DNA from: an uncultured bacterium
GTDB lineage: Bacteria; Krumholzibacteriota; Krumholzibacteriia; LZORAL124-64-63
Assembly (NCBI GenBank): GCA_903912525.1
Contig: CAIWHK010000062.1
Coordinates: forward strand, 1 to 38,202
DNA length: 38,202 nt
Reading direction: 5' to 3'
The notes under the pieces are model-generated. The model saw only the letters and a program-made list of their open reading frames with translations, was not told where the DNA came from and made no database searches. Both the position numbers and the translations under genes were made by a program. Shown here one piece after another: positions 1 to 38,202 of the stretch. The number at the start of each line of letters is the position of its first letter. Within the stretch, counting starts at the first letter, position 1.

Positions 1-1703
1 CCGCGATCGCCTACGCCGTCATCGAGCACCGCTCGCGGCCATCCGGACTCCTGTCGGTGCAGGTGCCCGTGCCGCCGAACCTGACCCTGTCGGCGTTCTG
101 GTCGGCCCAGGCCCTCTCGCCCGACGGCGCCTCGCTCGTGGCGCGCGGCTGGTCGGGCGGCGACGAGAACGGCCTCTGGTCCTGGGATCTGCGGACCGCG
201 GCGCTGCGCCGCCTGCCCGGCACCGAGCAGGTCTTCTTCCCGGCCTGGTCGCCGGACAGCCGCTCCATCATCTACTTCCGGCAGAACATCGACGGCCTCT
301 TCCGCATGCCGGCCGCGGGCGGCCCGCCCACGCGCATCTGCAGCGCAGCCTGGGGACGCGGCGTCAGCTGGGGTCGCGGCGACGTGATCGTCTTCGCCCC
401 CAACGCAACCGGCCCGCTGCAGAGCGTGGCGGCGGGCGGCGGCGCCGTGACCACGGTGACGGAACTCGACGCCTCGCGCCGGGAAACAGCCCACCGCTTC
501 CCGTGCTTCCTGCCGGACGGCGAGCACTTCCTCTTCGCCGCGCTGCCAAAGGGTCCCGACGGCTTCTCCATCTACGTCGGCTCACTGTCGTCCAAGGACG
601 TCAAGCTGGTCATGACCGCGGACTGCGCCCCGATCTATGCCGAGCCCGGGTATGTCGTCTTCGTGCAGGACGGCAAGATCATGGCGCAGCGGTTCGACCT
701 GAAGCGCCTGAAGCCCGTGGGCGAGAAGCTCGCCATCGCCGAAGCGCCGCCGGCGTCCGACTTCACCGCCGAACCGGTGGCCACGGCTTCCAATGACCAG
801 CGCCTGCTGTACCCGTCGATCAACCTGCCGTTCGGGCGACTGGAGTGGCTGGACCGCAGCGGCGTCCCGGCCGGGACCATCGCCTTGCCGGAGGGCCACT
901 GGAGCCTCGGCGAGCTGTCGCACGACGGCCGCCTGGCCTCGGCGGCCAACGGCCGCGACCTGTGGCAGATCGACCTCGACCGCGCCATCCCGACGCGCCT
1001 GAGCCCGGACATGGTCTGGCCCCTGGCCACCGCCTGGTCGCCCGACAGCCGCCGCCTGGCCTTCGACGCGGCCAGCCAGGGCCGGACCGGCATCGTCATG
1101 ATGCATGCCGGCGGCAGCGGCACGGCCGACACGCTGGGCGCGCTCGACGCTGTGTTCCAGGAAGTGGCGGACTGGGCGCCCGACGGGAAGTCGCTCCTGG
1201 TCGCGGCCATCAGCCGCGCCGGCGGCGGGGCCTCGAATTCAAGCTGGGACCTCTGGACCGTGCCTGTGTCCGGCGGCGGCAAGCCGACACCCTGGCTCGC
1301 GACCGACGCCTTCGAACGCAACGCCACCTTCTCGCCGGACGGCCGCTGGATCCTGTTCGAGGTCTTCGAACGCGGCCTGAATGACCTCTACATCGATTCC
1401 TGGCCGACGCCCGGCCGGCGTGTCCCCCTGGCCTTGGGCACCCGGGGCCAGACGATGTGGGGCCGCGACGGCAGCGAAGTGCTGTATGTCGATGCGCAGT
1501 CCGAGCTCGTCAGCGTCCCCCTCGAGTTCACCGATGGCGGCGTCCGGCCCGGAAGGCCGACCCCGCTCTTCCGGATACCCGAAGGGGTGACGGGCATCGC
1601 CACGAACGACGGCGAGCGGTTCCTTGTCAGCAGTTCCATCGCTGCGCCGGCGGGCACGTCGCTGCAACTGATCCTCGACTGGACGAAGCTGCTGCCGCGC
1701 TGA
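1..1703 (+). CDS. C-terminal part of a membrane-anchored PD40/TolB-like beta-propeller protein, probably a Ser/Thr kinase (5' end outside window)
   Basis: The reading frame is open from the first bases (frame of position 3) to the TGA at 1701-1703, so the gene starts upstream. The first residues (AIAYAVIEHRSR) look like the end of a transmembrane helix with a basic stop-transfer. About 540 residues of propeller follow, with repeated PD40-type blades carrying the W/FSPDG or W/FSPDSR signature (AWSPDSRSIIYF, FSPDGRWILFEV). The two complete genes at 3413 and 6145 have the order kinase, single TM, PD40 propeller, so the missing part is probably a eukaryotic-like kinase domain; that is inference from paralogy. 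The propeller should lie outside the cytoplasm and may bind a ligand or protein partner. A GTG at 57 could be called as a start, but coding clearly continues upstream of it. Confidence 0.85.
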   Translation, partial: AIAYAVIEHRSRPSGLLSVQVPVPPNLTLSAFWSAQALSPDGASLVARGWSGGDENGLWSWDLRTAALRRLPGTEQVFFPAWSPDSRSIIYFRQNIDGLFRMPAAGGPPTRICSAAWGRGVSWGRGDVIVFAPNATGPLQSVAAGGGAVTTVTELDASRRETAHRFPCFLPDGEHFLFAALPKGPDGFSIYVGSLSSKDVKLVMTADCAPIYAEPGYVVFVQDGKIMAQRFDLKRLKPVGEKLAIAEAPPASDFTAEPVATASNDQRLLYPSINLPFGRLEWLDRSGVPAGTIALPEGHWSLGELSHDGRLASAANGRDLWQIDLDRAIPTRLSPDMVWPLATAWSPDSRRLAFDAASQGRTGIVMMHAGGSGTADTLGALDAVFQEVADWAPDGKSLLVAAISRAGGGASNSSWDLWTVPVSGGGKPTPWLATDAFERNATFSPDGRWILFEVFERGLNDLYIDSWPTPGRRVPLALGTRGQTMWGRDGSEVLYVDAQSELVSVPLEFTDGGVRPGRPTPLFRIPEGVTGIATNDGERFLVSSSIAAPAGTSLQLILDWTKLLPR

Positions 1704-1745
1704 CGACGGCGCCTGATCCCGCTGGCTCGAGCCCCTGCGGTCGGC

Positions 1746-1786
1746 TATTATTGCTGAGGAATCCCCCCTGCCTCAGCGACAGGAGA
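1746..1786 (+). promoter_or_regulatory. Possible leader of the selenoprotein gene: -10-like box, hairpin and ribosome binding site
   Basis: TATTAT at 1746-1751 resembles a -10 box, but no good -35 lies 16-18 bases upstream. A perfect 7-bp inverted repeat follows (GCTGAGG 1753-1759, CCTCAGC 1771-1777) with an 11-base C-rich loop, just before the AGGAGA ribosome binding site at 1781-1786. The hairpin could act as a leader element or as a weak terminator for the upstream gene; it has no T-tract. The promoter call is weak. Confidence 0.3.
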
Positions 1787-1792
1787 CACCGC

Positions 1793-2989
1793 ATGCGCAG
1801 ATCCCTGCCCGCCGTCGCCCTGGTGGCGCTGGTCCTGCTTGCGACCGCCGCCGCGGCCGCGACCGACCCCGCCGCCCCCCTGACCTACGACAAGGCCCTC
1901 AAGATGGCCAAGCACGAGGGCAAGGTCCTCGTCATCGACTTCTACGCCGATTGGTGACCCAGCTGCAAGGTGTTCGCCCGTGAGGCGAGCAGCAGCGAGA
2001 TCATCAAGGGCGCCATGGCCGATGTCATCTTCCTGGCGAACGACTGCGAGAAGGGCGAGGGCCCGGCCATCGCGAAGAAGTTCGGCATCCGCGGCTACCC
2101 CACCTACTACGCCGTCAACGCCAAGGGCGAACCCATCGAGCGCTGGATCGGCTACGACACGGCGCAAGGCTGGGCCGACCGCGTGGCGGCCGCCCGCCGC
2201 GACACGCGCACGCTGGTCGAGAAGAAGGCTGCGTTCGCCATCGCCCCCACGGCCGAGCTCGCCGAGACGATGGCCAACGACGTGGCCACCGACTACGACT
2301 GGGCCGGCAGCGTGGCGTTTTTCAAGCAGACCCGCGAATTGGCCCCTGCGCGCGCCGACGAACTGACGCGCATGATCTTCATGTACATGGCCGAGGCCGA
2401 CCCCACGGACTTCACGTTCGAGGACATCCGGATCGAGGGCGATCGCGTCCTGAACGCCGTCGGCACGACAGCCGAGGATCGCGTCGAACTGGGCTCGCTG
2501 ATGATGAATGCAGCCGAGAGCCATGAGCGCCTGGCCGCCGGCATCCCCTACCTCGAGCGCGCCCTGGGCGCGGCGACCGGCCTGCCGGACGACTCGAAGG
2601 TGGCCCGCACGGTCAAGTTCCTGCAGATCACCCATGCGCTGATGGTCGAGAAGAACACGCAGCGCGCGGTCGACCTGCGCAAGTCGCTGATGCCGGAGAA
2701 CTGGCAGCAGGAAGCGCGGCGCCTCAACCAGTTCGCGGCGTGGTGCCTCGACAACGGCGTGAACCTCGACGAGGCCGACGGGACGGTGCTGAAGGCCGTC
2801 GAACTGGCCAAGACGGACGCTGAGCGCGGCCGCTACCTGGCGACGGCGGCCGAGATCGCCCTGAAGCGGGGCGACGCGAACGCGGCGGTCGAGCGCGGCA
2901 AGCAGGCGCTGGCTCTGGACCCCGCGAACGAGGACACCGTGGACCTGGTGGCGCGGGCCGAGGCGGCGCTGGCCGGCAAGGCCGAATAG
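1793..2989 (+). CDS. Exported thioredoxin-fold selenoprotein (UxxC active site) with an alpha-helical, TPR-like C-terminus; in-frame TGA read as selenocysteine
   Basis: ATG at 1793 follows AGGAGA. Codons 1-23 encode a signal peptide (basic start, Leu/Ala/Val core, Ala-rich cleavage region). The frame then reads KVLVIDFYADW, TGA, PSCKVF and stays open to the TAG at 2987-2989, giving 398 residues with Sec as residue 55. In thioredoxins this place reads FYADWCxxCK, so the TGA sits exactly on the first active-site Cys and gives U-P-S-C with resolving Cys58. A later GYPTYY supplies the cis-Pro loop of the fold. The remaining ~250 residues look helical and end in a TPR-like stretch (RGDANAAVERGKQALALDPAN). 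The likely role is periplasmic thiol/disulfide exchange or peroxide reduction; the substrate is unknown. Codon use and frame are normal on both sides of the TGA, and neighbouring genes use TGA as stop, so reassignment is unlikely. A simple nonsense mutation cannot be fully excluded. The Sec machinery (selA/B/C/D) is not in the window. Confidence 0.85.
1955..1993 (+). promoter_or_regulatory. Selenocysteine TGA codon with bacterial SECIS-like stem-loop
   Basis: The TGA is 1955-1957. An upper stem TCGCC (1974-1978) pairs perfectly with GGCGA (1984-1988), closing the five-base loop CGTGA. A lower stem GCTGC (1962-1966) pairs with GCAGC (1989-1993), leaving a 7-base bulge on the 5' side. The loop begins 21 bases after the TGA and has G as its second base followed by U. 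As I recall the bacterial SECIS consensus, the apical loop lies about 16-37 bases from UGA and carries a G in its first two positions, so this fits. The fold was made by hand. Confidence 0.7.
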
Positions 2990-3015
2990 CCAGGGTCGCA
3001 GCGGGAATCGGGAAC

Positions 3016-3041
3016 GAGGGCGCTGGATGGCCGGCGCCCTC
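3016..3041 (+). terminator. Hairpin terminator candidate after the selenoprotein gene
   Basis: GAGGGCGCTGG (3016-3026) pairs with CCGGCGCCCTC (3031-3041) over 11 positions with one T-G wobble and a 4-base loop, 26 bases after the stop codon. No T-run follows, so termination could be hairpin-only or Rho-assisted. Confidence 0.55.
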
Positions 3042-3412
3042 TCCTGTCAGGGGCCACCGTGCGGCCATCGGGATGCCAGGCGCACGTGGTCGGGCGCGCG
3101 ACTGGTTGACCGATCCACCAGTTTGCCCGGGCTCGGCCACGAATCAGCGCGACGCCGCACGGCCTAATATATTTACCAACAGCCAGTTACGCGTGAGCCC
3201 AGGATCCGGCGAAGCCGCTTCCAAACCTCGTGCCGCACGGACTTGCGCCGGCGCAAGTCCCCCACTCAAGCGCTTGCCCTGGCGGACACCCGAAGTCGAC
3301 AACTGAAAAACGATATCAATCTCATCCGATTTGTGGCATGCTGACTCTATAGTCTCCGCGCCGGCAGGTGCCGGCTCACCGCTTTCCCCCCGCACGACGG
3401 GCAAAGGTACCG
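3042..3412. other. Intergenic region upstream of the first complete kinase
   Basis: No convincing gene is present; the short open frames have no ribosome binding site or recognisable product. It holds the 22-bp palindrome at 3239-3260 and two AT-rich patches in otherwise GC-rich DNA: around 3164-3176 (TAATATATTT) and 3302-3353. TATAGT at 3348-3353 is a possible -10 for the kinase gene, but the -35 is poor. Confidence 0.5.
3239..3260. repeat. Recurrent perfect palindrome, copy 1
   Basis: The 18-bp core ACTTGCGCCGGCGCAAGT (3241-3258) is a perfect inverted repeat, extended here to 22 bp by flanking GG/CC. The same core recurs at 20415-20432, and its 14-bp centre at 14187-14200. All three copies are intergenic. 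It could be an extruded hairpin, a dyad operator or a REP-like element; the sequence alone does not decide. Confidence 0.8.
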
Positions 3413-6100
3413 ATGCTGGCCTCCGGCACCATGCTGGGTCCGTACCAGATCCTGGCCCCGCTGGGCGCCGGCGGGATGGGCGAAGTCTACCGCGCCCGCG
3501 ACACGCGGCTCGGCCGCGACGTCGCCGTGAAGGTGCTGCCGCCCCACCTGGCCGACACGCCCGAGGCGCGCGCCCGCTTCGATCGCGAGGCGCGCACCGT
3601 CTCGCAGTTGAACCATCCGCACATCTGCACGCTACACGACATCGGCAGCCAGGACGGCGTCGACTACCTGGTGATGGAGCTCGTCGAGGGCGACACGCTG
3701 GCCCGTCGCCTGGAGAAGGGTCCGCTGCCGGTCGCCGAGGTGCTGTCGCTGGGCCGGCAGATCGCGCAGGCGCTGGATCGCGCGCACCGCGCCGGCGTGG
3801 TGCATCGCGACCTGAAGCCCGGCAATGTCATGCTGACCAAGGGCGGGGCGAAGCTGCTCGACTTCGGCCTGGCGCGCGCGCTCGGGCTGGCGCCGAACAC
3901 CGATGCGATGTCGCGGTCGCCGACAATGACGGGGCCGCTCACCGCCGAGGGCACCATCGTCGGCACCTTCCAGTACATGTCGCCGGAGCAGCTCGAAGGC
4001 AAGGAAGCCGACGCGCGCAGCGACCTGTGGGCTCTGGGCTGCGTGCTCTTCGAGATGACCACCGGCAGGCGCGCGTTCGACGGCGGCAGCCAGGCGAGTT
4101 TGATCGCGGCGATCATGGAACGCCAGCCGCCCCTGCTGTCGACCGTTCAGCCGGTGACGCCCCCGCAGCTGGAGCGCGTCGTGGCGCGCTGCCTGCAGAA
4201 GGATCCCGACGCCCGCTTCCAGAGCGCGGGCGACCTCGCCTTTGCCCTGGAGGCCGATGGTTCGAGCGCGGCCAGCGTCATTTCCGGCCGGATGCCGACA
4301 CCCGCCGCGCGCCGGGGCCGCGGCCGAATGATCGCGATCGTCGGGCTCGCGGCCGTGGTGACGGGCGTGCTGCTGGGCGTCGCGTTCAGCCGGCGCCTGG
4401 GCACGGGGCCCACCGCAAGCATCGGCGATGCCGCCTCGGTGCGCCGGTTCGACCTGGTGCTGCCCGACTCGCTGCCGCTGGCCTATGTGGGCGACTCCGT
4501 CCTCGGGCTGGAGACGAAGGCGCTGGCCTTGTCCCCGCGCGCGGACATGCTCGTCTATGTGGCCGGTCAGCGCGGGCACTCGCTGCTGGTGACGCTGGAC
4601 CTGACGACCGGCGCGGCCCAGCCGCTGCCCGGGACCCAGGGCGCGTTCTGTCCCTTCTTCTCCCCGGACGGCAACTGGATCGGATTCCTGGCCGGGACGG
4701 ACCTGAAGAAGATCGCGGTGCGCGGTTCGGCGCCCGTCGTCCTGGCCAACGTGGAGGAAGCCTACGCGGCCCAGTGGCCCGAGCCGGAGAAGATCGTCGT
4801 GGTCGAGAGGCAGGGCCAGCAGGTGACGACCGTGCGCGCGAGCGGCGGCCGCCTCGACTCGTTCAAGACATCGCCACGCATGGGCTGGGCGCAGTTCCTG
4901 TCGCCTGACCGGACACGGCTGGCGTGGACCTGGAACCGCCAGATGGCCACGTACGAGTTCAAGACGGGCACGACGTCGTTCCTGACCAACCGCGGGCTCG
5001 TGCCCGAAGGATCGGTCACACCCGCGGACCTGCTGTACGGGATGTCGCCGGTGCTCCTGGCCCCCGACAAGCTGCTGTACGTCCAGCCGGGCAGCGGCGG
5101 CGCCATGGTGGGCGTGCCGGTCGATCGCGGTTCGTTGCGCCCCCTGGCCGACCCGGTCCAGGTCGCGACCGACGTGCGCGTCTCGGCCACGGCCGCGGTG
5201 TCGCAGTACAGCCTGTCGGCCGGCATGCTGGTCTACGCGGCCGACCCGGGGTCAGGGACGTTGCGCTTCGTCCGCCGCGGCGCCGACGGCAGGGACGAGG
5301 CCCTGGCCTTCCCGCCGGGTGACTACGGCAGCTTCGAGCTGTCCCCCGACCACGACCGACTGGCCGTCATCAAGCGGCCGCCGTCGGGCGAGCCCGAGCT
5401 GTGGCTCTTCGACCTGGCCCGCGGGACCCAGGAGCGGATCCGCAGCTCCGTCTACGGCCTCGGCAGCTGGTCGGCCGACGGGCTCGGCTTGTGCGTCTCG
5501 GCCGGTGGAACGGGTTCGGTCAGGAAGGCGCTGCGCGTGTGGATGGACGGCACGGGCCGGGTCGATTCCCTCGCGGTCGGCGTGGCCACGGCCTACAGCG
5601 CGGTCATCGAGTCGCCGGACCGGCGCTGGTCGCTGCGCCTGAACGCCGACGGCGGCGCCATGGTCGGCGCAGACGGCCGCAGCACCGACATCCCCAACGT
5701 TTCGGGCCTGGCCCGCTTCTCGCCGGACAGCCGGTGGCTGGCGGCCACGTACAGCGATGGCAGCCGGTCCGAGGTCTACGTCTGCCCCGTCGACCAGCCG
5801 TCCCGGCGCGTCCGCGTCTCGACCGCCGGCGGCGAGGAGCCGCGCTGGAGCGAGGACGGGGACTCCATCGTCTATCGCTTCGAGAACGCCTGGTACCGGT
5901 CGAGCTTCCTGCCCGGGCCGCAGCCGACGGTGGGGCTGCCGGTGAAGGAGTTCACCGGGCCCTACGTCAACGTCGGCGGCTATTCCCACGACGTGTTCCC
6001 GGACGGCAGCCAGTTGCTGGTGCTCGGGTCGGGCAGCGACGTGGCGCGGCGGCTTCGCGTCGTCACGGGCATGGAAGCGCTGTTCAAGACAGCGAAGTAG
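3413..6100 (+). CDS. Membrane Ser/Thr protein kinase with extracytoplasmic PD40 propeller
   Basis: 895 residues from ATG 3413, preceded by AAAGG; an in-frame upstream start at 3368 would add 15 residues with no domain content. The kinase domain is complete: glycine loop GAGGMGEV (18-25), Lys40, catalytic HRDLKPGN (131-138), DFG (150-152) and SPEQ in place of APE (190-193). A Thr/Ser-rich activation segment (SRSPTMTGPLT) offers autophosphorylation sites. One transmembrane helix lies near 307-324 (IAIVGLAAVVTGVLLGVAF). The rest is a TolB/PD40-type propeller with blades such as FFSPDGNWIGFL and FSPDSRWLAATYSDG. It should phosphorylate cytoplasmic proteins in response to something sensed by the outer propeller; no target is evident. 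It lies 44 bases before a second kinase of the same design, so co-transcription is likely. Confidence 0.93.
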   Translation: MLASGTMLGPYQILAPLGAGGMGEVYRARDTRLGRDVAVKVLPPHLADTPEARARFDREARTVSQLNHPHICTLHDIGSQDGVDYLVMELVEGDTLARRLEKGPLPVAEVLSLGRQIAQALDRAHRAGVVHRDLKPGNVMLTKGGAKLLDFGLARALGLAPNTDAMSRSPTMTGPLTAEGTIVGTFQYMSPEQLEGKEADARSDLWALGCVLFEMTTGRRAFDGGSQASLIAAIMERQPPLLSTVQPVTPPQLERVVARCLQKDPDARFQSAGDLAFALEADGSSAASVISGRMPTPAARRGRGRMIAIVGLAAVVTGVLLGVAFSRRLGTGPTASIGDAASVRRFDLVLPDSLPLAYVGDSVLGLETKALALSPRADMLVYVAGQRGHSLLVTLDLTTGAAQPLPGTQGAFCPFFSPDGNWIGFLAGTDLKKIAVRGSAPVVLANVEEAYAAQWPEPEKIVVVERQGQQVTTVRASGGRLDSFKTSPRMGWAQFLSPDRTRLAWTWNRQMATYEFKTGTTSFLTNRGLVPEGSVTPADLLYGMSPVLLAPDKLLYVQPGSGGAMVGVPVDRGSLRPLADPVQVATDVRVSATAAVSQYSLSAGMLVYAADPGSGTLRFVRRGADGRDEALAFPPGDYGSFELSPDHDRLAVIKRPPSGEPELWLFDLARGTQERIRSSVYGLGSWSADGLGLCVSAGGTGSVRKALRVWMDGTGRVDSLAVGVATAYSAVIESPDRRWSLRLNADGGAMVGADGRSTDIPNVSGLARFSPDSRWLAATYSDGSRSEVYVCPVDQPSRRVRVSTAGGEEPRWSEDGDSIVYRFENAWYRSSFLPGPQPTVGLPVKEFTGPYVNVGGYSHDVFPDGSQLLVLGSGSDVARRLRVVTGMEALFKTAK

Positions 6101-6144
6101 AATCGCCCGATGTCTTCCCCGCACTCACAGGACTGAGAGGCCCG

Positions 6145-8868
6145 ATGCAGATCAAGCCCGGCACCATCCTGCACCAGTACCGTTTCGGCGAGCCCATCGG
6201 CGCCGGCGGCATGGGCGAGGTCTACCGCGCGCACGACACGAAGCTCGGGCGCGAGGTGGCCATCAAGGTGCTTCCGGCCGCGGTGGCGCAGGATCCGGAA
6301 CGCCTGGCGCGCTTCAAGCGCGAAGCGCAGCTGCTGGCCGCCCTCAACCACCCGAACATCGCGGCGATCTACGGGCTCGAGGACTCGGGCGACACGCTGT
6401 TCCTGGTCCTGGAGCTCGTCGAGGGGGAAGACCTCGCCGAGCGCCTGAGGCGCGGGCAGATCCCGGCCGACGAGGCGATCGAGATCGCGAAGCAGGTTGC
6501 CGACGCCGTGGCCGAGGCGCATGACAAGGGGATCGTCCACCGCGACCTGAAGCCCGCGAACGTGAAGCTGACGCCCGACGGCAAGGTGAAGGTGCTCGAC
6601 TTCGGCCTGGCGAAGGCCGCCGCGGGCGACGCCTCGGCCGTGAGCGGGTTCGACGCGGGGAACTCGCCGACGATGACACAGGCCGCGACGATGGCCGGCA
6701 TCATCCTCGGCACCGCGGCCTACATGAGCCCCGAGCAGGCGCGCGGCAAGCCCGTCGACCGGCGCACCGACGTCTGGGCGTTCGGCTGCGTGCTCTATGA
6801 GATGCTCACCGGCGCCAAAGCGTTCGAGGGGGACGATGTCACCGAGACGCTGGCCGCGATCGTCCGCGGCGAGCCGGACTGGGCGCGCCTGCCGGCGGAC
6901 CTGCCGCCCGCCGTGCGCATCCTGATCGAGCGCTGCCTGGTCAAGGACCGCGCCGCGCGCCTGTCCGACATGTCGGTCGTGCGCTTCCTGATGAGCGACA
7001 CCGCCGTGTCGCTGTCCGGCGCCGCTGTGGCGACTGCGGCGGCGCCCGCACCGGCGAGGGCGCGGCGCATGATCGCGCCGCTCGTCCTCGCCACCGCCCT
7101 GCTCGTCGTGGCCGCAACGTTCGGGGTCACGCGCTGGCTGGCGCCCGCCGCCGGCAGCGGGGCAGGCGGCGTCACGCACGCCAGCATCGTCCTGCCGGAC
7201 GGCGTCGAACTGGGCTCGGTCGCCCTGCTGCCGCTGGCGATTTCACACGACGGAGAGCGCATCGCGTTCGTCGGCGCCGACGGCGGGAAGAACCGGATCT
7301 ACGTCCGCGCGCTGGACGAATACGAGGCCCGGGCGCTCGAAGGAACCGAGGGCGGCGACGGCCCCTTCTTCTCCCCCGACGGCCAGTGGATCGGGTTCTT
7401 CGCCGGCTCGAAGCTCCGCAAGATCGCCGTCGGCGGCGCCGCGCTCCAGACCCTCGCCGACGCGCCGAGCCATCGCGGCGGCGACTGGGGCGACGACGGC
7501 TTCATCTACTTCGCGCCGACGAACGTCGGCGGCATCTGGCGCGTGCCCGAAGGCGGCGGCGAGGCCACCGAGGTCACGCGCAAGGAGCCCGAAAAGGACG
7601 AGATCAGCCATCGCTGGCCGCACCTGATCGCCGGCACGAACACGCTTTTGTTCTCGATCTGGACGGGGCCGGGCGACGACGAGCATCACATCGCGATGAA
7701 GAAGGTCGGCTCGGCGGAACACCACGTGCTCGTCAAGGGCGGCGATGCGCCGCGCTATGCGCCGCAGATCGCGTCGCTGCTCTACACGCACGGGGGCGAA
7801 CTGTTCGCGGTGCCCTGGAAGCCGTCGCAGACGGACCTCGGCAAGGCCGTGCCGGTGGCCGCGCCCGAACGCCCGCACGACAACCTCGGCAATGAGGGCT
7901 GCGGCAACTACACCGTCTCGGACAACGGCACGCTGGCCTACCTCGCGGGCGGGAAGACCCGCAATGCCACGCGACTGGTGTGGGTCGACAGGTCCGGCAA
8001 GCCCGAACTGGCGCCGGTGCCCGAGCACAAGTACGAGAACGCCGCGATCTCGCCCGACGGCTCAAGGGCGGTCGTGCAGATCAACGAAGGCGTCACGGCC
8101 CTGTGGATGTACGACATCGGCCGCGGCACGTTGACGCCGATCGGCAACAGCGCCGGCAGCAGCCAGGCGCCCCTGTGGACGGCGGACGGGACGCGCGTGC
8201 TCTACCGCGGCACGCGCAAGGGCACCCGCAACATCTACTGGCGATCGGCGGACGGCTCCGGCGACGAGGTACGCCTCACCTCGAAGGCCGACGTGGTGCA
8301 CACGCCGACGTCCGTCTCGGCGGACGGCCGCTGGCTCCTGTTCGATGAGGGCGGGCCGAACCAGAAGGCCGGCGCCGGCGTCTGGGTCATGCGCCTCGAT
8401 GGCGATGGGACGTCGCGGCCCTTCGTCGCGGAATCGCTCGGCGAGCGGGACGGGCAATTCTCGCCCGACGGCCGCTGGGTCGCGTACCAGGTGCTGGTGG
8501 CGTCCCGGCATGAAGTCTACGTGACGCCGTTCCCGGGGCCGGGCGCCCGGCACCAGATCTCGACCGACGGCGGCACCGAGCCGTTGTGGTCGCGCGACGG
8601 CCGCGAGCTGTTCTTCCAGAGCGGCACGAAGCTGATGGCCGTCACCGTCACGCCCGGGGCCGCGTTCTCCGCGAGCGCCCCGCGCGTCGTGCACGAAGGC
8701 CGCTTCTTCAAGACGATCAACGGCAACACCAGTTGGAGCCTCACCCCGGACGGCCAGCGCTTCCTGCGCATCCAGAACGTGGTGCCGGAGCGGGCGATCA
8801 CCGGGTTCGAGCTGGTGTTGAACTGGTTCTCGGAGTTGGAACAGCGCGGCGCGGCCGACCGGAGATGA
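6145..8868 (+). CDS. Second membrane Ser/Thr protein kinase with PD40 propeller
   Basis: 907 residues from ATG 6145, with GAGAGG four bases upstream. The frame is open far upstream, but that part is antisense-type shadow within the preceding gene. Kinase motifs: GAGGMGEV (19-26), Lys41, HRDLKPAN (132-139), DFG (152-154), SPEQ near 195-198. The activation segment contains NSPTMTQAATMAG. A transmembrane helix is at about 308-327. The C-terminal ~570 residues form PD40 blades (FFSPDGQWIGFFAGSKLRKI, FSPDGRWVAYQV). The phrase SPDGxWIGFxAGxxLKKIAV also occurs in the preceding kinase, so the two are paralogues. The stop overlaps an ATG of the next gene (ATGA at 8865-8868), suggesting translational coupling with the hydrolase. 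Confidence 0.93.
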   Translation: MQIKPGTILHQYRFGEPIGAGGMGEVYRAHDTKLGREVAIKVLPAAVAQDPERLARFKREAQLLAALNHPNIAAIYGLEDSGDTLFLVLELVEGEDLAERLRRGQIPADEAIEIAKQVADAVAEAHDKGIVHRDLKPANVKLTPDGKVKVLDFGLAKAAAGDASAVSGFDAGNSPTMTQAATMAGIILGTAAYMSPEQARGKPVDRRTDVWAFGCVLYEMLTGAKAFEGDDVTETLAAIVRGEPDWARLPADLPPAVRILIERCLVKDRAARLSDMSVVRFLMSDTAVSLSGAAVATAAAPAPARARRMIAPLVLATALLVVAATFGVTRWLAPAAGSGAGGVTHASIVLPDGVELGSVALLPLAISHDGERIAFVGADGGKNRIYVRALDEYEARALEGTEGGDGPFFSPDGQWIGFFAGSKLRKIAVGGAALQTLADAPSHRGGDWGDDGFIYFAPTNVGGIWRVPEGGGEATEVTRKEPEKDEISHRWPHLIAGTNTLLFSIWTGPGDDEHHIAMKKVGSAEHHVLVKGGDAPRYAPQIASLLYTHGGELFAVPWKPSQTDLGKAVPVAAPERPHDNLGNEGCGNYTVSDNGTLAYLAGGKTRNATRLVWVDRSGKPELAPVPEHKYENAAISPDGSRAVVQINEGVTALWMYDIGRGTLTPIGNSAGSSQAPLWTADGTRVLYRGTRKGTRNIYWRSADGSGDEVRLTSKADVVHTPTSVSADGRWLLFDEGGPNQKAGAGVWVMRLDGDGTSRPFVAESLGERDGQFSPDGRWVAYQVLVASRHEVYVTPFPGPGARHQISTDGGTEPLWSRDGRELFFQSGTKLMAVTVTPGAAFSASAPRVVHEGRFFKTINGNTSWSLTPDGQRFLRIQNVVPERAITGFELVLNWFSELEQRGAADRR

Positions 8869-8870
8869 CC

Positions 8871-10013
8871 ATGCTGTCTTTTCGCCTGTCGATCCTCGTC
8901 GCCGTCGTGGTGCTCGTGACCGTTGGCGCGCCCATGCCGACATCCGCCGGCCTGCCCGCGCCCGCGGAGATCGACGCCGAGGCCAGGCGACTCATGGCTG
9001 CGCAGGACGTCAAGGGCCTGGCGTTTGCGGTGATCGACAGCGGTCGCATCGTCCAGGTCCGCGCCTTCGGGCATGCCAACGTCGAGCACGACTTGCCGCT
9101 GGGCATCGACACGGTGATGTACGGCGCCTCGCTGACCAAGACGGCCTTTGCGTATCTTGTCCTGCAGCTGGTTGACGAAGGAAAGCTGGCCCTCGACACG
9201 CCGATCGCGCAGTACCTGCCGCGACCGCTGCCGGAATACGAGGATTACGCCGACCTGGCGGCGGACGCGCGCTGGCGGACGCTGACCCCGCGAATGGTCT
9301 TGAACCACGCCACCGGATTCGCGAATTTCCGCTGGCTGGAGTCCGACCAGCGGCTGCGCTTTCATCACGATCCCGGCGTGCGCTACGGCTATTCGGCCGA
9401 GGGCTTCTACATCCTCCAGCTTGCGCTTGAGGAAGGCCTGGGCCTCGATGTCGGCGCCGAGATGCGACGGCGCCTGTTCGATCGACTCGGCATGAAGAGG
9501 ACGAGCCTGCAGTGGCGCGCCGATTTCGCAGGCAACCTGGCCGACGGCTACGCGCTGGACGGCTCGTACGAGCCGCACGACGAGCGCTCCGGCGTCAGCG
9601 CCGCCGGCTCGATGGACACGACTATCGGCGACCAGGCGCTCATGTGGGCTGCGATCATGCGCGGTGACGGCCTGTCGGTCGAATCACGCGCTGAACTCGT
9701 GCGTTCGCAGTTGCCGATCGACTCGGCATACCAGTTCCCGACGCTGGCGACCGTGACAGACCCCCGGGGCCCGGCCATCGGATTGGCGGCGGGACTGGGC
9801 CTGATCCGCTTTGACGATGCCCTGGGGCCGATGTGGTTCAAGGGCGGTCACAACGACTGGACGGGGAACATGGTGGTCGGCCAGGAGAACGGGCAACGCT
9901 GCGTCGTGCTCCTGGCCAACTGCGCCCGCGCCGAACTGATCTACCCTGAACTGGTGCGGTTCATTCTGGGTGACTCGGCGATGCCGTGGTGGTGGGAGTA
10001 CCACCCGGAATAG
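8871..10013 (+). CDS. Exported serine beta-lactamase-family hydrolase (PF00144-like)
   Basis: 380 residues. ATG 8871 is preferred because GGAG (8861-8864) lies six bases upstream; the ATG at 8865 overlaps the kinase stop and has no room for a binding site. An N-terminal signal peptide spans about residues 1-27. The nucleophile motif is SLTK (Ser87, Lys90) in MYGASLTKTAF. The second motif is weaker: YGYSAEGF, with Ala where the family usually has Asn (YxN). The third is GGHNDWTGN in place of HxG/KTG. The family includes class C beta-lactamases, DD-peptidases and esterases; these divergent motifs make a peptidase or esterase as likely as beta-lactam hydrolysis. Its position directly after the kinases suggests one transcription unit and possibly a shared cell-wall or stress role (inference). 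Confidence 0.88.
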   Translation: MLSFRLSILVAVVVLVTVGAPMPTSAGLPAPAEIDAEARRLMAAQDVKGLAFAVIDSGRIVQVRAFGHANVEHDLPLGIDTVMYGASLTKTAFAYLVLQLVDEGKLALDTPIAQYLPRPLPEYEDYADLAADARWRTLTPRMVLNHATGFANFRWLESDQRLRFHHDPGVRYGYSAEGFYILQLALEEGLGLDVGAEMRRRLFDRLGMKRTSLQWRADFAGNLADGYALDGSYEPHDERSGVSAAGSMDTTIGDQALMWAAIMRGDGLSVESRAELVRSQLPIDSAYQFPTLATVTDPRGPAIGLAAGLGLIRFDDALGPMWFKGGHNDWTGNMVVGQENGQRCVVLLANCARAELIYPELVRFILGDSAMPWWWEYHPE

Positions 10014-10069
10014 GGGACAGGAAGACCCAAGCCCATCCCCTCGTCCGCGTGCCGCCGTCGCCCGCCGGA

Positions 10070-10097
10070 GCGGGCGCCGCATCACCGCGGCGCCCGC
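10070..10097. terminator. Hairpin between convergent genes
   Basis: GCGGGCGCCGC (10070-10080) pairs perfectly with GCGGCGCCCGC (10087-10097) around a six-base loop. It lies between the stop of the plus-strand hydrolase (10013) and the end of the minus-strand gene (10127), so it could end transcription from both sides. No T-tract is seen. Confidence 0.6.
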
Positions 10098-10126
10098 CCT
10101 GCGCTAAGCTGACCAGCAGCCCCTGC

Positions 10127-12571
10127 TCATTCCACCATCATGAGGCGGTGCGTGACCTGTTCCTCGCCGGCCCGCAGCCGCGCGAAGTACAGGCCCGACG
10201 ACATGCGCTGGCCGCTGTCGTCGGCGCCGTTCCAGGTGAACTCATGCGCGCCCGGCGCCAGCGACGACTCCGAAATCGCCCGCACACGCCGGCCGGCGAC
10301 GTCGAAGATCTCCAGCACAACGACGTCGGTGTGGCGCGGCAACTCGAAGCGCAGCGTCACCTGCGGGTTGAACGGATTGGGCATCGGCGCATGCACGACC
10401 AGGTGCGTCGGCACCGCCGAGGGCACCGGAGACAGGTAGCCCGGGGTGACCGTCAGCGTCGCCGGGTTGCTGTTCAATGTGCCGCAGTCCTTGGTGATGC
10501 GGCAGCGGTACGTCCCGTCGTTGCTTGGCGTCGCGCCGAGGAAGGTCAGCGTGCCGGTGGTCGCACCGGCAACCTGCCCGGCGGTATTGACCAGATTCAG
10601 CCAGACCGCGCCATTCAGGCGCTGCCACTGGTACTCGCCAAAGCCGGCGCCGCCGGAGACCACCGTGAACTGGGCGTCCACGCCCTCATTGACCGTCACA
10701 TCATCCGGGTGATTGACGATCCCGGTCGAGCAGGCGTCGTCCCAGGTCTCGAGCGCTTCGCGGATCTGCTCGCGCAGGATCTCCTCCGACGCCGGGTACG
10801 CGACTTGCGAGCCGGGATCGGTGCCGCCGTCCACGAATGTCGTGAAGGCGTAGTCCCGGTGGGTGGTGAACCAGTTGCCGAGGCTGTAGAACTTGAACGG
10901 CAGGCTCGCCCGACCCGCCGACGACCGCCACAGTGTGCCGCCACAGCCGTAGGCACCGCCCTTGACGGCATACTCCAGTTCCGCGCGGAAGGCGAGGACC
11001 TCCGACGACGTCAGGTTGGTGAAGTCCGCTTCCTGGCTGATGACCTCCCTGAGCGTGTTGAAAGCCTCGTCGGAGTTGGTTCCGTAGCCCCAGTCGGTGA
11101 CGTTGGCCATGATGCGGAACAGCTCATCGCTCCAGGTGCTGTTGAAGAACGTGCCGTTGTCGATCTTCTCGTAGAGCTCCACGAGATTGGCTGCGGTCGT
11201 CGTGTTGGGGGTATTCCCGCACAGGCAACCGAGGGTGTGGTTGATCTGCGTCTGGCCCAGCCCCGCCGTGAAGTCCGCGAAGCTGTTGAGGCTGGTCCGC
11301 GTGACGAGTTCCTCGATGGCGTTGGTGCGTGTGTTGTGCGAGGAGCGCAGCATCCCGCGCATCGTCGTCCTGAGCGGCTCGTAGTCCGCGTCGCAGGTGT
11401 AGTTCTCGTCCGGGCAGACGTTGTTCGCATACGTGTCCGTGCAGCGGTTCGAGACCCAGATGTCGTCATCAAGGGTGAGGTCCCCCTGCGCGCACTCGCG
11501 GATCACGTAGGCGCCGTGCAGGATCTTCATCGAACTGGCCGGTTCGAACACGAAGTTCTCGTTCAGCGAGGCCAGCACGGGTCCGTTGACCTGCTTCAGC
11601 TTGAACCCGTAGGTGCCGGCCGTGACCTCGGCGTCCATGTAGCCCCGGACGCGCCGGGTCTGGCCGTTGGCATTGTCGACCAGGGCGACGGCATAGGCGG
11701 TGGTGCCAAGCGCTGTCGTGTAGCGGTGCAGGCTGGTCAGGCGGCCGCCCGTCTGGCCGATCAGCGCGTCAGTCTGCGTGCCGGTCGACGATGCATCGAT
11801 CCAGCCGGCGCCCGGGTTCTGGGCCACCATCACGCAGGCGAAGCGCGCCCCGGAGAACAGGGACGGCGCCGTCTCGAGTTCGATGTCGATCAGCCGCGCG
11901 CTGTTCTGCGTCAACAGGGTGGCGATCTCGGCCTCGGTCTTGTCGAAGTACCACCACCAGCCCTGGGACTGGGAGCCCTGGTTGTACACGGCCACGGCCG
12001 AGTAGTACTTCGTGCCGCCGACCGTGTAGATCGACAGGTCGGTGATCCGGATCGCAGGCGTGGTGTTGCCCACCCAATCGATGATCTGCTGCCGGGTCTG
12101 GCCCACGAGCCAGCCCCAGCCGGACGAAGCGGCCCCGGTGTTCGGGATCGAGATCGCCGTCATCTGGGTCTGTCCCGCGACGTCGTAGCAATCCAGGCTG
12201 ACCAGCCGACGGTTGGTCAGTTCGTTGCCCAGCTGGGTCAAGGTGCGGTTGTAGTGCATGTTGCCGGTCCCGAAGCCGGCGACCGCGTAACTGCCGGCGT
12301 TCTCGATGGTGAGCACGTCGTAGCTGTTCGACGCGACCCGCTGGATCGAAAACGGCCGCAGGCCGGCGTTGATGTCGGCCGTGATGTCGGCCGCGGTGGC
12401 GCCGTAGCGGTAGGTCCAGCCGGCGGGGGTGTCGAGGATCTCCTCGACCTGGGCCAGGGCCGGTGCGGCCAGGAGAATGGCGATGGCCAGCAGGGCCCAG
12501 CGGAGCGAGGCACGACGGCCCGGCGGCCATGATCCCGGGGATGGGCGACGTTCGGTGGCAGAGCGATTCAT
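10127..12571 (-). CDS. Large exported serine hydrolase: BTRD-type repeats, class A beta-lactamase-like domain, Ig-like domain and FlgD-type sorting tail
   Basis: 814 residues from ATG at 12571, with GGGAGG seven bases upstream. A signal peptide ends near APALAQ. About residues 45-325 contain repeats of ~50-60 residues rich in SGWGW/WWW and 'RLVSLDCYDV' or 'RITDLSIYTV' phrases, resembling bacterial tandem repeat domain 1 found in polyglycine-hydrolase-like serine proteins. Then comes a penicillin-recognising fold: SSMK (Ser346, Lys349), SHN (411-413) and KGG (537-539, in place of KTG), with spacing like class A enzymes. Cys-rich segments around CTDTYANNVCPDENYTC suggest disulfides. An Ig-like domain (GTYRCRITKDCG) and a C-terminal sorting domain (NPFNPQVTLRF...SGLYFARL) complete it. 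It probably acts on peptide or peptidoglycan bonds at the cell surface. It stands alone, convergent with the kinase operon. Confidence 0.85.
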   Translation of the reverse strand: MNRSATERRPSPGSWPPGRRASLRWALLAIAILLAAPALAQVEEILDTPAGWTYRYGATAADITADINAGLRPFSIQRVASNSYDVLTIENAGSYAVAGFGTGNMHYNRTLTQLGNELTNRRLVSLDCYDVAGQTQMTAISIPNTGAASSGWGWLVGQTRQQIIDWVGNTTPAIRITDLSIYTVGGTKYYSAVAVYNQGSQSQGWWWYFDKTEAEIATLLTQNSARLIDIELETAPSLFSGARFACVMVAQNPGAGWIDASSTGTQTDALIGQTGGRLTSLHRYTTALGTTAYAVALVDNANGQTRRVRGYMDAEVTAGTYGFKLKQVNGPVLASLNENFVFEPASSMKILHGAYVIRECAQGDLTLDDDIWVSNRCTDTYANNVCPDENYTCDADYEPLRTTMRGMLRSSHNTRTNAIEELVTRTSLNSFADFTAGLGQTQINHTLGCLCGNTPNTTTAANLVELYEKIDNGTFFNSTWSDELFRIMANVTDWGYGTNSDEAFNTLREVISQEADFTNLTSSEVLAFRAELEYAVKGGAYGCGGTLWRSSAGRASLPFKFYSLGNWFTTHRDYAFTTFVDGGTDPGSQVAYPASEEILREQIREALETWDDACSTGIVNHPDDVTVNEGVDAQFTVVSGGAGFGEYQWQRLNGAVWLNLVNTAGQVAGATTGTLTFLGATPSNDGTYRCRITKDCGTLNSNPATLTVTPGYLSPVPSAVPTHLVVHAPMPNPFNPQVTLRFELPRHTDVVVLEIFDVAGRRVRAISESSLAPGAHEFTWNGADDSGQRMSSGLYFARLRAGEEQVTHRLMMVE

Positions 12572-12942
12572 GGGAAACCTCCCGGCAGCTGGGAAAGCGG
12601 ATGTGCAGCCGACACGGGCCGGGGTGAGTGGTCCAGTCAGCAAACATGACGAAAACAGGCGTCAATAGGGTTATCGGGAAATCGCTCCGAATTGGGTCAG
12701 CCTGAATCCGTCATCCGGAGATTTGTGGTCGCGATCGGATTGTCTCCCGGCTGCCCAGCGCGGCATTCGTCACCCGGGCGGGCACGGCCCAGGTCGTTGC
12801 CTTCGTTCATGTGCCCGCAGAGCGCGATGAGAGGCGGTGTTCACCTACGCCTTCGCAACCGTTTGCCCCTCCAACCGTAGTGTTCCTTCGGCGCCCCGCA
12901 TGTGCCGATTGTCCTCCACACGTCTGCCGGGAGTACCTCCTC
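12572..12942. other. Divergent intergenic region
   Basis: 371 bases between two divergent start codons must hold promoters for both the BTRD hydrolase and the PQQ-propeller gene. On the minus strand a TTGACG (within 12660-12670) resembles a -35, but I found no good -10. No small gene is convincing; open frames extending the plus gene upstream to 12811 lack signal-peptide or domain content. Confidence 0.4.
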
Positions 12943-14151
12943 ATGCCGCACCTGCCTCGCACCAGCGCCCTGATCGCCCGACTCACGGTGGCGTCCATAT
13001 TGGCGGCCACCCTGCCCGCGGTCGCCCAGTCCACGTTCCACGGCGACGTCGCGCGCACCGGCGTCTACCCGGCCGACGGCCCGGTTCCGGTTGGCGAGTT
13101 GAAATGGTCCTTCACCGCGGGCGGCGCCATCGTCGGCAGCCCGGCGGTGGTCGACGGGACGGTCTACTTCGGGGCGCTCGACGGCCACCTGCACGCGATC
13201 GACGCCGCCAGCGGCACCGAGAAGTGGAAGTTCAAGTCGCGGATGCCCATCGCCTGCACGCCGACGGTCACCGGCGGCACGGTCTACATCACCTCGTCGG
13301 CCGGTTCGCTGGCCGCCCTCGACGCGGCGACCGGCGCGCCGAAGTGGGTCTGCCCGATCGAAGCCGAGCGGCGCTTCGAGGCGCGGGGCCTGCACGGCTA
13401 CCCGCCCGCCACGCAGACCATGCCCGATGCCTGGGATATGTTCACGTCGTCACCCGCGGTGAGCGATGGCCTGGTGTTCTTCGGGGCGGGCGACGGCGGG
13501 ATCTACGCGGTGGATGCCCGGTCGGGCGCGGTGCGGTGGACGTTCCAGGCCGGCCTCGATCCCGCGATCCACAACCAGGAGGGATTCCAGTACTCGTGCG
13601 CGGTCGCCGACGGCGTCGTCTATGTCGGCTGCCGCGACGCCCACGTCTACGCCCTGGACGCGGCCACCGGCCGCCGCCTGTGGGACTACTCGACGGGCAA
13701 GTCGTGGGTCATCGGCACGCCCGCCGTGCGCGACGGCGTCGTCTACGCAGGCACCTCCGACAGCGCGCGCTTCTTCGCCCTCGATGCGAAGACAGGCCGC
13801 CTGCGGTTCAATGCCGACACGAAGGCCTATGTGTTCTCGTCGGCGGCGCTGTGCGGCCCGCGGGCCTACGTCGGCTTCCACAACGGCGCGCTCTACGCCT
13901 TCAACGCGCGCACCGGCGCCCTGGACTGGTCCTTCCGCACCGAAGGCTCGCGCCGCGACCCGCTGAAGGTGCTGGACGCCGAACTGCGCCTGGACCAGGC
14001 CGCGTTCCATCCGGTGACGGGCGACTTCGGCGACATGTACGTCGATTTCTACCGCTTCACGACCGTGGGCGGCATCATGGCCTCGCCGGCAGTGGTCGAC
14101 GGTGTGATCTACTTCGGGAGCCTGGACGGGAAGTTGTACGCGCTGCGTTGA
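12943..14151 (+). CDS. Exported PQQ-type (quinoprotein-like) beta-propeller protein
   Basis: 402 residues from ATG 12943, with GGGAG nine bases upstream. A signal peptide ends near LPAVAQ. The body is a run of about seven to eight blades with the PQQ-repeat pattern: VDGTVYFGALDGHLHAIDA, GTEKWKFK, VSDGLVFFGAGDGGIYAVDA, RLWDYSTG, VDGVIYFGSLDGKLYAL. Blades of this family form a propeller; the dehydrogenase active-site features (cofactor-binding Cys pair, catalytic Asp) are not evident, so it is more likely a binding or scaffold propeller like BamB than an enzyme. No bam or cofactor genes are nearby. Confidence 0.85.
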   Translation: MPHLPRTSALIARLTVASILAATLPAVAQSTFHGDVARTGVYPADGPVPVGELKWSFTAGGAIVGSPAVVDGTVYFGALDGHLHAIDAASGTEKWKFKSRMPIACTPTVTGGTVYITSSAGSLAALDAATGAPKWVCPIEAERRFEARGLHGYPPATQTMPDAWDMFTSSPAVSDGLVFFGAGDGGIYAVDARSGAVRWTFQAGLDPAIHNQEGFQYSCAVADGVVYVGCRDAHVYALDAATGRRLWDYSTGKSWVIGTPAVRDGVVYAGTSDSARFFALDAKTGRLRFNADTKAYVFSSAALCGPRAYVGFHNGALYAFNARTGALDWSFRTEGSRRDPLKVLDAELRLDQAAFHPVTGDFGDMYVDFYRFTTVGGIMASPAVVDGVIYFGSLDGKLYALR

Positions 14152-14186
14152 TGGGCGGCGGGAGCGGCATCGCGCCGGCGCGCGTG

Positions 14187-14200
14187 TTGCGCCGGCGCAA
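14187..14200. repeat. Recurrent palindrome, copy 2 (core only)
   Basis: TTGCGCCGGCGCAA is the 14-bp centre of the element at 3239-3260 and 20413-20434. The outer bases do not pair here. A related GCGCCGGCGC lies at 14172-14181. It sits between the ends of two convergent genes, so a bidirectional terminator role is possible. Confidence 0.65.
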
Positions 14201-14227
14201 GCATCACAAACGCGCAAGAGGCGCGCC

Positions 14228-14821
14228 CTACTTCTTCAACACCCCGAGCGGCAGCGCCGTCCGGCCGTAGACTTCGTTCAACACCTGGGCCAGGCCGGTG
14301 TAGATCGCCGAGAGGCCGCACAGGACGCCTTCCCAGCCGGCAAAGCGCAGCACACCAGTGTTGGCGGCGGCGTTGCCCCAGGCCAGCAGGAAGAACAGGA
14401 TCGTCAGCGAGCCGAACACGACCTGCAGCGCGCGGTTCAATCGCAGGGTCCCGACGAACATGACGGCCGTGAAGACACCCCACGTGGCCAGGTACGCCGC
14501 CAGCGCGCTGCTGCTGGTGGCGGCGACGCCGGGCACCAGCTTCGGCAACACCACCAGCGCCACGAGCGAGAGCCAGAAGAAGCCGTAGGAAATGAACCCG
14601 GTGGTGCCGAAGGTGTTGTTCTTCTTCCACTCCATGATGCCTGCGATGACCTGGGCGGCGCCGCCGTAGGCGAGGCCCATCGCGAGGATCATGCTGTTCA
14701 GTTCGTAGCAACCGGCGTTGTGGAGGTTGAGCAGCACCGTGGTCATCCCGAAGCCGAGCAGGCCCAGCGGAGCCGGATTGGCCGTGGTGTCGCGGATCTC
14801 AAGCACTTGGGTGTCGGGCAT
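14228..14821 (-). CDS. satP: GPR1/FUN34/YaaH (SatP)-family acetate/succinate transporter
   Basis: 197 residues from ATG at 14821, with AGGAG six bases upstream; a longer frame to 14917 lacks such a site. The family signature [11 protein letters not shown] is at residues 15-25, followed by six hydrophobic helices and the typical FxxYGxFWLS stretch ([15 protein letters not shown]). Length matches the family (about 190-200). Members are inner-membrane proton-coupled or channel-like carriers of acetate and succinate. The gene is not in an obvious acetate operon; no acs or ackA lies near. Inverted GTGA/TCAC repeats lie upstream (14906-14931). Confidence 0.92.
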
Positions 14822-14905
14822 GGCGCGCTCCTGTGTTGTCGACCGAGGGGTTGCGGCAACATCAGGTGACCTTGGGTGGAGGTCAACCGACAGGCGAGCT
14901 GGTTC

Positions 14906-14931
14906 GTGATGCGTCACTCATCGTGAATCAC
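14906..14931 (-). promoter_or_regulatory. Dyad repeats upstream of the transporter gene
   Basis: GTGATGCGTCAC (14906-14917) and GTGAATCAC (14923-14931) are each inverted repeats, and both carry TCGTGA on their left side, 17 bases apart. They lie 85-110 bases upstream of the transporter start. The half-site GTGA/TCAC recalls CRP/FNR-type operators, but the spacings are not the standard six bases, so the binding protein is unknown. Confidence 0.3.
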
Positions 14932-14966
14932 AGCGCTTTTCACACCAATCAACTGGGGTAACGCCC

Positions 14967-16295
14967 TCAGAGCCGCAGCGAATCCGCCCCTAATTCCGTC
15001 GCCACTTCACCCGTGAAATCGTAGACCTTCACCTCGGTGCGGGACCAGGCCTCGGGTCCCTGCGGGGTGATCACGACGAAGTTCAGGGTGGTCCGGCCCG
15101 GGCTGTGGTCGATCCAGGCGCCGGAATTGGCGTAGATGGACTTCAGCCCCGCGTGGTTCACGGTGGTGATAAGCTTGGCGTCGTGCGTGTGCCCGAAGAC
15201 CACGATCCTGACATCGGAAGCGGGGTTCGCGAAATACTGCGTGGTGGCCTGGATGTCCGTGCCGGCAGGGCTCAGGATGTCAGCGAGCGCCTGCATCACA
15301 GGGATGGGCACGGCCACGTGATTGATCGCCTGCCGCTGGCCCCACGTATCGACCACGCCCTTGAACAGGTTCACGTCGATGAAGGCGCCGGGGGTCGCCT
15401 GGTAGGGCATGAGATCGTTGATGGCGTAGGTCTGCGTGAACCCGCCGAGACTGGTCGCGATGATCGGGTCGTCGAACCCGTTCTCGACGGGCAGATTCAG
15501 CAGCAGGGCCTTCCAGGCGCGCCAATAGGCGTAGGCCAGCGCCTGGCTCGCTCCCCCACCCGTATTCGGCGTCACCGTTCGGATGGAGTCGCCCGGCGTC
15601 GCGCACTGCTGGGTCACATGGAGCGCGGCGATGCGGGTGAGGAAATAGCCGGGAGGCAGGATGGAGCCCGGCGCGATGCTGCAGTTCGAGAGCGGATCCG
15701 GCGCGCAGAAGAAGTTGTACCGGTGGCCGTGCTCAATGGCGATCCCGGGCTGGCCTTCCGGGCTGTAGGCGCCCAGGCCCTGCACGGCGTCGCGTGCCTG
15801 GTGGATCCCCGGCAGGATGCTTGCGATGTTCTCCGCGGTGATGTCCAGGTCGTGGTTGCCCGGCACGTAGGTGACCCGGATGTCCCCTTCACGGATGATC
15901 CGCGCGAGGGCGGCGATCACATCGCGATTGGCCGTGGCGATCCGCCCGACGAAATCGGCCTGGTCCCCGCCCGCAAACGTCTCCGTCGTGGCCGGCACGA
16001 ACCACTCGTCCAGCATGTCGCCCGCGATGACCAGCTCACTGACCGTCGGCGACTCCCGCACCTGGGCCAACAGGTCGATGAGCGGCTGCCGGTTCTCGTT
16101 GGTCTCCGAATAGGCAAGGTCGGCGCCGAGGTGGAGGTCGCTGATCACGACGACCTGCGTCCTGACGCCGCCGCTGTTGAACGGCCCGGCCGGCGTCTCA
16201 CCGCTGTCGCACGAGGCCAGCAGGCCGATGGCCGCCAGCAGGACAAGCGCGGCCGCAGGTGCATGGAGCAACGGCAGGATCCTGGACCACGACAT
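14967..16295 (-). CDS. Lipoprotein calcineurin-like metallophosphoesterase
   Basis: 442 residues from ATG at 16295, with GGAG five bases upstream. The lipobox is LLASC with Cys29 and Asp at +2. The five metallophosphatase motifs are present in order: SDLH (52-55), GDMLDEW (92-98), GNHD (146-149), HGHR (189-192) and GHTHD (368-372). These bind two metal ions and catalyse phosphoester hydrolysis. A long insert between motifs 4 and 5 (about 175 residues, with the odd Cys pairs FFCAPDPLSNCS) distinguishes it from LpxH-type enzymes, although the SDLHLG start and GDMLDEW are LpxH-like. The substrate is unknown; the lipid anchor places it on the periplasmic face. It is followed by the transporter gene with a 145-base gap, so it is probably a separate unit. 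Confidence 0.87.
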   Translation of the reverse strand: MSWSRILPLLHAPAAALVLLAAIGLLASCDSGETPAGPFNSGGVRTQVVVISDLHLGADLAYSETNENRQPLIDLLAQVRESPTVSELVIAGDMLDEWFVPATTETFAGGDQADFVGRIATANRDVIAALARIIREGDIRVTYVPGNHDLDITAENIASILPGIHQARDAVQGLGAYSPEGQPGIAIEHGHRYNFFCAPDPLSNCSIAPGSILPPGYFLTRIAALHVTQQCATPGDSIRTVTPNTGGGASQALAYAYWRAWKALLLNLPVENGFDDPIIATSLGGFTQTYAINDLMPYQATPGAFIDVNLFKGVVDTWGQRQAINHVAVPIPVMQALADILSPAGTDIQATTQYFANPASDVRIVVFGHTHDAKLITTVNHAGLKSIYANSGAWIDHSPGRTTLNFVVITPQGPEAWSRTEVKVYDFTGEVATELGADSLRL

Positions 16296-16867
16296 GGCGG
16301 CTCCGCTCGCTGTGAATGCCGACCTGGCCAGGCGCGTGCGTTCTGCGGGACAGCACCAAGTCCGATGTCCTGTTCGGCGCCATCGGCTGCGCCTTTACCA
16401 AACTCGTCATCGGGATGGCCGGCCTTCAGGCTCCGTCGATTTCGCCGTGATCGAGGCCCGGCAACCAATCAGTCGCGCAACGCCGTCCCGCAGTTGTTGC
16501 CGTAACGCGGGTTGTCGCTCTTGCCTTCCATCACCACTCCCTGCTGCGGGACAGAGGAATCCGATGCCCGACACGTCCTGTCCGCAATGCGACAGCAGGC
16601 AGGCGCGCGGCGACTCCGCATCCGTGGACACGAGCGCGTCAAGAGACCGGACCAACGGTAATGCCGGCGGCCCGGAAGTTGCGGTACGGGCACGGATGCG
16701 AGCCGTCATTGACCGGCGACGCGCCGCCGACCTTCGGGCAGCTCGTTGAATCGCTGCGTGTTGGCGCGCGGCCCACCCGGTTGTGGAGGATCACGCAGTG
16801 GCGAGAACCGGACCCGTGTGGCCGGTTCCCATCCCCGCCATGCCCCGCGCGAAAGGGTTGGTGCCCC
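16296..16867. other. Region of about 570 bases with no well-supported gene
   Basis: It separates the divergent phosphoesterase and propeller genes. Several short frames exist on both strands. Two have a reasonable ribosome binding site: a plus-strand frame at 16564 (listed separately) and a minus-strand 20-codon frame starting in the 16520s (MEGKSDNPRYGNN...). Neither matches a family I know. An upstream extension of the propeller gene from 16661 gives 69 extra residues before its clear signal peptide, so it is probably not translated as one protein. Confidence 0.4.
16564..16749 (+). CDS. Possible 61-residue protein with a CPxC motif
   Basis: ATG 16564 has AGAGG six bases upstream. The start MPDTSCPQCDSRQ carries one CPxC knuckle as in zinc ribbons, but no second Cys pair follows and the C-terminus is Arg/Ala-rich, as expected by chance in GC-rich DNA. 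It is listed only because the start context is good. Confidence 0.2.
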   Translation: MPDTSCPQCDSRQARGDSASVDTSASRDRTNGNAGGPEVAVRARMRAVIDRRRAADLRAAR

Positions 16868-19048
16868 ATGCCCCGCTGTGTGCTCGTGCTCGCCGCCCTG
16901 CTCCTGGCTGCCACACCGGTCCAGGCGACTCCCCCGGACGCCAGCGGATTCACCCAGATCGGCCGCTGGACGGACGGGCCGGCCGGCGATCTGGCGTTGG
17001 ACGGCACGGTGGCCTGGTACGTCCGCGGCGAGTGCGTGGCGGCCGTCGATCTCTCCGACCCGGCCCACCCCGCGCCGCTGGCCATGATCGACCTCGGCGG
17101 CCATGCCGTCGACATCGCCGCCCGCGACGGCTGGGTGTACGCATTGGTCGAGGGCGAAGTGATCGTCATCGACGGTCGCCGTCCGGGACACCCGCGCGAC
17201 GTGGCGCGGCTCACCGTCTTCGCATCCCAATGGCAGGGCCGCCTCGAGTTGGCCGCAGGCGTGTTGTACTGCGCCGACTGGGAACTCGTGGTTGTCGATG
17301 TTCGCGAGCCGACCCGGCCGCGGGTCGCCTCACGCGTGGACGGCATGTTCGCGCGCGACGTGGCAGCCGGCGGCGGACGCGTCTTCGTCGCCGGGCACTA
17401 CGGCCTGAACGTGCTGGACGCGACCGACCCTCTGGCGCCGACGCTGCTCGAGGTCGTAAACCCGGACGGCGGCTACTCCGAGTTGTGGCGCGTGCAGGTG
17501 CAGGGCGAGGTCCTGTTCATCGAAACGCGCGGATGCCTCGTGGTGCAGTACGGCCTCGGCGACGACGCGACCGGCGGCTGCTATGTCCCGGGTCTTGTCG
17601 CGGCCGCGGCCGTGCACGGCGATGACGTCTACGCCTCATCCTATCCCCTTGCCCGGTACGAATGCCCCGGCTATGAGAACTGGGGCGACGAGGACGCCGT
17701 GACGCGGGTCGCTGATCTCGAGATCGCCGGCGACCTCCTCGTCACGACCGGCGGCGTGGGCGGCCTCACGGTCTGGGACCTGGGCGCAGGCCCCGACCCG
17801 GTGCGCCTGTCCACACTGCCCGCCGGGCCGGGGATTGGCCACCTGTTCGTGGACGGCGATCGCGCGTACGCGGCGTGCGGTTGGTCGGGATTGCAGGTCT
17901 TCGACGTCTCGCAACCGCGACGGCCGCGCGCCCTCGGCTCGTACATCGACGCCCCCACAGTCCCGATCAGGCTCCGTTCCCGGGCCGATTTCGTCGCCGC
18001 GCGCGGCGACCTGGCGCTGCTGGGTGGTCCCCGCGGGCTGCGCCTGATCGACGTCTCGGACGGCGCGTCGCCACGATGGCTGCGCGACATCCGCACCCGG
18101 CCCGACGGTGCGGAGTTGCGTCCGCTGTCGGCGCAGGTCGTCGATGGCGGTTGGCTCGTCTCATATGAACTCGACGCCCCTTCCGAGTACCGGAACGGGT
18201 TCCTCATGGTCCGCCCACAGGAGTCCTGCGAGGTGGCGATCCGCGACGTCGCGCGCCCGTTCGGGCAGGACTTCTTCAACGCCACGAGCGACGGCCGCCT
18301 GCTCTACGCCACCGACGAGGCGGGCGCGTTCCGGGCGTGGCGGGTCACGGCGACCGATGCGCTGGAATGCGTGGGCTCCGTCGCGACAGGCCTGCCCTGG
18401 TGCACAGCCATGACCGTCGCCGACGGCGTCGCCTACCTGGCCGGCTACCGCGAGGTGGCGGTCATCGATGTGCGCGACTCCGCGCACCCGCTCCGCCGCG
18501 GCTCGACCGGCGAGCTGCCCTGGTATTCCAACAACGGCATCACGCGCCTGGCGGCCTATGACCGCATGGTGTTCGCCGATTACGAGTGGGGACTCGGGCT
18601 GGTCGATGCGACCGACCCCGATGCCCCGGTCGCCCGCGAGGGTTACTGGCCGAAGATGTTTCCGGCGGCCCTCGCCGCAGGCCCGGGCGAGGCGTACATC
18701 GTCTACCCGGGCGGCGGACTCAATGTGCTGCGCGCGCACCGCGCCGCCTCGCCTGCACCGATCGCCGCGCCGGCATTCGCCGGCCTGGCGGTGGCCCCGA
18801 ATCCCTGCAACCCGCGCACGACGATCTCGTTCACCATGGCGATGGAAGGCCCGGCGCGGGTCACGGTGCACGATGCCCGGGGACGGCTGGTGCGCTGCCT
18901 GTTCGACGGCCGGCTCGACGCCGGCCCGCAGTCGCTGCGCTGGTCCGGCGAGGACGATGGCGGGCGCGCGGTGGCGTCGGGCGTCTACCTCGTGCGGACG
19001 GCAACGGCCAGCGGTGACCGAGTCGCCCACGTAACCGTGACGAGATGA
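16868..19048 (+). CDS. Exported LVIVD-repeat beta-propeller protein with FlgD-type sorting tail
   Basis: 726 residues from ATG 16868, chosen because a signal peptide (MPRCVLVLAALLLAATPVQA) begins there; an AAGGG lies about 11 bases upstream. The body has many repeats of the form 'G.LVVVDV.EPTRPRVASRV', 'GLQVFDVSQPRRPRALGSY', 'GLRLIDVSDGASPRWL', typical of LVIVD repeats that build propellers in surface proteins. The last ~85 residues are a FlgD-Ig-like sorting domain (APNPCNPRTTISF ... GRLVRCLFDG ... WSGEDDGGRAVASGVYLVR). NPCNP replaces the more usual NPFNP. Likely secreted or surface-attached; function unknown. The next gene begins 70 bases on and has the same kind of tail. Confidence 0.85.
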   Translation: MPRCVLVLAALLLAATPVQATPPDASGFTQIGRWTDGPAGDLALDGTVAWYVRGECVAAVDLSDPAHPAPLAMIDLGGHAVDIAARDGWVYALVEGEVIVIDGRRPGHPRDVARLTVFASQWQGRLELAAGVLYCADWELVVVDVREPTRPRVASRVDGMFARDVAAGGGRVFVAGHYGLNVLDATDPLAPTLLEVVNPDGGYSELWRVQVQGEVLFIETRGCLVVQYGLGDDATGGCYVPGLVAAAAVHGDDVYASSYPLARYECPGYENWGDEDAVTRVADLEIAGDLLVTTGGVGGLTVWDLGAGPDPVRLSTLPAGPGIGHLFVDGDRAYAACGWSGLQVFDVSQPRRPRALGSYIDAPTVPIRLRSRADFVAARGDLALLGGPRGLRLIDVSDGASPRWLRDIRTRPDGAELRPLSAQVVDGGWLVSYELDAPSEYRNGFLMVRPQESCEVAIRDVARPFGQDFFNATSDGRLLYATDEAGAFRAWRVTATDALECVGSVATGLPWCTAMTVADGVAYLAGYREVAVIDVRDSAHPLRRGSTGELPWYSNNGITRLAAYDRMVFADYEWGLGLVDATDPDAPVAREGYWPKMFPAALAAGPGEAYIVYPGGGLNVLRAHRAASPAPIAAPAFAGLAVAPNPCNPRTTISFTMAMEGPARVTVHDARGRLVRCLFDGRLDAGPQSLRWSGEDDGGRAVASGVYLVRTATASGDRVAHVTVTR

Positions 19049-19118
19049 CATCATGACCCCAGCCCGGCGACAATTGTCGATCAGCCGTACTGGACCGCAG
19101 GCCCGAGGGAGGAATGCG

Positions 19119-20390
19119 ATGAGAATCAATCCGGGTGTCGTACTGGTGTGCATGCTGGTGGCTTCGACCGCAATGGCACAGGACATGGTGTACCTTGAAA
19201 TCACCGGGTCCTGGACGCCGGCCAACTTCCACGTGGAATCCACCGGCCCGAGCATGGGCGCGCGCGGCATCCCCCAGGAAAACGACGACATGGTGTTCGG
19301 CGTGGCGCCCTCCGCCGGGTCCACGACCTTTACGCTGCTGGTCGACACCAGCACCGTCCAGTACTTCCCCGTGGGCTACCAGGGCGCAACGCATCCCTGG
19401 TACGGCTACAACGGGGTCCGGCTGGTCGGCACGCACCGCTTCGGCACGGCATGGTGGACGACCAGCAGCATCCTCACGGGGCTGATCGGTCCCGGCGGCG
19501 CGCGCGCCGCACTCTGGACGAACAAGGACCTCCGCACGGCCGACCCAACGCTTCTTTCGATTCGCATGTTCGGACACTGGAGCGGCTACACCGCCGACCT
19601 GTTCGTCGGCATCAGGACCAACACGACGATCTACGAGAGCTTCATGCTCGCGGAATATTACAATGGCGAGCACTTGTTCTCGGAATCGAATGCCGCCGTC
19701 TCGATCCTGGCGGTCGATGTCGATGTCAAGCCCGGGAGCGACGACAACACCGTGGGGTGCGGTGGCGGCCACGGCGTCATTCCGGTCGCCATCCGGACCA
19801 CGCCGCAGTTCAACGCGCTGGATATCGATGTCGCGACGGTCCGCTTCGGGCCGGGCCAGGCCGTTGAAGTCCATCGCACCGGACCGGCGCACCGGGACAG
19901 CCGTCGCGACGACCATCGCGACGACCATGGGCGACACGAACAGGACATCGACGGCGACGGCGACCTCGACCTGGTCCTCCACTTCGCGCGCGACGCCGCC
20001 GGCATCGTCTGCGGCGATACCGAAGTGACGCTGGTCGGCGCCACCACCGCCGGCAGGCGCATCCGCGGCGCCTGCGCGATCGACACCACCCTGCGCGACG
20101 AACCGGCCGTGGCCCCACGCGACGACATCGCCGTGTCGCCGAACCCGTTCAACCCGACGACAAGCATCTCCTTCGCCTGCGAGGCGCCCCAGCGGGTCAA
20201 GGTGGGGATCTACGACCTGGGCGGCCGCCTGCTGGCGACCCTGGCCGACGATGACTTCGACGCCGGCCCGCACTCCGTGGAGTGGCGCGGCCAGGACCAG
20301 GCCGGCCGGCCGGTCTCCTCGGGCGTGTACCTGGTGCGCGTGGAACTGGGTGACCGGGTCGAACTGCGCCGGGCGGCGCTGATGAAGTAG
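19119..20390 (+). CDS. Exported protein with a 'VKPGS...IPVAI' module, acidic DxDGD loop and FlgD-type sorting tail
   Basis: 423 residues from ATG 19119, with GAGGGAGG six bases upstream; the signal peptide ends at STAMAQ. Residues ~20-200 are an unrecognised domain rich in aromatic and Thr residues. Then follows a module seen in many secreted bacterial proteins: DVDVKPGSDDN, GVIPVAI, VRFGPGQA, ending in a Ca-binding-like DIDGDGDLDLVLHF. Within it is a His/Asp/Arg-rich stretch (HRDSRRDDHRDDHGRHEQ) encoded partly by a 12-bp tandem duplication, TCGCGACGACCA, at 19904-19927. The C-terminus is a sorting domain (NPFNPTTSISF ... GGRLLATLADD ... WRGQDQAGRPVSSGVYLVR). Probably a surface or secreted protein; function unknown. 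Confidence 0.82.
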   Translation: MRINPGVVLVCMLVASTAMAQDMVYLEITGSWTPANFHVESTGPSMGARGIPQENDDMVFGVAPSAGSTTFTLLVDTSTVQYFPVGYQGATHPWYGYNGVRLVGTHRFGTAWWTTSSILTGLIGPGGARAALWTNKDLRTADPTLLSIRMFGHWSGYTADLFVGIRTNTTIYESFMLAEYYNGEHLFSESNAAVSILAVDVDVKPGSDDNTVGCGGGHGVIPVAIRTTPQFNALDIDVATVRFGPGQAVEVHRTGPAHRDSRRDDHRDDHGRHEQDIDGDGDLDLVLHFARDAAGIVCGDTEVTLVGATTAGRRIRGACAIDTTLRDEPAVAPRDDIAVSPNPFNPTTSISFACEAPQRVKVGIYDLGGRLLATLADDDFDAGPHSVEWRGQDQAGRPVSSGVYLVRVELGDRVELRRAALMK

Positions 20391-20412
20391 CAGGGACCGC
20401 CATGGGGCGGGC

Positions 20413-20434
20413 GGACTTGCGCCGGCGCAAGTGA
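20413..20434. repeat. Recurrent perfect palindrome, copy 3
   Basis: The core ACTTGCGCCGGCGCAAGT (20415-20432) is identical to copy 1 at 3241-3258, and both share the two preceding G bases. It lies 23 bases after the stop of the plus-strand gene and 37 bases from the end of the convergent minus-strand gene. Confidence 0.8.
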
Positions 20435-20470
20435 CGATCGCGCCGGCCGAGGATTTCGGACGGCGCCCGC

Positions 20471-21211
20471 CTACCCCAAGCCCAGGCTGGGCGCGACGTG
20501 CCACACCAGGTAGAACGCGATGCGCAGCGTGACGACCGCCAGGAAGCCGGCGTTGCGGAACACCGCCACCTGCGCGGCATTGGCGAGATAGTCCAGCGCG
20601 AACACCAGCACGCCCACGCCGCCCAGCGCGCGCATCGACGGCGTCAGGTCCTGCGTCAGCGGCTCGATGGCCGCGCAGAGCAGGCCGGCTATCCAGAACG
20701 CGCGCGCCTCGTGTCGGCCGCGCCATAGGCTGCGCGACAGCAGCCAGGACAGTAGCCAAGTCAGCAGCGGGATCGGCACCAGGTAGTAGATCACGCAGAC
20801 GATGATCGCCCCGCCCGGGTAGATGAGCAGCGAGGCCGGGAACGGGAGGTGGATGGACGGCAGGCCATGGCCGCGCGCCAGCGGTTGCGACCAGCCGAAG
20901 CCCCAGTCCGAGCCCAGCATCGCCAGGCCCAGCATGAGGCCGATGATCAGCGGCGCCAGGAAGCGGTGCCGGTGCGGGACGCGCGCGTCGAGCAGGTCGG
21001 GAATCCCCGCGCGCCGCGACATCCACACGCCGCCCAGGCCGGCCACGAGCACCGCGCCCAGGAACGGCCAGGCGAACACCGCGGCCTGCGCCGGGCTGCG
21101 GAACGCCGGCGACCCGCCCATGATCACGAGCTTGATCGCCACGAGCCACGCCACCAGGAGCAGGAACGCGCCATAGGTGCGGGACAGCCTGGCTGCGGGA
21201 ACGGGGAACAT
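20471..21211 (-). CDS. Polytopic inner-membrane protein, distantly like CPBP (CAAX protease/bacteriocin-processing) proteins
   Basis: 246 residues from ATG at 21211, with a weak AGGTG upstream. Six to eight hydrophobic helices can be drawn. The C-terminal FRNAGFLAVVTLRIAFYLVWHVAPSLGLG resembles the 'R..FYL.WHv' end of CPBP-type membrane proteins, but the catalytic EExxxR motif is absent: the place reads CAAIEPLTQD. It is therefore either a non-catalytic relative or an unrelated membrane protein. It starts 64 bases after the MAF-like gene on the same strand and may be co-transcribed with it. Confidence 0.7.
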   Translation of the reverse strand: MFPVPAARLSRTYGAFLLLVAWLVAIKLVIMGGSPAFRSPAQAAVFAWPFLGAVLVAGLGGVWMSRRAGIPDLLDARVPHRHRFLAPLIIGLMLGLAMLGSDWGFGWSQPLARGHGLPSIHLPFPASLLIYPGGAIIVCVIYYLVPIPLLTWLLSWLLSRSLWRGRHEARAFWIAGLLCAAIEPLTQDLTPSMRALGGVGVLVFALDYLANAAQVAVFRNAGFLAVVTLRIAFYLVWHVAPSLGLG

Positions 21212-21275
21212 CGATCACCTGCGCGGGGTCGGCGGAACGGTCAGGAGCAGGCGGCAGGCGCCGCCGTAACCCTTC

Positions 21276-23180
21276 CTACGCCCACGGCAGGCTGAGGTTT
21301 CCCTCGGGATCGCCGGTCGTGACCGACGCGACCACCTTCGGCAGGTCGCGGGCCGGCTCGGCGGGCACGGATGCTTCGGGCAGCGCGGCCGGCAGCAACG
21401 GACCGTAGAGTTCCGCCAACTCGCGCGCCCCCTCGATCACCAGCTTGCTGATCGCCCGGCTCTGGCGCAGCGACCACCGCGTCGAGGCCACCTTGTCCGA
21501 GGCATTGGGCCGCGTGGCGCCCTCGCGCGCCAGGGCCAGCGACCTTTCGCCGACAAGCGTGTTCAGCAGGCGCGTGGATCGCGTCAGTTCGCCCAACTTC
21601 GCCTCGGCCTCGCCCAGCCGCGGCAGCAGCGCGTCGAAGGCTGCATAGCGCCGCGCTTCCATCTCCTTCGAGGCCCGCGCCGCCAGGCGTTCGGCCGTGG
21701 TCGCCGCAGCGGCGGCCTCGGCGACGACCTGCAGCTCGGTGCCGACCTCACGCCACAACGCATCGACGTCCGGCGGCACGGCTGCGCCGAGCACGCGCTC
21801 GATGGTCGCGCCGACGTCGATGGGCGCCGGCTGCGCCCGACGTCGCCAGTCGTCCAGCGTCACTTCGCGGAAGCCGTGGATGCGCGCGCCGCCGCCGGTG
21901 GCGTTGATCAACTGGCGTCCCTGGGCCCAGGTCTCGGCCGCACACTCGAACCACAGGCGGAACGAATTGAACACGGGCCGCGTTACCACGCGCTCGCCGC
22001 CGCCCCAGGCCGCCGCGTCGATGACGTTCCAGTGCCCGGTGACTTCTTCGCGGTCCTCCATCCAGTGGTAGACGCGGCCGGTCGCCGCGTCGTAGCGCAC
22101 GCGCCGCGTGCCCTGCACCGTGTGGCCCGCGTGCGTGCGGCCATCGGTCAGCGCCAGGTCCATGCCCGTCAGCACCAGTGGGTCGCAGCCCAGGTGGTGC
22201 AAGGCCGCAAACGCAGTGCAGGCCACGCTGCCGCCGCTCGGCAGCTGATGGCAGCCCCACGCGCGCTGCAGCCAGTCGCCCGCCGCGCAGCCGCGCGGGG
22301 CGAAGGCCAGCCGCCGGCCGACGGGCACCGCGAAGTGCGCCGGGTTGCCCACCGGCCCGGGCAGCAGCGTCATGCGATCCAGGTTTGGCACGCCGGCGAA
22401 GTGCGCGCTCAGGTCGTGGCCCTCGATCGCCACGACGAAGTCCGGCGTGATGCCGGCGCGCCCGAGCGCCGGCAGCGCGGTACTCACCGCGCAGATGACC
22501 GCGTGCCCCTGCAGGGCGCGCAACGTGTCCAGGCTGCCGTCCAGCGACGGACCGGCGCCCACCAGCACGCCGGCGTGACCGGCAAAGGCGCCGGCCAGCG
22601 CGTCCAGCGGCGCCATCGTCGCGATGTGCGGCAGGTTCTCGGCAAGGTGCCTGATCCACCGGGAGGCCGTGTAGTTGAACGTCGTACTGAGCAGTTCAGC
22701 GTCCGCGCGCGCCTGCTTGACCGCCTCGACGAAGCGCGTGAACGCATCGGCGTAGTCCTGGCGCAGCGCCGGCACCGCACCGGCCACCAGGCGGCACGTC
22801 TGCAGGTCGTTGCGCGCGGCGGCGAATCCCATCACGCCGGCCAGCGTGCCGACGACGGTCACCCCGGCGGGCGGCGTCAGGTCGCCCCGCGCCAGCGCCT
22901 CGCGCGTCTCGGCGCACGGCTCGTAGATGCAGATGGCCGCGGACGTGCGGGCGCGCAGCGATTCGGCGTGCCAGCCCTGCCCGTAGCCGAAGAAGAAGAT
23001 CAGGTCGACGGGGCGATCGTTCAGGAACAGGGCGATTTCACGGTCGGCGACCGCCCGCGGATCGACCGGCGCGGCCAGTTCCCGGCCGCCCCGGGGCAGG
23101 GTGGCCGTGGCCGGCCCTGTCGCCGGCGCCTCATCGGCTGCGTCCAGGGTGCCGGTCGCCGTATTCCGCAAATCGTCCAA
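21276..23180 (-). CDS. MAF/DUF115-type protein (6-hydroxymethylpterin pyrophosphokinase MptE-like domain)
   Basis: About 634 residues. TTG at 23180 is chosen because GGGAG lies six bases upstream; a GTG at 23264 would add 28 residues but has no binding site. The central part has the family hallmarks: GHAGVLVGAGPSLDGSLDTL near residue 205, then ICAVSTALPALGRAGITPDFVVAIEGHD, and GSVACTAFAALHHLGCDPLVLTGMDLAL. In flagellated bacteria these Rossmann-like proteins (motility-associated factors) transfer nonulosonic acids to flagellin; archaeal MptE makes a pterin precursor. No flagellin or sugar-biosynthesis gene lies here, so the acceptor is unknown and a surface-glycosylation role is inference. 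The C-terminal 180 residues are helical and Ala/Arg/Glu-rich. Confidence 0.75.
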   Translation of the reverse strand: MDDLRNTATGTLDAADEAPATGPATATLPRGGRELAAPVDPRAVADREIALFLNDRPVDLIFFFGYGQGWHAESLRARTSAAICIYEPCAETREALARGDLTPPAGVTVVGTLAGVMGFAAARNDLQTCRLVAGAVPALRQDYADAFTRFVEAVKQARADAELLSTTFNYTASRWIRHLAENLPHIATMAPLDALAGAFAGHAGVLVGAGPSLDGSLDTLRALQGHAVICAVSTALPALGRAGITPDFVVAIEGHDLSAHFAGVPNLDRMTLLPGPVGNPAHFAVPVGRRLAFAPRGCAAGDWLQRAWGCHQLPSGGSVACTAFAALHHLGCDPLVLTGMDLALTDGRTHAGHTVQGTRRVRYDAATGRVYHWMEDREEVTGHWNVIDAAAWGGGERVVTRPVFNSFRLWFECAAETWAQGRQLINATGGGARIHGFREVTLDDWRRRAQPAPIDVGATIERVLGAAVPPDVDALWREVGTELQVVAEAAAAATTAERLAARASKEMEARRYAAFDALLPRLGEAEAKLGELTRSTRLLNTLVGERSLALAREGATRPNASDKVASTRWSLRQSRAISKLVIEGARELAELYGPLLPAALPEASVPAEPARDLPKVVASVTTGDPEGNLSLPWA

Positions 23181-23485
23181 CGTATTCTCCCGCTTGCTGT
23201 TGCCATGACGGGCGGCGACCGGCCGGTTCCGGTCGCTTTCAGCGCCCGCCCCCGCCGGGATCACACCCGGGACAGCGCCGAAGCGCCACCTTCGCGAGCT
23301 TGCAACCGGCGTACCCGGATCGCCGCGCGGGGCGTCCCGCAGTTGCCGTCGCTGCCTGCCGGGCGTACGGTGGGTGCATGGAATGTCGATACCCGCGGAC
23401 CGGCAGCCGGGAGATCACCCGGCCATCATGGTCGCGGACACGCAGGACGCGCCGCACCATCGTGCGCGGCGCCGGAGGTGGGGCG
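23181..23485. other. Divergent intergenic region between the MAF-like gene and osmC
   Basis: About 305 bases, GC-rich throughout, with no recognisable -35/-10 pair, OxyR-like site or small gene. A frame extending osmC upstream to 23300 is Arg-rich and lacks domain content. Promoters for both genes must lie here. Confidence 0.4.
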
Positions 23486-23899
23486 ATGAAGAGGACCGCC
23501 AGTGCAGCCTGGTCCGGCAACCTGAAGGCCGGACACGGCCGCTTCAGTGTCGGCAGCGGCGCCATCAAGAACCAGAAGTACGATTTCCGCACGCGCTTCG
23601 AGGACGAGCCGGGTACCAACCCCGAAGAGTTGATCGCGGCGGCGCACGCCGCCTGCTTCAGCATGGCGCTCAGCGCACAGCTCGGCGAGCGCGGCATCAC
23701 GCCCGAGTCGATCGAGACCACGTGCTCGGTGACGTTCGAGGAACTGACGCTCAAGCGCAGCGTGCTGGCCACGCGCATCACGGCGCCCGGCGCCGATCGC
23801 GCGAAGATCGACGAGGCCGCCGCCGCCGCGAAGGCGGGCTGCCCCATCTCGAAGGTGCTGAACCTGGAGATCGCACTGGAACTGGAGTCTGTGGTCTAG
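23486..23899 (+). CDS. osmC: OsmC-type peroxiredoxin
   Basis: 137 residues from ATG 23486, with GGAGG seven bases upstream. It aligns over its full length with E. coli OsmC: AAWSGNLKAGHGRFSVGSG, FRTRFEDEPGTNPEELIAAAHAACFSMALS and KAGCPISKVLNLEI. The two catalytic cysteines are Cys57 (peroxidatic) and Cys119 (resolving); Arg36 and Glu49 match conserved active-site positions. OsmC reduces organic hydroperoxides, with lipoyl-type or other thiol donors, in the cytoplasm. A third Cys at 80 is not part of the usual pair. It is a single-gene unit closed by a strong terminator. Confidence 0.95.
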   Translation: MKRTASAAWSGNLKAGHGRFSVGSGAIKNQKYDFRTRFEDEPGTNPEELIAAAHAACFSMALSAQLGERGITPESIETTCSVTFEELTLKRSVLATRITAPGADRAKIDEAAAAAKAGCPISKVLNLEIALELESVV

Positions 23900-23918
23900 C
23901 ACGACAGGGCCATCAGCA

Positions 23919-23958
23919 GAACAGGCCGCGCTATCGTGAGCGCGGCCTGTTCATTTTT
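23919..23958 (+). terminator. Rho-independent terminator of osmC
   Basis: A 14-bp perfect stem (GAACAGGCCGCGCT 23919-23932 with AGCGCGGCCTGTTC 23939-23952), a six-base loop and ATTTTT at 23953-23958. This is the clearest intrinsic terminator in the window, and it lies between convergent genes. Confidence 0.9.
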
Positions 23959-24003
23959 CCCGCCTGCCGAACACGCTGCGTAGCCGGATGGCTGATCCAT
24001 CGA

Positions 24004-25329
24004 CTACCTGATGTAACCCAGCGACCGCAGCTGCCGCCTGATCTCCTCGTCCACCTTCTCGTCGGTTTCCGCCGGTGCACCGCCCGCCGCCGGGCGCAGC
24101 GCCAGGTACGACGTCACGCGGTTCTTCTCGATGTGCGGCACGCGGCCCTGCCCGGCCGGCGTCAGCGCCTCGGCCAGCACCGCGCCGGGCATATCCTTCG
24201 CCGGCGGCAGGTCCAGCAGCGCCAGCATCGTCGGGCAGATATCCAGCAGCTTCACGTGGCCGAACGTGGCGCCCGGCGTGTAGAGCGGGCTGCGCACCAT
24301 GAAGATGCCCCACTCGGAGTGCTCGGCAGTACCCTTGCCTTCGTCGCGCGGGCCGTAGAATCCGTGGTCCGAAACGATGACCGCCGGCTGGTCGGCGGGG
24401 AACCACGACAACACTTCGCCCACGGCTTCGTCGGCCCAGGCGTAGTACCGGGCGACGATCTCGGTGAACGCGGCGCGTTCGGCCGGGTCACGGTGCCAGT
24501 CCGCGGGCGGAATGGCCAGGTAGTGATAGAACCCGTGGCTGATCATGTCGGGTCCGCGCAGGTAGAAGAAGAACAGGTCCGCCGCACGCTGGTCCTTCAG
24601 CTGCCGAGCCACCGCCAGGTAACCCAGGTCGGCGGCCCAAATGTCGCGCAGCTTCTGCAGCACGTCGGGATACGCCTTCTCCAGCGCGGCGACATCCGCG
24701 CCGTCCGGGAAGAAGCGCGCCAGTTGCGCCGGCGTGAACGACTGCGGGTCGACGCGGCAGGCGACGACCTTGTCGGCCAGCGAATCGGGGGAAACCAGGC
24801 CGGTCAGCGGACGGTTCCGCTCGCGCCCGTACGGCAGGTAGTCGCTGACCATCACGCCTTTGATCGGGCGGGCGGGATAGGTCACCCACATCCCGTTCAC
24901 GAACGTCGTGCGTCCGGCCGCGCCGATGATGTCCCAGATGGCCGGCGCGTGCCAGGCGCTGCCGGTGACCGGCTTCTCCTCGTCGCCCTTGACGAAGTTG
25001 TCGACGCCGTGGACCGAGGGCAGCACGCCGGTGCAGATGCTCGCCCACAGCAGGGGCGATTTCTCGAGCGGATAGAACGACTGCATGCGGCCCGCTGCCG
25101 CCTGCGCGCGGAAGGCCTTCAGGTTGGGCATGCGGCCGTCGGCCAGCAGCGGGTCGAGCAGCTTCCAGTCCGCGGAGTCCAGGCCGATGACGAGCAGCTT
25201 CGCGGGCGCCTTGCCGGCGGCTCCCGGCTTCGCGCCCGAATCCTTCGCGTCCCCGCTGCCGCACCCGCACGCCAGCACCAGCACCGCCAGCGCAAACATT
25301 CCCAGTCCCCGCCGCACCGTTCCCATCAT
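24004..25329 (-). CDS. Lipoprotein alkaline-phosphatase-superfamily phosphodiesterase (type I PDE/NPP-like)
   Basis: 441 residues. ATG at 25329 shares its A with the TGA of the preceding gene and has GGAG five bases upstream, so the two are translationally coupled. The N-terminus is a lipoprotein signal (FALAVLVLACGCGSG, Cys21 or Cys23). AP-superfamily metal and nucleophile sites: GLDSADW (Asp51), KSPLLWASICTG (probable nucleophile Ser91), HG (107-108), DMISHGFYHY, SDHGFYGP and HSEWGIFM. The family cleaves phosphodiesters or transfers phospho-alcohol groups using two metal ions, usually outside the cytoplasm. The protein ends in DEEIRRQLRSLGYIR, nearly repeating the end of the 65-residue protein two genes upstream. 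It is the last gene of a five-gene cluster that begins at 30540. Confidence 0.88.
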   Translation of the reverse strand: MMGTVRRGLGMFALAVLVLACGCGSGDAKDSGAKPGAAGKAPAKLLVIGLDSADWKLLDPLLADGRMPNLKAFRAQAAAGRMQSFYPLEKSPLLWASICTGVLPSVHGVDNFVKGDEEKPVTGSAWHAPAIWDIIGAAGRTTFVNGMWVTYPARPIKGVMVSDYLPYGRERNRPLTGLVSPDSLADKVVACRVDPQSFTPAQLARFFPDGADVAALEKAYPDVLQKLRDIWAADLGYLAVARQLKDQRAADLFFFYLRGPDMISHGFYHYLAIPPADWHRDPAERAAFTEIVARYYAWADEAVGEVLSWFPADQPAVIVSDHGFYGPRDEGKGTAEHSEWGIFMVRSPLYTPGATFGHVKLLDICPTMLALLDLPPAKDMPGAVLAEALTPAGQGRVPHIEKNRVTSYLALRPAAGGAPAETDEKVDEEIRRQLRSLGYIR

Positions 25330-26150
25330 CAGATCTCCACCTTCAGCACGTCCTTGAGCGCCAGCCCGCCCAGCATCGAGAGCACCATGAACGCCAGCAG
25401 CCAGTCCAGTTCCACGCCCAGGTAGTGCGTGCTGCGCGCCGGGTAGCGCAGGCGCGTTTCCGCCACGGCGCCGCTGCCTGGCAGCTGCCGCTCGCCCGGG
25501 TACAGCAGCGCATGGGTCCACGACGTGCTGGCCGTCTCGGCCGTACGCGGCAGGCCGCCGCCGGCCGCCAGCACGCGGGTCGCCACCGGCACGCCGGCCA
25601 GGGTCACCGCCAGGTCGTACCGCCCCGGCTTGTCCGCGCGCACGCGCCAGGCCGCGGCCGCGCCCGGGCGATCACGCACGGGTCCGGCCTCGACGGTCAC
25701 CCCGTCGGGCGCGGTCAACTGCAGTTCGTCGAGGCGCGACGCCGCCGACGGCGCCAGCGTGACGGCCACCACCGCACTCTCGCCCACGTACAGCGGGCGC
25801 CGCGCGTAGCGGGCCTCAAGCTGGGCGATCGTCAGCACCATCGGGATCAGCATCACGACCAGCGCGGGCAGGCTCGCCGCCACGTAGCGCAGGTTCGCGC
25901 GCGCGAGGTCGCGCTGGATGCGCCCGACCACGCGCATCTGGTCCTGGTACAGGCCCATCTCGTAGATGTGACCCATCAGGCGGTCGCGCGCGGCAGCCAG
26001 CTTCGCCTGCGGCGTCACCGCGCGGAACACCAGCAGGGCCCACACCGCCGACAGCACCGACACCACGGCCAGGCCCAGCGCCGGCGCTCCACTGAAGGGC
26101 GCCAGCACCAGGTCGAACACGCGGCCCATGATGCCGTTGACGACGTTCAA
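25329..26150 (-). CDS. Membrane protein with an EMC3/TMCO1/YidC-reminiscent N-terminal half and an extracytoplasmic beta domain
   Basis: About 273 residues. The start is uncertain: adjacent TTG codons at 26153 and 26150 follow GGAGG (26155-26159), and the first ATG is at 26129, too far from it. Helix 1 is near residues 22-43; then comes a charged helical stretch (TPQAKLAAARDRLMGHIYEMGLYQDQMRVVGRIQRDLARANLRY) and helix 2 (PALVVMLIPMVLTIAQLEARY). This TM, cytoplasmic coiled coil, TM plan recalls Oxa1-superfamily DUF106/TMCO1 proteins, but I cannot confirm homology. Residues ~115-240 form a beta-rich domain (RPLYVGESAVVAVTLAP ... DKPGRYDLAVTLAGVPV), and a last helix lies near the C-terminus (LDWLLAFMVLSMLGGLALKDVLKVEI). 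It is coupled to the lipoprotein PDE gene, so it may assist or anchor these enzymes (inference). Confidence 0.7.
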   Translation of the reverse strand: MNVVNGIMGRVFDLVLAPFSGAPALGLAVVSVLSAVWALLVFRAVTPQAKLAAARDRLMGHIYEMGLYQDQMRVVGRIQRDLARANLRYVAASLPALVVMLIPMVLTIAQLEARYARRPLYVGESAVVAVTLAPSAASRLDELQLTAPDGVTVEAGPVRDRPGAAAAWRVRADKPGRYDLAVTLAGVPVATRVLAAGGGLPRTAETASTSWTHALLYPGERQLPGSGAVAETRLRYPARSTHYLGVELDWLLAFMVLSMLGGLALKDVLKVEI

Positions 26151-26162
26151 CAATCCTCCACG

Positions 26163-26360
26163 CTACGAGATGTAGCCCAATCCCTGCATCCGCTTGCGGA
26201 TCTCCTCCTCGGAGTCCCCGCCTTCCTCGAACTTCGCGATCTCGCGCTCGAGCACGTGGCGCACGAATTCCTCGGGCGTCGCGTACCCGGCGATGCCGGC
26301 GTACTTCTTCACCTTCGCCAGCAGGTCCTTGTCGATCTTCAGTCCGCCACCGCCGAACAT
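26163..26360 (-). CDS. 65-residue conserved-looking small protein with LGYIS tail
   Basis: ATG at 26360 has AAAGAGG five bases upstream; the stop is 13 bases before the next gene's start. The sequence starts MFGGGGLKIDKDLLAKVKKYAG, followed by YATPEEFVRHVLEREIAKFE and SEEEIRKRMQGLGYIS. The middle resembles a ribbon-helix-helix DNA-binding fold (strand, helix, helix), so it could be a small regulator. The tail EEEIRKRMQGLGYI matches the C-terminus of the lipoprotein PDE (DEEIRRQLRSLGYI), which argues for a shared interaction motif. It is easy to miss, because a much longer frame runs through it. Confidence 0.75.
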   Translation of the reverse strand: MFGGGGLKIDKDLLAKVKKYAGIAGYATPEEFVRHVLEREIAKFEEGGDSEEEIRKRMQGLGYIS

Positions 26361-26425
26361 CGCAGCCTCTTTCCGTTGCGCGCCGGTCCAGGCACCGGCA
26401 GCGACGCCGGCGCCCTCGCCATCGC

Positions 26426-28423
26426 CTATTCGCTGAACAGGTCCCCGCCCACCATGTCCGACGGCACCGGCACCCCGAACAGCTTCAGGATGGTCGGCGC
26501 CATGTCCACCAGCGCGGGGTCGGCGCGCCGGATCGGCCGGTTCACCAGGAGCACGCCGGGCACCTCGTCGGCGGCCATGCAGTGGTCGCCGCTCCACTTG
26601 AGCATGTTGTCGGTGAACACCGTCTCGGTCAGCCGGCCCAGCGCCGACTCGTTGCTGCCGCGCCAGCCGCGGTGGTAGCCCATCACGATGTCGGGCCCGG
26701 TGCCGAGCATCGCGCCGTGGTAGACCTCGTCGGCGCGGTACGCGTACTTCACGGCCGGCTTGCCGTCGATGGGATCGGTCACCACTTCGAGCTTCGCCTT
26801 CAACTCGGCCAGCAGCGCCTTCTCGGCCGCGCCCGGCTGGACGATGCCCTCGCGCTCGCGCCCCGCCAGGTTCAGGTACAGCCCGTTCAGGCCCACCGCG
26901 TAGGCGCGCGTTCGCGACCAGTCGACGCCCAGCAGCATGTCGACATTGCCCGGCTCGACGCCGGACTTCAGCACCAGGTAGCCGTTCTGGTGCAGCCACG
27001 TGTTGACGTGGAAGGCGCGGTTCCAGGGCGCGAAGCCGTGGTCGCTCATCACCATGACGATGGCGCCCTCGCCGGCGCGGTCCAGCGCCAGGCCCAGGGC
27101 CTCGTCCAGCTCGCAGTAGACCTGCCGGATGCGCCCGGCCAGCGCCGGGTCCGCGGACCCGTGCGTGGGCGAGGTGGGATCCATGTTCCGCCACATCATG
27201 TGGCAGTTCTGGTCCGGCGCGTTGAAGTAGAAGTAGAGCAGCCCGCGCTTCACCTTCGCGAAGCGGTCGAGCTCGGCGCGAAGCTGGCGCATGTGCTCGC
27301 CCCGCACCAGCTCGCTCTGGTGCACGTAGTCGGCGTCCTCGAAGAAGCCGTTCTCCAGCGCGCTGGTGTCGTCCGGCAGGCCCTGCGTGTAGTACGGACC
27401 GGCCTGCGCGGCCAGCTCCTTGCTGTACCCGGGCGGCGTGCTGATCGGCATCTCGGGGCGGCTGGGATCCAGCTGCACCGGCGTCACGTACAGCTTCAGG
27501 TGCGGCGACGTGCTGATCAGGTAGTAGCGGCAGATGCCGTGCACGGTCTTGACCACGGGCATCATCGGGAAGTCGACCGGCACCCAGTCGCTCCACTCGC
27601 CCTCCTTGAGCACCACCTCGTAGGTGCCCGCGCGCAGCCACACCGAGCCGCGCTCCTGGTCCACCACGCCGTCGACCGCGGCCAGCACCTCGGGATCGCC
27701 CTGGCGCCACGTGTTGCGCGGGCCGGACAGCGTCGCCGAGAAGCGCCCGTCCTGCAGGTAGACCGACTCGACGCGGCCGCCGGCCAGGTCGCGCTCGACC
27801 GGCGGGTCGGTGGTGATCAGCGTCGAGATGCCGTAGCTGCCGGTGATGTCGGGCGTGCCCATGCCCGACAGCGAACGCACTTCGCAATCGACGGGCGGAA
27901 AGTTCGCCGGCACCTTGAAGATGGTCGCATCGACGCCCGCGGCCGGCAGCAGCTCCCAGAACGCCGTCCCCTGGCGCAGGTTGCGCACCTTGCCGGCGCC
28001 GCGCGGGATCTTCCACGCGCCCAGCTTCCAGAACTTGTCCGGCGTGCTCGCCTCGCTGGCCGAGAAGCGCGGCATCATCGTCTTGGGGTCGCGATGGATG
28101 AAGTCGAAGATGCCGTGCCCGCCCGGGTCGCGCCCGGTGATGAAGTTCGACCACGCGACCGGCGACTGCGGCGGGATCGACGTGCCGAACGGCGCCAGCT
28201 GCCCGCCCTGCGCCAGGAAGCGCGAGAAGTTCGGCAGCACGCCCTCGTCCAGGAACTGCTTCAGCAGGATCGGGTCCATGCCGTCGAAGCCGAGGATGAC
28301 CACGCGCGGCCCGGCTTGGGCCGTTCTTGTTTGCGGCGGCGCGGCCTGCGCGCACGGCGCCATCACCCCGACCGCCATCACGACCAGCAGCAACGCCGCC
28401 ACCTGCCTGCGCATGCGCCTCAT
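26426..28423 (-). CDS. Exported alkaline-phosphatase-superfamily phosphodiesterase
   Basis: 665 residues from ATG at 28423, which overlaps the preceding gene's stop (ATGA), with GGGGAGG four bases upstream. A signal peptide ends near CAQAA. AP-superfamily motifs: ILGFDGMDP (Asp47), PPQSPVAWSNFITG (probable nucleophile Ser87), GGHGIFDFIHRDP, NAPDQNCHMMW, MSDHGFAPWNRAFHVNTWL and KWSGDHCMA near the end. A beta-rich insert lies between the nucleophile region and the second metal site. It is paralogous to the next gene upstream (same GHxIFDF, SDHGF, WSGDHCM and PxVLL order). The substrate is unknown; family precedent suggests phosphodiester or phosphonate hydrolysis, or phospho-group transfer onto envelope glycans or lipids. 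Confidence 0.88.
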   Translation of the reverse strand: MRRMRRQVAALLLVVMAVGVMAPCAQAAPPQTRTAQAGPRVVILGFDGMDPILLKQFLDEGVLPNFSRFLAQGGQLAPFGTSIPPQSPVAWSNFITGRDPGGHGIFDFIHRDPKTMMPRFSASEASTPDKFWKLGAWKIPRGAGKVRNLRQGTAFWELLPAAGVDATIFKVPANFPPVDCEVRSLSGMGTPDITGSYGISTLITTDPPVERDLAGGRVESVYLQDGRFSATLSGPRNTWRQGDPEVLAAVDGVVDQERGSVWLRAGTYEVVLKEGEWSDWVPVDFPMMPVVKTVHGICRYYLISTSPHLKLYVTPVQLDPSRPEMPISTPPGYSKELAAQAGPYYTQGLPDDTSALENGFFEDADYVHQSELVRGEHMRQLRAELDRFAKVKRGLLYFYFNAPDQNCHMMWRNMDPTSPTHGSADPALAGRIRQVYCELDEALGLALDRAGEGAIVMVMSDHGFAPWNRAFHVNTWLHQNGYLVLKSGVEPGNVDMLLGVDWSRTRAYAVGLNGLYLNLAGREREGIVQPGAAEKALLAELKAKLEVVTDPIDGKPAVKYAYRADEVYHGAMLGTGPDIVMGYHRGWRGSNESALGRLTETVFTDNMLKWSGDHCMAADEVPGVLLVNRPIRRADPALVDMAPTILKLFGVPVPSDMVGGDLFSE

Positions 28424-30540
28424 GCCGCCTCCCCGTCGCCGGGCGCGAAGATGCTGCGCCCGGTCATGTGCGCCGGCGCCGGCAGCCCGAGCAGGTCGAG
28501 CACCGTCGGCGCCAGGTCGACCAGGTTGGGTTTCGTCGACGCGAACGGCAGCGAGCTGAACAGCACGCCCGGCACCTGCCGCGGATCCATGCAGTGGTCG
28601 CCCGACCAGCTGCGCGTGTTGTCGGCGATGACGACGCCGCTGACGGCGCCCACGGCCGCATCCCAGTCGGCGCGGTAGCCGATCTTGTAGCCGACGATCA
28701 CGTCGGGCCCGTTCTCGCGGTACGGCCCCTTGTACACGTCCTCGGCCGCCCACAGTTCGGTGATCGCTTCCTGGCCCCCGCGCCCGTCGTCGGGCAGGCC
28801 GCGCAGCCTGTCGATGATCTCGCGCTTGAGCGCCATCGCCTCGGCCGGCTCCACGCAGCCGCCGTGCTCGCGACCCTTGATGTTCAGGTAGAACCCGGCC
28901 AGGCCGTTCGTGTAGGCGCGCGTCCGCGGCCAGTCGATGTCGCCGACCTCGTAGCGCACGCCCTCGGGGATCGCCGGCAGGGGCCCGTTCGCGGGATCGC
29001 TCTTCAGGAACAGGTAGCCGTTCGCGCGGAACCACGCGTTGAGGTTCACGCCGCGCTGGAACTGCTTGAAGCCGTGGTCCGAGGCCACCAGCAGCACGTC
29101 GCCCCGGCGCATCTTCGCGCGCGTCTCGCCCACCAGCGCGTCGGCGCGGCGGTACAAATCGAGGATGGCGTCCTTGTGCTTCTCGACGTCCTTGCCCCGG
29201 TTGGCCGGGTGCCCGGGGTCGAGGTAGCGGAAGAACATGTGCTGGATGCGGTCGGTGGCGTCGAACACGACCGAGACCACGCCCTCGGGCGTGCGGTCGA
29301 GCGCGTGCAGGAACTGCGTGCGCCGCTCTTCGTGGATGGCGTAGGCCTGGTCCAGGAACGCCTGCTCGTCGATGACGCGCTCGTTCAGCGCCCACGTGTC
29401 CTCCGCCAGGCCGAGCGTGGCGTACGGCCCGTGCAGCTTCGCCAGCGCGATCGCCAGGTGCGGCGGGTTGCTGATGGGCACCGCCGGCTTCGCGGGGTCG
29501 ATGTGCAGCGGCGTCACGTAGAACCTGAACCGCGGCGCGAACGACGTCACCCGCACCCGGCAGATGCCGTGCGCCTTCTGCGTGCCCTTGCCGAAGCCGA
29601 CGCCGATCCAGTCGGAGTACTCGTCGGGACCCAGGGTGAACGTCTCGCCGCCCAGGGTGAACGTGGCTTTCGCCGCGGCGCGGTCCAGCTTGACGGTGAC
29701 CGTCGCCAGCAGCGGCGTCGAGCCGTCGGGCGCATCCGGCCCCGGCAGCGCGCCCGTGAACGCGCCTTCGCCCTTGCCGGGAGAAAGCAGCAATCGCACG
29801 CCGCCCGTGGTGGCGCCGGCATCCTCGGCCGCGCCCGCCGCGAGCGGCTCCCTGAATTCGGTGAACGTCCCCTGCGTGCCGCGCAGGTCGGGCACGCACA
29901 TCGCCGACAGCAGCTTGCCGCCGAAGCGGTCGGGCGGGAACGTGATCGGCACCCGCAGGATGCTGGTGGCGACGCCCGCCTCGGCGCACGTCGTCCAGAA
30001 CGGCTTGCTGCGCTTGAGCGACTCGAACGGGTGCGCCCGCGACGGCAGCGTGATCGGGCCCAGCTTGCGCGCGGGCGCATTGCGCAGCCGCGTCGACGAC
30101 AGCGTGGGCAGGTGCGTGAACTTGTCGCGCGTCAGGAAGTCGAAGATGTTGTGGCCCGAGGCATCGACGCCCGTCGCGAACGTCGACCAGCCCACCGGCG
30201 ACATCGCCGGCCACGTCGTGCCCAGCGGACGGTACGTGCCCTCGCGCCGCAACTGGTCCAGGTTGGGCAGCTGCCCCTCGTCCATCCAGCGGCGCGCCAG
30301 CCCCGGGTCCAGTCCATCGAGCCCCAGCACGATCACCCGCCGCGCCTTCGCCCCCTTGCGCCGGCCCTTGCCGCTGAGCGCGCGGACGACGACGCGCGCC
30401 GGCCACAGCAGCAGCGCCAGCAGCGCCAGCAGGATACCCGCGAGCGCGAACAGGAACGAGCCGCCCAGCGCAAAGCCGGCCCCGGGGCCGATGTAGGCCG
30501 GGGCGACGTTCAGCGCGGCGATGGCGGGAACGAACAGCAT
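28420..30540 (-). CDS. Membrane-anchored alkaline-phosphatase-superfamily phosphodiesterase, first gene of the cluster
   Basis: 706 residues from ATG at 30540; the nearest GAGG is about 13 bases upstream, so initiation looks weak. The N-terminus carries APAYIGPGAGFAL and then a long hydrophobic helix (about residues 26-50), with a basic RRKGAKARR stretch before the enzyme domain. Catalytic signatures: VLGLDGLDPG (Asp75), WPAMSPVGWSTFATG (probable nucleophile Ser114), GHNIFDFL, DATDRIQHMFF, ASDHGFKQF (Asp488, His489) and SWSGDHCMD. It ends four bases inside the next gene. Presence of both a TM-anchored and a signal-peptide paralogue suggests the same chemistry on different envelope substrates (inference). 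Confidence 0.88.
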   Translation of the reverse strand: MLFVPAIAALNVAPAYIGPGAGFALGGSFLFALAGILLALLALLLWPARVVVRALSGKGRRKGAKARRVIVLGLDGLDPGLARRWMDEGQLPNLDQLRREGTYRPLGTTWPAMSPVGWSTFATGVDASGHNIFDFLTRDKFTHLPTLSSTRLRNAPARKLGPITLPSRAHPFESLKRSKPFWTTCAEAGVATSILRVPITFPPDRFGGKLLSAMCVPDLRGTQGTFTEFREPLAAGAAEDAGATTGGVRLLLSPGKGEGAFTGALPGPDAPDGSTPLLATVTVKLDRAAAKATFTLGGETFTLGPDEYSDWIGVGFGKGTQKAHGICRVRVTSFAPRFRFYVTPLHIDPAKPAVPISNPPHLAIALAKLHGPYATLGLAEDTWALNERVIDEQAFLDQAYAIHEERRTQFLHALDRTPEGVVSVVFDATDRIQHMFFRYLDPGHPANRGKDVEKHKDAILDLYRRADALVGETRAKMRRGDVLLVASDHGFKQFQRGVNLNAWFRANGYLFLKSDPANGPLPAIPEGVRYEVGDIDWPRTRAYTNGLAGFYLNIKGREHGGCVEPAEAMALKREIIDRLRGLPDDGRGGQEAITELWAAEDVYKGPYRENGPDVIVGYKIGYRADWDAAVGAVSGVVIADNTRSWSGDHCMDPRQVPGVLFSSLPFASTKPNLVDLAPTVLDLLGLPAPAHMTGRSIFAPGDGEAA

Positions 30541-30735
30541 CGGGACGCGGAAACCTCAGGACACAGGGACAGACGGAGCCGGCAGCGGGACCGGACCCGG
30601 ATGGTAGCCCGACCCCGAAAGCGCGGCAACCCGGCTCAGGATCGTCAGTTCCCGGCACCGGGCCCTCGGCTGGGGACCGGGATGATGTTTTGTACGATAA
30701 TGATACTCTTTTTTGAATAGGAGGGCGATAGTAAA

Positions 30736-30831
30736 GTGACGTTCGCCGTGTCCATCCCCCGGCGGAACCCCGGCTCCGCCGTGGCCTACAAAGACCTTTG
30801 CGGTGATTCCCGACCCCGGAGTGCCCCGTGA
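30736..30831 (+). CDS. Possible 31-codon leader ORF overlapping the peptidase start
   Basis: GTG 30736 follows AGGAGGG (30719-30725) at about ten bases. The frame runs for 31 codons and stops with the TGA at 29-31 of the GTGA that also begins the peptidase gene (30828-30831). The peptide (MTFAVSIPRRN...) resembles nothing I know. Its value is the strong Shine-Dalgarno in an AT-rich patch and the overlapping stop/start, which would allow translational coupling. The rest of the 30541-30735 intergenic DNA shows only this AT-rich patch (about 30681-30735), where promoters for both directions probably lie. Confidence 0.25.
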   Translation: MTFAVSIPRRNPGSAVAYKDLCGDSRPRSAP

Positions 30832-32459
30832 CCCAAGCCCGACAAAACGTCGCCTGCCTTGTGTTCGCCGCGGTTCTGGGGATTGCGGTCACAGCCCGCA
30901 GCCAGCCCGGCGCCCCTACTCACGGCACGGATGCCGACGAACTTGGCGCGTGCAGCCGGCTCCTGTCCGATTACATCGCCGCCGTTCGGTTGGGCGACTT
31001 GGCACAGGCCGCCTCGTGCTGGCGGCGCGCCGATGTCGTTTCCGCAGATCGCCTGGGCATCCGGTACCGGCAGATGCCCCTGAAGGTGGATGGCGATTCG
31101 CCGCTGTGGCTGCACGCACGTGCGTTGCGCGACGGCCGCGCGGCCTGTCGCGCCGGGACGCCGGTCGCCGTCCCCGGTCCGGCGCCCCGCGTGACCCAGG
31201 CCCTCGTGCTGGGCAGCGATGCCGACACCGTCCGCTTCACCTACCACTTCGCGCGGGAGGATGGGCGCTGGCGCCTGACTTCGCCGGTGGCGCTCGCACA
31301 GGCCGGGCGTGATGTCGCCACGGCGACCCAGATCCGCCTCGTCGATGTCCGCGCAGCCGCTGTGTCCGGCGAGGTGCTCGACCGGTTGGTCGTGTCGCTC
31401 GACTCCTGCGTGGCGGACATCGCTGCGCGCCTCTCGTTGGACGACGCCGTCCGCGGGCGGCTGGTCGCCGGCAAGCTCGGCTACCTGCTGGCCGACCCGG
31501 ACGAAGTCGCACGCCTGGCCTCGGCCCCTACCGTCGTCGTGGCCAACCTGCAGCAGGATGTCGTCATCACCTCGCACCCGTGCCACGCGCACGAATTGGC
31601 GCACCTGGTCGTCAATGCGTGGCTGAGCGACCTGCCGCCGTTCATGCTGCCGCTGCTGCAGGAGGGAACGGCCGTGCAACTGGGCGGCCGCTGGGGCCGC
31701 CATCCCCGCGTCATGGAGCGCCTGGGTCGCACGACACTCTCCGACGGCTGGGTGGCGCTGGACGACCTGCTGACACGTGACGGGTTCCTCGCGCAGCCGG
31801 CCGACCTGACGTACGCACCCGCGGGCGTGTTCGTCGGGTTCATCCTGGAACAGTACGGCGCAGCGGGCCTGCGCGCTGCGTGCCTGGCAGCCGGCGGCGA
31901 CGCCGAGTCGTTGTCGCGGCTCGATGCCGACGCGGTGCAGGCGCGACTGGCCGGGGCGCTGGGCACGGATTGGGCGAAGATGGCGGCCGCCTTCGCCGCC
32001 TATGCGGCGCGTCCCGTGTCCTCCGGCATCGCGCCGGGTTGGACAATGAAGGATGATGCTGCGGCGACACGGCTCGCGGCCGGCGACCTGCGGGTGACGA
32101 TCGACGATGCGGACCTGACCGCGCCGGTCGGCATCTCGGTGCAGGCAGCCGACGGCGGCTCCCCGCAGGGCGCCATCCTGTTCGGCGGCGGCCCGGTCGA
32201 CGCACCGGTCAATGCCCTCTTCAGCGAGCACTTCCCGGGGCGCACCTACCGCGGCGAAACGCACGCGCTGATCTTCACGCGGGATGAGGCCAAGCTCTAC
32301 GACTACCGGTTGCAGATGCTGGTGGCGCTGCACGCCGAGGGATTCTGGCCGTCGGACAGCTATGTCGTCCAGGACGGCGCCGGCCTTCGATTGCGCGTGG
32401 ATCGTTCGCTGTGGCCGGCGGAGGCCATCATGGTGCTAGTCAGCCATGGCGAGGAATGA
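30828..32459 (+). CDS. Exported HEXXH metallopeptidase-like protein (gluzincin type)
   Basis: 543 residues from GTG 30828, with GGAG six bases upstream. A signal peptide spans about residues 1-26. Residues ~40-160 look like a SnoaL/NTF2-type alpha+beta domain (LSDYIAAVRLGDLAQAASCW ... GRWRLTSP). The peptidase signature is HELAH (255-259) followed 20 residues on by LLQEGTA with Glu279, as in HEXXH+E gluzincins of clan MA. A 'YAPAGVFVGFILEQYG' stretch after it also fits peptidases of the MA type, where a helix follows the third ligand. The C-terminal 140 residues are beta-rich and unassigned. The substrate is unknown; it should act in the periplasm or outside. Its stop is followed by a hairpin (32479-32512). 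Confidence 0.8.
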   Translation: MTQARQNVACLVFAAVLGIAVTARSQPGAPTHGTDADELGACSRLLSDYIAAVRLGDLAQAASCWRRADVVSADRLGIRYRQMPLKVDGDSPLWLHARALRDGRAACRAGTPVAVPGPAPRVTQALVLGSDADTVRFTYHFAREDGRWRLTSPVALAQAGRDVATATQIRLVDVRAAAVSGEVLDRLVVSLDSCVADIAARLSLDDAVRGRLVAGKLGYLLADPDEVARLASAPTVVVANLQQDVVITSHPCHAHELAHLVVNAWLSDLPPFMLPLLQEGTAVQLGGRWGRHPRVMERLGRTTLSDGWVALDDLLTRDGFLAQPADLTYAPAGVFVGFILEQYGAAGLRAACLAAGGDAESLSRLDADAVQARLAGALGTDWAKMAAAFAAYAARPVSSGIAPGWTMKDDAAATRLAAGDLRVTIDDADLTAPVGISVQAADGGSPQGAILFGGGPVDAPVNALFSEHFPGRTYRGETHALIFTRDEAKLYDYRLQMLVALHAEGFWPSDSYVVQDGAGLRLRVDRSLWPAEAIMVLVSHGEE

Positions 32460-32478
32460 ACGCGGGCGGGACTGAACA

Positions 32479-32512
32479 CGAGGCCGCGCCGACGGTGGTC
32501 GACGCGGCCTCG
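32479..32512. terminator. Hairpin between convergent genes
   Basis: CGAGGCCGCG (32479-32488) pairs perfectly with CGCGGCCTCG (32503-32512) around a 14-base loop, 20 bases after the peptidase stop. There is no T-tract. It lies between the peptidase gene and the converging beta-helix gene. Confidence 0.6.
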
Positions 32513-32616
32513 CAAGCTGATCACCGGGTTGGCAAACCGCCACCCATCCGCACCGTGCAGAGCTGGCGGCCCTTGGGGTTGTTCTGGCTCATCGGACACC
32601 GTCAAATTGGCCCATC

Positions 32617-33801
32617 TTAGCGAAATAGCGCTTTCACACTACCAAGGCTCGCCCTCTCTGTCGGTACCGGCACGGACGCAAATGGCTGGAAGTTAACGAA
32701 ACCGTACATCTGGGGACTCACATTGTCGTGGCCATCCACGATCCACGCCGAGATCGAATCTGCACTCACAGTGCCCCAGTAGTTCCCTGTCATATCCACG
32801 AAGCGAGCTGGCAATTGTGGATAGCCTCCGAGAATCACCGCACGACCACGGTCCTTGAAAATGTCATTGTTCCTTATGCGCGGCGTGCAACTAACGACAT
32901 CAACGGCAGAGTCGCGTGAGCCGCGGAACACATTGCGCTCACAGACGGCATTGTTGGCGCCTTGCCCGAAGTAGATATTCGCCGTACCCCCGTCAAAAAC
33001 ATTGTCAGTGATGGTATATGATCCTGGCCCGTATACAACAAGGCCAGCTCCTGTGGTCACCGACAGGGAATTCCGGACTACCGACCCCGAACACTGGTCC
33101 AGGTAACCCACGTTCTGACAGCCGGCAACGTTATTGTCGCGAACGGCGACATTCGCCACACCGCCAAAATAGAGCGCAGATCTCGTATCACGGAATTCGC
33201 AATGTATGACCGAAACATCGCGCGCCGGATTGGATGTGAGGATACCTGTTCCGTAGATTCCCTCGAAACCGCACGCACTCACAGTTCCGGGAGCATATGC
33301 CCAGATTCCGAGCTTCGTTCGGCGCAACGTGCAATTGTTGATCGCAAATGTACCACTCTCAACATATACGCCATCAACTACATCTTCCACGGTCAAGTGT
33401 TCAAGCACAAGTGCATCACCTGCGACAACCGGCCAATAAAAAACACCCGCGGCATACTCCCATGACGCCCACGCCTCAGGGGCTTCCGGACCAATAACCG
33501 ATACGTCCTCTCCCGCCCCAATCAAGGTCAGTGAACCAGACACCATGTGAACATAGGTATGCCAGAGATTGCCCGCGTACGTATGGTCGGTATACTCCGA
33601 GTATCGCCCCGGACCGATCATAATCGTATCGCCACTGGCCGAGGCGTCGACGGCGTCCTGGATCAACGTGTGGTCGCCTGATCCGTCCTTCTCGACACGC
33701 CACACTCTGGATTCGGAAGGCCGCGCCGTAAGGATGACTACCACCAGAAGTGGCAGGCCCCACAAAGCGGCCCGCCAGCTTATCCGCATTAGCTTATGCA
33801 C
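32617..33801 (-). CDS. Exported right-handed parallel beta-helix protein
   Basis: About 394 residues. GTG at 33801 (GGGAG eight bases upstream) or the adjoining TTG at 33804 is preferred; the ATG at 33789 is 20 bases from the binding site. A signal peptide (ALWGLPLLVVVILTARPSES) precedes WRVEKDGSGDHTLIQDAVDASASGDTIMIGPGRY, the usual opening of pectin-lyase-like surface proteins. Many short coils follow (INNCTLRRTKLGIWAY, VIHCEFRDTRSALYFGG, ITDNVFDGGTANIYFG, RNNDIFKDRGRAVILGG), then the NYWG cap with DGHDN. Such proteins bind or cleave polysaccharides; catalytic residues cannot be assigned. Unlike its neighbours it has no FlgD-type tail. It lies in lower-GC DNA and follows the next gene with an 18-base gap. 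Confidence 0.82.
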   Translation of the reverse strand: MHKLMRISWRAALWGLPLLVVVILTARPSESRVWRVEKDGSGDHTLIQDAVDASASGDTIMIGPGRYSEYTDHTYAGNLWHTYVHMVSGSLTLIGAGEDVSVIGPEAPEAWASWEYAAGVFYWPVVAGDALVLEHLTVEDVVDGVYVESGTFAINNCTLRRTKLGIWAYAPGTVSACGFEGIYGTGILTSNPARDVSVIHCEFRDTRSALYFGGVANVAVRDNNVAGCQNVGYLDQCSGSVVRNSLSVTTGAGLVVYGPGSYTITDNVFDGGTANIYFGQGANNAVCERNVFRGSRDSAVDVVSCTPRIRNNDIFKDRGRAVILGGYPQLPARFVDMTGNYWGTVSADSISAWIVDGHDNVSPQMYGFVNFQPFASVPVPTERASLGSVKALFR

Positions 33802-33819
33802 CAAAACCGCTCCCAGTCC

Positions 33820-34719
33820 CTACTTTACCAACAGCACGCGCCGAGTAAAGGCCCGTTCACCAGCCGCCATGTGCACGAAGTATAAACCGCTCGCTGCACC
33901 CCGGCCAATACTGTCACGCCCGTCCCACCGGACGGAATGCAGCCCCGGCTCTAGCGAATCGTCGACAAGGCTAGCTATCCGGCGGCCCCCGACATCAATT
34001 ACGGAGATAGCCACCCTTGTCGTCTCACGGAGCGTAAACTGGATCTCGGTATCCGGGTTGAACGGGTTGGGCGAAACGGAGCGCAACTCCGTTTCATATT
34101 GAACCGAATCCAAGGCCGGCTTGCCATCACGAGTTCTGCCGGCAGCACTCTTGCTCGCGACGGATGAATAGGCCACCAGCACAGGCTTGACGGCCAAACC
34201 AAAGGATGAGTCAATCCCCACCCAGTTCTGCCCGTCTACAGTAACCCACCCACGAGCCCCGTCACCGCTCGCAAAGCCCAAGCCAGCTCCGCCGCCTGCA
34301 CCATCCACTGTGGCTGCCGCGTTGGCGGGAACACGGAAAATGACAAAGGCCCCATCGCCACCGCAGGCAATTGGCAGACCGAACGTCAGTTCGCTCCAGC
34401 CCAGAGAAATCCCATCAACACCACTGGCGACCAACGTGCACGCTGCCACGCTCCCTAGTCCGTCCTCGCTTCCATGAAGCTCCATCACCTCAGGAAACGG
34501 CGCGTATTGGTCGTTGTTGAACCACCTAATCCCAGCCAGGCTCATGCCGTCAGGCACCGGAAGCCACGCCGCAATGTAGCTTTGTTCCGTGACCGGCTCC
34601 AACTTCAGAATGCCACTGATTGCTGGCAGGTCGCCCGCGGCCTGACCGCTGCCAGCAAACGCGCCCCCGGACGCCAGCAGCCCCAGCGCCAGCACTGTCA
34701 CTGCGTACTTGTTGACCAT
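33820..34719 (-). CDS. Exported protein with FlgD-type sorting tail, unknown N-terminal domain
   Basis: 299 residues from ATG at 34719, with AAGGAG about ten bases upstream; a frame to 34815 overlaps the preceding gene and lacks a signal peptide at its start. The signal peptide ends near GGAFAG. Residues ~30-190 (LEPVTEQSYIAAWLPVPDGMSLAGIRWFNND ...) are a beta-rich domain I do not recognise. The last ~85 residues are the sorting domain: SPNPFNPDTEIQFTL, VIDVGGRRIASLVDD and WDGRDSIGRGAASGLYFVHM. It probably forms an operon with the beta-helix and FG-GAP genes. Confidence 0.8.
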   Translation of the reverse strand: MVNKYAVTVLALGLLASGGAFAGSGQAAGDLPAISGILKLEPVTEQSYIAAWLPVPDGMSLAGIRWFNNDQYAPFPEVMELHGSEDGLGSVAACTLVASGVDGISLGWSELTFGLPIACGGDGAFVIFRVPANAAATVDGAGGGAGLGFASGDGARGWVTVDGQNWVGIDSSFGLAVKPVLVAYSSVASKSAAGRTRDGKPALDSVQYETELRSVSPNPFNPDTEIQFTLRETTRVAISVIDVGGRRIASLVDDSLEPGLHSVRWDGRDSIGRGAASGLYFVHMAAGERAFTRRVLLVK

Positions 34720-34735
34720 TGCACCCACGCTCCTT

Positions 34736-37700
34736 CTACTGCTGGTGGGGAACACAAGGAGTTCCACACACCGTGATCGCAAAGCTCTTCGTTGCTCCAA
34801 TGACCTCGCCATCACCCTTGCTGATTACGGCGAAGTAGACTGTTTGGCCCAGAGCACACGCCGAGACAAACGAAAGATCGTGCTCATAAGTACCAGTCGA
34901 CTTGACAAAGGACGCGTGAGTGACCCCCGCATCCGTCGCAGCAACCTCGGTACCGCCGTTGAATACATCCGAATCGCCGACCTTGTAGATCACTCTATCA
35001 AGATCGGGATTCGTTCCAACACTCGTGGTCCAGGAGAACACCCAGCGGCTAAGTTCCGTGCATGGGACGATCTGGTGACCGCCAGAGATCCTGGTGATTG
35101 CGAACAACTTCGTGTCGTCTGTTATCGTAACGAACCGCGTGACGGGATTGGCATAGTTCTGAACGTACCCATTCGGCCACTCCACACGGATGTTACTCAC
35201 ACTCGCGCTCGTCGGCAGACCAAACTCCAGGATATTATCCGTCTGGCCGCCGCGGCCGCTCCCTCCGTCCACGACACGAACGAATGAATTCGCGTCCTGG
35301 GTAACGGTCACTTTAGCTCCAATTCCTCGGTAGCTGTTCGGGACGCCGATATCTGACACGAGCTGTACCTGCTGCCAATTCTGCGAATACGCGTCAGTGG
35401 TCGGGTCCAGTCCGGCAGCGGAGAAGAAGTGTGCACTCTGGACAACTGCTCGACCGAGATACAGATCAAGGTCACCATCGCCGTTGAAGTCAGACAGCAC
35501 GCTTCCGCCGATCTTGCCCGCCCAGTTTAGGCCAACTGCACTCGTTACGTCGGCAAACGACAGGTTGCCGCCGCTTGTGGCACCCCTGAAGAGTTTTGGC
35601 GTCGCCGTATCTTCGGCGGACAGCAGAAGCACGTCTTGAACACCGTTGTAATCGAAGTCAAACACGTTGAGACCACTCACGGAGGTCGCTGTGCCGACCG
35701 GAACTATGGTAGTGTAAGTCCCGGAGTTCGTGTTCAGCCGAGTCTCCGCCCCGGTACGGGTTGCCACAATCAGATCTAGATCGCCATCCGCATCGACGTC
35801 GCCAAAGCTGGCTCCGACTACCGAGTTCAGGTCCCCGCCGAAGCGGCTAACAGTCGTACCATTCGCCTCATCAACGAAGCCGCCATCCTTGCCATTCCTG
35901 AAGAGTCTGCTGGCGGTACCGGACTCACTCCCGTCCCCGACGAAGAGGTCCGGGAACTTGTCGCCGTTGATGTCACCCCAGGTGGCGGTTACGGCGTACT
36001 GAGCCAAGGCACCGATACCAGTCGAGGCGGATACGTCGACAAACCCGCCACCATTGCGCGTGTCATTGCGCAAAAGGACACCGTTCGCCGGGGTGCCGGC
36101 GTCGACTCCGGGCTCCCCGGCCACGATCCCGCAGCCCACGAAGAGGTCCAGGCGGCCGTCGCGGTCGAAGTCACCCCAGGCGCCAGTCAGAGAGTTCGCG
36201 AATGGGTCTGCAGGAATCAGTGTGCTAGTGACATCCTGCAATACAGCGCTTCCGGACGATGCCGCCTGATACAGGCGAGCACTCGATTGTGCTGCAGCAA
36301 AGAGGTCCTCATGTCCGTCGTTGTTGAAATCCGCAACCGCCAAGCCCAAGAGGCCCGTTGGAGGGAAACTGCCGCCGGTGTCAACGGGCTCGCCGGGTTG
36401 GTATTGGGGAACACCTGCCGCACTGACCCCTGTGCACTTGCGCAATACTGCGCGGTCGGCAAGCATGCTGATGAACAAGTCCTTTGCGCCCGGACCCGGA
36501 GTGAAGTCAATGGCCACGCTGCTATACGGCTGGCCAGCATAGGCGAGTCCGGTCCCGCTCGATTTGTTCACGTAACTGACCGTCTCAGGATCAATCACCT
36601 GAACCGTCACGATGTCGTCGTAGATCCAGACATTGTTGGCCATGCCCAACACTCGGAAATTGTAGAAGCCCGGCGTCTGCGCGATGTTGCCGGCCAACGG
36701 ACCGCGGTATGAATAGACTCCATCCCCCGCCACGTCTCCATTGATCCCTTGATCATTGAGAGGAGCGGTGCTCCACGAGAACTGCCCCCCCTCCATCGTG
36801 TGATCACCAATGAGATAGATGACGTCCAGTGGAGTACCGCCGCATGGGTCGAGCTTAACCGCGACGAGCGGGTACGTGGAGCTACTGCGCGGTACGGGGT
36901 ATTGTGCGTTAGCAGCAATTGGGTCCGAGCCCGAAAACCTTGTTCCAACTAGCTTAATGGCAAAGCCACCGGCCACCGTAGTGGCGCGAGCAAAGACCTC
37001 CACATCTACATCGACATGCGGAGGAAACGTCCCGGACAACGTTGCCGAATAGACGCCATCTCCATCTGGGTCCGTGAGCGGTGCGTCAATCAAGCCTAAA
37101 TCCGCGGAGTTGGCGGTAACCTCAATCGTCACATCTTGAGGTACGTTTATCTGCACTGCAAATACCCGTGGCCCGGTGCAGCTCGGACCCGTTGGGATCG
37201 GAAGCGCGGAATCTGCTATCTCAATTGCGGAGCGCGAGAGATTGAAGATCGAAATCTTGCCGGTATTGTCCTGCACCCCCAGATTTGGATTATACGCGCC
37301 GGGTGCACCCACGAATATCTCGTCCTTTCCGTCATTCCCATCTTGGTCGCCAACGAAACCAATGGAAGTCCCGAATTGGGAAAAGTTCACCATTCCGGCC
37401 GGCTGCAGCTGCCAAACATTGCGCGTCGTGAGTACATTGTTGCAGTCAACCACACCTGTCGGAAGCCGGCCCCCACCCAAAGCAACCGTGACGCGGCCCA
37501 CATTTGTGCCATAGGACGTGTACGACTTCGACCCAATGAGAAGGTCGTTGTATCCGTCGCCATCCACGTCGCCATCTAACGCCAACGTCGAACCAAAGCT
37601 TGCCCCATCTTCAAATCGTACGTGTGCGTTCCCGATGGCTCCTTCGCCAATCGGCCCTTCAAAGACGGCAACTTTTCGTTGGCTTGTAGTAATCCCATAT

Positions 37701-38202
37701 GAGATCACAATGTCGTTCTTGCCGTCCCCAGTCAGATCTTCGCCTCCCGCCACTGCATTCACGTAGTTGAGTTGTAACGAATTGACGTCGGCTTCAGCAC
37801 CGGAATCGGAGACCGTTATCACCATCGGCGATCCAGTTGCTTGCGTAGCCTGACGACCAAAGACCACGTGCAAGTATTCCGAGTGCAGATTGGCGTACCC
37901 ACTTCCAATTAGCAAATCTCCGTAAACTACTCCTGGAGCATCGCCTGTGACATCATTTACACCGCACATTACCTTGCCAAAACTGCTCTTTGGTACTTCA
38001 GGTCGTATGATGATATCAACGACATTGTCAGCACCATCGCCCCCGAGGTAGACGAAGACTTCCCTCTGTGCCAACGTGGATGAGACACCCAACCTCGAAT
38101 AGTTTAGTGTAGAGGGCAGGCAAGGAGAGCTCGCCATGGACGAGCAGACAAGTGCCTTTGGGTTGAGCCCGGAGGTTGAGGTTTTGGCCAAGGCTGAGCG
38201 AC
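34736..38202 (-). CDS. Large FG-GAP/VCBS-repeat protein with ASPIC/UnbV-type domain (5' end outside window)
   Basis: At least 1,150 residues; the frame is still open at the window edge, and no signal peptide is visible, so the start is probably beyond 38202. Integrin-like FG-GAP blades with Ca-binding DxDxDG loops occur in two groups: DLTGDGKNDIVIS, DVDGDGYNDLLIG, DQDGNDGKDEIFVG (first third), and DFNNDGHEDLF, DFDRDGRLDLFVG, DINGDKFPDLFVG, DVDADGDLDLIV, DFNGDGDLDLYLG (later half). Between them are choice-of-anchor or Ig-like stretches (DPDGDGVYSATLSG, NGDVAGDGVYSYRG). Near the end is the ASPIC/UnbV hallmark: YRGIGAKVTVT, RVVDGGSGRGGQ, NIRVEWPNGYVQ. The last ~100 residues are unassigned; no FlgD tail is present. 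A surface adhesion or carbohydrate-binding role is likely by family. GC is lower than in the first 32 kb. Confidence 0.85.
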   Translation of the reverse strand, partial: RSALAKTSTSGLNPKALVCSSMASSPCLPSTLNYSRLGVSSTLAQREVFVYLGGDGADNVVDIIIRPEVPKSSFGKVMCGVNDVTGDAPGVVYGDLLIGSGYANLHSEYLHVVFGRQATQATGSPMVITVSDSGAEADVNSLQLNYVNAVAGGEDLTGDGKNDIVISYGITTSQRKVAVFEGPIGEGAIGNAHVRFEDGASFGSTLALDGDVDGDGYNDLLIGSKSYTSYGTNVGRVTVALGGGRLPTGVVDCNNVLTTRNVWQLQPAGMVNFSQFGTSIGFVGDQDGNDGKDEIFVGAPGAYNPNLGVQDNTGKISIFNLSRSAIEIADSALPIPTGPSCTGPRVFAVQINVPQDVTIEVTANSADLGLIDAPLTDPDGDGVYSATLSGTFPPHVDVDVEVFARATTVAGGFAIKLVGTRFSGSDPIAANAQYPVPRSSSTYPLVAVKLDPCGGTPLDVIYLIGDHTMEGGQFSWSTAPLNDQGINGDVAGDGVYSYRGPLAGNIAQTPGFYNFRVLGMANNVWIYDDIVTVQVIDPETVSYVNKSSGTGLAYAGQPYSSVAIDFTPGPGAKDLFISMLADRAVLRKCTGVSAAGVPQYQPGEPVDTGGSFPPTGLLGLAVADFNNDGHEDLFAAAQSSARLYQAASSGSAVLQDVTSTLIPADPFANSLTGAWGDFDRDGRLDLFVGCGIVAGEPGVDAGTPANGVLLRNDTRNGGGFVDVSASTGIGALAQYAVTATWGDINGDKFPDLFVGDGSESGTASRLFRNGKDGGFVDEANGTTVSRFGGDLNSVVGASFGDVDADGDLDLIVATRTGAETRLNTNSGTYTTIVPVGTATSVSGLNVFDFDYNGVQDVLLLSAEDTATPKLFRGATSGGNLSFADVTSAVGLNWAGKIGGSVLSDFNGDGDLDLYLGRAVVQSAHFFSAAGLDPTTDAYSQNWQQVQLVSDIGVPNSYRGIGAKVTVTQDANSFVRVVDGGSGRGGQTDNILEFGLPTSASVSNIRVEWPNGYVQNYANPVTRFVTITDDTKLFAITRISGGHQIVPCTELSRWVFSWTTSVGTNPDLDRVIYKVGDSDVFNGGTEVAATDAGVTHASFVKSTGTYEHDLSFVSACALGQTVYFAVISKGDGEVIGATKSFAITVCGTPCVPHQQ

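Follow-up and report, generated by a model that had tools for sequence, protein, structure and literature searches.

The gene at positions 1793–2989 (plus strand) of the 38,202-nucleotide stretch of DNA analysed here, which as a whole we call the window, raises the question of whether its single in-frame TGA, at 1955–1957, is read as selenocysteine (Sec), and what kind of protein would result. The frame runs from an ATG at 1793 to a TAG at 2987–2989, and the TGA, its sole internal stop, falls where a thioredoxin CxxC motif would have its first cysteine (FYADW-U-PSCK). The first-pass annotation of this DNA had described one TGA splitting an otherwise intact gene at the first active-site cysteine; its coordinates proved exact, and the frame holds no second stop. 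It had also anticipated that a standard annotation would truncate the protein, and translation under table 11 indeed yields only a 339-residue open reading frame that starts at a GTG at 1970, downstream of the TGA, so that both the signal peptide and the active site would be lost. The features of the locus are as follows.

1781–1785, plus strand: Shine-Dalgarno-like AGGAG, 7 nt upstream of the ATG, read directly from the sequence.
1793–2989, plus strand: complete gene, 398 codons with UGA taken as Sec, with full-length homology in about 30 relatives.
1793–1864, plus strand: signal peptide, residues 1–24 (MRRSLPAVALVALVLLATAAAAAT), no lipobox, assigned by inspection, with similar hydrophobic N-termini in homologues.
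1883–2197, plus strand: thioredoxin-fold domain, approximately residues 31–135, with cis-Pro 103 in a GYPT motif (Pfam, model and fold matches).
1955–1957, plus strand: predicted Sec55 UGA codon, in a U-P-S-C motif with resolving Cys58; TGA in 29 genomes, TGT or TGC in four full-length Cys homologues.
1972–1990, plus strand: predicted bSECIS hairpin, with a 7-bp stem (1972–1978 paired with 1984–1990) and the loop CGUGA (1979–1983).
2213–2971, plus strand: C-terminal TPR-type helical solenoid, residues 141–393, 14 helices (AlphaFold2, Foldseek and TPR families).

The TGA at 1955–1957 is the only one in the window that is flanked on both sides by dozens of coding-like codons. Comparison with the closest relative (81% identical) gave dN/dS values of 0.34 upstream and 0.40 downstream of it, which indicate that purifying selection acts on either side. 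Within the class, the gene has a TGA at this alignment column in 29 genomes, the window's included, and its proteins are 25–81% identical to that of the window; 24 of these genes (again counting the window's) are in the alignment, and the other five (L024, L170, L179, L180 and L181) were checked by motif or at the DNA level. Sequencing reads with TGC or TGT at this codon had been named at the outset as an observation that would overturn the Sec reading; such an error is untenable, because 29 genomes that were assembled separately all have this TGA. More broadly, the gene might be a pseudogene or an assembly artefact, with the TGA representing a nonsense mutation or a miscalled cysteine codon, and the window does belong to a draft assembly (72 contigs, 98% complete). 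Against this stand the identical codon in those independent genomes, the selection on both sides of it, and the conserved SECIS element and complete Sec machinery described below, and we give this explanation virtually no weight.

The homologues further constrain what position 55 can be. Four full-length homologues of family f5 carry TGT, TGT, TGC and TGT in the TGA column, and eight more distant homologues also have cysteine at the Sec position. Cys58 and Pro103 are invariant. The alignment suggested by the first-pass annotation thus returned either TGA or a cysteine codon (TGT/TGC) at position 55 and never an unrelated residue. The Cys-type homologues in families f5 and f6 of the class (the latter partly full-length) likewise combine a thioredoxin domain with a TPR-type part; they differ from the window's gene in that TGT or TGC replaces the TGA and in that they have no SECIS.

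Directly downstream of the UGA lies a candidate bacterial SECIS element, whose five-nucleotide loop begins 21 nt past the codon. From the TGG codon onward, a 54-nt segment folds with a minimum free energy of −24.9 kcal/mol (z = −3.3). A single-sequence test proved uninformative in this GC-rich window, where 66% of random TGAs satisfy the published bSECIS rules in a relaxed form and a stem of at least 7 bp is found at 10% of them; the selenoprotein case is therefore carried by comparative evidence. RNAalifold, applied to 24 genes, recovered a stem (TTCGCC/GGCGAA) with a five-base loop of CGTGA or CGTGC, 21 nt after the TGA, in which 98.2% of the stem cells were paired, versus 34–57% when the pairing partners were slid. 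Two stem pairs show changes on both sides, with a G-C pair replaced by A-U in L017 and L033. The stem stood out from shuffled controls in the number of cells paired (2/500) and in its covariation score (1/500), but not in the number of pairs changed on both sides (239/500), because three of the seven pairs never vary. The arginine of the apical loop is encoded by CGT in all 24 genes, although CGT makes up just 11% of the arginine codons in these genes. A covariance model built from the 24 genes scored the five held-out Sec genes at 35.7–67 bits and found no SECIS in the Cys-type genes, where the best score across twelve loci was 11.4 bits. Every Sec-type gene thus keeps the predicted hairpin, with changes in the stem that compensate for one another. 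A search of the window's genome for other genes sharing this element returned none of note, as is expected since bSECIS elements differ between families.

The genes needed to decode UGA as Sec had been proposed as a further check, and all four are present in the window's genome: SelA (448.8 bits), SelB (336.1 bits), SelD (358.3 bits), and a tRNA-Sec that scores 67.5 bits in Infernal (cut-off 47) and to which ARAGORN assigns the anticodon TCA. The SelD gene (G000:C49:3567–4481, minus strand; L182:1068–1982) contains one in-frame TGA of its own, and SelD is thus itself a predicted selenoprotein. SelA was found in 56 of the 58 genomes searched, the four Cys-form genomes included; it had no match in one TGA-form genome (G004, locus L018), which is probably an assembly gap, the assembly being 90% complete. 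These observations also bear on a reassignment or readthrough of TGA as another amino acid, such as tryptophan or cysteine, in this lineage. Such a reading would account for an in-frame TGA being read through; however, genes of this same family in the same class terminate with TGA (for example L012, L013 and L014), the tRNA-Sec has the anticodon TCA, and the hairpin is kept only in TGA-type genes, and we regard reassignment as extremely improbable. Judged by these comparisons of sequence, the UGA at 1955 is almost certainly read as Sec, and the gene at 1793–2989 very probably encodes a real selenoprotein.

The distribution of Sec and Cys forms is itself structured. When Sec and Cys labels were placed on a maximum-likelihood tree, three changes were needed, versus 10.4 with shuffled labels. 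The four Cys rows of f5 and one long-branched paralogue from f1 cluster beside a Sec row from f2, and a reversion from Sec to Cys is possible, on a tree whose inner supports are moderate and of which several branches are long. The four f5 proteins belong to members of the class whose genomes have SelA, which implies that Sec is not essential everywhere to the function. Since the two forms coexist while SelA is kept, the class offers a usable natural comparison of Sec and Cys versions of one protein, one that bears on the old question of why selenium stays at some catalytic sites. A scan of named genome contigs, in which the matches were mostly to the thioredoxin domain and in other phyla, found no Sec form outside the class; the class search and the phylum search covered the same 80 genomes. 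A Cytophagales protein (L042:3001–4044) has three consecutive thioredoxin domains resembling that of the selenoprotein.

An N-terminal signal peptide is seen by inspection in the window's protein and in most full-length homologues, and suggests a periplasmic location. The domain that follows scores above the cut-offs of PF13899, PF00085 and PF13098, and has the layout of a thioredoxin-type oxidoreductase, with a UxxC motif preceding the active-site helix and a loop that carries the cis-proline. AlphaFold2, run on 14 of our own and fetched sequences, returned a model with a mean pLDDT of 91.4 and a pTM of 0.81, in which the signal-peptide region is of low confidence, a thioredoxin fold extends to residue 136, and 14 helices span residues 141–393. 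The long helical C-terminus that the first-pass annotation had attached to a UxxC thioredoxin-fold selenoprotein can accordingly be described as a TPR-type solenoid, by both the model and its Foldseek matches. TPR families match up to nine of 14 members, with E-values up to 0.01, and do not match the window's own protein. TPR-type helical domains are of a peptide-binding type. Within this part of the protein, Cys318 (codon 2744–2746) is shared by every one of the 29 aligned sequences that extend this far, the Cys forms among them. In one relative (L031:1042–2790) the thioredoxin-TPR selenoprotein has a chalcone-isomerase-like domain (PF16036, 78 bits) fused to its C-terminus.

Taken as a whole, the locus is best explained, with high probability, as encoding a probably exported redox protein in which a thioredoxin domain with UPSC for CxxC, its Sec specified through the SECIS, is joined to a TPR part that may dock clients. 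SelB and Sec-tRNA(Sec) would decode the UGA at 1955 as Sec, steered by the bSECIS hairpin. Outside the inner membrane, the selenolate of Sec55 would attack client proteins at their disulfides or oxidised thiols, and Cys58 would resolve the mixed intermediate. A DsbD-type protein would re-reduce the oxidised selenenylsulfide, and the TPR part would dock or hold the client or a partner protein. We infer the redox steps from the fold and the known chemistry of thioredoxins. A DsbD-type gene is present in the window's genome (PF02683, 184 bits; PRK00293, 275 bits, below the cut-off of 330). Export and a thiol-redox role are probable; the docking of clients by the TPR part we put at even odds. Judged from its parts, the protein is most likely a disulfide reductase or isomerase of the cell envelope that uses its TPR part to hold the client.

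Peroxides are the substrates of several thioredoxin-fold selenoprotein families (PMC13188914), which lends something to a reading in which Sec55 is peroxidatic and the protein is an envelope enzyme linked to peroxide, sulfenic acid or methionine sulfoxide, and no disulfide reductase. We consider this improbable, as the matches above cut-off are to Thioredoxin, Thioredoxin_2 and Thioredoxin_7, with AhpC-TSA falling below its cut-off, and the combination of UxxC and cis-Pro is typical of disulfide oxidoreductases.

Alternatively, the holding of clients by the TPR part could be the main job, and the Sec site would then protect the thiols of clients or repair them, in the manner of the chaperedoxin CnoX. 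The top Foldseek match to the PDB by E-value is E. coli YbbN/CnoX, which has the same order of thioredoxin and TPR domains and is followed by consensus TPR proteins and DsbD-gamma, and the invariant Cys318 lies within the TPR part. The match to YbbN, however, has TM-scores of only 0.22–0.30 and an rmsd of 21 Å, so that just the domain order is common to the two and the packing differs; YbbN is also absent from the best 60 PDB matches by sequence. The DnaK and GroEL systems, to which CnoX passes its clients, are cytosolic, and a CnoX-type protein would be cytosolic too, whereas the one encoded here has an N-terminal signal peptide. The homolog from Caulobacter, which keeps its active site, acts as both holdase and reductase (PMC6282202). 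On balance we judge an exported seleno-chaperedoxin unlikely, although it deserves more weight than the peroxidatic reading. A somewhat more speculative proposal is that the protein represents a folding factor of a new type: a chaperedoxin that is exported and depends on selenium, whose TPR part holds damaged envelope proteins while Sec restores their disulfides or oxidised thiols and Cys318 participates in the relay. The disulfide reductase or isomerase reading is the one we retain.

Neighbouring genes, called by codon score, included no redox partner, and nothing redox-related recurs around the gene in the window or in its relatives. An Amidohydro_3 gene lies upstream on the same strand in ten relatives (L131, L132, L133, L135–L139, L141 and L142), directly so in nine of the ten with gaps of 108–241 nt, and may form a transcription unit with the selenoprotein gene; in the window's genome the two are not adjacent. 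We therefore set genomic context aside as a guide to function, given the missing Amidohydro_3 gene beside the window's copy and the lack of any recurring redox gene. Genes resembling Ser/Thr protein kinases, with a C-terminal beta-propeller-like part (1–1703, 3368–6100 and 6100–8868, plus strand), lie on either side of the selenoprotein gene, and its two nearest relatives have similar neighbours. A minus-strand cluster at 24004–30540, comprising phosphodiesterase-like genes, a conserved membrane-protein-like gene (25329–26150) and a 65-residue gene, recurs near the selenoprotein gene, on the opposite strand, in about eight relatives; in the window it lies 21 kb away. An OsmC-family gene (PF02566; 23438–23899, plus strand) has ordinary cysteine codons.

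Selenoproteins with a thioredoxin fold and a UxxC motif are well known. A 2026 inventory of prokaryotic selenoproteins, comprising 119 families and subfamilies, lists among others Trx, thiol:disulfide interchange protein, several Trx-like families and Trx7/PDZ (PMC13188914). Its Sec-containing Trx and thiol:disulfide interchange protein (PF00085/PF13098) have the same fold, with Sec at the first active-site cysteine in a UxxC motif (PMC13188914). Compared by domain and motif names, none of the entries bears a name that indicates a long C-terminal part of TPR type, and a listed family may still contain members of this architecture. A full-text literature search combining selenoprotein, thioredoxin and tetratricopeptide found no description of such a protein, and no NCBIfam model passes its cut-off for it. 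The predicted selenoprotein would thus add an architecture unlisted by name to the prokaryotic selenoproteome, from a class with SelA in nearly all of the genomes searched (56/58), and in at least 29 species annotation under the standard code would lose both the export signal of the protein and its active site.

The closest single-domain relatives, by both sequence and fold, are DsbD-gamma and the a domains of PDI; these have neither a TPR-type tail nor Sec, and DsbD-gamma belongs to a membrane protein. Among solved structures, the best sequence match to the thioredoxin domain is 2kuc, a putative disulphide isomerase (4.4e-14) of 130 residues that has no TPR part. By the predicted model, the nearest solved architecture is that of the cytosolic chaperedoxin YbbN/CnoX of E. 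coli (3qou, 3qdn), in which an N-terminal thioredoxin domain is likewise followed by a TPR domain in a single chain. That protein has about 280 residues, with SxxC in E. coli, no Sec and a different packing of its domains, whereas the selenoprotein described here is longer and has a signal peptide, an intact UxxC and 14 C-terminal helices.
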